Shown here piece after piece: positions 1 through 57,500 of a stretch of DNA of 57,500 nucleotides. Below the pieces are notes generated by a model. It was not told the DNA's origin, searched no databases, and saw only the letters and a list, made by a program, of their open reading frames with translations. The stretch lies in the NCBI GenBank assembly GCA_023250635.1, contig JAHFAI010000006.1, forward strand, positions 1-57,500. Reading direction: 5' to 3'. The position numbers and the translations under genes were made by a program. The first letter of the stretch is position 1, and each line of letters opens with the position of its first letter. This DNA comes from Deltaproteobacteria bacterium. GTDB taxonomy: Bacteria > Bdellovibrionota_B > Oligoflexia > Oligoflexales > Bog-1112.

Positions 1-7
1 TTGTAAC

Positions 8-165
8 TAGTCGCTGGCGCGAAATAGCATATTTCGTGCCGCGACGTGTCCTGAGGAGCAAAGCGACGAAGGATCTGTCACGTGATATCCGGATGTTATG
101 TGAAAGATCCTTCCTCACTGTGTTCGTCAGGACACGGCGCTGGCGCTTTCGCGCCAGCGCCGTGT
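8..165 (+). repeat. Element A copy 1: modular fold-back repeat
   Basis: Three nested structures are visible. A left hairpin occupies 10-45 (arms gtcgctggcgcgaaata and tatttcgtgccgcgac). A fold-back core spans 45-136, closed by CGTGTCCTGA (45-54) and TCAGGACACG (127-136), with a second stem GAAGGATCT/AGATCCTTC inside. A right hairpin at 132-165 has 15-base perfect arms and a TTTC loop. TAACTA lies directly to the left (4-9). The right hairpin ends on the first base of the stop codon of the muramidase-like gene on the minus strand, so it may also act as that gene's 3' structure. The core differs from that at 52835-52926 at one base in 92. Confidence 0.9.
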
Positions 166-1358
166 TACGCAAATAATTTCATTTCTCGCGGATAGAGTAA
201 AAAAGGCGCACAGCGTGACAAATATGTTCCCACACCTTCATGCCAGAAGGGATCGACCAGATTAAAAGCCTCGAAATAACGCAAAAACTGCGAGCTGCCC
301 ATAATGACTTCCATGGGTAGCTTCGTATATTCGTACTCGTAGGGAGGTTTTTTCCACGCAAACTCATCGGGAGCCAGCTCCCACATAGCCCGCAGCAACG
401 CCAGCCCCAGGGAAAAACTCGCAATCCGCTCCGGCTCGAGGGGATGAATCTGCAGCCCATAGCAGACCTGCCCCTGCCACTTACCCGAGGTAGGTTGAAA
501 ACAAGCCTCGCGGAGAAAAACCCCTGCTAAGCGGGGATACAATTGATACACCCGCTCTTTAAGGTGGCTAAGGCCCTTTTTCAAAAAAGGCGCACCGATC
601 AGCTGAAAAGGCAGGCCAGTTCCCCGCCCTTCAGAAACATTGCAGCCCTCAAATAACACCATTCCGGGGTAGATAAAAACAGGGGTCAGGGTGGGTAAAT
701 TTGGCGAAGTAGGCACCCAGGGACGAGCTAGACTGCGGAAGTTTTCCCGTGCTCGCCATCCCTGGAGCGCTACCACCTCAAGCTGCGCTCCAATCCGCTG
801 ATTAAAAAAACGCGCGGCCTCTCCCGGGGTTAAGCCATGGCGCATGGGCAAAAAATCCGGTGCCACAAAGGAGAGCATATCCCCATCAGGACAGCGCCCT
901 TCTACCAGTTCCCCCCCCAGGGGGTTAGGACGATCAAGGATTACCACCCGCTTCCCCAGGCGCTGGGCTGCCCGCAAACACCCAAGGATAGTCGCTTTAA
1001 AAGTATAAATGCGACAACCGACGAGCTGCATATCCACCAGAATCGTATCTATACCAGCCAGCATCTCCGCGGTGGGCTCGCGGGTTTCTGAATACAGGCT
1101 ATACACGGGGATATCGAGACCCGCTAAGCGTTCATGGGCAGTTTCAATCATATTATCCTGGGCGGTTCCCCAGAAACCATGTTGTGGCCCCATAATTGCC
1201 CGCAAGCGCTCACCCAAAACTTGATGACATACTCTATAAGCTGGTTCAAAAGTTGAGGTAAGCGAGGCCTGATTGCAGAGCAGCACACAGGCCCCCCAGG
1301 AAGCTGCTAACCCTGGCTGCTCCTGGATAATTTCTAGACCAATTCGCTGCCCCTTCAT
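165..1358 (-). CDS. NamZ/DUF1343-family exo-beta-N-acetylmuramidase-like protein
   Basis: The 397-residue protein matches the DUF1343 family, whose characterised member NamZ removes N-acetylmuramic acid from the non-reducing end of peptidoglycan fragments. Family landmarks seen are GPQHGFWG near residue 57, IPVYSLYSETREPT, the VDMQLVGCRIYTF segment, LDRPNPLGG, the MRHGLTPGE segment, and PWVPTSPNLPT followed by YPGMVLFEGCNVSEGRGTG. Length is normal for the family. GGAAGG lies five bases before the ATG. It begins MKGQRIGLEI with no signal peptide, so it may act in the cytoplasm on recycled muropeptides rather than outside. It lies 12 bases after the PilZ gene, as the last gene of a three-gene unit. 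Family assignment is firm; substrate and location are inferred. Confidence 0.85.
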   Translation of the reverse strand: MKGQRIGLEIIQEQPGLAASWGACVLLCNQASLTSTFEPAYRVCHQVLGERLRAIMGPQHGFWGTAQDNMIETAHERLAGLDIPVYSLYSETREPTAEMLAGIDTILVDMQLVGCRIYTFKATILGCLRAAQRLGKRVVILDRPNPLGGELVEGRCPDGDMLSFVAPDFLPMRHGLTPGEAARFFNQRIGAQLEVVALQGWRARENFRSLARPWVPTSPNLPTLTPVFIYPGMVLFEGCNVSEGRGTGLPFQLIGAPFLKKGLSHLKERVYQLYPRLAGVFLREACFQPTSGKWQGQVCYGLQIHPLEPERIASFSLGLALLRAMWELAPDEFAWKKPPYEYEYTKLPMEVIMGSSQFLRYFEAFNLVDPFWHEGVGTYLSRCAPFLLYPREMKLFA

Positions 1359-1370
1359 GCTTACCTTCCG

Positions 1371-1805
1371 TCAACTGGCGCGGCTCTCTGGTTCTACTGG
1401 ATCAAGCTCTTCAGAGTTAGAGGTGCCACCCCGATTATGTTCGGCAAGGCGCTTAGAGATAAAGTCCGTAAGCAACGCTTGTTGGTCGGGTTCGATTTGA
1501 ATGATCGAAATGGCAATTCCTGGCCCAGTTTCCTTAGACTCTTCCTCGATGGAGGATACCACTCTGGTCATTTTGCCGTTAAAAAAAATCGTCGTTTCCG
1601 GCGCCAATTTGAGCCAGATCTCCATAATGCTCGAAGAGGAAAAAGGAAAGCGCCCGGGACGGGCATAATCGAGGAAGAAACCATTATTGGAAATGTTGTG
1701 GGTCGTCAGATTGTAGCGAATCTCAGAGCCGATGGAGCCAAGCTCCACCGCCAGCGATTGCTCTAAGTTCACCCGTACCTGTCGACGCTGCTCACGATTA
1801 GCCAT
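1371..1805 (-). CDS. PilZ domain protein, probable c-di-GMP receptor
   Basis: This 144-residue protein is essentially a lone PilZ domain. The N-terminal arginine-rich motif (REQRRQVRVNL) fits the RxxxR signature, and NISNNGFFL fits the (D/N)xSxxG signature; together these bind cyclic di-GMP. A short tail rich in Glu and Ser follows. I start it at the ATG at 1805, because GAGG lies eight bases upstream and the PilZ motif follows at once; the open frame continues to 1922 but would overlap the upstream gene. It lies 40 bases after the DsbA-like gene and 12 before the NamZ-like gene, so the three are probably co-transcribed. That hints at second-messenger control of an envelope process, but the sequence does not show which one. 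Confidence 0.85.
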   Translation of the reverse strand: MANREQRRQVRVNLEQSLAVELGSIGSEIRYNLTTHNISNNGFFLDYARPGRFPFSSSSIMEIWLKLAPETTIFFNGKMTRVVSSIEEESKETGPGIAISIIQIEPDQQALLTDFISKRLAEHNRGGTSNSEELDPVEPESRAS

Positions 1806-1845
1806 GGCGATAACCTCATGATGAGTGGGGCTCACCATAAGATTA

Positions 1846-2919
1846 TCAACTTTTCTTAGAAAGTTCTTCAATAATCCGCTGAAACTCCTCGGGAGGCAAG
1901 GCTCCAGAATAACGCTGACCATTGATCAGGTAAGCCGGCGTACCTGAGACTCCGTAGGATAAGCCCGAGCTCAAGTTAGCATCGATGGTTTCTTCAATTT
2001 CTTTGGGCGGATTGGCGACACAAGCAGCAAACTGCTTAGTATCCAGCTTAATTTTCTCGGCGTGCTGCTTAAAGTCCACGTCGTTTAGTTTCTGCTGATT
2101 ATCAAACAGGGCGTAGTACATATCCCAATATTTTCCCTGCTTTGCAGCACATTTTGCCGCAATTGCCGCCGGGCGAGCGCGAGGATGAAAACTCAAGGGG
2201 AAATCCCGAGTAATCCAGCGAATTTGACCTTTATACTTGTCAAGCACCTGCTTGGCTGCTGGTAATACCCGCGAACAGAAGGGGCATTGGAATTCCGAAT
2301 ATTCTATGATGGTGATTTTGCAATCATCCCCACTACAGCCACCCTTGCTCGGTTCAACGTCAGCTTCCCCTGGTCCAAAACGCACATGATCAGTTTTGCC
2401 TACTTTAACATCGTAAAGTGGTGCTTTGGGCTGTGAGACGAGCACCTGGAGATGTTTAGATTGATAGCCTTCGTCGAGAATATTTTGAATAACCGCGCTT
2501 TCACCTTTTTGCTGGAGAAAACCACGAATCTGCTCTTGTTTTTCTTTAGCAGAGAGATCTTTGAGATTCGGGTGATTCTCATATTTTTTAAGCATCTCTT
2601 TGACTTCACTATCCGATACTTTAACATGCTGCTTCATGTACTCAGTTTTAGCTTGTTCAGCGTTTTTCTTGGCTTTTTTTCCATCCTGCTCCCAATATTG
2701 GCGCAGGAATTCTTCCTCGGCAGCACCCTTGACCAAATTATACGTCTGCATTTCCTGTTCATAAAACTTATCTTTGTTCTTTTCCCTGACTTGATCGACC
2801 GAGGTGTCGCTACCAAAGACTTTGAAAGCCGGCGCGCCTCCTGCCCAAAGGGTTGAGCTTAGACTCGCCAGTAAGCTCACGTACAAGGTAATTTGAAACA
2901 TTCGAGAAAAAATCTTCAT
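1846..2919 (-). CDS. Secreted DsbA-like thiol:disulfide protein with helical N-terminal region
   Basis: A 357-residue exported protein. A signal peptide (MKIFSRMFQITLYVSLLASLSSTLWA) is followed by a charged, helical region of about 120 residues (30-150) that vaguely resembles the N-terminal part of SurA/PpiC chaperones. The C-terminal third is a DsbA/thioredoxin fold with the active site CPFC at 212-215 and the cis-proline loop SGTPAYL near 326. Such proteins oxidise or shuffle disulfides in the periplasm. An extra CSGDDC pair just before the fold could form its own disulfide. GAGGAGAG lies upstream of the ATG. It is the first gene of the unit continuing into pilZ and the NamZ-like gene. The fold is clear; oxidase versus isomerase role is not. 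Confidence 0.85.
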   Translation of the reverse strand: MKIFSRMFQITLYVSLLASLSSTLWAGGAPAFKVFGSDTSVDQVREKNKDKFYEQEMQTYNLVKGAAEEEFLRQYWEQDGKKAKKNAEQAKTEYMKQHVKVSDSEVKEMLKKYENHPNLKDLSAKEKQEQIRGFLQQKGESAVIQNILDEGYQSKHLQVLVSQPKAPLYDVKVGKTDHVRFGPGEADVEPSKGGCSGDDCKITIIEYSEFQCPFCSRVLPAAKQVLDKYKGQIRWITRDFPLSFHPRARPAAIAAKCAAKQGKYWDMYYALFDNQQKLNDVDFKQHAEKIKLDTKQFAACVANPPKEIEETIDANLSSGLSYGVSGTPAYLINGQRYSGALPPEEFQRIIEELSKKS

Positions 2920-3080
2920 CTAGCTCACTCTCCTCTGGTAATGGCAAACAGCTATAACGTTTAGCACCCTTGCGCGGGCACAAAGAGCATAGCTTACTTT
3001 AGGTTTCCTGTTAACGACAATGCTTGGCTCGCTTTCTTAATCATGGTAGTTTTGCTAAAGTTTTGCTGAGAATTATCTAA

Positions 3081-3701
3081 ATGCCTCGAAGGAGTAGCCC
3101 CTTGCCTGATAAGAGTGTATCCCCGCCCCCTGTTTCCGCTGCCCCGCTGCACTCTGCTGCTCCCCGTTCTTCTCCAACCCTGGTGTGGCTGGATATGGAA
3201 ATGACCGGACTCGATCCAACCATCAATACAGTTATTGAAGCTGCAGTTCTTATCACTGATGGCTCACTGCAAACCATAGCCGAAGGACCAGACCTTATTA
3301 TTCAGCATGACCCTAGGATTTTTACCAGCATGGATCAGTGGAACCAAAATCAACATACAAAATCAGGGCTCTGGCACCAAGCTATTAACTCGACTCTCGA
3401 TTTAAAAAGTGCTGAAGACCAGCTGCTTAAATTTGTCATGGAACACGTAAAGCCACGAGAAGGAATTCTCGCTGGCAATAGTATTTGGCAGGATCGACGT
3501 TTTATTATTAATTATTTTCCGCGCCTTCATGCTTATCTGCATTATCGGATGCTCGATGTCACCAGCTATAAAATTATGTTCTCCCAGTGGTTTAAGCCTA
3601 GCTATACCAAAGCCAAGGAGGCTCATCGGGCTCGCAGCGATATCGAGGAAAGCATAGCTGAGCTTAAATTTTATCGGGATTTAGTAGTAGGGAAAGAATA
3701 A
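3081..3701 (+). CDS. orn: Oligoribonuclease
   Basis: Orn is a 3'-5' exonuclease of the DEDDh family that degrades short RNAs and pGpG (the product of c-di-GMP breakdown) to mononucleotides. The DxE motif lies in VWLDMEMTGLD (D38, E40), the second acidic site in AGNSIWQDRRFI, and the terminal His-Asp in EAHRARSDIEESI. At 206 residues it is longer than the usual roughly 180, because about 32 Pro/Ser/Ala-rich residues precede the catalytic fold. No later in-frame ATG would keep the DxE motif intact, so I keep this start. It is divergent from the DsbA-like gene and ends seven bases before the convergent downstream gene. Assignment is firm; the role of the extension is unknown. Confidence 0.93.
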   Translation: MPRRSSPLPDKSVSPPPVSAAPLHSAAPRSSPTLVWLDMEMTGLDPTINTVIEAAVLITDGSLQTIAEGPDLIIQHDPRIFTSMDQWNQNQHTKSGLWHQAINSTLDLKSAEDQLLKFVMEHVKPREGILAGNSIWQDRRFIINYFPRLHAYLHYRMLDVTSYKIMFSQWFKPSYTKAKEAHRARSDIEESIAELKFYRDLVVGKE

Positions 3702-3708
3702 GGGACTT

Positions 3709-4335
3709 CTAACGCTGCTTTTTTTCTTGGGAACGCACATACTCAATGAAGTGGGCGCTATCTTCGAGGATATTATTGTAGTTATTGCGGCGATGGTTAT
3801 TGCCGCCGGGATTATTTGCCCCACCGGTATTACCGCCAAAGGGACGTCTTCCCCCACTGAAATTGGCGTTATTATTAGGACTGCGAAAATTGCGATTGTT
3901 ATTGTTGTTATTATTGGGGCGATTGTTGGGATAAGCGTTGCTATTCCCGGACTGGCCGCCGCGCATCGCACTCTTTCGTTCCATGATCTCCCAAGCACGC
4001 AACACGAGACCTTCGGCAATCAATTCACTGACCAAATCTTCGACTGTTACCCCTTCTTGCTGAGCTTTGAATTTGAGTTTGCGGTGTAGGGAAAGGGTAA
4101 TCGGTAGGGAGAGCACACTGCGATCTTTACCTTTAGAAGCGGGTTGTTTTGCCACTATTTCATCATCCTCATACTCGGCCATCTCTTCATCACTCTCTTC
4201 CCAAACCTGCTGCGGTTCCACCTCGAGCGCTTCGATTTTTTGTTTGGCTTTTGGAGTAGCTCGAGCCTTGCGCGGAGAAATTTTGAGGTTTTCTTCGCTA
4301 CTAATACTTTTCTTTACTGAATTTTGTTCGGTCAT
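3709..4335 (-). CDS. Ribbon-helix-helix-like protein with Asn/Gly-rich tail
   Basis: A 208-residue protein in four parts: a Lys/Ser-rich start; an acidic stretch near residues 40-60 (EESDEEMAEYEDDE); a segment LPITLSLHRKLKFKAQQEG followed by TVEDLVSELIAEGLVL that looks like a CopG/Arc ribbon-helix-helix unit; and a tail of about 60 residues that is extremely rich in Asn and Gly with scattered Arg and Phe, including a run of seven Asn. A short conserved-looking end, ILEDSAHFIEYVRSQEKKQR, closes it. I chose the ATG at 4335 (AAGGA ten bases upstream) over the TTG before it. DNA binding and self-assembly through the low-complexity tail are inferences. It ends seven bases from orn, tail to tail. 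Confidence 0.7.
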   Translation of the reverse strand: MTEQNSVKKSISSEENLKISPRKARATPKAKQKIEALEVEPQQVWEESDEEMAEYEDDEIVAKQPASKGKDRSVLSLPITLSLHRKLKFKAQQEGVTVEDLVSELIAEGLVLRAWEIMERKSAMRGGQSGNSNAYPNNRPNNNNNNNRNFRSPNNNANFSGGRRPFGGNTGGANNPGGNNHRRNNYNNILEDSAHFIEYVRSQEKKQR

Positions 4336-4338
4336 CAA

Positions 4339-4736
4339 TAGGGTTCCTTGCTGGACAACTCTAGCCTGAGGTTTTATAATTTTTTTAGGGCTTTAATCTG
4401 ACAATTAATCTAATTAGGAGCTTTGTTTGTTCGCGTTACATGGCCGCTTGTTTGAGGCCATTTGATAAAGATTTACCCAGTAGGCCCCCAAAAAGCAAGC
4501 ACTTTACGGTGACACGTAAGCTTTTAGCAGCAAAACCCGCCCAAGCCTAGGCAAAAAAACAAGAATATCAGAGGCTGAAGCCCATCCAAAAGCCTGAATT
4601 TCATAGCGACTTCACCTCCTGCCCCTCAATTGCCGCTAGATTACCCCTCGGGTCTGAAGCTACAATGCCAAGGTTATACCCCTCATAATGGGTATACCTC
4701 AGCTTAGCGTCAGTGCAGAGGAGGCCCCCAAGCCAG
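4339..4736. other. Intergenic region between divergent genes
   Basis: About 400 bases without a credible gene, holding the start regions of the Asn-rich protein (left) and of the ABC permease (right). Visible structures are ATGGCC with its inverse GGCCAT ten bases apart near 4440-4462, and a sharper palindrome at 4671-4699 listed separately. I see no tRNA, no repeat of the A or B families and no strong sigma70 promoter. Confidence 0.5.
4671..4699. promoter_or_regulatory. Palindrome upstream of the ABC permease genes
   Basis: AGGTTATACCC and GGGTATACCT face each other across eight bases (one unpaired T). The site ends 37 bases before the preferred GTG start of the first permease gene. Position and symmetry suit an operator or a leader hairpin. 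The regulator is unknown. Confidence 0.4.
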
Positions 4737-5666
4737 GTGATTTACTATATCATAAAGCGACTTCTTTCGATAATTCCCGTAGGTTGCGGTGTAATCATCA
4801 GCGTCAGTTTGCTGATTCATATGGTTCCCGGTAATCCTGTGGACATACTCCTCGGCGATTATGCTTCCTCCGAGGAGCGCGCTGAACTCACCCAACAACT
4901 AGGCCTCGATCAGCCGGTCTTGAGCCAAATCGCTCACTATACTGGTGGCTTGCTCGAGGGAGATCTCGGCACCTCACTGATCTACAATAAATCGGTTTTC
5001 TCGTTGATCCTCGAACGCATCGTCCCCACCGTGGAGCTGGCGGTCTCTGCAATGATCTTAGCAATCCTCCTGAGCATACCCCTAGGAATTTGGAGTGCCC
5101 TTAGAAAAAATACCTGGGCGGATTTCTCCGCCCTCCTCTTCTCGCTCCTCGGCATAGCCATTCCCCATTTTTGGCTCGGTCCCATGTTGATTATTATTTT
5201 TTCCATAAAACTCGATCTGCTGCCCGTCTCTGAACGCAGTGGCCTTAGCTCTTATATATTGCCCGCAGTAACCTTAGGGACCGCCTTGATGGCTCTACTC
5301 AGTCGCATCACCCGCACTTCAATTCTTGAAATCCTCAAAGAGGACTATATTAAAACCGCCCGCGCCAAGGGGCTTAGTGAGTGGCGCATCGTCTTGAAGC
5401 ATGTCTTGCGCAATGCCTATTTGCCCGTATTGACCATTCTCGGTCTCCAATTTAGCACCTTACTCACCGGGGCAATCGTCACCGAAAGCATTTTTGATTG
5501 GCCAGGCCTCGGCTCTCTTGTTTTAGAAGCACTCAATCAACGTGACTACCCCCTCGTCCAAGGATGCATTTTGTTTTTTGCTCTAAGCTATTTACTCATT
5601 AATTTAGCCACTGATATCCTCTACCTCTTTCTCGACCCACGCATAAAACTGCCGGGTGAAGTATGA
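4737..5666 (+). CDS. DppB/OppB-type peptide ABC transporter permease
   Basis: An inner-membrane permease of the BPD_transp_1 family, which with a DppC-type partner forms the channel of dipeptide/oligopeptide importers. It begins with the standard first helix (YYIIKRLLSIIPVG), has the periplasmic loop with a GLDQPVLSQ segment, five to six membrane segments and the EAA loop EDYIKTARAKGLSEWRIVLK that contacts the ATPase, and ends LDPRIKLPGEV. I prefer the GTG at 4737, with AGGAGG 12 bases upstream; an upstream GTG at 4713 adds eight residues but has no ribosome site. It overlaps the next gene by four bases (ATGA). No ATPase or substrate-binding protein gene is nearby, so the partners lie elsewhere; peptide as substrate is inferred from family. 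Confidence 0.88.
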   Translation: MIYYIIKRLLSIIPVGCGVIISVSLLIHMVPGNPVDILLGDYASSEERAELTQQLGLDQPVLSQIAHYTGGLLEGDLGTSLIYNKSVFSLILERIVPTVELAVSAMILAILLSIPLGIWSALRKNTWADFSALLFSLLGIAIPHFWLGPMLIIIFSIKLDLLPVSERSGLSSYILPAVTLGTALMALLSRITRTSILEILKEDYIKTARAKGLSEWRIVLKHVLRNAYLPVLTILGLQFSTLLTGAIVTESIFDWPGLGSLVLEALNQRDYPLVQGCILFFALSYLLINLATDILYLFLDPRIKLPGEV

Positions 5667-6511
5667 AGGAGCAGATTTTGACCTCGCGCAATCGCGCCGC
5701 CGAATTGTGGCACTCACCCCAATTTTGCATGAGCATGGCTTTTTTGGGGGGACTTTCCCTCGTTGCGGTTATCGGCCCGCTGCTCTCTGCTTATAACCCC
5801 AATCTAGTTGAGCTGAGCTTAAGCGGCGCCCAGCCCTCTGCAGAACATCTCCTGGGTTGCGATCTTCTCGGCAGAGATTTATTGGCAAGTCTGATTTTTG
5901 GTGCCAAGACCACCCTCTATATTGCCGGCGTAACCGTGATCATAACCGCAAGCCTCGGCACGCTGATCGGCCTCTTTGCCGGTTATTTTGGCGGATTGAT
6001 TGATACCGTCCTCATGCGCTTTGTTGATATTGTCTTAGCTTTTCCTGGCTTTCTGCTCAATCTCGCCCTCGCCTCCCTTTTGGGCCCCAGTATCAATAAT
6101 ATTATTCTCGCCATCTCAGCTACGGGATGGGCGAGTTTTGCCCGCTTGGTACGAGGACAGGTGCTTACTCTGAAGCAACGAGAATACATCACCGCCTCAA
6201 AAATGCTCGGTGCCTCAGATTTCCGCATTATCTACTACCATCTGCTCCCCGCTATTTACTCACTCTTGGTGGTTACTACCTCATTTGCTCTTTCAAGCGT
6301 GATTTTGGTAGAAGCAAGCATAAGCTTCCTCGGGCTTGGGGCACCAGATAGTGCCCCAACCTGGGGAAGTCTGCTTAACCAGGGACGAAAGGTGCTCTTT
6401 GAAACACCCTTGCTCAGCGTAATGCCAGGCTTCCTGATTATGCTTACTGTTCTTGCATTTAATTTTATCGGGGATAGGCTGCGCGATCTTTTTGATCCGC
6501 GAGAATTGTAA
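5663..6511 (+). CDS. DppC/OppC-type peptide ABC transporter permease
   Basis: Second permease of the pair, 282 residues. It shows the N-terminal helix (MAFLGGLSLVAVIGPLLSAY), the DLLGRDLLASLIFGAKTTL segment typical of DppC, further membrane helices, the EAA loop (REYITASKMLGASDFRIIYYH), and the C-terminal EASISFLGLGAPDSAPTWG signature with the NFIGDRLRDLFDPR ending. It starts inside the stop codon of the preceding permease, so translation is probably coupled. The next gene is on the opposite strand, ending the unit with only the two membrane subunits. Confidence 0.9.
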   Translation: MKEQILTSRNRAAELWHSPQFCMSMAFLGGLSLVAVIGPLLSAYNPNLVELSLSGAQPSAEHLLGCDLLGRDLLASLIFGAKTTLYIAGVTVIITASLGTLIGLFAGYFGGLIDTVLMRFVDIVLAFPGFLLNLALASLLGPSINNIILAISATGWASFARLVRGQVLTLKQREYITASKMLGASDFRIIYYHLLPAIYSLLVVTTSFALSSVILVEASISFLGLGAPDSAPTWGSLLNQGRKVLFETPLLSVMPGFLIMLTVLAFNFIGDRLRDLFDPREL

Positions 6512-6547
6512 AAGCTCGCATGATCTGCAGCTTAGGTAGGCAGCTGC

Positions 6548-7024
6548 TTAGCGAACCATCTCTTTAAGAGATTTCAAAGCACGAACTTTCACCACGCTAT
6601 GAGCTGGTTTAGCTTTGAACATCATTGGCTCTTTAGTAAAGGGATTGATGCCTTTACGGGCTTTAGTAGCAGGCTTCGTAACTTTTACGATCTTCATCAA
6701 ACCAGGAAAATTGAATACCCCTGGGCCGCTTCGTCCCAAATCGAAGGTGATCAACTCTTGGAGATTGTCAAAAACAGCTGCTATTTCTTTCTTTGCAAGG
6801 CCGGAGCTTGCGGCGATAACACCCATAATATCGCTTTTGGTGCGAGCTTTTTTTACTGATTTAACTACTCTGCTTAGCGCTTCACGTCCACCAGCAGCAG
6901 CGCCACTAGTCTTTCTAGCGGTGCTTTTTTTCGCTGTTTTGGCTTTGCTGCGCTTGGCTGAGCTTTTCTTTGCAGTGGTCTTAGCTTTAGCGCGCTTACT
7001 TGCTTTTTTCTTCTTCTTTACCAT
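6548..7024 (-). CDS. HU-family DNA-binding protein with histone-H1-like tail
   Basis: A 158-residue nucleoid protein. Residues 1-50 are almost entirely Lys, Ala, Ser, Thr and Arg in a repetitive pattern, like bacterial H1-type tails. The rest is an HU/IHF-type fold: a helical part (SDIMGVIAASSGLAKKEIAAVFDNL) followed by the DNA-gripping part with VFNFPGLMKIV, the KPATKARKGINPFTKEP segment and a basic end. That DNA arm is the variant seen in HU-like proteins of several proteobacteria rather than classical HUalpha. I start at the ATG at 7024, preceded by GGGAG; the frame is open further upstream but lacks a ribosome site. A good promoter lies at 7067-7094. It probably binds DNA non-specifically and compacts it. 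Confidence 0.85.
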   Translation of the reverse strand: MVKKKKKASKRAKAKTTAKKSSAKRSKAKTAKKSTARKTSGAAAGGREALSRVVKSVKKARTKSDIMGVIAASSGLAKKEIAAVFDNLQELITFDLGRSGPGVFNFPGLMKIVKVTKPATKARKGINPFTKEPMMFKAKPAHSVVKVRALKSLKEMVR

Positions 7025-7066
7025 TAATAAACTCCCAATAGAGAAAATAGAACACTTAGTATGATT

Positions 7067-7094
7067 ACTATACATTGAGATTAATTTTTGACAA
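7067..7094 (-). promoter_or_regulatory. Sigma70-type promoter of the HU-like gene
   Basis: On the minus strand TTGTCA (7089-7094) and TATAGT (7067-7072) are 16 bases apart, each matching consensus at five of six positions. Transcription would begin near 7060, about 35 bases before the ATG at 7024. Confidence 0.6.
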
Positions 7095-7126
7095 AAGAAA
7101 AATCAACAATTTAAATCATCAGAGAA

Positions 7127-8911
7127 TTATGGCAAATGATCAGGATTATCAGCAAGGAAGCGGGCAAGGCGTTTTATCAGGTGAACTTCAAAGAGGTGTG
7201 GAGGCAGTCTTTCTTTTAAATTAAGCACTATTTGTTGGGCTGGCTGATCCAAAGAGTTAAAATAATTGCTGAGCAGCGTATGGTATTGTTGCGAGGATGC
7301 TCCCTTAATTTTATCAATAATTTGACTCTTGCCCCGCTGGCCTCCCGCAAAGATATTGGTCGCTCGCGCCGCTAAACTAGCTGGAAAACCCCTGCGCGCC
7401 TCTTCTTTAAGAGTAATTTTAGTTCCCTGTTCAAGCAGCGACGATTCACTTATCTCAACCAATTTGTTAGGAACCAGCCCCGGATATAGGGAGAGACTGT
7501 TGCTGTATTTTTGTCTTAGCACTTGCCGGTATTGCCCAAATTCCTTGCTTTCCTGACTCAGAGGCGCGAAAACTGAGGCTAAAGGTGTCTGCCCCAAAAA
7601 TTCGGCAAGTTTTTGCTCTTCACGAAACCACTTGAGAAATAGTGCATATTTGTGCCGCACTTCTTCCCTGCTCTCACCGACTAGTGCTAAACTAGCAAAA
7701 ACCTGTATACCCAGCAGTTCCTGACGGAGGCCACAAGAGTGGCCAGGCACTATGCGCAGTGACCATTCACAGAAAAGAGCTGCGGCTGCGATCAGCAGGT
7801 TATGATTAAGGATGACAAAATCGCTGCTCGTAGCTCCAGCTTCTTGCTCCTCGAGCACCACCGTCAGCAAAGTCTGCCTAAAAGGCTTGCTGATTTCTTC
7901 ACTAAGGCCCCCACTCAACATCTCCAAGCAGGGATGAGCAGGAGAAGCGCTAGCCCAATTTTGGCGCGCAAAGAAAGCGTTAACCGCAGCAAGAAATTCT
8001 GCTGATTTACCGTTGATCACTCTATCCGCAGAGAATTGCCAGATTATTTGCGGGGCCGGAGAACTCAATTCTAGGCTGAGGCAAGCTGCTTCGCCCAGTT
8101 GCTGGAGCAAGCCAAAACGGCTGAGCTTTTTTGCAAATCGCTGCAAAATGAGTGTTTTTTGAATAAAAGTTAGTTTTTTAGCGAAAACAGCCTCGGCAAA
8201 GGCAGCCTCTAGCGCTTGCGCTCTCAAGCTACCACCAGTCGTTTCCCTCAGGCTGGCATCTCGAAAGCGCAGGTGGTGAACAAGCAAAAGCTGCTCGATA
8301 GGCAACAAACTCTGCCAAAGCGCCCGCTCTACCAGCAGGGGAGCAGTATTCGCCAGCACCGTTTTTAAACGAATCTCATCAGCCAGACTGCGCTTGCATT
8401 CCCGAACTCCATCCACAAGTCCCAAGAGCAGCTCTCCAGAATACGGAGCTAACTGCAGGTAGAGATCCCGCTGATCATGAGCAAAGTTCCACCATTCCTT
8501 GGCAAAAAAGGGCTGGGCTTGCAATGCCCCATGCTGATCAGCAATAAGTATTTTGAGCCCCCCTAACTGGCTAAAGAGGACCTGAATATCGTTATCTTTG
8601 GAAAAAGATCCTCGCCCTGCAGATTTCAGAAATTCATGAGTAATTTTTAGGGTTAACTCGTCTGGGCTAGGCGAAGAAGCGCCCAATAACTGCTGCTGGA
8701 GCCTATCGACAAGAACAGAAAGTCCCAAGAGCTGCCCGTGATGCAAATGCGGCAGAAGCAGCGTTCTCTGCTCTACCAAACAAGCTTGAGTAGCTTGAGT
8801 ACCTAGGGAACGGCAGGTTCCTGCGCTTAGCTCCTCGCTCAACCAAGCAGGTATATAGAAAGCAGAGAGGTCGACCTCCCCGCTATTTTTTTCCTTCCTT
8901 TCATTAGTCAT
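7127..8911 (-). CDS. Conserved-looking protein of unknown function, 594 residues
   Basis: I do not recognise this family. The protein has no signal peptide, no membrane segment and no nucleotide-binding motif I can see. It is Leu-, Ala- and Gln-rich and looks mainly alpha-helical throughout, with a charged start (MTNERKEKNSGEVDL), a central segment with several Cys and His residues, and an end rich in Leu, His and Arg. A basic loop with GGQRGKSQIIDKIKG near residue 530 precedes the last helices. It begins 19 bases after the candidate outer-membrane protein gene and is probably co-transcribed with it; GGAAG lies upstream of the ATG. Length and normal codon use argue for a real gene. Confidence 0.65.
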   Translation of the reverse strand: MTNERKEKNSGEVDLSAFYIPAWLSEELSAGTCRSLGTQATQACLVEQRTLLLPHLHHGQLLGLSVLVDRLQQQLLGASSPSPDELTLKITHEFLKSAGRGSFSKDNDIQVLFSQLGGLKILIADQHGALQAQPFFAKEWWNFAHDQRDLYLQLAPYSGELLLGLVDGVRECKRSLADEIRLKTVLANTAPLLVERALWQSLLPIEQLLLVHHLRFRDASLRETTGGSLRAQALEAAFAEAVFAKKLTFIQKTLILQRFAKKLSRFGLLQQLGEAACLSLELSSPAPQIIWQFSADRVINGKSAEFLAAVNAFFARQNWASASPAHPCLEMLSGGLSEEISKPFRQTLLTVVLEEQEAGATSSDFVILNHNLLIAAAALFCEWSLRIVPGHSCGLRQELLGIQVFASLALVGESREEVRHKYALFLKWFREEQKLAEFLGQTPLASVFAPLSQESKEFGQYRQVLRQKYSNSLSLYPGLVPNKLVEISESSLLEQGTKITLKEEARRGFPASLAARATNIFAGGQRGKSQIIDKIKGASSQQYHTLLSNYFNSLDQPAQQIVLNLKERLPPHLFEVHLIKRLARFLADNPDHLP

Positions 8912-8930
8912 TATGCTTCCAGATTAATTT

Positions 8931-9638
8931 CTACAGGAGGTGATAAACCACCCCAATACCAAGCCACTGATCGCGTTTACTCATTTTAACATTTTCCACG
9001 TCCGCGCCAAGAAGATCAGGAGGTGTCGCATAGAGAATCTTCCTTTGGTGAAGCTCAAAACGCGCTCCCCAAAACAGTGCCGAATATAATTCCACCGCAT
9101 ACCCCAGATCATAACTCGGTTGCATGGTGGTTTTGAGCCGTACCGGAACCTCACTTCCGCTTTCAGAAAAACCCTCGAGCCGTTCAAGATAATGTTCAAC
9201 GGTAAGCAAAAAGCTCCATTGGGGGTTAAGGTTCCAAACTATCCCCGCCAAAGCCCCAGGCAGGCGCCACACCTGCCCCACCTCTAAATTAGTGCTGCCA
9301 CGAGTATCTTCATAATTAAAACCACAAGAAGAACCGAGCAAATAACCGAAGGGGGAACCCGAGTTAAAAGGAATGCGAAAGGAATATTCAAATTTTGCTG
9401 CTACCCCAGCCGTAGAGTAAGTTTGCTTGTCTTCAGTAGCGAGCTGCTGATACTGCCATGTTCCCTGAGTAGAGGCAAAGATAAAGGCAAGATGATGGTT
9501 TCTCCTAAATTCCTGGACCGTGCTATTCCACAGTAGAGGTTTTGTCGGAACCAGGGGCTCCGCAGCCAACGCCCTTGCTGCTAGGCCCGCAAGCACAAGA
9601 TAGGTGAAAAACAACATCACACACAGGCCTCGGGCCAC
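8931..9638 (-). CDS. Exported protein, candidate small outer-membrane beta-barrel
   Basis: A 235-residue protein with a signal peptide (roughly MARGLCVMLFFTYLVLAGLAARALA). The mature part alternates polar and hydrophobic residues in stretches of about ten with many aromatic residues (for example WQYQQLATEDKQTY, FEYSFRIPF, WSFLLTVEHYLERL, LFWGARFELHQRK) and ends GIGVVYHLL, a hydrophobic last strand. That pattern fits an eight-strand barrel, but the assignment rests on pattern alone. The start is a GTG, chosen because AGGGGG lies six bases before it and the signal peptide follows directly. It leads a two-gene unit with the 594-residue protein and is divergent from ftsY. Confidence 0.6.
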   Translation of the reverse strand: MARGLCVMLFFTYLVLAGLAARALAAEPLVPTKPLLWNSTVQEFRRNHHLAFIFASTQGTWQYQQLATEDKQTYSTAGVAAKFEYSFRIPFNSGSPFGYLLGSSCGFNYEDTRGSTNLEVGQVWRLPGALAGIVWNLNPQWSFLLTVEHYLERLEGFSESGSEVPVRLKTTMQPSYDLGYAVELYSALFWGARFELHQRKILYATPPDLLGADVENVKMSKRDQWLGIGVVYHLL

Positions 9639-9745
9639 TTTATACCCCCTGATTTTTTTCGTCGCTGACTTAGTGCTACTAAAGGATTATAGGTAGTATT
9701 CTAAGCGTAAAGTTTATCATTAATCTCTTAGGAAGCTTACTTTTT

Positions 9746-10870
9746 ATGCTTGAATCACTACTTACGGTCTTGCCTGCACCCTCTGACTCGACCAGCCTTC
9801 TTCTGCTGGCTGTTGGTGTTTTCCTAATCCTCGTCTCTGTTGCTATAAGCCTATGGTACCGTAGCAAGCGAAAAAGCCCCGAGGAAATCCCCTCTGCCCC
9901 CACATCGAAACCGCCGTTTCCCCCTCCAGAAGGGCTGAGCAAAGCTCCTGTAAGCGCATGGTTAGCCACCCTCCACAGCGGCCTGAGTAAAACCCGCTCG
10001 GCGCTGCAGGCTAGCTTAGAACCTCTTTTTGCCGGGCGAGCAGCCCTTTCGCCCGAGCGTCTTGAGGAACTCCACGAAGTGCTCTTTCGCGCTGATTTGG
10101 GAATCGCCACCGCCGACAAATTGGTCCACCACGTAAAAACCGTGGTACGGACTAACGAAACCTATGGGTGGAACGAAATCAAGACGATCTTACAAAGTAA
10201 GATCTGCGAAATGTTGCTCGCCAAAAACCCTGCTCTCCCCCTCCGCTATCCTGAAAAGGGGCCCCTGGTCATTCTTATCGTCGGGGTCAATGGGGTCGGT
10301 AAGACCACGAGTATCGGTAAACTAGCTGCGTATTTTCGCAGCCAGAATAAATCGGTACTGCTCTGTGCAGGCGATACTTTTCGGGCTGCGGCTATCGATC
10401 AACTCAAATTGTGGGGGGAACGCCTCGGGGTTGATACCATTGCCCAGCTCCCCGGCAGTGATCCAGCAGCAGTAGCCTTTGACGGGGTAAACGCGGCGGT
10501 CTCTCGTGGCTACGAGGTTCTCCTTATCGATACTGCGGGACGCCTCCATAGCAAAAATAACCTGATGGCCGAGCTCGATAAGATAAAGCGGGTACTCGCC
10601 AAAGCCCTGGCTGAGGCCCCCCATGAAACCTGGCTCATAATCGATGCGACGACCGGACAAAACGCAGTCCAGCAAGTCAAGGCTTTTAAGGAGGTGGCTG
10701 AGATTAGCGGTATCATCGCCACCAAACTAGATGGCACGGCAAAAGGTGGTATTTTGATAGGGATCAATGAGCAATTCAACCTCCCGATTCGCTTTATCGG
10801 CGTAGGAGAAAAGGCCGAGGACTTGCGTCCCTTTAATGCCGAGGACTTTGCTGCTAGTATCTTTTCTTGA
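9746..10870 (+). CDS. ftsY: Signal recognition particle receptor FtsY
   Basis: FtsY is the SRP receptor GTPase that docks ribosome-SRP complexes on the inner membrane. The 374-residue protein has an N-terminal membrane helix (LLLLAVGVFLILVSVAISLWY), a short Pro-rich linker, the N domain and the SRP-type G domain: GVNGVGKTTSIGKLA (G1), DTFRAAAIDQL (insertion box), DTAGRLHSKNNLM (G3), TKLDGTAKGG (G4) and GVGEKAEDLRPF (end). A true membrane anchor, instead of the long acidic A domain of E. coli FtsY, is a known variant. TTAGGA lies upstream of the ATG. The neighbouring tRNA-Val is 37 bases downstream on the same strand. Confidence 0.95.
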   Translation: MLESLLTVLPAPSDSTSLLLLAVGVFLILVSVAISLWYRSKRKSPEEIPSAPTSKPPFPPPEGLSKAPVSAWLATLHSGLSKTRSALQASLEPLFAGRAALSPERLEELHEVLFRADLGIATADKLVHHVKTVVRTNETYGWNEIKTILQSKICEMLLAKNPALPLRYPEKGPLVILIVGVNGVGKTTSIGKLAAYFRSQNKSVLLCAGDTFRAAAIDQLKLWGERLGVDTIAQLPGSDPAAVAFDGVNAAVSRGYEVLLIDTAGRLHSKNNLMAELDKIKRVLAKALAEAPHETWLIIDATTGQNAVQQVKAFKEVAEISGIIATKLDGTAKGGILIGINEQFNLPIRFIGVGEKAEDLRPFNAEDFAASIFS

Positions 10871-10907
10871 CAAGGAGCAGGAAGCCTTATAGGTTTTCCG
10901 TTCTTGC

Positions 10908-10984
10908 AGGGGTGTAGCTCAGTTGGTTAGAGCGCTACGTTGACATCGTAGAGGTCTCCAGTTCGAATCTGGACATCCCTACCA
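10908..10984 (+). tRNA. tRNA-Val (anticodon GAC)
   Basis: A full cloverleaf is visible. The acceptor arm AGGGGTG pairs with CATCCCT (one G-T pair), the D arm has AGCTCAGTTGGTTAGAGC, the anticodon loop TTGACAT sits on a five-pair stem, and the T arm contains GTTCGAATC. CCA is encoded (10982-10984). It lies between the 3' ends of ftsY and fusA and could be read with ftsY. Confidence 0.96.
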
Positions 10985-11000
10985 CGCACGAAATAATTTC

Positions 11001-13070
11001 CTAACTTAGCCCCATTTTTTGCAATGTTTCCTGGCCAACCTTGATATAATCTTTAAATTTCATCGTATACGTCCCTCGCCCCTGACTGAGGCTGCGTAGG
11101 ACTGAGGCATAGCCGAAGATCTTAGCTAAAGCGACGCTGACGCTTATTTCCTGTAAGGCGCCATGATGAGAGACTTGGTTTACCTTGGCTTTACGGGAAT
11201 TAAGATCCAAAATCACCGCCGAAACGTAGTTCTCCGGCACCAGAATCTCTACTTCCATTTCAGGTTCCATCAGCATGGGCTTAGCCTTTGCTAAGGCCTG
11301 ACGAGTTGCCGCCGCAGCCGCGATACGGTAAGCGACAATATCCGCTGATTCGGGGGAAAAACTCCCCCCTACTAAACTGAGTGAAGCATAGACCACGGGA
11401 AAGCCTGAAAGTGGACCAGCCAAGAGGGTTTCTTCCACCCCTTCTTTTACTGCCTGAACAAATGCCGGTGGCAATAGATTTTTAGGCTGCTTTGCACAAA
11501 ACTCGTTGGCGATTTTTTCGCCAACAAACTCCAACTGCAGTTTGACGTGGGCAGTTTTAGTGGTCCCCGCAATCTCACGCACAAAGCGCTCCTCCGCCTC
11601 AACACTCGCCTGAACGCCTTCTCGGTAAGCTACCTGAGGAGAACCGATAGTAGCACCCACATTAAACTCGCGCTTGAGACGATCGCAAATAATCTCGAGG
11701 TGAAGCTCCCCCATGCCACCAATCAACAGCTGTCCTGTTTCTTTGTCTTCCTTAACTCGAAAGGACGGATCTTCAACCTTGAGACGCTCCAAGGCCTTTT
11801 CCAGCTTAAGTGAATCAGCAGTACTAGCTGGTTCAATCGCCACATACAAAACCGGATCGGGAAAAACCAGAGACTCAAAAAACACCATATGCTTTTGATC
11901 GCAGACCGTATCTCCGGTCATCACCAGCTTTGGACCAGCAATGGCAACAATATCTCCAGCTTGGGCAGAAGGTAATTCAAAGCGACTTCCCGCTTCCATT
12001 TGAAAGATCTTATGCACCCGCTCACGTTTAGCGAGCCGGGGAATAAACACCACGGACCCAGCGCTAAGCGAGCCAGAATAAATCCGCATAAAATAGACCT
12101 GGCCCACAAAGGGGTCGGTAGCGATCTTAAAAATATAGCCTGCAAATGGCCCGTCGAGATCACGCTTCCAGCTCAGCACCTCCTGGTGTTCCATGTCTTT
12201 AAAAGCAGCTATTGCGGGGAGATCAGTAGGGGCAGGCAGGTAACGAGTAATAGCGTCGAGCAGCGGCTGAATGCCGCGATTTTTAAAGGCACTGCCTCCC
12301 AATACCGGCACAATTTTAAGCTGCGTGGTCCCCAAGCGTAGGAGACGATGAATTTCCTCCTCACTTACCTCCTTGCCCTCGAGATAACGTTCCATTACCT
12401 CATCATCGAACTCAATAACGGCTTCAATAAGCTTCTCCCGGGCAGCCTGAGCTTCACTCAGCAGCTCGCTGGGAATTTCTCCACCCTCACAGAAATCATC
12501 AGCCTTGCCATCTCCTTGGGGCCAGAGCAGGGTACGCATGCTAATAAGATCTACCATGCCCACAAACGCATCTTCACGGCCAAGGGGAAGCTGAATAGCA
12601 ATGGGGTTTGCCCCTAAGCGGCTTCTAATCGACTCAAGGGCGGCAGAGAAATCGCCACCAATACGATCAAGTTTGTTAATAAAGCAAATGCGCGGCACTT
12701 GATAGTTGTTTGCCTGACGCCAAACGGTTTCTGTTTGCGACTCGACCCCGTGTACCCCATCGAATACCGCAACCGCACCATCGAGCACCCGTAATGAACG
12801 TTCTACCTCAATGGTAAAATCCACGTGTCCTGGGGTGTCAATAATATTGAGTTTATGCCCCTTCCACCCACAGCTAATCACCGCTGCGGTAATCGTTATA
12901 CCACGCTCTTGTTCCTGAACCATCCAGTCCATGGTGGCAGTCCCTTCGTGGACTTCCCCAACTTTATGAATTTTGCCTGTATAGAAAAGAATACGCTCGG
13001 TGGTGGTGGTTTTACCCGCATCGATATGCGCCATAATGCCAATATTGCGAATCGTAGAAAGAGACTTCAT
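11001..13070 (-). CDS. fusA: Translation elongation factor G
   Basis: EF-G is the GTPase that moves tRNA and mRNA through the ribosome. At 689 residues it has standard length, with [15 protein letters not shown] (G1), [14 protein letters not shown] (G2), [16 protein letters not shown] (G3), NKLDR (G4) and the usual later domains with YREG and the RGTY ending region. I start it at [20 protein letters not shown] (ATG at 13070); the frame is open another 33 codons upstream but those residues are unrelated to EF-G. A terminator-like hairpin separates it from rpsG, so it may depend partly on readthrough or on its own promoter. It is the last gene of the block; no tuf or rpsJ follows as in many str operons. 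Confidence 0.97.
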
Positions 13071-13146
13071 TGCTGATCCATGTTTTTTGCTGGATATTGC
13101 GAAGGAACTGCGGGGTAAGACGAAATAAAGTTTTTCAGTAGAAAAA

Positions 13147-13188
13147 TTGGGGGGGAGAGACTTTTCCAAAGAAAAGTCTCTCCCCCAA
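13147..13188 (-). terminator. Strong hairpin between rpsG and fusA
   Basis: On the minus strand a perfect stem of 16 or more pairs (GGGGGAGAGACTTTTC against its complement, closed by a four-base loop) is followed by CCAATTTTTCTACTG. A long GC-rich base plus a five-T run is the form of an intrinsic terminator. Lying between two genes usually co-transcribed, it more likely acts as a partial terminator or attenuator that lowers fusA relative to rpsLG. Confidence 0.65.
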
Positions 13189-13192
13189 GAAA

Positions 13193-13681
13193 CTACCAGC
13201 GGTAGTGGGCAAAGGCTTTGTTAGCTTCGGCCATTTTGTGTACGTCTTCACGCTTTTTAACGGCGAGTCCACGCTTTTGGGCAGCGTCAAGAAGCTCTGA
13301 AGCTAGGCGCTCACGCATGCTTTTGCCGGGTTTTTGCCGAGAATACTCGATGATCCAACGGAAGGCGAGAGCTTGGCGACGCTCAGGACGAACCTCCACA
13401 GGCACCTGGTAGTTGGAACCACCAACTCGACGGCTTTTAACTTCGAGCATAGGCTTAGTGTTTTCTAGGGCCAATTTAAAAACATCGACCACACTGCTAC
13501 ACTGGGGAATATGCTTGAAGCCTTTTTTATCGATCAGCTCAAGGGCACCGTAAAACTGCTTCTCAGCAGCAGAACGCTTACCATCTTTCATCATGCAGCA
13601 GACAAATTTACTGACTACTTCATCATTGTAGATCGGATCAGGGAATACTTCGCGTTTAATAACTTTGCGACGACGTGACAT
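13193..13681 (-). CDS. rpsG: 30S ribosomal protein S7
   Basis: uS7 nucleates the head of the small subunit and binds 16S rRNA. The 162-residue product begins [18 protein letters not shown] and has the family landmarks [16 protein letters not shown] and the LAFRWI segment, ending [11 protein letters not shown]-like ([11 protein letters not shown]). That is a few residues longer than usual, from small insertions near residues 45-65. GGAG lies upstream of the ATG. It follows rpsL by 15 bases and precedes fusA across a hairpin, the standard str order. Confidence 0.97.
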
Positions 13682-13696
13682 CGTTTACTAACTCCA

Positions 13697-14071
13697 TTAT
13701 TTCTTAGGCTTTTTAGCCCCGTATTTACTGCGTGCTTGCCGACGTTTTGACACCCCTTGGGTATCAAGCGAGCCCCTAACGATGTGATAACGAACCCCAG
13801 GAAGGTCTTTTACCTTACCGCCACGAACCAGTACCACACTGTGTTCTTGGAGGTTGTGGCCTTCACCACCAATATACGAGGTAACTTCAGAACCGTTAGT
13901 GAGCCGAACCCTTGCTACCTTGCGCAAGGCAGAGTTAGGCTTTTTGGGGGTCGTCGTATAAACCCGTACGCATACGCCGCGCTTTGACGGGCATTGTTGG
14001 AGGGCTGGTCCCTTCGACTTTACCGTCTGCTTGCGGCGACTCTTTTTTATAATCTGACTAATTGTTGGCAT
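13697..14071 (-). CDS. rpsL: 30S ribosomal protein S12
   Basis: uS12 sits at the decoding centre. The 124-residue product carries [12 protein letters not shown] (the two lysines where streptomycin-resistance changes arise are unaltered) and [13 protein letters not shown] (also wild type), so the sequence predicts streptomycin sensitivity at this target. Length is standard. An AGG-rich sequence lies upstream of the ATG. It is the first gene after rpoC, across a gap of about 107 bases, and runs into rpsG. Confidence 0.97.
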
Positions 14072-14178
14072 ATTAACCTTTTACCTTTACCATTCTGCGA
14101 AACTTCCGCCATAGACTTATCAAAGTAGCCGTGGTCTCGCAATTGTTTTTTTCCCAGACACTGTATGCTGTATAGCGC

Positions 14179-18339
<4,161 letters not shown>

Positions 18340-18373
18340 AGCGAACTCCTATGCCCCAAACAAACCGTGGTGG

Positions 18374-21300
18374 TTAGATCAATTCCAAGTTTACTTCTTT
18401 ACCGTCCGATTTGATCAAATTGACGTCTAACGCTAAGCTCTGTAGTTCTTTAACGAGAACATTGAAGCTCTCAGGCAAGCCTGGAGTTGCAGCGTTAAGT
18501 CCTTTGACAATGGACTCATACATACGGGTTCTTCCTGACACGTCATCAGATTTCACCGTTAACATCTCTTGCAGAGTATAGGCGGCGCCATAGGCTTCCA
18601 TTGCCCATACTTCCATCTCACCAAGACGTTGACCTCCGAATTGCGCCTTACCACCAAGGGGCTGCTGGGTTACCAACGAGTACGGACCAATCGAACGAGC
18701 ATGTATCTTCTCATCAACCAAGTGATGGAGCTTGAGCATGTACATAACCCCAACCGTCACTTTACTGTGGAAGGCTTCCCCGGTTAGACCGTCAAAGAGA
18801 CGGGTCTGCCCGGTTTTTACGCAGCCTGCCAGCTCAAGTAACGCTTCAATTTCGCCTTCGTTGGCACCATCGAATACAGGGTTAGCCAAATGCACCCCTT
18901 CACGATATTTGCGGACAAAGTCTTTTAACTGCTCATCGCTACAAGTGGTTACAAATTCGGCGACGTCAGCTTTAACATCATCCGTATCCCAAATGCTTAA
19001 GCAATATTTTTCGATCGCTGGACGATCAAAGCTCTCTTCAACCATTTGGTTGAGTTTCTTACCAAGGTTGCGAGCCGCCCACCCTAAGTGGGTCTCCAAA
19101 ATCTGTCCGACGTTCATCCGGCTCGGTACACCCAAGGGGTTAAGCACCACGTCGACGGGAGTTCCATCTTCAGTAAAGGGCATATCCTGCTCAGGTAAAA
19201 TACGCGAGACGACACCTTTGTTACCATGACGTCCTGCCATTTTATCACCAACTCGGAGCTTACGCTTAATGGCGACGTAAACTTTCACCATTTTGACCAC
19301 CCCAGGAGGCAATTCATCGCCCTTGACGATCTTAGCCATCTGCTCTTCGGAGATGTACCTAATCTGGTTAATCTTCTCCTGGAGGTTCTGTAGCACCAAG
19401 GAAAGTTCATTGGTCTTACCCGCGTCGCTAATCGCCAACTGTGGCCAGTTGATATAGCCAATTTTCTCGAGGGTCTCGGCATCGATTTTCGTGCCCTTAG
19501 CCAGAACTTTCTCGCCTTTTTTATTGCTGATATCGTTAGCCGTTTTGGCCCCTGCCGAGATCTTTAGAATCTTACGCATGGCCGATTCTTTGACGATACC
19601 AATACGATCTGCTTCGTCTTTACGCAAACGAGCAGAGTCTTCTTCCTCAATCTGCAGACTGCGAACGTCTTTATCTGAGCCTTCACGGGAGAAGACTTTG
19701 CAGCCGATCACCGTACCGGTTACCCCGGGTGGTACCCGCAAGGAGGTATCGCGTACATCACCAGCCTTTTCGCCAAAGATAGCCCGCAAGAGCTTCTCTT
19801 CAGGAGTTAACTGAGTCTCACCCTTGGGAGTAATCTTGCCGACGAGAATATCTCCGGGGGCTACTTCAGCACCGATGCGGATTATGCCGGCGCTATCCAA
19901 TTGACCAAGAGCTTCTTCGCCAACATTGGGAATATCGGCGGTGATTTCTTCCTGACCCAGTTTCGTATCTCGGGAGATACACTCAAATTCTTGAATATGA
20001 ATTGAGGTATAGAGATCCTCCTTGACCACCCGTTCGGAGATCAAGATGGAATCCTCAAAATTGTAACCATTCCAAGCCATGAAGGCCACGGTGACGTTTT
20101 GCCCAAGAGCTAGCTCGCCTTTTTCGGTGGCAAAACCATCGGCGATTACATCGCCCTGAATAACCTTCTCCCCAACCATAACGATGGGTTTCTGATTGAT
20201 ACAGGTATCAAGGTTAGAGCGGCGATATTTCTTCAGCTTATAGATATCTACGTCAGCCCCAACTTCAGAAGAACGGTCTTCAACGCTGTCTTCAACATTG
20301 ACAACCTTAACGAGAATACGCTCAGCGTCGACACTAACTACCTCGCCACTGCGCTTACAAACCACCGAAGCACCAGAGTCGCGAGCAACGATTTTTTCCA
20401 TACCCGTACCAATCAGCGGGGCGCTGGTCTTGGTAAGAGGCACGGCTTGACGCATCATGTTCGAACCCATCAAAGCGCGGTTCGCATCATCGTTTTGGAG
20501 GAAGGGAATAAGACTTGCAGCAACCGAAACCAGCTGGCTGGTGGCCACATCTTTAATATCCGCTTCTTCAAAACGGACCATCTCCGCTTCTCCGCGGCGT
20601 CGAGCGGCAACGTACTCATCGGGATTAGTCGGCACATCACGGCTTGCTTGAGCAATTACATGGCCCAAATGCTCTTCCGTTGCGGTGTAATATTTTACCC
20701 CGGCTTTTTCATTAAAATCCTGATAGGGAGTTTCAATAAAGCCGTAGGGGTTTACCCGAGCGTAAGAAGCCAGTGACGAAATCAAACCAATGTTTGGACC
20801 TTCCGGCGTCTCAATCGGGCAAATTCGCCCATAATGGGTAGGATGCACATCGCGCACTTCGAAACCAGCCCGCTCTCTGCTCAAACCACCTGGTCCAAGA
20901 GCCGACAGACGACGCTTGTGGGTGATCTCCGAAAGTGGATTGGTTTGATCCATAAACTGGCTTAGCTGGGAAGAACCAAAGAATTCTTTGACCACCGCTG
21001 AGGCCGGCTTATTATTGATAAAATCATGGGGTAAAAGGGTATCAACGTCCTGCAATTGCAGACGTTCACGAATAGCCCGTTCAATGCGGAGAAGACCAAT
21101 GCGATATTGGTTCTCGAGAAGCTCACCAACGGCTCGTACCCGACGATTACCCAAGTGATCGATATCGTCTACCTCGCCTTGGCCTGTTTTCAACTTTAAG
21201 AGGAAGGCGATCGTCTGGAGAATATCGTCTTTGGTGAGCGTGCGTTGCTCAATAGGTTCATTGAGTCCCAAACGTTCATTAAGCTTAAGCCGACCGACAG

Positions 21301-22519
21301 CGCTTAAATCATAACGATCAGGATTGAAAAATAAATTGGTAAACAAGGTTTCGGCGTGATCTACCGTGGGTGGATCACCAGGACGAAGACGTTTATAGAT
21401 TTCGAGCAGCGCCTCTTCGCGACTCGAGACCTTATCACCCAAGAGCGTTTGGCGCAGGGTATAATCAACGTTAATACCGTCGATAAAGAGGATATCGAAT
21501 ACTTTTATGCCATTTTTGGTGAGGGTCTCGAGTTCGTGTTGAGTAATTTCCGTATTAACGGGTACCAACACCTCACCATCGCTGGTTACCACATCGGAGG
21601 CCACAACCTTACCGAGGAGATCGTCGTAGGAGATCGCCTCGTGTTTTAAGCCGGCATCTTTCATCTGGCGAATAGCGCCCACGGAAATACGCCGGCCCTT
21701 CTTGACGAAGACCTTGCCGGTCTCAGGCTCAATAATATCCGCACTGGCCCGTTGCCCACGCAGCAGTTCAAAATCGAGCTGGCGATGATAGATATTGTTC
21801 TCATCGCGGACGATAACTTCTTTTTTGTAGAAGAGTCCGAGCAATTCCTCTTCGGAATAGCCGAGCGCCTTCAAAAGAATAGTCGCATGCATTTTCCGGC
21901 GGCGGTCAATGCGCACAAAGAGAATATCCCGGGAGTCAAACTCAAAATCGAGCCAACTACCCCGATACGGGATAACCCGAGCGGTATAGAGCAATTTGCC
22001 CACGCTGGAGCTTTTGCTCTTATCATTATCAAAGAATACCCCAGAAGAACGATGTAACTGCGAAACCACGACCCGTTCAGTACCGTTGATCACAAAGGTA
22101 CCGTTCTCGGTCATCAGCGGCATCTCGCCGAAGTAGACTTCCTGCTCTTTTACATCCCGGATATTGCGAACATTACTTTCCTTGTCCACATCCCAAATAA
22201 CTAAGCGAATTACCACCTTCAACGGGGCAGCATAGCTCATCCCCCGTTGGCGGCATTCGTCAACCGTGTACTTGGGTTTCTCGAAGGAATAACTGACAAA
22301 CTCAACGGTCGCCGTTTCTGCAAAATCGCAAATCGGGAATACGGAGTTAAAAACCGCCTGCAGCCCTACCTGCTCCCGCTTCTCGGCATCTACCCCATCT
22401 TGCAAAAAGAGATTATAACTAGTCTTCTGAATTTCGATCAAATAGGGGTGAGCTATGGCCGGAGTAATTTTTTGGTAGCTCTTGCGAAGCCGCGTATAGG
22501 AGGCGCCCAAAGACGACAT
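18374..22519 (-). CDS. rpoB: DNA-directed RNA polymerase subunit beta
   Basis: The 1381-residue beta subunit. The rifampicin pocket ([19 protein letters not shown], then [20 protein letters not shown]) is of sensitive type, with Thr in place of one of the paired Asn of E. coli, a common natural variant. The flap and the C-terminal segment ([19 protein letters not shown]) that meets beta' are present. GGAG lies seven bases before the ATG. It is separated from rplL by 143 bases that contain a 14-pair hairpin, matching the place where E. coli attenuates rpoBC. Confidence 0.98.
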
Positions 22520-22555
22520 ATTTTGACTCCGAGATTAAAAAAGAGACAATAAATA

Positions 22556-22584
22556 TTCCCCTAAGCTAACTTAGCTTAGGGGAA
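22556..22584 (-). promoter_or_regulatory. Attenuator-like hairpin between rplL and rpoB
   Basis: TTCCCCTAAGCTAA (22556-22569) and its exact complement (22571-22584) form a perfect 14-base inverted repeat; the real loop must be somewhat larger. In the direction of transcription it is followed by TATTTATTGTCTCTTTTTT. E. coli has a partial terminator and an RNase III site in this same gap that set the ratio of L12 to RNA polymerase, so a similar role is likely here. Confidence 0.6.
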
Positions 22585-22662
22585 CTTCCATGTTTTCTGG
22601 GTTTTATTCTCAATGTTTTATAGCATAGTACTTAATGAAAGGCGTATCAAATCGACTAACGA

Positions 22663-23043
22663 CTATTTGATTTCAATGGTCGCGCCTTCTTTTTCAAGCG
22701 CAGCTTTCATCTTCTCAGCTTCTTCCTTGCTAACCCCTTCTTTGAGGTTCTTAGGAGCGCCTTCGACCAAGTCTTTTGCTTCTTTCAGGCCCAAACCTGT
22801 AAATCCACGAACTTCCTTAATGACGTTAATTTTCTTATCGCCAAAGGCCTTCAAGACTACGGTAAATTCGGTCTGCTCTTCTTTCGCAGCACCGGCATCA
22901 GCGCCAGCAACGTGAGCAACAGCAACTGGAGCAGCAGCACTAACGCCGAAAACGCCTTCCAATTCCTTTACCAACGCAGCTGCGTCCAACAGGGTTAAGT
23001 TTCCTAGATATTCGACCACTTGTTCTTTAGTTAAACTAGACAT
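22663..23043 (-). CDS. rplL: 50S ribosomal protein L7/L12
   Basis: bL12 forms the stalk dimers that recruit translation factors. The 126-residue product has the helical dimerisation domain ([24 protein letters not shown]), an Ala-rich hinge (residues 34-52) and the C-terminal domain with [21 protein letters not shown]. Length is standard. GGAGG lies upstream of the ATG, fitting the need for several copies per ribosome. It follows rplJ by 66 bases. Confidence 0.97.
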
Positions 23044-23109
23044 TCTCTTTCCTCCGAGACTTTCTCAACTACCTCTGTGTAAGGCCAGTTGCTATTAAAC
23101 GTTACCCGA

Positions 23110-23634
23110 TTATGACTTCGCTTCTTTAATCGCGTTGATCACCCGAACCAGGTTCCCACTAACACCACCGATAACACGCAACAACCCTTGGTGGGGCGCC
23201 ACGATACTACCCAAAATCTTAGCCAGCAAGACTTCCTTGCTCGGCAACTGTGACAGGGCCTCGAGATCACTATACTCGAGAACATCCCCCGTCATTACCC
23301 CGCTCTTGACCTTGATCAGTTCGTGATCTTTAGCATAGGCCAGCAACGATTTTGCTGCCGCTGCAGCATCACCGTAAACAAAAATCCCAGCCAGAGGGCC
23401 TTTCAAACGATCGGTCAACAACACCACGTCGTCGTTGTTAACAATAGCTTTCTTAACAATGCGGTTGTTGAGTACTTTCAACTCGGCATTGACTTGACGT
23501 AATTTTACCCGAAGCTCAGCCATATCCGACGCCGTTGTCCCGCGAAATTCCGCGAGAAGACAGGCAGCCGTCTTATCAAAACGCGCGGAAAAGTCGTCGC
23601 GCAGCGCCATCTTATCAGCTTTAGTCTTAGCCAT
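23110..23634 (-). CDS. rplJ: 50S ribosomal protein L10
   Basis: uL10 anchors L12 dimers to the large subunit and represses its own operon. The 174-residue protein begins MAKTKADKMALRDDFSARFD, has the L10 core (LLAEFRGTTASDMAELRVKL, followed by LKVLNNRIVKKA) and the C-terminal helix that carries L12. AAGGAAGAAG precedes the ATG. The 77-base gap from rplA contains a hairpin that may be the site of autogenous control. Confidence 0.96.
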   Translation of the reverse strand: MAKTKADKMALRDDFSARFDKTAACLLAEFRGTTASDMAELRVKLRQVNAELKVLNNRIVKKAIVNNDDVVLLTDRLKGPLAGIFVYGDAAAAAKSLLAYAKDHELIKVKSGVMTGDVLEYSDLEALSQLPSKEVLLAKILGSIVAPHQGLLRVIGGVSGNLVRVINAIKEAKS

Positions 23635-23682
23635 TTTCTTCTTCCTTTAACTCGGTAAGGATCCTTAGCAACCAGTTCTCGT

Positions 23683-23702
23683 GGGGAGTATTGCCTCTCC
23701 CC
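23683..23702 (-). promoter_or_regulatory. Hairpin in the rplJ leader, possible L10 binding region
   Basis: On the minus strand GGGGAG pairs with CTCCCC across an eight-base loop, inside a purine-rich stretch starting ten bases after the rplA stop codon. No T run follows. In many bacteria L10 with L12 binds a structured leader here. The match to that role is by position only. Confidence 0.4.
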
Positions 23703-23711
23703 CAGCCACAC

Positions 23712-24404
23712 TTATCGGTAAGGGGTTGGGTCGATTTTAATTCCCGGTCCCATAGTTGCCGATAGAGCTATCCGTTTGAGATAGGTGCCTTTTGCCGTAC
23801 CAGGTTTTGCCTTATTAATGGCATCGATTACCGTACTGATGTTGTCGTGCAGCTCATTTGCCGCCATGCTTACCTTACCAACGGTAGTATGCACAATGCC
23901 TGCTTTGTCGATGCGGAATTGCGCCCGACCAGCTTTTAACTCACGAATCGCTGTGCCAACATCGAAGGTTACCGTGCCTAACTTGGGGTTCGGCATCAAG
24001 CCTCGTGGCCCCAATACTCGGCCTAGACGACCGACAACGGCCATCATATCAGGGGTCGCTACCACTTGATCAAAATCAAGCCAGCCGCCGCTGATTTTCT
24101 CAGCCAAATCGTCACCACCAACGAATTCAACACCGGCAGCTTGGGCTTCAGCTACTTTTTCACCTTTGGCAAATACCACAATCCGCACTTGCTTGCCCAA
24201 ACCATGGGGTAGAGGAGTAGCACCACGGATATTCTGATCTGCCTGACGGGGATCAAGATTGAGATTGATTGCTATATCAACAGTAGCAGGAAATTTTGCA
24301 TAGGAAGTCTGTTGAACAAGGCTCACCCCTTCGGCCAGGGAATAGAGCTTCGTGCGGTCGACCAGCGCCGCAACCTTCTTAAACTTTTTACCTTTTTTTG
24401 ACAT
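23712..24404 (-). CDS. rplA: 50S ribosomal protein L1
   Basis: uL1 forms the mobile L1 stalk and helps release E-site tRNA; it also represses translation of its own mRNA. The 230-residue protein begins MSKKGKKFKKVAALVD and carries the family signature around ATPDMMAVVGRLGRVLGPRGLMPNPKLGTVT and ends GPGIKIDPTPYR. I start at the ATG at 24404 with GGGAGG just upstream rather than at the TTG four codons earlier. It follows rplK by 83 bases. Confidence 0.97.
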   Translation of the reverse strand: MSKKGKKFKKVAALVDRTKLYSLAEGVSLVQQTSYAKFPATVDIAINLNLDPRQADQNIRGATPLPHGLGKQVRIVVFAKGEKVAEAQAAGVEFVGGDDLAEKISGGWLDFDQVVATPDMMAVVGRLGRVLGPRGLMPNPKLGTVTFDVGTAIRELKAGRAQFRIDKAGIVHTTVGKVSMAANELHDNISTVIDAINKAKPGTAKGTYLKRIALSATMGPGIKIDPTPYR

Positions 24405-24487
24405 CGAACCTCCCAAGGCAGTCCAAACGAGCAGTCTCTCAGTACTGCTCTCCTACCAGGTGACTTATGCTTGCGAACAGAGGGTTT

Positions 24488-24910
24488 TTAAGAAACCGCA
24501 ATGCCCATACTACGAGCCGAACCCATAACGATTTTCTCAGCCGCTTCGGAATCGTAAGCGTTGAGATCAACCATCTTGGTTTTGGCGATTTCTTTTACTT
24601 GCGCCATGCTGATAGACCCTGCACTGTCCTTACCGGGGGTCTTTGAGCCTTTAGGCACGCCAGCGGCGCGCTTAATCAACTGAGAAACCGGCGGGGTCTT
24701 GGTAATAAACGTGAAAGACTTGTCGCTATAGATGGTGATAATCGTTGGGAGAATATCACCAGCTTGCTTCTGAGTCCGAGCGTTAAATTCCTTGCAAAAG
24801 CCCATAATATTGACGCCCTTTGGACCGAGAGCGGTACCAATTGGGGGTGCTGGGTTTGCTTTGCCAGCATGAATATGTAGTTTTACAAGTGCCGCAACTT
24901 TCTTGGCCAC
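24488..24910 (-). CDS. rplK: 50S ribosomal protein L11
   Basis: uL11 binds the GTPase-associated centre of 23S rRNA and is needed for the RelA response. The 140-residue product shows [35 protein letters not shown] and the C-terminal rRNA-binding part with [10 protein letters not shown] and the SARSMGI ending. The prolines that contact thiopeptide antibiotics are present. The 124-base gap to nusG contains two short inverted repeats (CTAGC/GCTAG and ATGGG/CCCAT). Confidence 0.97.
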
Positions 24911-25034
24911 TAGCCTGCCTCCGTTATCACCCTACGCTAGCTATATCAAGCTAGTGCTGTTCCTGAAACATAAATGGGTTCTTTATGCCCATTACCACAA
25001 TTTGTCAAACTAAAAAGCTTCCTGAGAACTTGTC

Positions 25035-25736
25035 TTAGGCGATCTTCTCGACCTGATTGTAAGACAACTCCACCGGGGTCTCGCGGCCGAAGATACTGAC
25101 GAGCACCTTCAACTTCATCTTGTCGGGACGAACTTCATCCACCACCCCATCAAAGTTGGTAAATGGTCCATCAACCACTTTAACGTGTTCACCCTTGCTA
25201 AATTGCAACTTGCTCGCCACAGCGCGCATTTTTGCACTATATGCTTTGGGATTTAACAAGCGTAAGACATCTCGATCCGGCAAAGGACGGGGACTTTTAC
25301 GATTACCGACGAAACCGGTGACTTTAGGGGTCGCCGCTACGCAGGCCATGGTTTGGTCGTTAAGGGCCATCTGTACAATAATATAGCCAGGAAAAGAAGT
25401 CTTATCGACAAGCTTCTTTTTGCCGCTTTTCAAAATCTTCTCAGTCACCACTTTAGGAATGAAAACATCCCCAAAACTCTCCTCAAGCCCCGCTTTTGTG
25501 ATGCGTTCCCGGAGATTGAGTTTTACAGAATCTTCAGAACCTGAGTAGGTATTGACGATAAACCACTTAAAACGAGGATCCGTAATCTGACGACGTTCCT
25601 CATCACTAAGCTGATCATCTTCATGAGCACCAGGCGCTCCTGGAGATCCCGCTTTATCAGCGGCAGCGTGCTCGTTACGAGCACTGTACCCATCGTCATT
25701 AACATCGTCCGAGCGATTGTTATCAAGCGGCTCCAT
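25035..25736 (-). CDS. nusG: Transcription termination/antitermination factor NusG
   Basis: NusG binds RNA polymerase and links it to Rho or to the ribosome. Residues from about 57 form the NGN domain (KWFIVNTYSGSEDSVKLNL, then FGDVFIPKV, FPGYIIVQM), and the C-terminal KOW domain carries FSKGEHVKVVDGPFTNFDGVV with SIFGRETPVELSYNQVEKI. At 233 residues it is about 50 longer than E. coli NusG, because an acidic, Asp/Gly/Ala-rich stretch (1-55) precedes the fold. No suitable later start exists right at the NGN domain. The extension is probably disordered. Confidence 0.95.
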   Translation of the reverse strand: MEPLDNNRSDDVNDDGYSARNEHAAADKAGSPGAPGAHEDDQLSDEERRQITDPRFKWFIVNTYSGSEDSVKLNLRERITKAGLEESFGDVFIPKVVTEKILKSGKKKLVDKTSFPGYIIVQMALNDQTMACVAATPKVTGFVGNRKSPRPLPDRDVLRLLNPKAYSAKMRAVASKLQFSKGEHVKVVDGPFTNFDGVVDEVRPDKMKLKVLVSIFGRETPVELSYNQVEKIA

Positions 25737-25855
25737 TACCCCGTACCTCGATAATAAACTAAAGTAAGAGCCCCACCCCGCGGTGGAGCCTGAGTAAACT
25801 AACCCCTCACCAGGCTGGGTAGCTTACGAATAAATACGCGATTTGAAGTGGTGAA

Positions 25856-26236
25856 TTAAGGGAGAATAAGCTGTAAAATCTTAGCCCATAATAAATCAAA
25901 GACACTGAGTATAACCGCAAATATTGCTACCACCACCGCAACAATAATTGTCATCTTTTTTGTATCCGGCATACTCGGCCAAGTCACTTTGCGAATCTCA
26001 CCGATGGTTGCCAGGTGAAACTCGCGCCGCTCAGTAGAAACGCGCAGATAATAAACAGCGGCAAATCCACAAGCCAGCGCCACTAAACGACTCAACAGCG
26101 GATACCAGCTGTCATAGCGCTCGCTCCAACCAGCAATCGAGCCAAGGGTTTCAAGTGCCAACAGGGTGATGTACGCTGAAAACAGCGCAAAAGCACCGTG
26201 GCAAATGCTCAACCAGGTAGCGTCGTCTTTTCCCAT
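25856..26236 (-). CDS. secE: Preprotein translocase subunit SecE
   Basis: SecE clamps SecY in the Sec channel. The 126-residue product has three membrane helices, as in E. coli rather than the single helix of most bacteria: two near residues 12-35 and 45-70, then the conserved GEIRKVTWPSMPDTKKM amphipathic segment and the last helix (MTIIVAVVVAIFAVILSVFDL). I start at MGKDDATWLS (26236), with AAGGA and GGGAG upstream; the frame continues upstream into the tRNA-Trp region but that part is not SecE. It lies between tRNA-Trp and nusG. Confidence 0.94.
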   Translation of the reverse strand: MGKDDATWLSICHGAFALFSAYITLLALETLGSIAGWSERYDSWYPLLSRLVALACGFAAVYYLRVSTERREFHLATIGEIRKVTWPSMPDTKKMTIIVAVVVAIFAVILSVFDLLWAKILQLILP

Positions 26237-26284
26237 TTTTCCTTGCTCCCTCTGTTTCCAGGAGTAGTGACAGATAAAACAGTG

Positions 26285-26357
26285 CAGGCGAGGAGGGACT
26301 CGAACCCCCAGCAAGCGGATTTGGAATCCGCTGTTCTACCATTGGAACTACTCGCCT
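26285..26357 (-). tRNA. tRNA-Trp (anticodon CCA)
   Basis: The acceptor arm AGGCGAG pairs fully with CTCGCCT. The anticodon stem GCGGA/TCCGC carries the loop TTCCAAA, and the T arm has GGTTCGAGTCC. The discriminator base is G, as expected for tryptophan. The 3' CCA is not encoded (CAC follows), unlike the other tRNAs of this cluster. It lies between tuf and secE, the classic position. Confidence 0.95.
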
Positions 26358-26368
26358 ATAACACTGTC

Positions 26369-27562
<1,194 letters not shown>

Positions 27563-27670
27563 CTCATCCTCCAAAATGAACGGCGATTTCTTGTACTATC
27601 GCCACGGCTGGTTGTAAGACGCATTCCTTGCGCTTACATAATTATTCTAAGGCACTACCTATACAATATC

Positions 27671-27745
<75 letters not shown>

Positions 27746-27888
27746 TTTCATTTGGGGATTCAAGGTCCCATCCAAGCATGGTCCCTTTTTCTAAGGCTTG
27801 CCCATCTTTTCGGGGCGGTCTGGCGACCCACTAGACCCTGGTAAAGGGACTATTGTGCGTCGAAAGAACACCCATGGCAAGGGCCAAA

Positions 27889-27965
27889 TGGAGCGGGAGA
27901 CGGGATTCGAACCCGCGACCCTTAGCTTGGAAGGCTAATGCTCTAGCCAGCTGAGCTACTCCCGC
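27889..27965 (-). tRNA. tRNA-Gly (anticodon TCC)
   Basis: The acceptor GCGGGAG pairs with CTCCCGC, discriminator T is right for glycine, and the anticodon loop CTTCCAA gives TCC. The T arm has GGTTCGAATCC. CCA is encoded at 27889-27891. A 143-base spacer with a pair of inverted octamers (GTCCCTTT/AAAGGGAC) separates it from tRNA-Thr(GGT). Confidence 0.95.
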
Positions 27966-27995
27966 ACGTAATTTGGCGGAACACTATGGGCAAAA

Positions 27996-28081
27996 TGGTG
28001 GAGGGGATAGGTTTCGAACCTATGTAGACCGAAGTCAGCGGGTTTACAGCCCGCCCCCTTTGACCGCTCGGGCACCCCTCC
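27996..28081 (-). tRNA. tRNA-Tyr (anticodon GTA)
   Basis: The acceptor GGAGGGG pairs with CCCCTCC, discriminator A. The anticodon stem GCGGG/CCCGC carries the loop CTGTAAA with anticodon GTA, and the long variable arm marks a class II tRNA, as expected for tyrosine. CCA is encoded (27996-27998). Confidence 0.95.
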
Positions 28082-28097
28082 AAAATGCTGCTTTCTC

Positions 28098-28173
28098 TGG
28101 AGCTGGCTATAGGCTTCGAACCTACGACCTGCTGATTACAAATCAGCTGCTCTACCAACTGAGCTAAGCCAGC
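28098..28173 (-). tRNA. tRNA-Thr (anticodon TGT)
   Basis: The acceptor GCTGGCT pairs with AGCCAGC, the D arm is AGCTCAGTTGGTAGAGC, and the anticodon stem CTGAT/ATCAG carries the loop TTGTAAT in register with anticodon TGT. CCA is encoded (28098-28100). It is the first tRNA of the cluster, corresponding to thrU of E. coli. Confidence 0.95.
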
Positions 28174-28232
28174 ATGCTGTATCAACCGAAGCCTACTTTT
28201 TCAAGTAATATTTCAGCAATACGGAGACAGTA

Positions 28233-28259
28233 AGTATCGCAGGTTCGAGAGATCGTCAA
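28233..28259 (-). promoter_or_regulatory. Candidate promoter of the tRNA-tuf cluster
   Basis: On the minus strand TTGACG (28254-28259) is followed after 15 bases by GATACT (28233-28238), preceded by TGC as in an extended -10. The site lies about 60 bases before the first tRNA and inside the only gap between the methyltransferase gene and the tRNA cluster. The short spacer lowers confidence. Confidence 0.45.
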
Positions 28260-28276
28260 GCCTAGAACAGTAAAAC

Positions 28277-29041
28277 CTATGTTTTTTCCTGATCAAAAAG
28301 ACCGCGCAGCAGAATTCCTGCTGCGACTGAGACATTCAAGGAACCAAGCCCTGCTTCAGCCCCGTGAATGGTGACGGCTCTATCGCTGAGTTTTTTTATT
28401 ACAGGGGAGATGCCCCTGTCTTCAGCTCCCATTACTAAGACACTGCGCTCATAGATATTGCGAAACTCAGCAAAGGACTCTCCCGCCATATCTGCAGTAA
28501 GTATCCAATACTCCATGTCTTTAAGTTTTCGAAGCACCCGGCTTAGATTGGTTACTTCGACGAGGTCCACAAAAGCAAAGGCCCCCTGGGCGGTGGCTAC
28601 CGAGGCCGGGGTAAGCAGGACCTGGCGGCGAGCTGGGACGATTATTTCTTTGATTCCAAAATAACAGGCACTGCGAGCGATGGCCCCTAAATTTCGTGGG
28701 TCAGTGATATGGTCAAGGGCAAGAATACGGTCGTGCTGACGTCCCTTGATACGTCGGCAAAACGTATCCTCGTCCATGGTACTATGCTCGACCACGGCGC
28801 TGAGATGCTTACTGCTGACCGAAGGGATCATCTCGACGGGGATACCCTGGAGGGAGGGATAGTGAGCGATCTTTTGTAAGCCCCCACTGGTGGCCATAAT
28901 TTTTTTAATCGAGCGGGGGCGAAAACGTAAATAGACCTCTATAGCAGCAAGGCTATCCACAATAAAAGGCTCCGGCTCATCGCCAGCCTTGCTCTTATCT
29001 TTAAAGCGTGGTTTGAAGGGGGCTCTGCTCGGTTTCTTCAC
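28277..29041 (-). CDS. TrmH/SpoU-family RNA 2'-O-methyltransferase, RlmB-like
   Basis: SpoU-class enzymes methylate ribose 2'-OH groups with S-adenosylmethionine held in a deep trefoil knot. The three family motifs are present: ITDPRNLGAIARSA (motif 1), SVLVMGAEDRGIS (motif 2) and GLGSLNVSVAAGILL (motif 3). An N-terminal substrate-binding domain of about 95 residues precedes, as in RlmB, which modifies G2251 of 23S rRNA; a basic leader with many Lys and Arg is extra. It starts at a GTG with AAGGA six bases upstream. It lies directly before the tRNA cluster and 22 bases after the DUF4388 gene. A tRNA target cannot be excluded. Confidence 0.88.
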   Translation of the reverse strand: MKKPSRAPFKPRFKDKSKAGDEPEPFIVDSLAAIEVYLRFRPRSIKKIMATSGGLQKIAHYPSLQGIPVEMIPSVSSKHLSAVVEHSTMDEDTFCRRIKGRQHDRILALDHITDPRNLGAIARSACYFGIKEIIVPARRQVLLTPASVATAQGAFAFVDLVEVTNLSRVLRKLKDMEYWILTADMAGESFAEFRNIYERSVLVMGAEDRGISPVIKKLSDRAVTIHGAEAGLGSLNVSVAAGILLRGLFDQEKT

Positions 29042-29062
29042 GGGGGGTCCTTCATAGGGAGA

Positions 29063-30322
29063 TTAACGCTGGGAATACTGGTCAAAAACCTCGCGAACCT
29101 TCTGGTGCGCGGCCGGGCTCAGCAGGTCATAGGCGAGCTGCACAACGAAGCACTGCAGTTTTTTAACCGCTTTTAACATTGCCGGGAGAGTAGCTCGAGA
29201 GGCCTCGGCGAGGCAATACAGATTTACAGCTGCTTCCGTATCTATCTGCCCAGAGGGGCTGAGACAGCGGAAGGAGACCCCTGGCTGATCGATACCACCA
29301 ATCAGCCCACTGAGAACTTCGAGGGGAAGGGCCTTATTTTCGTTGCCAGCATGGTGCTGGACTGCCTGGACAAGCAAATTATAGGCCTGAATTTGTTGTT
29401 TGAGAGGGATCAGCTCCGGCTTTACCGTAGCAAGGGGAGGGCGCAGCCCTTCGATGCTCAGCTTTTCCTGTTGCCAATAATCTAAAATCTGAGCGTAGGT
29501 ATAGGAGGGGGGCAGCCTCACCTGGCTACTCACCGTATCGGCCTGGGGATTGGCCTTGAGAATCCGCAAAAACTCCTGCCAAAAAGTGTCGTCCTCATTA
29601 ACGTTGGAAGTAGCGGTGGCGAATTCACCATTGAGCCGTAACTTCGTATGGGGGGTAAGTCGCTGCTGAAAGGACTCAAGCAGCGAGCCAAAAGCATAGC
29701 AAGCTGCTAAAAACTGCGAGTTCGAACCGTCGAGGGAAATCACATTGGCCTGGCTAAAAGTTTGGGGGTAGATTTCCAGGTAACAGCTCTCGGGGTAAAA
29801 AAGTGATTTTACGACGTGGCGTACCTGCAAGCACAGAGCCTCCCACAGTTGCCGCGGAGAGAAAGAATGTAAATTAAGAAGGACTTGTCCGAATTTGGTA
29901 TTTTCGCCCACCAGGCTTCCATAATGATGCAAGCTCTCGAGAGAAATTGAACCCTGACGATACAAGACTTCACCGAGGCGGTCAGCAAGCAGGGACGAGC
30001 CTGCAAAGGCGATTTCCCCCTGACGAAGTTCCAGGGTTTTGGCTGCTATGCCACAATCAAGGGCAAGAGTACCGCTCCACCCTTCTCGGCAAAACTGCTG
30101 GAGGAGGCTGTGGAGAGTGCTACGAGAGACCTGGCTAAATTCTGCAGGTGCCGGTGGAGGTGCAAGAGAAGTGACGAGCCCTCCCTCCCTCTGGAGGAGC
30201 AAGCGCCTGGTTCCCAGGGGAACCGCCTGCCACGAACCCGTTGCTTCACCTAGACTGTCCACCCCCTCGATAATAAGTTGCTTGCTACCCTGCTTGACCC
30301 TTAGGGGAGAATTAGTAGCCAC
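29063..30322 (-). CDS. DUF4388 (PATAN-like) domain protein
   Basis: A 419-residue cytoplasmic protein. Residues about 68-160 match the DUF4388 pattern: a Gly-rich turn GWSGTLALDCG, a short beta strand ending in QGEIAFAGS, then ADRLGEVLYRQGSISLESL, and a later GENTKFGQVLLNLHSFSPRQL. Such domains occur in deltaproteobacterial and cyanobacterial regulators near two-component systems. The C-terminal half is helical and unassigned. The start is a GTG with AGGAGG close upstream. It lies 28 bases after the NtrX-like gene, so it is probably co-transcribed with it and may work with it. Confidence 0.7.
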   Translation of the reverse strand: MATNSPLRVKQGSKQLIIEGVDSLGEATGSWQAVPLGTRRLLLQREGGLVTSLAPPPAPAEFSQVSRSTLHSLLQQFCREGWSGTLALDCGIAAKTLELRQGEIAFAGSSLLADRLGEVLYRQGSISLESLHHYGSLVGENTKFGQVLLNLHSFSPRQLWEALCLQVRHVVKSLFYPESCYLEIYPQTFSQANVISLDGSNSQFLAACYAFGSLLESFQQRLTPHTKLRLNGEFATATSNVNEDDTFWQEFLRILKANPQADTVSSQVRLPPSYTYAQILDYWQQEKLSIEGLRPPLATVKPELIPLKQQIQAYNLLVQAVQHHAGNENKALPLEVLSGLIGGIDQPGVSFRCLSPSGQIDTEAAVNLYCLAEASRATLPAMLKAVKKLQCFVVQLAYDLLSPAAHQKVREVFDQYSQR

Positions 30323-30350
30323 TGAGCCTCCTCACCAGAAAAATATAGTT

Positions 30351-31736
30351 TTAGGGTTTAAGTCGCTTCGAATCAATATCGTAGGTGCGTAGTTTGCGAT
30401 GAAGATTGGAACGTTCGATACCGATTTCTTCAGCTGTTTTTGAAATATTCCAATTAAATTCCTCTAATTTTTCTATTATGAAAAGCTTTTCAAAATTATT
30501 ACGCGCTTCTTTGAGAGTAGTACCATCGGGCGCTTGACCATTATCATTACGCTCCTGCTCACTGGCAAGCGGCAGATGCTTATGAAGATCAGCGGGTCTG
30601 ATGATTTCCCCGGGCACCAAGATACAGAGACGCTCGATTAGATTGCGCAGCTCGCGCACGTTACCGGGCCATTCATAGGTTGCCAAAATTGCCAAAGAGT
30701 CTTTGGGGAGGATCTTCTTGTCCTCGCGCAACTCCCGGGAAATGACCGTAAGAAAATGCTCCGCTAACAGCAGAATATCTTCAGGATGCTCGCGCAAAGG
30801 TGGCATGTGAATGGGGATTACGTTGAGACGATAAAACAGATCTTCACGAAAATTCCCTTTTTTAATTTCGCTATGGAGATTTTTATTAGTAGCGGCTATT
30901 ACCCGCACATCCACCGAAATTACCTGAGTATCACCGAGACGCTCAAAGGTCTGTTCCTGTAAAATACGGAGAATTTTCGCCTGAGTTTTAAGCGACATAT
31001 CGCCGATTTCATCCAAAAACAGGGTGCCTTGGTGGGCCAGTTCGAATTTTCCCATTTTGGCAGCCACCGCACTGGTAAACGCCCCCTTGGCATGACCAAA
31101 GAGCTCGCTTTCAATCAGTTCCTCGGGAATAGCAGCACAGTTAACCGCGACAAAGGCGGAAGTAGAACGACTGCTCTGCCCATGAATATTATGCGCCACC
31201 ACCTCCTTGCCCGTACCATTCTCACCAGTAATCAACACCCAGCTGTTGCGTGGTGCCACTTTGACGATTTGCCGATGAATCGCCCTAATTTGCTCAGATT
31301 CACCGATAAGATCGTAGCTAGCCTTGCGGGCTTCACTATGTTCTTGAGCGTGTTTTTTGGTTTCAATTTGTTTGATCAAGGGTAAAATTTTTTCAAGGGA
31401 AAGGGGTTTTTCAAGAAAATCACAGGCTCCCAACTTGGTCGCCTTAACCGCAGTTTCAATATTCCCGTGCCCACTCATGATAACTATGGGCACCGTATCC
31501 TTAAATTCCTTCATTTTTTGCAGGGTTTGAATACCGTCGATGCCTTCCATCCATACATCGAGAAGCACCAGGTCTACGCCCTGTCTCTTAAAAAGCTCAA
31601 AACCGCGCGTACCATTTGCCGCAGTTACACTATTCCATTTTTCGTCAGAGAAAATCCCCGCAAGGGTTGAACAAATGCTGGGCTCGTCATCGACGATCAG
31701 CACCTGCAACGGTGATTTTTTGTGCTTATCTTTCAT
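30351..31736 (-). CDS. NtrC/NtrX-family sigma54 response regulator
   Basis: A 461-residue activator with a receiver domain (acidic pair D16/D17, phospho-acceptor D60 in [10 protein letters not shown]), a sigma54-interacting AAA+ domain (Walker A GENGTGKE, Walker [11 protein letters not shown]) and a Fis-type helix-turn-helix ([21 protein letters not shown]). The loop that contacts sigma54 reads GAFTSA instead of GAFTGA. The domain order and the RSNLHRKL end are most like NtrX. I start at the ATG at 31736 (GGGAG upstream); the frame is open further upstream but that part is unrelated. The NtrY-like kinase at 43.2-45.5 kb is a plausible partner, although the two genes are apart. Confidence 0.9.
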
Positions 31737-31764
31737 GTAGCTCCCTCGATAGTCCCTTATCCTG

Positions 31765-31770
31765 ATTATA
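31765..31770 (-). promoter_or_regulatory. Perfect -10 box upstream of the NtrX-like gene
   Basis: TATAAT is present on the minus strand 29 bases before the ATG. No good -35 lies 16-18 bases upstream (TTTCGT is the nearest). It may be a weak or activator-dependent promoter. Confidence 0.35.
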
Positions 31771-31807
31771 GTATAAGAGTATTGTTGACGAAACCATAGG
31801 CTCTTAA

Positions 31808-31833
31808 GCGCTGGGGGCTTCAGCGCCACGGCC
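31808..31833 (+). repeat. Possible degenerate copy of the element A end hairpin
   Basis: GCGCCACGGCC (31823-31833) is identical to one arm of the end hairpin of element A, and AGCGCTG faces CAGCGCC across seven bases. It overlaps the last codons and 3' flank of the Rieske oxidoreductase gene. The other arm has decayed, so the relation to element A is tentative. Confidence 0.4.
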
Positions 31834-31836
31834 AGC

Positions 31837-33384
31837 TTACTTCCTCTCCAAGCTCCGCTTCTCCAAATTCTCAAGAGCTGGCCCTTCGATCACCCGCCCC
31901 TCCAGGTCAAAGCGAGAGGAGTGACAGGGGCAATCCCAGGACTTTTCCAAGGGATTATATCTAACGATACAGCCGAGATGGGTACAGACAGCAGAAACAC
32001 ATTGATAAGCATCGGCACCCTGGCGATACACAGCTAATTTTTTGCAGCCATGGTTGATAACCCCCCCCTCACCCACTTCAATGTCAGCGAGCGCTTCCTT
32101 AGAGGGAAGATACCTTCCGGCGAGAAAGTGGCAACTCACCTCAAAACCCTCTTGGATTACCGCTCGTAAAGAGCGAATCATTGCGCAGCGTTCGGATTGA
32201 TAGAGATCTGCCCAAGGGTTTTTGCGTTTAAGAATCGAATCACTGACAATCATGCCTGCTAGACTACCAAAAACCAGACCGTCGGCAGAAAATCCCGTCA
32301 TGTAGTAAAGTTTTTCCGAATCCTTACCTATATAGGGAAGAGCATCGGCAGAATAATAGGACTGTGCCGCCCATCCGTAGCGTTCATTACCGAGAACAAA
32401 ACGTTCTCCGAGGTATCGCTCGAAGGTTGCAAAGGGGGTTTCGCTAGCGGTCCGATGTCCGGTTTTATGAAGGTCACCGATCAATACTAAATAATGCTTT
32501 TTCTCTTTATTACTATAGCGCCGTAAGGAATATTCCTCGTGGTCAATGCCCCAGAAAATACCCGGAGGCATCGCCTCGTCAATGGTGTCGACCGCCAAGG
32601 CTATTTCCCGTATCCCCGCAAGTTTGATTTGCATGGTCAAAAAACCTTTAGGAATATGGGTTGCCATTACTACAATTTTGCCACTGAGCTCTCCTTCCCC
32701 TGTAAAGACCCTTGCTCCCTGGGCATCGATTCGTAGCACTGGTGACTGCTCGTACACCTTTACCGAGGGGGGCAACTGTTTCGCTAGGCCCCGAACATAA
32801 GCGAGGGGATTGATCTGCCCTTGATTGGCGATACGTAGGAGCCTATCGACGGCAAAGGGCAAGGGATTTTGACTAGCTTTGAGCTTCTTTACCGCGAACT
32901 GACAGACTCGAGCTGCCGCTAGCTCTCGGGCAAGAAAGCTCTCACCTTTGGTCGATGATTTTTCTAAATAGTAGTGAAACGGCACTCGCTTGAAATCGCA
33001 GTCGATGCCATTGGTAAAAACCAGCTCTTCCATAAAGTCTATGGCCCGAGCACGAGATTGATACACTCGTTTGGCAGTGGTGCTTCCATAGGACGAAAGA
33101 ATTGCGCTAAGAGGCGTACTGGTGAGTTCATAGAGATTGCCGGTGGAGCAGGCGGTTGTCCCCATGCCGATTTTTCGAGCTTCAATCACGGCAACCGCAA
33201 TACCTGCCTTACCCAAAAGATATGCGGTAGTAAGTCCGCTTATTCCACCGCCAATGATGATCACCTCGGTGCTTTCACTGCCTTGTAGCTGAGGAAAACT
33301 CTGGGCGGCGCCTCCCGTGGCTTCCCACAGGGACTGCAAGGGCAATGAATTCTTGGTCTGCATATATTTCCCGCTCTTAGGCAT
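31837..33384 (-). CDS. FAD-dependent oxidoreductase with C-terminal Rieske domain
   Basis: A 515-residue fusion. The N-terminal part is a DAO-type flavoprotein with the dinucleotide motif VIIIGGGISGLTTAYLLGKAG; the last 60 residues are a Rieske [2Fe-2S] domain with CTHLGC (C467, H469) and CPCH (C485, H488). This architecture matches the YhfW-like family, whose substrate is unsettled. Electrons presumably pass between the flavin and the cluster. An alternative start at the second Met (33363, preceded by GGGA) would trim seven residues and has the better ribosome site. It is in a minus-strand run, 83 bases after the nucleotidase gene, and its 3' end touches a decayed repeat hairpin. Confidence 0.88.
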   Translation of the reverse strand: MPKSGKYMQTKNSLPLQSLWEATGGAAQSFPQLQGSESTEVIIIGGGISGLTTAYLLGKAGIAVAVIEARKIGMGTTACSTGNLYELTSTPLSAILSSYGSTTAKRVYQSRARAIDFMEELVFTNGIDCDFKRVPFHYYLEKSSTKGESFLARELAAARVCQFAVKKLKASQNPLPFAVDRLLRIANQGQINPLAYVRGLAKQLPPSVKVYEQSPVLRIDAQGARVFTGEGELSGKIVVMATHIPKGFLTMQIKLAGIREIALAVDTIDEAMPPGIFWGIDHEEYSLRRYSNKEKKHYLVLIGDLHKTGHRTASETPFATFERYLGERFVLGNERYGWAAQSYYSADALPYIGKDSEKLYYMTGFSADGLVFGSLAGMIVSDSILKRKNPWADLYQSERCAMIRSLRAVIQEGFEVSCHFLAGRYLPSKEALADIEVGEGGVINHGCKKLAVYRQGADAYQCVSAVCTHLGCIVRYNPLEKSWDCPCHSSRFDLEGRVIEGPALENLEKRSLERK

Positions 33385-33442
33385 TTTTTACCATTAGAGC
33401 GTAAAAGCAACACAAGATCCACGGGCATGCGGTTCGGTTTTG

Positions 33443-33466
33443 GGGACACTCACCGTAATCGAAACT
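33443..33466. repeat. 24-base direct repeat, copy 1
   Basis: An exact 24-base match (starting gggacactcaccg) to 35464-35487, in the same orientation. This copy begins one base beyond the stop codon of the nucleotidase gene on the minus strand, while the other lies inside the end of the gene upstream. The two copies therefore bracket the nucleotidase gene. Confidence 0.85.
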
Positions 33467-33467
33467 T

Positions 33468-35354
33468 CTAGTGATCATCCATAACCCCGCACTTATCAGC
33501 AAAACGCTCCCCAAAAGCTTGATACTCAGTGGGCAGATATTGCTCTCGCGCGAGGTTATGCAAAACCCTCAGATCACGAAGATCATATTTTTTTCCCTCG
33601 GCATTCTTGGGATCCAAGCCAACAAGGGCTTTGACTAAGACGCCCAGCATACGAATGGAGGTCAGCCGCGCCCACTCATAAAAGATAGATTCTGCAAGAA
33701 AAATGCTGGTACCCACATGATAGAGCTTGCGATACTCAATTGCCTTCCCATCGATTTTAAGATCTTTAATTTCTCCCGCAATCATTAACCTCCCACTGAT
33801 AATTCCGCGAGCACGCACTTGAAAACTCACATTGCGCGAAAAAGTTGGGGTAGCCTCCATCATATCTCTACTGGTACCAACCAAGGCACTGATCAAGGTT
33901 GATATCTCATACCCAGTCAGGTAAAAAGTCACCACAGGAAAGCCATGACGAAAGTGGAATTTCCCCTTATCCATCCAGGTGAAAAACCCTTCTCCCGCTA
34001 TAGCTTCGACGATTTCACCGTAAGTATAGTCTTGGTTACCCTTAACCCCTCCACGCATAGAAAGATCAATTGCGGAAAAATACAAATCCAGAGGTTTTTG
34101 AGCCGAAACTTCTAAAAATCGTTTGTCGGTATTTAGTCCTCTCAAAATAGTGGTCATTACTTTCCACGAAAATTCGTCATTAATAGTGAGCTTATGGTTA
34201 TAGTCTTGGTCAAACCTACCCATAGGGGTGTTATCGCCTAAATGAGGCTTGCAGGGTTCAGCCTCAAGCATTGAATTGAGAGTGGTTTTATTTTCGAACC
34301 ATTTTGAAAAAAACCACCCCTCGCTCTCCTTGACGTGGCCCTGACTGATCGAATCCTGAACAATTGGATGGAGAGAATGACTGAGTGCAGAAAGACGCTG
34401 GCCTTCAAAATCACCTGGGCGTGTATTATAAGTAAAGTCAAATACTCCAAATTCCCGGCCACCGTGCCCAGCCTGCATGAATGGAATTTTTAAAGTAGCA
34501 GTCTGTTTAAAATATTCTTGATGAGTATGACCTGCTATTAAAATATCAACACCATGTAATTTGCCAAGCAACTCTTCGTCTTCCTTAACCAGAAGATCTT
34601 GACTACCACCGTGAAACAGCAGCACTACTAAATCGACGCCACGCCGAATTATATTGATCTCTTGCTGCAATTTTTCGGCATACGCCTTTTCGCCGCCAAT
34701 AAATTCAAGAGTCTCCAAAGGTTTTATTTCAAACCCATGAAGGCCCATGGCGATATTCTCGGAAAATTTATTTTGGCGGGTACTCTTGCTCCCTTTTAGC
34801 GCCGTAACCCCCATTGCACCGACCACCGCAATTTTAATTGTTTTACCGCTTGAGGGTAAGCGACGAGTTAAAACCACATGGGAAACAATTAAATCAGGAT
34901 AGCCTAGAAGGAGATGGTGGGGCACGGTGGTGCCTACCAGGGGAATGCTAAATTGCTTGCGTGTTTTTGCATTGAAGGCCTTATGCAAAATCCGATTAAA
35001 ACCAAAGAGACCAGGGTCAAATTCATGATTTCCAATGGTCACCGCGTCGTATTTTAATGCTTCAAAAAAAGCTAACTCTACCGGGAGATCGTCATCTTCA
35101 CTAATGGCAGGCAAGGCATCAAGAGTTCCCGAAAACCAATCGCCCGCATCAAATTTTAACACCACTCTTTCTTGACGCTCTCCTTCGATGCTTTCAGCAC
35201 TAATCGCCTTAGCTAATTCGGGAAGCCGTCGGGATGAATGGAGGTCATTAGTATGAATGATTCTAATTTTAACCTCTTCTGCCCACACCCTTGTGGAGAG
35301 TAAAGCGCTTACCATTCCCCATGCTAAGATCAGAGTACTGGTTTTTTTTAGCAT
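33468..35354 (-). CDS. UshA-like secreted 5'-nucleotidase/metallophosphoesterase
   Basis: A 628-residue exported protein with a signal peptide (MLKKTSTLILAWGMVSALLSTRVWA). The metallophosphoesterase domain shows IIHTNDLHSS, KFDAGDWFSG, TIGNHEFDPG, VLLFHGGSQD and ILIAGHTHQEYF, the five metal-binding motifs. The C-terminal substrate domain of 5'-nucleotidases follows, with a longer spacer than in UshA and the LTGYEIST region. Such enzymes hydrolyse nucleotides or UDP-sugars in the periplasm so that nucleosides can be taken up. The gene is bracketed by a 24-base direct repeat, which suggests it came in by recombination or sits in a duplicated segment. Class is firm; natural substrate is not. Confidence 0.9.
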   Translation of the reverse strand: MLKKTSTLILAWGMVSALLSTRVWAEEVKIRIIHTNDLHSSRRLPELAKAISAESIEGERQERVVLKFDAGDWFSGTLDALPAISEDDDLPVELAFFEALKYDAVTIGNHEFDPGLFGFNRILHKAFNAKTRKQFSIPLVGTTVPHHLLLGYPDLIVSHVVLTRRLPSSGKTIKIAVVGAMGVTALKGSKSTRQNKFSENIAMGLHGFEIKPLETLEFIGGEKAYAEKLQQEINIIRRGVDLVVLLFHGGSQDLLVKEDEELLGKLHGVDILIAGHTHQEYFKQTATLKIPFMQAGHGGREFGVFDFTYNTRPGDFEGQRLSALSHSLHPIVQDSISQGHVKESEGWFFSKWFENKTTLNSMLEAEPCKPHLGDNTPMGRFDQDYNHKLTINDEFSWKVMTTILRGLNTDKRFLEVSAQKPLDLYFSAIDLSMRGGVKGNQDYTYGEIVEAIAGEGFFTWMDKGKFHFRHGFPVVTFYLTGYEISTLISALVGTSRDMMEATPTFSRNVSFQVRARGIISGRLMIAGEIKDLKIDGKAIEYRKLYHVGTSIFLAESIFYEWARLTSIRMLGVLVKALVGLDPKNAEGKKYDLRDLRVLHNLAREQYLPTEYQAFGERFADKCGVMDDH

Positions 35355-35438
35355 GACTACCCCCGAGTTTTTCTTAAGGTGTGAAAAACTGGAAAATTAT
35401 TATATTTTTTCATCGGGATCAGCCAGCTATAACTTAAG

Positions 35439-36599
35439 CTATTTTTTCTCAGGCAGCATTTCAGGGACACTCACCGTAATCGAAACTGATGGTTTTTCCA
35501 ACGGAAAATTACCCATAAAGGTTCCGGCAGCTTTCCCCAAAATCACGCTTAATTCCGCAGCCTGAGAGGAAAAGAGCTGCTCCTCATCCCCAAGAATCAG
35601 CAAGCCTTTACGAGCCCAAAGATTTGCTGATGTGCGATACCCCTTGGCAAGCAGGGACTTTGCCTTATCCAGGCACTCTTGAATCAGCATCTCTTGAGGC
35701 TGTAACCGACAAGCACTGCTATAGGGGGTGGTAAGAACTTCATTGGTCACTTCATCAGCAGAACGGTGCGTCAAGGTGGTTAGCGAAACAAAGTAAGCGT
35801 CAAGGAGACCTTTCTGAATCTCCGCTTTACTGAGTGCGCCATCCATAAAATTCTCACCGAAGCCAATAAAGCTTTCGACATCGTCTCTGCGTACCATTAA
35901 AAGGTTTTCGCCCTGAGCATTGCCCTCGGGAAATAATTCCAAATAATTTTTAACTCCCCGCAGGTAACAAAAATCTCCTGGGCGTAACTGCTCGCAAGGA
36001 ATGCCCACAAAATAATTCCCAATAAAGGAACTAATCACCAGCGGTCGTGAATCTCCTTCTGATAAAGCAAGGCGACGATCAAGGGCACTTAGCGCTTCGA
36101 GATCTATGCCTTTTAGCTGGCAATACAGTGCGAACATATAAGTCTGGGCTAAACCCCGTGCTAAAGTGCAGTCAAGAATAAGTTGGCTCGAATTATAAGC
36201 AAGATCTTCAAGAACATCGAGGATTCTTACTCTCTCTGGAAGAAGTGGCTCATGAGAAATATACGAATCGCCTCCTGAACCATAGGATAAAATCCATAGC
36301 CCTGACAACCTACTGCCCAGTTCATTTCGCTCCAGAACACGCAGGACGTAATCCTCAGCCTCCTCATGGGCTTGACACGGAAATAACGAAGCGTATTGAC
36401 GATCTTCCTGGGTAAGCTGCAATAAGCTTAAGGTCTTATGTTTAGGGAAACGCCCTTTTTCACTTAATTTTTGCAGGAATAATGCCGTCTTATCTATAAG
36501 AACGCCATCGAAACTGCCGGTACCAATGCTTGTGCTTGCCTGCAAATGAGCAGACCAACTCAACAAGAGCATGAAAATAAAGCAAAAAGCGACTTTCAT
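35439..36599 (-). CDS. Exported protein with prokaryotic transglutaminase-like features
   Basis: A 386-residue protein with a signal peptide (MKVAFCFIFMLLLSWSAHLQA). The middle part has the layout of Tgl-type protein-glutamine gamma-glutamyltransferases: an acidic residue-Cys pair in LILDCTLARGLAQTYMF, then LRPGDFCYLRGVKNYLELFPEG, QGENLLMV and FIGFGENFMDG. In the spore-coat enzyme Tgl the Cys is catalytic and a GHG-type site supplies His; here that position is GFG, so the His may be absent or elsewhere. Cross-linking activity is therefore only a suggestion. The C-terminus (VSITVSVPEML) lies inside a 24-base direct repeat also found past the next gene. AAAAGGA precedes the ATG and a promoter lies at 36631-36658. 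Confidence 0.5.
   Translation of the reverse strand: MKVAFCFIFMLLLSWSAHLQASTSIGTGSFDGVLIDKTALFLQKLSEKGRFPKHKTLSLLQLTQEDRQYASLFPCQAHEEAEDYVLRVLERNELGSRLSGLWILSYGSGGDSYISHEPLLPERVRILDVLEDLAYNSSQLILDCTLARGLAQTYMFALYCQLKGIDLEALSALDRRLALSEGDSRPLVISSFIGNYFVGIPCEQLRPGDFCYLRGVKNYLELFPEGNAQGENLLMVRRDDVESFIGFGENFMDGALSKAEIQKGLLDAYFVSLTTLTHRSADEVTNEVLTTPYSSACRLQPQEMLIQECLDKAKSLLAKGYRTSANLWARKGLLILGDEEQLFSSQAAELSVILGKAAGTFMGNFPLEKPSVSITVSVPEMLPEKK
35464..35487. repeat. 24-base direct repeat, copy 2
   Basis: Exact match to 33443-33466, 2021 bases away. This copy encodes the SITVSVP residues at the end of the transglutaminase-like protein, so it is probably the ancestral copy. Confidence 0.85.
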
Positions 36600-36630
36600 T
36601 AAAAATTCCTTTTAAGAGCATTTTACGCCG

Positions 36631-36658
36631 ATGCTAAACTATACTCCTGGCGGGTCAA
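36631..36658 (-). promoter_or_regulatory. Promoter of the transglutaminase-like gene
   Basis: On the minus strand TTGACC (36653-36658) and TAGCAT (36631-36636) are 16 bases apart. This gives a leader of about 30 bases before the ATG at 36599. Confidence 0.5.
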
Positions 36659-36712
36659 GTTTTTTTTAGGCTTATTAAAGAATTTCTGTACAGCCCCGAA
36701 TTTAAAGGGATT

Positions 36713-36750
36713 TAATTAGGCCGTGGCGCGAAAGCGCCACGGCCTAATTA
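36713..36750 (+). repeat. Lone GAAA-loop hairpin of the element A family
   Basis: A perfect 17-pair stem (36713-36729 with 36734-36750) closed by GAAA. Its inner part, GGCCGTGGCGC and its complement, is identical to the left end hairpin of element A at 52810-52835. TAATTA flanks it on both sides. It lies between the end of the SDR gene and the start region of the transglutaminase-like gene. No fold-back core follows, so this looks like a minimal unit. Confidence 0.85.
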
Positions 36751-36847
36751 CACCATAAAAATCAAAGCTCAAAGCAGGCGGAGCGAAAAACGAAAAAAAA
36801 GAGGCAGGACCGTTCCCGCAAGGGAAAACCACCAACGACGGGGTTTG

Positions 36848-37591
36848 TTAGGTAAAATACTGCCCACCATTGATATTAATCGTCTGACCGGTAATATAAG
36901 CAGCAGCCGGGGAACACAGAAACCAAGCAGCAGCTGCTACTTCCTCAGGCAGACCGATCCGACCAAGGGGCACTGCTTGGAGCTTTTTAATAAAATCCAG
37001 CGTACCTATTTCTTGTTGCAGCATATCGGTAGCGATCAACCCGGGGGCGATAGCGTTGACGGTAATGCCAGCAAAACCGTAGACCTTTGCCATCGAACGG
37101 GTTAGACCAATCAAGGCAGCCTTTGAGACTGCATAATGCACCGCAAGATTGCCGCCCCACTGACCACCAATAGAGGAAAGATTGACCATACTACCCCTTC
37201 GCCCCAGAACGCGCCAGCGCTCAGCTATCTGCTGACTCAAATAAAAAACCCCGCGAATATTAGTGTTCATTGCCAAATCCCAATCATCGAGGCTGATTTC
37301 AGCGAAGGGTTTTTGCTGCAAATAAGCTGCGTTGTTGATCAAGGCATCAGGCAAGAAATCAATCGCTGCCAGGTGAGCCTGCAGGGCATCTATGGAAGAT
37401 GGCTCTGCTTGATCAAGCAAAGCACAGCTTATGTTCGCACCTTTTTGACTATGGTAAGCCACCAATTGTTCGGCAAGTTCGCGTTGACAATGATAGGTAA
37501 ACAGTACCTGCGCACCCTGAGTGACAAAATGCTCAACTATGCTTTTACCAATACCACGACTACCACCGGTGATTAATACCTGCTTAAGCAT
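36848..37591 (-). CDS. Short-chain dehydrogenase/reductase (FabG-like)
   Basis: A 247-residue NAD(P)-dependent SDR. It has the cofactor motif TGGSRGIGKSI near residue 9, NNAA, the active-site Ser in NLSSIGGQWG, and the YAVSKAA catalytic motif, ending in GQTINING as in FabG. I start at the ATG at 37591, which overlaps the stop codon of the TPP enzyme gene (ATGCTTAA), so translation is probably coupled; a start further upstream would add 17 unrelated residues. It is the last gene of a four-gene operon and is more likely to reduce the product of that pathway than to serve fatty-acid synthesis. Confidence 0.9.
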   Translation of the reverse strand: MLKQVLITGGSRGIGKSIVEHFVTQGAQVLFTYHCQRELAEQLVAYHSQKGANISCALLDQAEPSSIDALQAHLAAIDFLPDALINNAAYLQQKPFAEISLDDWDLAMNTNIRGVFYLSQQIAERWRVLGRRGSMVNLSSIGGQWGGNLAVHYAVSKAALIGLTRSMAKVYGFAGITVNAIAPGLIATDMLQQEIGTLDFIKKLQAVPLGRIGLPEEVAAAAWFLCSPAAAYITGQTININGGQYFT

Positions 37592-39314
37592 AGGGCCACA
37601 TTTTATCCATGGTTTGACCAGCAAGGAGCATAGGCACCACATCTTCTTGGCGATGAATATGGCAATGCACTAAGGCCGGGCCGGTCTGTTCAAGAAACTC
37701 GGGAACCGTTGCACGCATTTCTGCCGACGAGTTTATTTTATAGGCTTTTATACCGTAGGCGCGTGCGATAGCATCAAAATCAGGGTTCCACTTCCCCCCC
37801 GTCGAAGGATCTTCGGACCAATTAAAGTTTTGAAACTGCGAAACAATTCCTAGGCGATTGTTATCAAGGACGATAATTTTCAACGAAACTTGGTATTCAA
37901 TAATCGCAGCAAATTCTTGGATATTGATTTGCAAGGACCCATCCCCCACAAAGCACAGTACATCGACCCCTGGATTTGCCATGGCGGCACCGATAGCCGA
38001 TGGTAAATCATAGCCCATGGAGCCATGGCCACCGGAGGTCAACCAGCGTCGATGGGGTGTAGCCAAAGCAAAATGCCGAGCCACCCATTGCTGGTGAGAA
38101 CCAACCCCGGTTACCACCACACAATCACGGTTATTTTTAAGATAGCGCTCGCTAACAAATTCGATCACCTCTTGGGGGTGAAAAAGCCCGTCATTTTTAG
38201 GATAAGCAAGGCTAAATTCTTCCTTCCAGCCTGCGAGCTGGGCGAGCCATTCCTGACGCGCAGGTTTAGCTGCCGTGGTCAGCAAGGCACTTTGACTAAG
38301 GATCTCCCCAAGGGCTAGCCCGGCATCGACGCAAAGGGTAAGATCCTGACGAATGCGACTATACGAAATTTCTGTAGGATCGATGTCGATGCGCACGATT
38401 TTTGCCTGGGGAGCAAAATCCTGACAACGATTCCCGGTTTGGCGAATATCCAAACGAGCGCCGAGCACGATAACCAAATCGCTATGGTGAATCGCCTTAT
38501 TGGCATATTGGGTGCCAGTATGTCCCAAAAAGCCAAGGCTCAACGAATGCTCGCTGGGAAAGGCACTTAAGCCCAGTAAGCTCATCACCACGGGAACCTG
38601 CTGCTGTTCAACTAATTGGCGTAATAGACCACTGGCTTTAGCAGCTAAGACCCCCTGTCCCACTAACAGCACGGGACGTTCTGCTTGACTGAGCAGTAAG
38701 GCAGTTTTGGCCAGCTGCTGGGTAAGCTCCTCGTTTAACGAGGACCCAAGAAGGGGAGCATCCGCTTGTTTCACCCGCTCAGGGGCCTTGATAACCAAAC
38801 TTCGTTGCACGTCCATGGGTAGATCGACCACCACCGGCCCAGCTCGGCCTTCCTTTGCTAAAGCAAAGGCTCGATCAAAAAGTTCACCAACGCTATCGGT
38901 ATCGGTAGCCAGAAACACTGCTTTAGCAATGGGACGCATCATGGCAACGCAGTCGATTTCCTGGAAGCCGCGTTGACGCACTGGACGATCACCGCGCATA
39001 TCCCCACGACCTACTTGACCGGTGACCACCACCAAGGGTGTAGAATCGAAATATGCATCGGCTACCGGGGTAACAATATTCGTTGCTCCCGGGCCACTGG
39101 TCACCATCACCACCTGGGGCTGGCCACTCAGGCGTGCTTCAGCAAGAGCTGCATAACCTGCACCTTGCTCATGGCGAGCGCAGAAATAGGTAAGGCCTCG
39201 CTTAAGCGACGAATCAAGGGTCGGCGCAATGGTGCCACCGGGATAGAGATAGAGTTTTTTGATTCCATGGCGAACAAAACTATCGGCAATAAGATCAGCA
39301 CCAATCATCATCAC
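37584..39314 (-). CDS. Thiamine-diphosphate-dependent enzyme, acetolactate-synthase-like
   Basis: A 576-residue TPP enzyme of the acetolactate synthase/benzoylformate decarboxylase superfamily. The N-terminal domain has the catalytic Glu in ARHEQGAGYAA, the FAD-type central domain holds VLLVGQGVLAAKASG, and the TPP site is GDGSLQINIQEFAA with the pyrophosphate-magnesium Asp and Asn. It is too divergent, and has no small-subunit gene beside it, for me to call it IlvB. Related proteins in surface-polysaccharide loci handle sugars or 2-oxoacids. It follows the ATP-grasp gene by 18 bases and overlaps the SDR gene. Confidence 0.87.
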   Translation of the reverse strand: MMMIGADLIADSFVRHGIKKLYLYPGGTIAPTLDSSLKRGLTYFCARHEQGAGYAALAEARLSGQPQVVMVTSGPGATNIVTPVADAYFDSTPLVVVTGQVGRGDMRGDRPVRQRGFQEIDCVAMMRPIAKAVFLATDTDSVGELFDRAFALAKEGRAGPVVVDLPMDVQRSLVIKAPERVKQADAPLLGSSLNEELTQQLAKTALLLSQAERPVLLVGQGVLAAKASGLLRQLVEQQQVPVVMSLLGLSAFPSEHSLSLGFLGHTGTQYANKAIHHSDLVIVLGARLDIRQTGNRCQDFAPQAKIVRIDIDPTEISYSRIRQDLTLCVDAGLALGEILSQSALLTTAAKPARQEWLAQLAGWKEEFSLAYPKNDGLFHPQEVIEFVSERYLKNNRDCVVVTGVGSHQQWVARHFALATPHRRWLTSGGHGSMGYDLPSAIGAAMANPGVDVLCFVGDGSLQINIQEFAAIIEYQVSLKIIVLDNNRLGIVSQFQNFNWSEDPSTGGKWNPDFDAIARAYGIKAYKINSSAEMRATVPEFLEQTGPALVHCHIHRQEDVVPMLLAGQTMDKMWPYA

Positions 39315-39332
39315 TACCCTTCACCTGCGGGA

Positions 39333-40565
39333 TTAAGCAATTTCAATTCTGATCGTTTCATACACCCATTGAATACGCTCTTCGACCTGGCTGCGATTTT
39401 TCCCCTGGACGATAAACATCCCAAAGCGATCAGCATGGCTGCGAAGCGGTGGTATGGTGCAGCCCACTTCATAAGAAAATGCGAGCTTTTGCACCCAGCT
39501 TTGTTGACGAACCAGTTCTACCCCATGGATAGCCAGCAGGCGACCAGGAGGAGGGAAAAAATAGCGGTTAGCCACACACAACTGGGGCTCGGGCGTATAG
39601 GAGCTCAGCTCAAACTCCTCCCCCGTAGCCAAACGAATGCCCGCTTCGACGATATTTACGCCATAACCGAGAGGAATTAGACTTTCCGAAAAATCACCCC
39701 CGCTCAGCCGTGCTGCCACTTCGATTATTTTCGGTCCTTCAGCCGTAAGCACCAGATCACCTTTAATAATGCCATCACGGATGCCGAGGGCTTTGCTCGC
39801 TTTACTGATCAAACTATCCACTTGGCTAAGCTGCTCGGAGGAAAGGACACTGGGAACCCAACCTCCATTTTCGATAATATGGGGAGCAAACGCTGCAAGT
39901 TTTTCGTAATTGCGATCAGCAATCCCCGCAGTAATTACCGCGCTGTTTTTGATTATACTTTCCGTGCTCAACTGAAGCCCGAGAAGATACTCCTCGGCTA
40001 ACACCTGCCCACAAAAGCTCTCCGCTAGGCTGCGCTGATACAAGCTTCGCCAATCTCCGCGACCATCAAGAAGAAACACCCCTCGTGCACCACTGCGATC
40101 CACCGGTTTAATCACCACCGGCAGACCTTGTTGCTCAATAAAAACCGCAAGATCGTTTTCATCAGCTAATAAACGAAAAGCGGGGATTGGCACCCCCTGT
40201 TCAGCAAAACACTGCTTCATTTTATATTTATGGCAGGCCTTGATTGCTGCCGTCAAAGACAAAGCAGGTGTTTTCAAAAACTGAGCAACCTCAGCCACTA
40301 TTTCAGGAATATCCGAGCCCATTACGGTTATTCCAGCAATGTCCGAAAAGTAACGATAGGTTTTTAAATAGGAAATTATCCCCAGCACATCGCGAGTACT
40401 GACCACAGCGCTATCATCAGCAAGGTCAAAACCAGGTGAGGCGGGATTGCTATCGAACACCAAAACAAAATAGCCGAGGGCCTTGCCGGTCTTAATGGCA
40501 AAGAGCTGATCCGCACCTGCTCCCAAAAGTACCAAGACTTTTTGCTGATCTTGCTTATTGCTCAC
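39333..40565 (-). CDS. ATP-grasp ligase
   Basis: A 410-residue protein of the carbamoyl-phosphate-synthase/biotin-carboxylase-like ATP-grasp family. It has an N-terminal Rossmann-like domain (VLVLLGAGADQLFAIKTGKALG), then the grasp domains with LPVVIKPVDRSGARGV, the ATP-binding AEEYL region and the metal-binding KIIEVAARLSGG end. Such enzymes join a carboxylate to an amine, thiol or hydroxyl through an acyl-phosphate. It starts nine bases after the methyltransferase gene. Amino-acid ligation is the common activity, but the partners here cannot be read from sequence. Confidence 0.87.
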   Translation of the reverse strand: MSNKQDQQKVLVLLGAGADQLFAIKTGKALGYFVLVFDSNPASPGFDLADDSAVVSTRDVLGIISYLKTYRYFSDIAGITVMGSDIPEIVAEVAQFLKTPALSLTAAIKACHKYKMKQCFAEQGVPIPAFRLLADENDLAVFIEQQGLPVVIKPVDRSGARGVFLLDGRGDWRSLYQRSLAESFCGQVLAEEYLLGLQLSTESIIKNSAVITAGIADRNYEKLAAFAPHIIENGGWVPSVLSSEQLSQVDSLISKASKALGIRDGIIKGDLVLTAEGPKIIEVAARLSGGDFSESLIPLGYGVNIVEAGIRLATGEEFELSSYTPEPQLCVANRYFFPPPGRLLAIHGVELVRQQSWVQKLAFSYEVGCTIPPLRSHADRFGMFIVQGKNRSQVEERIQWVYETIRIEIA

Positions 40566-40574
40566 AATCTGCTC

Positions 40575-41501
40575 CTAGTGCAGGGGCTTTTGGGCAATTA
40601 TCTGAACTTCTCGACCGATGTCGAGAGCAGCAAAAGATTGATATAGTTTTTGTTTAAGCACGTTGCTTCCCGCCTTATCTAGGCTTTTTTCTAATTGCAT
40701 CCGACGCCGATGACAGCTGCGCCCGAGAGTATCATCACCTATATAGTGATCCCCCATCAGCAAAAATATATCGATCGGAAAGGTCGCTTGACGCGAAAGT
40801 TCGTTAAGGCCATGACGAGCGAGCAAAGCACTCAGTGAGTCAAAGTTGAAGTAGTTAAGATGATGGGGCGGCGCGATCCACCACCGCGGTAAGGTGGTGG
40901 TTTTTGCAACGGCCATTTGAAAAGGATTATAGTCATTCGGTACAATCACACAAATAAGCCCACCCGGCACAAGCAAGCTCGCGATGGTTTTGAGCAGAGC
41001 ATCGGGGTGGGGAATATGTTCGAGCACTTCACCCAGATTGATTACGTCGAATTTCCCCAGAGTCTCTGCCAAAGATGCCGTTAAAAATTGCTCGATAATA
41101 GTCAGGCCTAAATTACGACTATGTTCGGCTGCCCGTTGGGACGGTTCTATGCCTACGGCGTCCCAGCCCCGTTGTTTACCAAGGAGGAGAAAATACCCGG
41201 GGCCCGAACCCACATCAAGTATACGTCGACACCCCACGGGAAGCTGTTGTTCAAACTGTTCGTAACGCTCCTGATACACCCCATTCCACCAAGGGAGATC
41301 TTCTTGGTAGCGCTCTAGATACAGTGGTTTTTCCTGGGAATAATATTCGTGCTGATATATTCGGGTAAGTTCTTCGTCGCTTGGTAGAGGAATTACATGT
41401 TTAAACTGGCACGTTTCGCAAGCAATAACGGTAAAACTTCCCACCTGATCTATGCAGTGCCCCTGGTGATTATGCCAATGGCGTTCGTCCGTTTGGTGCA
41501 T
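40575..41501 (-). CDS. Class I SAM-dependent methyltransferase with N-terminal Cys-rich segment
   Basis: A 308-residue Methyltransf_23-type enzyme. The SAM site is ILDVGSGPGYFLLLGKQRGW, with VIGIE-like VGIEPSQRA and NLGEVLEHIPHPDALL following. Before it an N-terminal segment (VIACETCQFKHVIPLPSDEEL) contains Cys and His of the kind found in sugar C-methyltransferases and in O-antigen cluster enzymes. AAGGA lies upstream of the ATG. It is the first gene of the four-gene operon; its leader runs into a truncated B repeat at 41532-41576. The methylated product is unknown. Confidence 0.85.
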   Translation of the reverse strand: MHQTDERHWHNHQGHCIDQVGSFTVIACETCQFKHVIPLPSDEELTRIYQHEYYSQEKPLYLERYQEDLPWWNGVYQERYEQFEQQLPVGCRRILDVGSGPGYFLLLGKQRGWDAVGIEPSQRAAEHSRNLGLTIIEQFLTASLAETLGKFDVINLGEVLEHIPHPDALLKTIASLLVPGGLICVIVPNDYNPFQMAVAKTTTLPRWWIAPPHHLNYFNFDSLSALLARHGLNELSRQATFPIDIFLLMGDHYIGDDTLGRSCHRRRMQLEKSLDKAGSNVLKQKLYQSFAALDIGREVQIIAQKPLH

Positions 41502-41531
41502 CGGGATTCCTTCAACTATACGGGTAACTGG

Positions 41532-41576
41532 TAACTATTAAGATCTTGGTGCATCTTCGCTGCTTTCTTCATTGCT
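41532..41576. repeat. Element B copy, truncated
   Basis: Matches the left arm of B plus the start of its loop (…gctgctttcttcattgct) in the same orientation as the copy at 42509-42643. The rest of the element is missing. It lies upstream of the methyltransferase start and about 145 bases past the end of the PhyH gene. Confidence 0.65.
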
Positions 41577-41611
41577 AAGCAGTTAATTCATTCTCGTCCA
41601 AAATACCCCGG

Positions 41612-41723
41612 GTTCGAAATATGACCATATTTGATGTCGGCTAGGTTACGCTCTTTCTCACCGCACCTCAGCAAGAAAAATCTTTTAAATCTGACCAACA
41701 CCAAATATGGCTATATCTCCTTT
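41612..41723 (-). repeat. Inverted repeat in the 3' flank of the PhyH gene
   Basis: About 25 bases near 41615-41640 face an imperfect inverse near 41695-41721, with five differences. Read from the minus strand (the coding strand of the PhyH gene) four of the five become G-U pairs, so the fold is tighter as minus-strand RNA. It probably forms a stem-loop around the end of that mRNA. Confidence 0.55.
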
Positions 41724-42492
41724 AGCCAGGGGGTGGTAAGAGCATTTTTTTAACAAACATCGTAAACTCTATACTTACACGTGTATTTTTTCCATGATTC
41801 ACTGCTCCACCATGCAACATGCGATCATTAAATATGATAGCATCTCCTGGTTTTGTCTCTGCCAATATAATATTCAAATCAGCTTCTTCAACATCAATTT
41901 TCGGCTTTGAAAAACCATCGCGATATTCACCATGATAGGTCCAATTTTTTTTATGTGACCCTGGCACAACCCGCAAGCCATTTAAACCGGGTTCACAATA
42001 AATTGCCGCCCATACTTTGACTCGGGTAACGCCAGGCGGCGTTATACCATGATCCAATTCCCAAAACCAGGCATCCGCATGCAGTGGTCCCACGTCAGAA
42101 GATTGATTCGGCCGAACCAATCGCCAATAAAATTCCTCTCGTCCTAAATTTTCTTCATCTGAAATGGCAAACTTTCCGTAAATCTCTTCAAGAGCTTTAA
42201 GCAATGATGTTGAACGAATATAATCAACGGCATTTTGTGGTAGTACACGCTTTATTTTTGGCCAGGCAGTATGATGCTTTAATAAAGCAGATAATTCATG
42301 ATATTTTTCGATACCATATTCCCTGAATTTTTCACAAGCGTCGGGGGCATTTTTAATAATATTTTCAATCCATTGTTTTTCAATCAGCAAGCGTATAGCC
42401 TGTAATTCATCGGGATGAAAGCTCAGCCCTAAATAATATCCTTGCTCACCTTGCAGATGACCAAGGACTTGATTCGCTACCAAAGAATTCAT
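41722..42492 (-). CDS. Phytanoyl-CoA dioxygenase (PhyH) family protein
   Basis: A 256-residue Fe(II)/2-oxoglutarate dioxygenase. The iron ligands are visible as H138 and D140 (PLHADAWFW) and H227 (MLHGGAVNH), with R238 to bind 2-oxoglutarate. It shows the jelly-roll spacing of the family and the VPGSHKKNW segment. Members hydroxylate small molecules including amino acids and natural-product intermediates. GAGG lies upstream of the ATG. It is more AT-rich than its neighbours, stands alone, and is bracketed by B repeats in the same orientation, all of which suggest acquisition. Whether it acts with the adjacent four-gene operon is open. Confidence 0.87.
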   Translation of the reverse strand: MNSLVANQVLGHLQGEQGYYLGLSFHPDELQAIRLLIEKQWIENIIKNAPDACEKFREYGIEKYHELSALLKHHTAWPKIKRVLPQNAVDYIRSTSLLKALEEIYGKFAISDEENLGREEFYWRLVRPNQSSDVGPLHADAWFWELDHGITPPGVTRVKVWAAIYCEPGLNGLRVVPGSHKKNWTYHGEYRDGFSKPKIDVEEADLNIILAETKPGDAIIFNDRMLHGGAVNHGKNTRVSIEFTMFVKKMLLPPPG

Positions 42493-42508
42493 GCCAACCT
42501 CGAAGCTA

Positions 42509-42643
42509 TTCAGATTTAGAAGACTCTTTGCGGCTTTCTTCGTTGCTGCGCGTGCTCACAGTCAGACAGCTGCTCCTGGTCTTGCCTTGAAAACAGCAAA
42601 ACTGCACCAAGCCTTGAGTCGTTAATAATATGCTGAGTAGTTA
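42509..42643. repeat. Element B copy, inverted relative to the 53 kb copy
   Basis: The loop and one arm (42531-42623) match 52972-53093 read in reverse, with the arm ending gccttgagtcgtt. The other arm (42509-42543) is diverged but still recognisable. The tail tgctgagtagtta (42631-42643) is the inverse of the tail joining A to B at 52952-52964. It starts 17 bases before the PhyH start codon. Confidence 0.75.
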
Positions 42644-42720
42644 CTGAAGAAGGTTAATATATTTTCTTTGTTGTCGGCAAGTTGTTTTGCTGCGGCAGCC
42701 TACTGAACTATTGCTCGTTA

Positions 42721-42890
42721 GGCCGTGGTGCGAAAGCGCCACGGCCGTGTCCTGACGAACGCAGTGAGGAAGGATCTTTCAGATAACATCCTGATATCAC
42801 ACGACAGATCATTCGCCGATGCGGCTCAGGACACGGCTCTGGCATCGAAAAGGTAAGCCCTCTGAGGGCTTACCTTTTCGCGCCAGCGCC
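42721..42890 (-). repeat. Element A copy 2: inverted and diverged
   Basis: The left hairpin (42721-42746) is a GGCC-rich stem with a GAAA loop and one G-T pair. The core (42746-42835) is closed by CGTGTCCTGA and TCAGGACACG, and inside it matches the other copies in reverse orientation with scattered changes. The right hairpin has been replaced by a longer one: 15 perfect pairs (42846-42860 with 42866-42880) inserted into its loop. The stop codon of the small lipoprotein gene falls in the right closing arm. Confidence 0.85.
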
Positions 42891-43116
42891 TAGATAGCTG
42901 CTGACGATTGTCCTGGAGATGGGTACAAAAATCTCTGAGCACTGAAGTTGAATGTTTGGCTAAATCATCATTCACGGCACTGACGAGGCTTAAAACTTCC
43001 TCTTTGGTAGAAGCTTTAGCGGAGCTGTCCAAAAAAGAATCACTCTCTGAAATTTTAGAACGTGTCTTACAGCTGAGTACCAGGCTGATAGCAAGCAGAA
43101 CAATTGAAGTATTCAT
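42826..43116 (-). CDS. Small lipoprotein whose 3' end runs into element A
   Basis: A 96-residue product with a lipoprotein signal (MNTSIVLLAISLVLSCKT, lipobox LVLSC), so the Cys would be lipidated in the periplasm. The rest is polar and helical with no recognised domain. AAGGG lies upstream of the ATG. The last 22 codons (about 42826-42890) lie inside element A copy 2, and the stop codon is the first TGA of its closing arm, so the original C-terminus has probably been replaced by repeat-encoded residues (PQRAYLFDARAVS). A ten-base inverted repeat at 43131-43172 lies just upstream. No function can be assigned. Confidence 0.6.
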   Translation of the reverse strand: MNTSIVLLAISLVLSCKTRSKISESDSFLDSSAKASTKEEVLSLVSAVNDDLAKHSTSVLRDFCTHLQDNRQQLSRRWREKVSPQRAYLFDARAVS

Positions 43117-43130
43117 CTTGATACCCTTTT

Positions 43131-43172
43131 GTTTCTTTGTTTCTTGAGGGGACTTATCGGCGACAAAGAAAC
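43131..43172 (-). promoter_or_regulatory. Leader hairpin before the small lipoprotein gene
   Basis: GTTTCTTTGT (43131-43140) and ACAAAGAAAC (43163-43172) form a perfect ten-base inverted repeat with a 22-base loop, 15 bases before the ATG. It could be an operator or a leader structure. Confidence 0.35.
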
Positions 43173-43211
43173 TATCTTAAAAAAAATAACTTCTTAATTT
43201 TATTGGTAATT

Positions 43212-45470
43212 TCAAGCACCAGCTAAGGGAAGCTCGATAATAACCAAGGTCCCTCGCGGCTCGTGGGCCGAGAGGCGTAGATAGCCTCCGTGATCGGAGA
43301 TAATTTGATTGACGATGGCGAGTCCTAAACCAGTACCTTGATCTTTGGTGGAAAAATACGGCTCTAAGACCCGATCACGCAGCTCCTTGGGAATACCGCA
43401 GCCATTATCAGCAATCTCGATGCGCACCAGACGCAGCTCTTGCAAGTAGGTACAGCCAATAGAGATAATCCCGAGGCGACCGTTTTCTAAGGCGGCAAGC
43501 GCGTTGGTCAAAATATTAACGAAAACTCGCTTGAGCTGCTCTTTGTCTATGGGAAAACTCGGCACCTCAGCCAGTCGCTCCATCTCAAAAGTTACCTCTG
43601 GATAACTGATCCAGAAAAGCTTGCTCACCTCTAGCAAGAGCTCTTTAAGGTTAGCGTTTTGCGGTTTGATGCTGGGCAAACGAGAAAATTTGGAAAACTC
43701 ATTGACTAAATCGCGCAGCGAATCAACCTGAGTAATAATCGTTTCGATACAGGTCTCGAATACTTCGCGGTCATCTTCAGCAAAATTGTTATGAAAGCGT
43801 CGCAGTAAGCGTTGAGCACTGAGCTTAATCGGGGTAATCGGGTTTTTAATCTCGTGGGCAATGCGCCGGGCTACTTCTCTCCAGGCTGCTACTTTTTGCG
43901 CACGCAGCTGCAAGCTGGCATCATCAAAAACCACCACCACCCCAATCTCGATATTGCTTTCATCATAAATTTTTGTGCCGCTGGCAATAAGCACCAGCTC
44001 AAGGCCGTCATTACGCAAGCCCAATTGCCCCTGAAAATTCGCATTTTGGTGCAAAGCCATAGCTATCGGCTGCCAAAAGGCTTCGTAGGCATCTCGAGAA
44101 AGAGCCTTATCCATCGAATTACCCCGCACCATACTACTATGAATGCCCAAGAGACGTTCTGCAGCTGAATTAACCGAGATAATATGATCGTGAGCATCGA
44201 GGGCAATAACCCCAGTGCTGATGTTTTTAAGCACGATCTCCATATACTGGCGCCGCTGCTCTAACTCTTCGTTGCTACGCTGCAAATGGGCTTGGGCCTC
44301 TTCGGTCTGCCGTTGATGCTCGCGCAAGTCTGCGGTCATCAAACTAAACGCCGCAACCAATTGGCCGATTTCATCATTGGTGGCTTTGGGAAGGGCAACC
44401 GCATAATTACCAAGGGCTATATCTTTAGTGGCTATAGCTAAGCTCTGCAAGGGACCGGTGATTTTGCGCGCCACATAAAAACCCATCCAGGTCGCCGAAA
44501 AAATAATCATCAGAGTAACCACAATCATCAAAACCATATAGCTACCGCGGATCAGCTGCGCTCCCGGTTTAATATCGGCGAATTCTTCCATAATGGTTTC
44601 GATGCTTTTCAGCAACTGAGTTTCAAAACGCATCTCGGTTACCACCACCCCGAGGAGCCGTTGATTGTAGGGATCACGAATTGGCGCGACCCCCTTAACT
44701 ACATCCTGCTGATCATCGTCAACAACAAAGCTGTATTCGCCAATCTTGGGGTTTTCTAAAAATATTTTGATACATTCGCGAACGTAGGGATCAACTTTTA
44801 GAGAATGACGTTCAAAGCCCACACCAGCAGGATTACCACCAATATGTTGTCCTGCCGTATCAAAGACCTTAATGGCGCTTATCCCATACTCGTGGGCAAA
44901 GCCCTCGAGGCGACTTGCTTCCACCCCGGCACTTTCGCTCGAAAAAATATCCGCAGGCCCCAGAATATCCAGACGTTGCATGGCAATTTTAGCTAAACTC
45001 TGCAGACGTTTTTGATCCTGTTTGTAGATTTGCGATCCCGCTTCACGGGTTTGCTGCATGGTAATGCGCACTTTTTCGGAAAACCAGGTTTTAAAACTCG
45101 AGGTGATAAACTGCATGGAGATATAGAACAGCAATACCGTCGGAGCAATGGCAAAAAAGGCCAGAGCACAAATAAGCTTTGTTTTAAGCTTTGCACCCAA
45201 AACTCCGTGACGACGTTCAATAATTAATTTAGTCACATTACGAAAGATGAGGAAACTTAAGAAGAGAATAAGAATGACATTGATATTTATTAGCGAAAAA
45301 TAGGAGATGGTAGAAAACAACTCGCGATTTTCTGAGAGGCTTTCGTTAAGAAAAAAGTTCTTACTTTCATAACGGGATAAAACTACCAGCAACAGAGTAA
45401 CTATGCCAATAAGGATAAGCTCGTGACGACGTTTCTTTTCTTCAAGACCGAAGGAAGGGATTAACTTCAT
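43212..45470 (-). CDS. NtrY-like sensor histidine kinase
   Basis: A 752-residue membrane kinase. Several N-terminal membrane helices and a periplasmic region are followed by another helix, a HAMP linker (ARKITGPLQSLAIATKDIALG), a PAS domain (MEIVLKNISTGVIALDAHD), the phospho-acceptor box RRIAHEIKNPITPIKLSAQR and an ATPase domain with DNGCGIP and the GTGLGLAIVNQI lid. This order is NtrY, which usually pairs with NtrX; the NtrX-like gene here is 11 kb away on the same strand. The ATG overlaps the stop codon of the preceding gene by one base (TAATG), so the two are coupled. Confidence 0.9.
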   Translation of the reverse strand: MKLIPSFGLEEKKRRHELILIGIVTLLLVVLSRYESKNFFLNESLSENRELFSTISYFSLININVILILFLSFLIFRNVTKLIIERRHGVLGAKLKTKLICALAFFAIAPTVLLFYISMQFITSSFKTWFSEKVRITMQQTREAGSQIYKQDQKRLQSLAKIAMQRLDILGPADIFSSESAGVEASRLEGFAHEYGISAIKVFDTAGQHIGGNPAGVGFERHSLKVDPYVRECIKIFLENPKIGEYSFVVDDDQQDVVKGVAPIRDPYNQRLLGVVVTEMRFETQLLKSIETIMEEFADIKPGAQLIRGSYMVLMIVVTLMIIFSATWMGFYVARKITGPLQSLAIATKDIALGNYAVALPKATNDEIGQLVAAFSLMTADLREHQRQTEEAQAHLQRSNEELEQRRQYMEIVLKNISTGVIALDAHDHIISVNSAAERLLGIHSSMVRGNSMDKALSRDAYEAFWQPIAMALHQNANFQGQLGLRNDGLELVLIASGTKIYDESNIEIGVVVVFDDASLQLRAQKVAAWREVARRIAHEIKNPITPIKLSAQRLLRRFHNNFAEDDREVFETCIETIITQVDSLRDLVNEFSKFSRLPSIKPQNANLKELLLEVSKLFWISYPEVTFEMERLAEVPSFPIDKEQLKRVFVNILTNALAALENGRLGIISIGCTYLQELRLVRIEIADNGCGIPKELRDRVLEPYFSTKDQGTGLGLAIVNQIISDHGGYLRLSAHEPRGTLVIIELPLAGA

Positions 45471-46195
45471 TACTTCTCAATATAGAGGGGAATGGAGCCA
45501 AATTCATAGGCGCCATTACTGACAACGATAGCATGGGAGCTGGCTGCTGCAGGCAGGTTCTGCTTCTCTAGGGCCCCATCCCCTAAGAAAGCAACGGCAA
45601 AACCTACTGCTCTAGGGTCATGAATCGAGGTGGCAACCCGGGTGACCTTAAAAAGATCATCGCCCTTAACCACCAAACGCTCTCCCGGACGCACCACCCG
45701 CGGCTCTCCATTCACCCTAACTTCCACATAAGCAAGCTTCGGTTCACGAGCTTCGAGAAAAACCTTACCATGGATCAGGTTTTTGGTGGAAGCCATGATC
45801 ATATAGCGCTTTGCTTCCCCCGATTTTTGCTCATTCGCCTCCAGCAACTCGCTTGCCGTATCAATGGTATAGCCACGCAGATCTTTAAAATAAGGGGTAT
45901 TTACCGGCTGGTAGCCTACTATGCTCACCATCGCGATATCTTTTTTTCTATTGCTTAAGCTTGCTTCCTGTATTTCCAGCTTATCGCCACGCATAAAGTC
46001 CAAGGTTCCACCACTGGCGACGAGCCGTGGCTGCCCATTTACGGCGATAATTATCGAGCTGAGGCACTCGGCGGGCAGCTGCGCTTCTTTATAAGAGCGG
46101 TATTCCTGTGCTACGCTAGGAAAGTTGCCTTGGCCAGCTTCACCACGAGCTCCCCAGAGCACAACCAGAAACCAAATTTGTTTACCCATTAGCAT
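45470..46195 (-). CDS. Exported protein with two VNGxPR repeats, coupled to the NtrY-like kinase
   Basis: A 241-residue protein with a short signal sequence (LMGKQIWFLVVLWGARGEAGQG). It contains an internal duplication: residues 52-75 (VNGQPRLVASGGTLDFMRGD) and 161-184 (VNGEPRVVRPGERLVVKGDD) share VNGxPR…G…L…GD. Each copy probably forms a small beta module, linked by a helical region. I do not recognise the family. AGGGGG lies upstream of the ATG. Its stop codon overlaps the kinase start, so it may be a periplasmic partner that senses or binds a ligand for the kinase; that is inference from coupling. Confidence 0.65.
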   Translation of the reverse strand: MLMGKQIWFLVVLWGARGEAGQGNFPSVAQEYRSYKEAQLPAECLSSIIIAVNGQPRLVASGGTLDFMRGDKLEIQEASLSNRKKDIAMVSIVGYQPVNTPYFKDLRGYTIDTASELLEANEQKSGEAKRYMIMASTKNLIHGKVFLEAREPKLAYVEVRVNGEPRVVRPGERLVVKGDDLFKVTRVATSIHDPRAVGFAVAFLGDGALEKQNLPAAASSHAIVVSNGAYEFGSIPLYIEK

Positions 46196-46231
46196 CTTTG
46201 CCCCCTAACTGGTTTTAACGGCGAGACCACT

Positions 46232-47122
46232 ATGAAAATCACCAATGCTACCCTGATTGAATCCTTCGCCCGCTACCTCGCTGATCAGGGCAAACAACCA
46301 GCCACCATCGAATCCTATGGACGGGATGCCGAGAATTTTTGCCGCTATTTGGAGACGCACCGCATAGCCTTAACTGAGATCGAAGCGCAAATTCTCAGCT
46401 ACTATCAAGGGTATTTAGCTGTTACCTGTCATGATAAACCTAATTCGATTCGCCGCAGTATCATTGGAATTAGGCAATTTTTCCGCTATCTAGAAGCCAT
46501 TAGGTTCATTGCCTCCTCTCCCTTCGATCAGCTACCACTACCGCCACGAATAGAAGACCTACCTGCTGCTCTTGATCCCCAAAGCGTCGCGAACTTGATC
46601 AGGACTTCGCTCAGCAAAAATCCTCCTCCAAAAGCGGAACGAGATGCAGCAATCTGTTGCCTGCTAGCCTTTGAGGGGCTTAAGGCGAGCGAGTTGGTCC
46701 GCCTGAAATGGAGCGATTATTTTGCCAACGATGTGCTGCCCACCTTACGCATAGACCCAGCCAGCCCTCAACGCAGTCCCCGTTTGCTGATGTTGCAAGC
46801 CGAAACTTCCCTCTATCTCAATCGCTATAGCAAGGCTCTGCGGGAATGGGAACACCCCTTTTGGCATTCAGAGCACAATAAAAATATGATGTTTATTGGT
46901 TTTAAAGGACGCCACCACCTCAGTCCGCTTCCTCATCTGACTCGCCACGGGCTTAAATTTATGCTCTACGAACTGGGGGCAAAGGAATCGCTTCCCCATT
47001 TAAGCACCGAACATCTCCGCCACTTTGCTATTAATTTTCTTCTTTCCCAAGGCCTATCAAGCGAGCAGGTTATGATCCATTTTGGTCTGCGGCGTCTAGG
47101 AAATATCGCTAAATATCTATAA
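46232..47122 (+). CDS. XerC/D-like tyrosine-recombinase-fold protein, probably non-catalytic
   Basis: A 296-residue protein with the N-terminal SAM-like DNA-binding domain (ESFARYLADQGKQPATIESYGRD) and a C-terminal integrase-type domain, ending in a Tyr. The catalytic set is broken: the first Arg is Lys (EGLK151ASEL), the HxxR motif reads ESLPHLSTEHLRHFA with Glu three residues before R263 and a residue missing after it, and the GH of the third motif is GL (FGLRR). R263 and Y295 remain. It is the size of XerC, so it may bind DNA or another Xer without cutting. It lies 11 bases before tadA on the same strand. Confidence 0.75.
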   Translation: MKITNATLIESFARYLADQGKQPATIESYGRDAENFCRYLETHRIALTEIEAQILSYYQGYLAVTCHDKPNSIRRSIIGIRQFFRYLEAIRFIASSPFDQLPLPPRIEDLPAALDPQSVANLIRTSLSKNPPPKAERDAAICCLLAFEGLKASELVRLKWSDYFANDVLPTLRIDPASPQRSPRLLMLQAETSLYLNRYSKALREWEHPFWHSEHNKNMMFIGFKGRHHLSPLPHLTRHGLKFMLYELGAKESLPHLSTEHLRHFAINFLLSQGLSSEQVMIHFGLRRLGNIAKYL

Positions 47123-47133
47123 AGGAACAGCCC

Positions 47134-47598
47134 ATGATTGAGATGTATATGCAGCGCGCCCTTGCTTTGGCCGAGCATGCTGCCAGCCTCGGTGAGGTGC
47201 CCGTAGGAGCGGTGGTGGTGCATAAGGGAAGGATAATTGCCGAAGGTTTCAACCAGCGGGAAACCAGTAAGTGCGTAACTCGTCACGCCGAACTTATTGC
47301 CCTCGAAGAGGCCTGCCGCATCTTGGGACAATGGCGCTTAGTTGCATGCAGCCTCTATGTAACCCTCGAGCCTTGCTTGATGTGCTCTGGGGCACTCTAT
47401 CAGGCAAGAATTGCCCAGGTCTACTATGGCTGTAAAGATCCAAAGTTTGGTGCACTGGGCAGTCTTTACACCATCAATAGCGACCCGCGCCTCAATCATC
47501 GCTTCGAGGTATTTCCTGGCTACCTGGAAGAGGAAAGTTCCCAGATACTCAAAGCCTTCTTCAAGCAACGCAGGAAAAATCCCCCGAAAACTGAGTAA
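47134..47598 (+). CDS. tadA: tRNA-specific adenosine deaminase
   Basis: TadA converts A34 to inosine in tRNA-Arg(ACG). The 154-residue protein has the zinc-binding catalytic site HAE (H51, E53) and PCLMC (C81, C84), with the ALYQARIAQVYYG segment typical of TadA. AAGGA lies upstream of the ATG. It follows the Xer-like gene by 11 bases, so the two are probably one transcript, and ends one base before the 3' end of the convergent fadE gene. Confidence 0.93.
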   Translation: MIEMYMQRALALAEHAASLGEVPVGAVVVHKGRIIAEGFNQRETSKCVTRHAELIALEEACRILGQWRLVACSLYVTLEPCLMCSGALYQARIAQVYYGCKDPKFGALGSLYTINSDPRLNHRFEVFPGYLEEESSQILKAFFKQRRKNPPKTE

Positions 47599-47599
47599 A

Positions 47600-50080
47600 T
47601 TAGGCCCGAGAAGCTAAACTCTCCACATTGCCATGCACATTAACCTCGCCTTTTTTGTATTCATCGAGATTGAAGGCATCGACCTTGGTGGCTTCGACCA
47701 TGGCGAGCTGAGCTGCAGCCACGGACTCAGCTTCTTCGCTGCTAATAACCCCTTTTTCAAGGGCGAGCTTGACGAAGTTCTGGGGTTTGCCAAAGGGAAT
47801 AATCCGTTCGCGCATTGCCGCCCGGATTTTCTTCATCACCTGACGGGATTGATAATTTAGCTCGAAGGCATGCTCGAGGATAGCATAAGCCTCCTTAGGG
47901 TCCTTGGGGATGTAAATACCGGGAAGAGTAAGCGCATCGCGCTGGGCTCCGGGGGTCATCATCGCCTTGGCAATTTTTTGAGTTATGACATCACTCGGTA
48001 GACGAGAGAACATATTGAGGCGTGACCAAAAACCGATGGGATAGCGCATAATTTTGCCGAGCACAGGAACGTCAAAGTTAGCAAAGAGCCCATCAAAAGC
48101 GAGTTGAATCTGCACAAAACCATACTGGGCAGCGTAGTGGACAAAAATTTCGTGATCCTTCTGCTGCCCTTCAGCTTCGTAGCGACGCAAGGTGGCAGCA
48201 ATCAGATACATCCAGGAAAGAATATCGGCCAAACGCCCGGTAATTTGCTCCTTGAATTTAAGCCCCCCACCGAGGCTCGCCATAGCCACATCAGCCAAAA
48301 ATGCAAAAGATGCGGAGGCCCAGGAAAGCTTGCGATAGTATTGGGCCATGGGACTTTTTGGGGTGCGCACTAGGGCGCCACGAGTAAGAGTAAGCAGCAA
48401 AGCCCGAGAGAAGTTGCGCAAACCGTGACCAATATGTCCCCAGAAAGCCTGATCAAATCCAGCTAAATCGCCGTTTTCTAAAGCCAGTACTTCTTTGTAA
48501 GCGTAAGGATGACAACGAATTGCCCCCTGGCCAAAGATGATCATGGTCCGGGTAAGAATGTTTGCCCCCTCAACGGTAATGGCGATAGGAGCACAAATAT
48601 AGGCGTGGGAAAGCAAATTAAGGGGTCCGCGGGAGATTCCTTGGCCCCCACTAACGTCCATCGCATCGTTAATTAACTTACGTCCCAGCTCGGTGGAGTG
48701 ATACTTAGCAATGGCAGAAACAATCGACGGCTTAATACCCTGATCAACTGCACCTACCGTATAGATACGCATGGCTTCCATAAGATAGGTAAGTCCGCCA
48801 ATACGACCGAGCACTTCCCCCACCCCTTCGAAGTTACCAATAGAAAGCCCAAACTGATGACGAACGCTGGCGTAAGCACCAACAATACGGGTTAGAGATT
48901 TTGCCCCGACGATGGCTTGAGCAGGTAAGGAAATCGAACGCCCAGCGGCGAGACATTCCATAAGCATCTTCCAGCCGTGCCCAGCACCTTCGACTCCACC
49001 GATAATTTGCTCAACCGAAACAACCACGTCTTTACCGTAAATTGGGCAGTTGTAGAAGGGTACGCCGAGGGGATCGTGACGCTTGCCGAGAACTACCCCT
49101 GGCGCATTACTGGGCACCAGAACACAGGTAATACCAAGGTCGGTCCCTTTGCCTAAAAAGTTATTCGGATCGAGCATTTTAACTGCCAAACCAATAACGG
49201 TTGAAACCGCGCCAAGGGTAATATAGCGCTTTTCCCAATTAAGCTTGAGATAGAGTTTGCCATCTTCTTTACGAAACAATACCGCGGTAGAAGTCATCGA
49301 ACCTGCATCCGAGCCTGCTTGGGGCTCGGTCAAGCCAAAGCAGGGAATTTCTTCACCACGAGCGAGACGGGGCAGGTAATAGTCTTTTTGTTGCTTAGTT
49401 CCATAATGGATCAACAATTCTGCCGGGCCAAGGGAGTTAGGCACCATACAAGAAATAGAGAGGGGTATGGAACGCGAACCGAGCATCCCTACTACCGAGC
49501 TATGGGCAAGGGCAGAAAAGCCCAAACCGCCGTATTCTTCGGGGATAATTAGACCGAGAAAACGCTCTTTCTTTAAATATTCCCATACTTCCGGGGAGAG
49601 ATCTCCTTCTTCATAGGCCCGGTAATCCTCCGTCATCTCGCAAATCTTAGTACATTGATTTTTCAAAAACTGTTGCTCACGTAAAGTGAGCTTGCCGTAG
49701 GGCTCGTTCAAAATACGCTCGAAATCGGGCTTGCCCGAAAACAATTCGCCATCAATCCAAGCGCTCCCTGCTTCTAAGGCGATGCGTTCAGTTGAAGAAA
49801 TCACCGGTAAGAGCTTCATCTTGTGAAAGATTTGCATTATTTTTTTGGATAGATAATTACGCCGAAATTGGGGCAGATTAAACGCCACGAAAACAAGAGC
49901 CACAAGCAGCAGCAAGACCTTAGGCAAACCGAGGAGCCACAAGACTCCCACCATCGCCAGACTCGAAAACAACAAGGATACCCCAAAATACCCGAGACCC
50001 AGGATGGTTCCCCCGATAAGCAAACACGAGGTGAAGAACCCAAGATGTTGTCCGAGGGAATTAAAAAACAGCGCACCCAT
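47600..50080 (-). CDS. fadE: FadE-type acyl-CoA dehydrogenase
   Basis: An 826-residue flavoprotein of the large FadE family (about 814 in E. coli), which catalyses the first step of fatty-acid beta-oxidation. It has two N-terminal hydrophobic stretches (LGFFTSCLLIGGTILGLGY, then LLLLVALVFVAFNL), then the dehydrogenase core with FGLTEPQAGSDAGSM, the FAD/acyl-CoA-binding ITLGAVSTV region, SISLPAQAIVGAKSL, and the extended helical C-terminus of FadE. I start at the ATG at 50080, five bases after AGGAGG. A near-consensus promoter and a leader hairpin precede it. Alternative AcdA-like roles are less likely given the length. Confidence 0.92.
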   Translation of the reverse strand: MGALFFNSLGQHLGFFTSCLLIGGTILGLGYFGVSLLFSSLAMVGVLWLLGLPKVLLLLVALVFVAFNLPQFRRNYLSKKIMQIFHKMKLLPVISSTERIALEAGSAWIDGELFSGKPDFERILNEPYGKLTLREQQFLKNQCTKICEMTEDYRAYEEGDLSPEVWEYLKKERFLGLIIPEEYGGLGFSALAHSSVVGMLGSRSIPLSISCMVPNSLGPAELLIHYGTKQQKDYYLPRLARGEEIPCFGLTEPQAGSDAGSMTSTAVLFRKEDGKLYLKLNWEKRYITLGAVSTVIGLAVKMLDPNNFLGKGTDLGITCVLVPSNAPGVVLGKRHDPLGVPFYNCPIYGKDVVVSVEQIIGGVEGAGHGWKMLMECLAAGRSISLPAQAIVGAKSLTRIVGAYASVRHQFGLSIGNFEGVGEVLGRIGGLTYLMEAMRIYTVGAVDQGIKPSIVSAIAKYHSTELGRKLINDAMDVSGGQGISRGPLNLLSHAYICAPIAITVEGANILTRTMIIFGQGAIRCHPYAYKEVLALENGDLAGFDQAFWGHIGHGLRNFSRALLLTLTRGALVRTPKSPMAQYYRKLSWASASFAFLADVAMASLGGGLKFKEQITGRLADILSWMYLIAATLRRYEAEGQQKDHEIFVHYAAQYGFVQIQLAFDGLFANFDVPVLGKIMRYPIGFWSRLNMFSRLPSDVITQKIAKAMMTPGAQRDALTLPGIYIPKDPKEAYAILEHAFELNYQSRQVMKKIRAAMRERIIPFGKPQNFVKLALEKGVISSEEAESVAAAQLAMVEATKVDAFNLDEYKKGEVNVHGNVESLASRA

Positions 50081-50096
50081 ACATCCTCCTACGTTG

Positions 50097-50115
50097 TACC
50101 GCAAAGAATGCGGTA
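50097..50115 (-). promoter_or_regulatory. Palindrome in the fadE leader
   Basis: TACCGCA (50097-50103) and TGCGGTA (50109-50115) form a perfect seven-base inverted repeat with a five-base spacer, 16 bases upstream of the fadE start and inside its leader. It suits an operator for a dimeric repressor or a small mRNA hairpin. The regulator is unknown. Confidence 0.45.
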
Positions 50116-50198
50116 AAAAATCTCTTCGGGATACCTAATCATAACTCTGTTAATCCCCGACGGATACCTGTTGTGGCACGAGGCATCCAGCGGCTGCG

Positions 50199-50227
50199 AT
50201 TTTATCCCCTATCAATAATGATTTCAA
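50199..50227 (-). promoter_or_regulatory. Sigma70-type promoter of fadE
   Basis: On the minus strand TTGAAA (50222-50227) and TAAAAT (50199-50204) are exactly 17 bases apart, a near-consensus arrangement. It gives a leader of about 110 bases that contains the palindrome at 50097-50115. Confidence 0.65.
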
Positions 50228-50266
50228 GTCATTAAACTTTTGAGTAGGCGGGAAAGAAAAAAGAGT

Positions 50267-51625
50267 TTAAGGATGAAGGGAGCGCCATTCGACCGAGTTT
50301 ATGCCCGACGGCAAGCCACTGCCGAGATCCCGACTGATCCGCAACCATAGAAACAACTGCGATTGGGCCTCCTCATCAGCGCTTAGCTTAAAAATTGGCC
50401 CGACCAGAGGGATCTCCTGGAATATCCCCAACCCCCGCTGACGATGCTCCTGGGATTGCAGGCTTATCTTGCCGACAATCTCGGCCTGATCAAGCAACAA
50501 CGTTACGCTGCTTTCCAAGGTACTTGAACGCAGGCGGCTATCCATGCCATTGGTGGGCTGCTTAAAGGAGAGCTTAAAGCTGAGCAAGACACTCGTTGCT
50601 TTTTGGGGGTAGAGAGTAAATTCCAGCTGTAGGCCATAACTCTTCCATAATTCCTTTGCTTGAATAATAACTCCATCATGTAGAGAAGGCCCGGCACTAC
50701 TATTGGCGGTGACAAACTCTCCCCCGCTGCTCAGCAGGACCTTCCGTCCAGCGCTCAACTTAACGATTGGCTCGCCAATAATCTTTATACCATTACCCAC
50801 CTCAAGAGAGCGCAAGCTGGGATTTGCCTTCCCCGTCAAGGTCTCCGACGAAAGAACCCCACCAAGAAACGAAAACGCATCGGCACCCCATTCTTTCATG
50901 GTGGTCTCGCCCACCTGCACCACCTTTGCCGCCAAATAATAAGAATAAATCTGCTGCTGATAATGGCACTGAAGAAGCAGCATTTTTGAGCTCACCAGGC
51001 CATGGCTCAGTTGATCAAATAAACCTTTTTGCAAGACCAATTCACGCTCTTCATCGCCCGTGCAAGCTATGCTGAGATGAGCCAGACCGGCAGGACTGAC
51101 CATAAGGGAAGGCTGCTCACCCAGTAACGAGGAGAGGTACGAACGCCACTTTTCTTGGCCAAGCAAGCTAAGCTGCCCATAAAAAATACAGTCGAAGTCT
51201 GCGCTACACGTTTTTTTGAGCTGAAAAAAACTCTGAAAGTCGCTGGTTACGCCGGAAATACTACCATCGCGGAGGCGAAGACCAGCTGTCTCTGCCAGAA
51301 TCGCCAGTTCTCGGACTCGAGGAGCTGACGCAAACGCTTTGGCAACGGTAATATGAAAGGACGAGACAATACTCTCAGCTGCATCCCCTGAGAGCACATA
51401 GAGAATCAAGAATCCTTCGCGCAGGCCAGTTAATTGAATTTTATTTGGCGCCAGAATGCGCACATCCACCAAGCCCTTGCGCGAAAGCTTCAGTTCAGAA
51501 AAATCACCTACCACGAATTCTCGTTTTTCAGCGATCTCCAAACCAACCACCTGCTCAGCGCTCCGCCCGCTCAGCAAAGAGCCGGCAAGAACAAAGAAAA
51601 AACACCACTTAAAGAAGCGAACCAT
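50267..51625 (-). CDS. Secretin of a Tad/type II-like system (CpaC/RcpA family)
   Basis: A 452-residue exported protein with a signal peptide. The N-terminal domain (VVGLEIAEKREFVVGDFSELKLSR, then IQLTGLREGFLILYVL) matches the pilus-secretin N-terminal domain of CpaC, and the C-terminal part carries the secretin core (LLSFKLSFKQ, ESSVTLLLDQAEIVGKI, FQEIPLVGPIFKLS). Secretins form the outer-membrane pore for pili or secreted substrates. It is compact for the family. Its 5' end overlaps the preceding gene by 17 bases. No ATPase, TadB/C or prepilin-peptidase gene lies in the window, so the rest of the machine is elsewhere or lost. Confidence 0.8.
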   Translation of the reverse strand: MVRFFKWCFFFVLAGSLLSGRSAEQVVGLEIAEKREFVVGDFSELKLSRKGLVDVRILAPNKIQLTGLREGFLILYVLSGDAAESIVSSFHITVAKAFASAPRVRELAILAETAGLRLRDGSISGVTSDFQSFFQLKKTCSADFDCIFYGQLSLLGQEKWRSYLSSLLGEQPSLMVSPAGLAHLSIACTGDEERELVLQKGLFDQLSHGLVSSKMLLLQCHYQQQIYSYYLAAKVVQVGETTMKEWGADAFSFLGGVLSSETLTGKANPSLRSLEVGNGIKIIGEPIVKLSAGRKVLLSSGGEFVTANSSAGPSLHDGVIIQAKELWKSYGLQLEFTLYPQKATSVLLSFKLSFKQPTNGMDSRLRSSTLESSVTLLLDQAEIVGKISLQSQEHRQRGLGIFQEIPLVGPIFKLSADEEAQSQLFLWLRISRDLGSGLPSGINSVEWRSLHP

Positions 51626-52052
51626 AACTCACCTTAGCTGCCGGGGAGCACAGTGCCAAACGTGCTGCTTGGGTAAGCGCGACCACGCGAAAAAGTTTTT
51701 TATCCTTCGCTCCGAGAAACTCTGCCCAAAAAAGCAGATCCTTGCTCGCTAATTCAACCACCGCTTCTGGACTTTTTTGCACTAACAAGGCAAAATCTGG
51801 TTGATAGCGACAACGCAAGGCTGACGATCTCTCCCAGATCTTTGTTAAAGCAATGGGAATGCCAACCTTAGCAGTTGCCGCTTCTTCCGCAGATAAAACT
51901 ACTTTTCCCACAGTAAGGTAGGAATGGGCGGGTTTAAAACGCGACTGCGCTGCGGGGACAAGCTCCCCAGAACCACTGTTAATCAGCAGCCCTGACAACA
52001 AACAAGCGCCGTGACTAAGCAGTGGATGCCAGTTGCCTAAGGTAAGTCGCAT
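51609..52052 (-). CDS. Hypothetical protein of the secretin operon
   Basis: A 147-residue product of unrecognised family. It has a hydrophobic start (LLSHGACLLSGLLINSG) and later Ala/Lys-rich segments (AEEAATAKVGIPIALTK and LTQAARLALCSPAAKVSYG) that could be beta strands. It starts at the ATG at 52052 (AAAGG upstream), overlapping the preceding gene by 16 bases and the secretin gene by 17. The overlaps at both ends show it is part of the same operon. It may be the small pilotin- or CpaB-like component; no motif proves this. Confidence 0.5.
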   Translation of the reverse strand: MRLTLGNWHPLLSHGACLLSGLLINSGSGELVPAAQSRFKPAHSYLTVGKVVLSAEEAATAKVGIPIALTKIWERSSALRCRYQPDFALLVQKSPEAVVELASKDLLFWAEFLGAKDKKLFRVVALTQAARLALCSPAAKVSYGSLL

Positions 52053-52354
52053 CGATAGGCCTTTTGCGGATGGGAAAGATTGGGATAGAAACGAAATTCC
52101 TGAGGCAGCACTCCCGGGTGCACGAACCAACAAATAGCACCAGCTGCGCGCTCACTCTCTCCCTGCCAAAAAGCATGATCGCTACGCGGAGGTAAACACT
52201 TGCTTGCGGCTACTTCTTCGTAAGCTTCAAGCTGGCTAGCACAGCGGTGATCGAGGGCAAAGAGAAAACTAAGCTGCCTTAGTAATAAAAACTGCTGCGT
52301 AAATATCAGCAAGCTTAGCATCAGTAAGAAAAAAGCTGGAGCAACTATACTCAT
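52037..52354 (-). CDS. Small membrane-anchored protein, possible TadE/F-like minor pilin
   Basis: A 105-residue product whose first 25 residues (MSIVAPAFFLLMLSLLIFTQQFLLL) form one membrane helix, followed by a small polar domain with three Cys. That is the layout of TadE/TadF minor pilins, which carry an N-terminal helix and a periplasmic globular part. It overlaps the upstream gene by one base (TGATG) and the downstream one by 16. Assignment rests on layout and context. Confidence 0.5.
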   Translation of the reverse strand: MSIVAPAFFLLMLSLLIFTQQFLLLRQLSFLFALDHRCASQLEAYEEVAASKCLPPRSDHAFWQGESERAAGAICWFVHPGVLPQEFRFYPNLSHPQKAYRCDLP

Positions 52355-52764
52355 CAGCTGTTCTCCCCACTCTCACCAAATTGCTGAAATGAGGGCACCC
52401 AGTTAGGCCATAGGGGGTGCAGATGAGGATTGTCATTAAGTCGGAGGGTCTCCTTGAGTGAATAATGATTGCCTGAACAATTGAGCGTTTCTTGCCAGGA
52501 TTGGTTCTTGAGCAGGTACTGATGGAACCGCTGAGAAAGTAGCGCTTTTTTCTGTGGATAGTGTTTGAGCAAATAGGAATAAGCTACTTCGATGTTTTTT
52601 TTATTTGCCAGGTGAGAAGCGCACTTCATAACCAGCCATTGCGCGCGTTCCTCTGCTTTTAATTTTTCTTGTAAACGTTCTATCACTGACACACTAGCAA
52701 AACCTAGCTGCACAAGCATAAGAAGAGTTGCCACCAGGGCTGCAAAATTCAGCAAAAACAGCAT
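52354..52764 (-). CDS. Small membrane-anchored protein, possible TadE/G-like pilus component
   Basis: A 136-residue protein starting with a membrane helix (LLNFAALVATLLMLVQLGFASVSVIERL), then a charged helical stretch and a small domain with two Cys. It is the first gene of the four-gene secretin operon, and its stop codon overlaps the next start (TGATG). The layout suggests a minor pilin of a Tad-type system. No pilin peptidase site is clear to me. Confidence 0.5.
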   Translation of the reverse strand: MLFLLNFAALVATLLMLVQLGFASVSVIERLQEKLKAEERAQWLVMKCASHLANKKNIEVAYSYLLKHYPQKKALLSQRFHQYLLKNQSWQETLNCSGNHYSLKETLRLNDNPHLHPLWPNWVPSFQQFGESGENS

Positions 52765-52809
52765 ATATCAAGCCTTTGCCGTATATTGTAGTTACAATTT
52801 ACGTAACTA

Positions 52810-52951
52810 GGCCGTGGCGCGAAAGCGCCACGGCCGTGTCCTGAGGAGCAAAGCGACGAAGGATCTGTCACGTGATATCCGGATGTTATGTGAAAGATCC
52901 TTCCTCACTGCGTTCGTCAGGACACGGCGCTGGCGCTTTCGCGCCAGCGCC
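52810..52951 (+). repeat. Element A copy 3: reference copy
   Basis: The left hairpin (52810-52835) has an 11-pair stem GGCCGTGGCGC with a GAAA loop. The core (52835-52926) is closed by CGTGTCCTGA and TCAGGACACG, with the inner stem GAAGGATCT/AGATCCTTC and an inner fold around cacgtgatatcc. The right hairpin (52926-52951) is GGCGCTGGCGC with a TTTC loop. TAACTA sits directly on both sides (52804-52809 and 52952-52957), like a target-site duplication. Element B follows after about 20 bases. Confidence 0.92.
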
Positions 52952-53093
52952 TAACTACTCAGCACTTTTTCAACTACTCAAGGCTTGGTGCAGTTTTGCT
53001 GCTTTCAAGGAGCGAGCAGCAGAGCAGCCGTCTGGCTGTGAGCATGCGCAGCAACGAAGAAAGCAGCAAAACTGCACCAAGCCTTGAGTAGTT
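52952..53093. repeat. Element B: large palindrome with perfect 35-base arms
   Basis: After the joining tail taactactcagca, the arm at 52972-53006 is repeated exactly in reverse at 53059-53093. The 52-base loop holds a smaller stem CAGCC/GGCTG. It follows element A directly and is one of three B copies in the window. No coding content. Confidence 0.92.
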
Positions 53094-53183
53094 ACCAATT
53101 TACAGTAATTTATCTGCAAGAGGCGATGAGAGCAAATGACGAAGAGCTTATTTTTTAGGCGCCGGCAAGCCGCTGAAGACTAG

Positions 53184-53306
53184 AGTTGTCTCATAATTCA
53201 AAAGCATTGCAGCACGAAACAGCGATACAAAATCGAAGCGGATGTGGAAACCCCCGCTATTGAACTCGGACCTGTCAGTCACTGCCCTCTGTGCCAGAAA
53301 GAGTGA
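53184..53306 (+). pseudogene. Possible gene relic ending in a Cys-x-x-Cys tail
   Basis: After a TAG codon at 53181, an in-frame stretch of 40 codons reads SCLIIQKHCSTKQRYKIEAD and continues ETPAIELGPVSHCPLCQKE to a TGA at 53304-53306. The acidic/hydrophobic pattern and CPLC end look like the C-terminus of a real protein, but there is no start codon in reach and the upstream side is occupied by repeats. It may be the truncated 3' end of a gene disrupted when the A-B unit arrived. I do not recognise the family. Confidence 0.35.
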
Positions 53307-53340
53307 GACACTTGCCCCCCATTAAAGGAATGGATATCGG

Positions 53341-54858
53341 CTAGCGTAGTTCATCATCGGCAGAAAAATATCTTTGACAAGGTCGCAGCGATACATTTTT
53401 GGCCTGGGGGAGTATGACTCTGAGCACATTAGTCTTATTTACCAACCAAAGCGCGCCGAGAGCGTGCTGGGGAAAACAAATGACATCACCGAGATTCCCT
53501 CTAAGGTCTAATTTAAGAACATATTTAAGCCTTCCCTCAGCAAGCGGATAGAGCTCCTCGTCTAATTTTTGATACGGCTCCAAAAAAGGAACTCTGTGTT
53601 CAAAGAGCGATTTCATCACAATCAAACCATCTTCGCGCCAGAAGATATCCTCTACTGGTGCCGACTTTTCTCTTGCAACAACCTTAAGGGGACGGGCCTC
53701 TTGCTCGAGAATATTTAACAGCGAAAACTCCTGCCTTTCATTGACGAGAAGCAACTCTAAAGCTCGCGGAGAAAAGGCCAAGGCGGTGATTCTACTTTCA
53801 CTTACGAAATGTACTCGATGCTCCCAACAAGGATAATCAAGCCCACCATTATTCCAAAAAACATCGATACTGCCATCTTCATTAAGCAGTGCGTAAGCTC
53901 GATCCTGAGGTGAAAATCTCCCTTTAAGCGGACGTTGCTCACCCAGGGGAAACGCCCAATCTGCAACCTGCCTTCCTGCTGAAAACTGCATTAGCTGAAG
54001 TACCCAGGTGCCTTGCGAGGCCTGGCTGTAATGAGAAAAATTTTGGCCGCAATCTTCCTCAAAAAAACTCAGCTTTTTAACCTCAGCAGGATTCTTTCCC
54101 AGCATAGCCACATGATCTATACCACCATTGATGGTAAATTCTTTAAGAGATTGAGGAGTCGAAATATCTACTCTAACATCAAGCCATTCGGCAAAATTCT
54201 GCGACCCATAAGCCCCACCATTAAAGCAAGAAATGAGGGAAAAATTCAGCTCATCCCCCTCACCGAGGGCAATGTTGACCGCAAAGATATCGCGCGAATC
54301 GCTCAGCAAAACCACAAAGCCTAGTCCTGTGACAAAGGTCGTTATCGGCAGAAGAACAAATGGGCGAGAATGTCGTTTAATCGAGCTGTCTTGCCTGATT
54401 TCCAAATTCGGCAGCTTAGCAATAATAGCAGCCGCGTAAAGAAGCTGCTGCTTAGGCAAAGACTCTCCAGCGAGAATGAAACAGAGAGCTTCTTTATCAT
54501 CTTTCGTGATAACACCCAGATTACCCCTCTCGTCAAAAGCCACGGAACAGGGTTGTAGTGAGTTAGTTTCTAGCAATCCATTAAGATCATAGACTCTCCC
54601 CTGCTTTAAAAGACCTTGCCAAACAGTAGGCTCATTCCCCCTATGATGAAAAGAGCTATGCTGGGGAAGCAAAACTGAACCTATCCTCTTTTCATATTTA
54701 TTTTGTGGAGAGGCAAATTGCTTCGCTCTCCATGCCTCGCGAAGCGGGGTAGTTACTGGGTGTAGAGCAGTCATGCTATTAACAGGACCGGTGGAAGAGG
54801 CGGCCGCAAGAAGATGCTTAGCCCAGAGGGCAGCTACTAAAATCATAGTTTTTAGCAC
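53341..54858 (-). CDS. Exported protein of unknown function
   Basis: A 505-residue protein with a signal peptide (MLKTMILVAALWAKHLLAAA). I start it at the GTG at 54858 because AAGGA lies seven bases upstream and the signal peptide follows at once; a TTG six codons earlier is the alternative. The mature part mixes beta-like stretches with Trp and Asp turns (for example DGSIDVFWNNGGLDYPCWEH and REDGLIVMKSLFEHRVPF), which would suit a beta-propeller, but I can name no family. It is isolated, facing the repeat region. Confidence 0.6.
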   Translation of the reverse strand: MLKTMILVAALWAKHLLAAASSTGPVNSMTALHPVTTPLREAWRAKQFASPQNKYEKRIGSVLLPQHSSFHHRGNEPTVWQGLLKQGRVYDLNGLLETNSLQPCSVAFDERGNLGVITKDDKEALCFILAGESLPKQQLLYAAAIIAKLPNLEIRQDSSIKRHSRPFVLLPITTFVTGLGFVVLLSDSRDIFAVNIALGEGDELNFSLISCFNGGAYGSQNFAEWLDVRVDISTPQSLKEFTINGGIDHVAMLGKNPAEVKKLSFFEEDCGQNFSHYSQASQGTWVLQLMQFSAGRQVADWAFPLGEQRPLKGRFSPQDRAYALLNEDGSIDVFWNNGGLDYPCWEHRVHFVSESRITALAFSPRALELLLVNERQEFSLLNILEQEARPLKVVAREKSAPVEDIFWREDGLIVMKSLFEHRVPFLEPYQKLDEELYPLAEGRLKYVLKLDLRGNLGDVICFPQHALGALWLVNKTNVLRVILPQAKNVSLRPCQRYFSADDELR

Positions 54859-55024
54859 GTTATAATCCTTAGGCAAGGATTTTTCTCAAACGCTGAGAAC
54901 GAGATCCTCGAGTAGTATGACAAATCACCAAATCTCTAGAGAGAGCCTTAGGAGGAAAGCTGGTGTCTTGTCAATCGAATACGACCTCCTCACGGCAATG
55001 CACTTCAAATAGGCGCTGTTGCCA

Positions 55025-55261
55025 TCAAATCCCCAATTCTTCACTCAGCTCATGCTGGAGATCCAAGAGAATTTTTTTACGTTTCTCAGGAGTTGCCGCG
55101 GCATTTTTTTCGCTAAGGGCAGCAGGATCTAAAAGATAATCGTCTCCAAATATAGATGCTTTCATAGTTTTTAGGTTTATACCCATCGTGTTTTGGCCTG
55201 CAACTGTGTTGCTCATCAAAAACCGATGGGTATATATGCCTGTTACGATAACTCCCATCAT
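55025..55261 (-). CDS. Small hypothetical ORF
   Basis: A possible 78-residue product with an acidic C-terminus (LLDLQHELSEELGI) and a short hydrophobic start. No signal peptide or motif is clear, and no good ribosome site precedes either candidate ATG (55261 or 55216). Part of it coincides with an inverted repeat (TATACCCATCG/CGATGGGTATA, about 55176-55236). It may not be a real gene. Confidence 0.3.
   Translation of the reverse strand: MMGVIVTGIYTHRFLMSNTVAGQNTMGINLKTMKASIFGDDYLLDPAALSEKNAAATPEKRKKILLDLQHELSEELGI
55176..55236. repeat. Inverted repeat around the small ORF
   Basis: TATACCCATCG and CGATGGGTATA face each other across about 40 bases. It could be a regulatory structure, or reason to doubt the overlapping ORF. 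Confidence 0.35.
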
Positions 55262-55339
55262 AGCTCATCTAAGAAATCTCGTCGAGGTGTTCATTGACAT
55301 GGTGGTGAAGGCAACCGTCCTTGGACAAGGATTTTGTGT

Positions 55340-57022
55340 TTACCCTTGGCAATGACCAAGTAAAAAGAGATGGATGGAGCTCTGCTGGACGAAGATATCA
55401 TCGTAGTGAAAAAGAAGATTACATTCTTCTTCATGCTTGTTTTCCAGGTGATACGAATAGGCGAGATCTTTTTCCAACAAAAAATTATTCCGACGAGCAT
55501 TGGCTATTTTTAGGATCTCCTCACGTGCACGAGCTACTTGGCCGTCGTCGAAGTAGTGACCAATTAAATTTCGGCAAGCATCAAGATTGGCAGGGGAGAG
55601 GCGACAGGCAAGCAACGACCAGCTTTTGCTCTCTTCTGCCTCAAAAGCAAGGATTTTTGCCAAGGTAAGCCCGAAGCTACTGAGGCTCAGAAGAGCAAGA
55701 CCCAGGAGAGCAAGCCTCTTCTCTCGCCCTCGCAAAATAAAAATAGTTGTTGCCCCATAGTAAGCAGGAACATGACTCGCCAAAATATATGCACCTACCA
55801 TCGCGGTGCTTAAATATGAAAATGCCATTGCCATGGGGAACTGAAATAAATTTTGTACGATCAACACCACCAAGGCTGCATAACAATAAGCAAGCGCAGA
55901 GCTGCCTGGGGAAAAAAAATTTTTTCTCGCGTACCACAGCATGCTCAGCAGTAACAAAAGTCCCGGAATAACAACCTGAATTCCCTCTTCACAGCCCCAC
56001 AGTAGCAAAGTTGAATGGGGCGTTGATTGAGTCCACTGTTCCCAAAAAGCTGGAAAAACAGAACGCTGATCGTAGGCTAAAATAGCATATTCATAGTTGC
56101 TGGTTCCCACTCCAAAGGGATGATCTACCCATAAATCGAGAGCATCACTCAGCAGACGTAGACGTTGGGATGAAGAAGGGGCCTTGCTGGTAACGAGCAA
56201 ATTTGCTCCGGAAGCAAGCACTCCCGGAGCGGCAGAATTCTCGCGATGCATCCACCCCACCCCCGTCGGGGGGCCTAAGAAATAGGTCGCACTGGCAATC
56301 AGCAGGAGAGCGCCCATGCTTATAAAGCATATTTTTTTGATGGGGGGCGCTTGTTTCCAAAGAAAAAGTAGCACGAGAGCCGAAAAAATACCCAGACTGA
56401 CTGATCTACATACCGAAAAATAGATATAGGCCAAGGAAAGCGCGGCGGCAATGCTTGAAATAGCTTGTTCTCTGGGGCTTCGATTTGCCAAGCTCAGGAG
56501 ATAAAGCTGAAAAACAAAGCAAATTCCAACATACTCGGCGCTCATATTAATATTGCCAAAAGGCCCAGCCATGATTTGCGGCGAAGCTAAAAAAAGTGGG
56601 GAACCATAGAGCAATTCGCTATAAGCAAAAACATGAAAGAGCAACACCCCTCGTTCACTGTAATAGGCAATCTCTGTTAGAGAATCAGGGAATTTTTTGC
56701 AGTAATTGAAGAAAAAAATCAACATCACCACAAAAAAAATCCGCTCGCTATGTACCTGTTCGAGGATAAAATGGCGATGGACAAAAAAATTGACTAGCAG
56801 TGCACCCACCAGGACAAGTCCAGCAATTACCATAGGCTTGGGAAAAAGGGGAAGAATTATTTCCTTCCTCGCCAGCAAACGCAGGCCGGCAAGCAGGGCG
56901 AGCAAAGAGAAAACAGCCCATTTCGGGCTTATATACAAGTCCCTAAAGTAAAAAGAAAAAGAAAGTGGAATTACAAAAAAACCTAAAAATAAAATCAATT
57001 GATCTAATGATCTCATCTTCAT
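55340..57022 (-). CDS. O-antigen ligase/polymerase-like (Wzy/WaaL) membrane protein
   Basis: A 560-residue inner-membrane protein with about a dozen hydrophobic helices and a large periplasmic loop. The family landmarks are near the middle: RLRLLSDALDLWVDHPFGVG, then SNYEYAI, and HSTLLLWGCEEG further on, which match Wzy_C/O-antigen ligase proteins that polymerise or transfer glycans on lipid carriers. The C-terminal region (about residues 430-560) is soluble and TPR-like, as in some bacterial polymerases. There are no other glycan genes next to it. Whether it is a ligase or a polymerase cannot be decided. Confidence 0.82.
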   Translation of the reverse strand: MKMRSLDQLILFLGFFVIPLSFSFYFRDLYISPKWAVFSLLALLAGLRLLARKEIILPLFPKPMVIAGLVLVGALLVNFFVHRHFILEQVHSERIFFVVMLIFFFNYCKKFPDSLTEIAYYSERGVLLFHVFAYSELLYGSPLFLASPQIMAGPFGNINMSAEYVGICFVFQLYLLSLANRSPREQAISSIAAALSLAYIYFSVCRSVSLGIFSALVLLFLWKQAPPIKKICFISMGALLLIASATYFLGPPTGVGWMHRENSAAPGVLASGANLLVTSKAPSSSQRLRLLSDALDLWVDHPFGVGTSNYEYAILAYDQRSVFPAFWEQWTQSTPHSTLLLWGCEEGIQVVIPGLLLLLSMLWYARKNFFSPGSSALAYCYAALVVLIVQNLFQFPMAMAFSYLSTAMVGAYILASHVPAYYGATTIFILRGREKRLALLGLALLSLSSFGLTLAKILAFEAEESKSWSLLACRLSPANLDACRNLIGHYFDDGQVARAREEILKIANARRNNFLLEKDLAYSYHLENKHEEECNLLFHYDDIFVQQSSIHLFLLGHCQG

Positions 57023-57095
57023 AAAAAACCATTATGCGGCGGTGACGTCTCATGGTAGACTAGAATAAACAAACTCAAATAGAAAGGATTAAAAA

Positions 57096-57296
57096 ATGCT
57101 GAAGATTCTTTTATTCTCACTCGTTATAGTTTCCTGTCAGAGTGCTGAGAAAGCTGAGAAAAAAGAAAGCGAGAAGCATCACGCCAAGATAAAACGAAGT
57201 AATCTCTATGGGTCAGGTCACCAAGATTACCGAAATTACCGGGACTACAACAAAGATAATCACGATAGAGACAACCATTCCACTCCCAGCTATTGA
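57096..57296 (+). CDS. Small lipoprotein rich in Lys, Asn, Asp and Tyr
   Basis: A 66-residue product with a lipobox (MLKILLFSLVIVSCQS, IVSC). The mature part is highly charged, with repeated HQDYRNYRDYNKDNHDRDNH-like stretches rich in Asp, Asn, Arg and Tyr. AAAGGA lies seven bases before the ATG. It is followed at 57341 by a long palindrome and then by element A. Like the lipoprotein at 42.8 kb it lies beside a repeat, though the two share no sequence beyond the signal. Function unknown. Confidence 0.55.
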   Translation: MLKILLFSLVIVSCQSAEKAEKKESEKHHAKIKRSNLYGSGHQDYRNYRDYNKDNHDRDNHSTPSY

Positions 57297-57340
57297 ATGC
57301 TTTCTCTATAATTTATGGCTTTGACCCGCTGCCCAGTGGG

Positions 57341-57402
57341 TAATTAGATTTTACTGAAAAAGGGCGCCTCCCCCGGTGTCCTTTTTCAGCAAAATCTAGT
57401 TA
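57341..57402 (+). repeat. 28-base imperfect palindrome abutting element A
   Basis: Arms at 57341-57368 and 57375-57402 pair along 28 positions around a six-base TCCCCC loop. There are four differences, three of which stay paired as G-U on the plus strand. It lies 45 bases past the small lipoprotein gene and ends where element A copy 4 begins (TAGTTA). It may act as a 3' structure or terminator for that gene, although no T run follows. Confidence 0.75.
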
Positions 57403-57500
57403 GTCGCTGGCGCGAAATAGCATATTTCGTGCCGCGACGTGTCCTGAGGAGCAAAGCGACGAAGGATCTGTCACGTGATATCCGGATGTTATGTGAAAGA
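57403..57500 (+). repeat. Element A copy 4, cut off by the window end
   Basis: Bases 57401-57500 are identical to 8-107 over all 100 positions, in the same orientation, so this is a second copy of the variant with the enlarged left-hairpin loop (gaaatagcatatttc). The core starts at 57438; the right half lies outside the window. Confidence 0.92.

Follow-up and report, generated by a model that had tools for sequence, protein, structure and literature searches.

Bacterial MITEs derived from insertion sequences have been described, among them the QMITEs of Coxiella (PMC5896051), and have been reviewed (PMC10969869). They are short and non-coding, have inverted-repeat ends and a target duplication, and occur in many near-identical copies that form a stable fold-back and carry the ends of an autonomous transposon (PMC5896051, PMC10969869); element A, the interspersed repeat analysed here, has all of these properties. 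It differs from the described MITEs in duplicating six bases of the form TANNTA rather than TA, in its very GC-rich ends, and in an extra fold-back hairpin, variable in sequence and length, that stands between the target and the inverted unit. REPINs and BIMEs (PMC3116915, PMC2817692) likewise consist of two inverted palindromic units with a short spacer and are intergenic and present in high copy number, whereas element A comes with no RAYT gene, a duplicated 6-bp target and a parent whose transposase appears to be of the DDE type.

In our interpretation, to which we give a probability of roughly 0.8, element A is a MITE that derives from a parent transposon inserting at TANNTA and is moved by the IS5/ISNCY-like transposase of that parent. 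This would equip what had been an orphan hairpin repeat with a known end structure, a target site and an enzyme that likely mobilises it. In the titles and abstracts of the literature searched we found no description of an architecture combining an IS5/ISNCY-like transposase and a GIY-YIG nuclease with hairpin-capped ends and a TANNTA target, and related motif strings had no match in the literature searched.

Copies of element A and their target sites

The window, by which we mean the whole stretch of DNA analysed, spans one contig from end to end and is exactly 57,500 bp long. It contains four copies of element A (10–161; 42721–42890, inverted; 52810–52951; and 57403–57500, cut off), with copies 1 and 4 at opposite contig ends. 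The element is a non-coding, nested inverted repeat of ~142–170 bp in which a hexamer is followed by a hairpin, the unit GTGTCCTGA...AAGGATCT, a spacer, the mirrored unit, a hairpin and the same hexamer; the fold-back core of 90–92 bases is closed by CGTGTCCTGA/TCAGGACACG and flanked by one hairpin per side. The four copies, their fold-back cores and paired hairpins, and the single mismatch between copies 1 and 3 in 92 core bases were all reported in the initial annotation of this DNA and are confirmed in the sequence. Copy 1 is real, but the start given for it there, base 8, omits most of the duplicated hexamer TAACTA (4–9). The 100 identical bases reported for copies 1 and 4 are likewise present, although the assembler may have contributed to this identity, since both copies sit at contig ends and the break falls inside the repeat. 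The features are as follows.

4–9, no strand: copy 1, left target hexamer TAACTA
10–45, plus strand: copy 1, left hairpin, 36 nt
46–135, plus strand: copy 1, core, with two inverted units GTGTCCTGA...AAGGATCT plus spacer
136–161, plus strand: copy 1, right hairpin, 26 nt
162–167, no strand: copy 1, right junction GTGTTA, a recurrent variant that differs from the left hexamer
36713–36750, no strand: solo 26-nt hairpin without a core, TAATTA on either side
42715–42720, no strand: copy 2, decayed target hexamer TCGTTA
42721–42890, minus strand: copy 2, older and diverged (hairpin 42721–42746, core 42747–42834, 56-nt hairpin 42835–42890)
42891–42896, no strand: copy 2, target hexamer TAGATA
52804–52809, no strand: copy 3, left target duplication TAACTA
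52810–52951, plus strand: copy 3, complete and the cleanest (hairpin 52810–52835, core 52836–52925, hairpin 52926–52951)
52952–52957, no strand: copy 3, right target duplication TAACTA
57341–57402, no strand: solo hairpin of a second family (GATTTTACTG..., 57347–57396) between TAATTA and TAGTTA
57403–57500, plus strand: copy 4, truncated where the contig stops, left hexamer TAGTTA at 57397–57402

A search of the whole genome found element A outside the window as well, contrary to the confinement that the initial annotation had named as a refutation. Half-units of the pattern GTGTCCTGA-N6-20-AAGGATCT number 194–198 across the 2.63-Mb genome (103 + 91 by pattern), against none in the reversed control, and 53 complete back-to-back pairs and 40 single units were found in the 1.135 Mb that was read (43% of the genome), which includes stretches picked for containing copies. 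Element A DNA had no match in the plasmids or phages searched.

A TANNTA hexamer is found on both sides in 29 of 47 scorable copies, and the two hexamers are identical in 25 of these 29, where 6.4 would be expected from permuted right hexamers and none of 20,000 permutations reaches 25. Because the hexamers match while their middle two bases differ by site (TAGTTA, TAACTA, TAATTA, TACTTA, TATCTA and others), the TANNTA repeat is a real 6-bp target duplication. DDE transposition generally duplicates its target, and HUH transposition is not known to do so. The 6-bp duplication therefore points to a MITE and not to a REPIN and, with the transposon ends that element A shares, bears out the likeness to MITEs suggested earlier. 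A core matching an IS end had been named in the initial annotation as grounds for rejecting its reading of the repeat; the core does match a transposon end, and this identifies the element rather than refuting it. Two findings count against an origin as a MITE: roughly one copy in four is bordered on one side by a GTGTTA junction that does not repeat the opposite hexamer, and no independent empty site was found using joined flanks.

The probable parent transposon and its GIY-YIG gene

The same genome carries a deleted parent (G000:C1, ~32130–33305) in which inverted units lie 1.1 kb apart with TAATTA on each side. Reading from left to right, the locus consists of TAATTA, the hairpin GGCCGTGGCGCGAAAGCGCCACGGCC, GTGTCCTGAGCCGAAGGCGAAGGATCT, a transposase fragment (C-terminal half), a GIY-YIG gene fragment (3′ part), the mirrored unit, a hairpin and TAATTA. 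Its hairpin and unit are found identically in element A copies; the interior of element A beyond the unit is unlike that of the parent, which counts against descent from it. Also counting against it, no intact transposase gene was found in the assembly of this genome, where a search recovered nothing beyond the C1 copy except a stump on C82. Eleven of the contig ends read halt just inside parent ends, four on the transposase side and seven on the GIY-YIG side, as would be expected if a collapsed multi-copy parent had broken the assembly. The initial annotation saw no mobilising gene since the contigs of a multi-copy parent break inside it; its statement holds for the window and nearly for the assembly, but not for the deleted parent on C1 or for a complete relative in another genome. 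The case illustrates how multi-copy parents can be lost from draft assemblies that keep their MITEs.

The complete relative, 2.1 kb long and from a genome of the same order (G041:C18), has TAGCTA on both sides, and between these targets lie a hairpin, GTATCCTGAGCCGCAGGCGAAGGATC, genes for a 465-aa transposase and a 96-aa GIY-YIG protein, the mirrored unit and a hairpin; its inverted repeats are 75 nt long and 91% complementary. In G033:C44 a shorter relative adjoins a GIY-YIG gene and ends in a GATTTTGCTG-type hairpin. Over nearly its whole length the transposase matches the models NF033578 IS5 (174 bits, cut-off 275) and NF033593 ISNCY (143 bits, cut-off 325); it carries the Pfam DUF772 transposase domain, and candidate D, D and E motifs are readable in its sequence (DSTVQE, SADKGYW and RRAGIEPLIGH). 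As these scores lie below the curated NCBIfam cut-offs, its assignment as IS5/ISNCY-like is provisional, and the parent further differs from these families in its GIY-YIG gene and hairpin-capped 75-nt ends. Solved structures contained no convincing relative of the transposase, and its plasmid relatives have less than ~28% identity among the matches listed. In 43 genomes of the order, with kinship ignored, transposase relatives and units co-occur (8/14 versus 4/29, Fisher p = 0.005), and they do so when at least 5 units are counted (6/14 versus 1/29, p = 0.003).

In the mechanism we propose, element A would be two parent-transposon ends joined back to back, each end consisting of a fold-back hairpin, then the unit GTGTCCTGA...AAGGATCT and then a short third block. 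The parent would insert at TANNTA, duplicating six bases, and would encode the putative IS5/ISNCY-like DDE transposase, to which its closest relatives add a small GIY-YIG nuclease. The conserved unit is likely the transposase binding site and TANNTA the presumptive cut and target site; the parent transposase most likely cuts at the TANNTA border and moves element A in trans, and binding of the end may involve extrusion of the hairpin.

One alternative is that the GIY-YIG nuclease is the mobilising enzyme, cutting at or near TANNTA with homing-like or repair-based copying, and that the transposase gene hitchhikes. Three genomes have the nuclease gene next to the transposase within the ends (at G000:C1, G033:C44 and G041:C18), and in G000:C22 related inverted motifs GTCATCCTGAGCGAAGCGAAGGACCT closely flank another small GIY-YIG gene that has no transposase. 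We consider this improbable, however, given that no small GIY-YIG gene was found near transposase relatives in G008, G012 and G025, that the position and strand of the gene with respect to the transposase are inconsistent between copies, and that a fixed 6-bp duplication is the product expected of a DDE transposase. Because small GIY-YIG genes in this order mostly lack flanking units, we do not claim the nuclease as mobiliser, and its role is probably that of a passenger or accessory. A single contig scan gave only two GIY-YIG loci. At the locus on C22 (L159, ~920–1390), the inverted motifs around the gene are followed by tandem motif copies, and this is possibly a related element without hairpins.

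Hairpins at the ends and the origin of their structure

A recognisable hairpin directly precedes GTRTCC in 115 of 167 distinct units from this genome and its relatives (52 failed the hairpin criterion), and TANNTA lies directly outside the hairpin in 86 of the 115. Hairpin length ranges from 25 to 49 nt in the unit scan, with a branched ~56-nt example in window copy 2, and the sequences vary (GGCGCTGGCGC..., GTCTTTGGCGC..., GATTTTGCTG... and GTTTCCATCC... among those found). For 19 distinct hairpins of 26 nt, 97.6% of cells are paired compared with 27–44% in slid controls, a percentage biased upward because the hairpins were collected by a palindrome criterion, and 25 cells have changed on both sides compared with 6.8 in shuffles. 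That the hairpins differ in sequence and length yet covary, and are mostly flush, suggests that a structured end may be what the transposase works on.

Spacing along the duplex varies with hairpin length, and the hairpin abuts both target and unit, so that folding it out would, hypothetically, give a constant distance from unit to cut. One tentative and, in our judgement, doubtful extension is that a DDE transposase recognises the ends through the extruded hairpin, and that the GIY-YIG nuclease could process hairpin or cruciform intermediates. If true, such recognition would be a structure-guided mechanism of DDE transposition, and the variable, flush and covarying hairpins raise the question of whether the distance at an end can be read by a DDE transposase across a folded hairpin instead of along the duplex.

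Template-switch correction of quasipalindromes, a known mutation process (PMC7202029, PMC8794818), is a plainer account of the compensatory stems than a structured end. It is a process acting on the element and not the element itself, and it would explain, in addition to these stems, the GTGTTA junctions and the inverted hexamers of solo hairpins. The GTGTTA junction lengthens the adjoining hairpin through pairing with ACAC on its inner side, and we infer that the junction of copy 1 is a template-switch ‘correction’ of its hairpin. Some solo hairpins have inverted flanking hexamers (TAACTA...TAGTTA, TAGATA...TATCTA), whereas complete copies have direct repeats. Solo 26-nt hairpins with inverted hexamers were seen on contigs C66, C92, C95, C123 and C139 of this genome (G000). 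A duplication of TA only was considered for the solo hairpins and rejected, complete copies repeating six bases directly.

The folding of element A is very strong (predicted at −103.2 kcal/mol for copy 3 versus −50.3 ± 3.6 for shuffles, z = −14.9), and this, with the compensatory stem changes, could also reflect a selected structural element (a terminator, an RNA-stability element or a structured RNA) and not mobile DNA. Just 5 of 42 copies overlap an ORF of at least 90 aa by more than 60 bp, and many lie near gene 3′ ends, as this explanation would have it. We nonetheless find it very improbable, since 6-bp duplications mark insertions at numerous sites that have nothing in common and element A shares its ends with a transposon; moreover, an Rfam search of the window returned tRNAs only, and element A lacks the match to a known ncRNA that the initial annotation had named as refuting its own reading. 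Some copies may still confer a selective benefit.

Movement as REPIN- or BIME-type repeats by a RAYT (Y1, HUH) transposase would account for inverted palindromic units ~30 nt apart in high copy number and at mainly intergenic sites, but it is more improbable still: the genome has no Y1_Tnp match at E <= 0.1, a search in which 8 of 14 control genomes were positive, and the targets are duplicated, unlike in HUH transposition. The resemblance to REP/BIME elements noted earlier thus does not hold in the RAYT sense, and no RAYT gene was found. There is as little to recommend the idea that the abundance and high identity of the copies are mostly artefacts of assembling a short-read bin. Both window ends do break within the repeat, and element A occupies 13 of the 155 contig ends that were read. 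The 53 copies nevertheless have different surroundings, and most carry a matching pair of hexamers of their own, which an artefact would not produce; assembly may have inflated only the exact percent identity.

Other repeats in the genome

Element B (window 42527–42643 and 52972–53093) is a second interspersed repeat, often beside element A, with 35-nt inverted ends CTACTCAAGGCTTGGTGCAGTTTTGCTGC... that contain TAGTTA/TAACTA. At 57341–57402 the window contains a representative of a second family of transposons, whose hairpin is GATTTTGCTGAAAAAGG... and whose unit is GTGTCCNGAG. The interior of this family is not assembled, and its GATTTTGCTG... hairpin is present at five further contig ends (C61, C72, C81, C88 and C119). 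A 29-base repeat, GGGACACTCACCGTAATCGAAACT, lies at 33438–33466 and 35459–35487 of the window, with similar text beside units on C5 and C34. Finally, GAGGTGAGCGAAGGACGAAAAACGAGCT is common to the ends of contigs C7, C60, C62, C78 and C82 and marks a further multi-copy repeat that the assembly does not resolve; on C82 it interrupts a transposase remnant.
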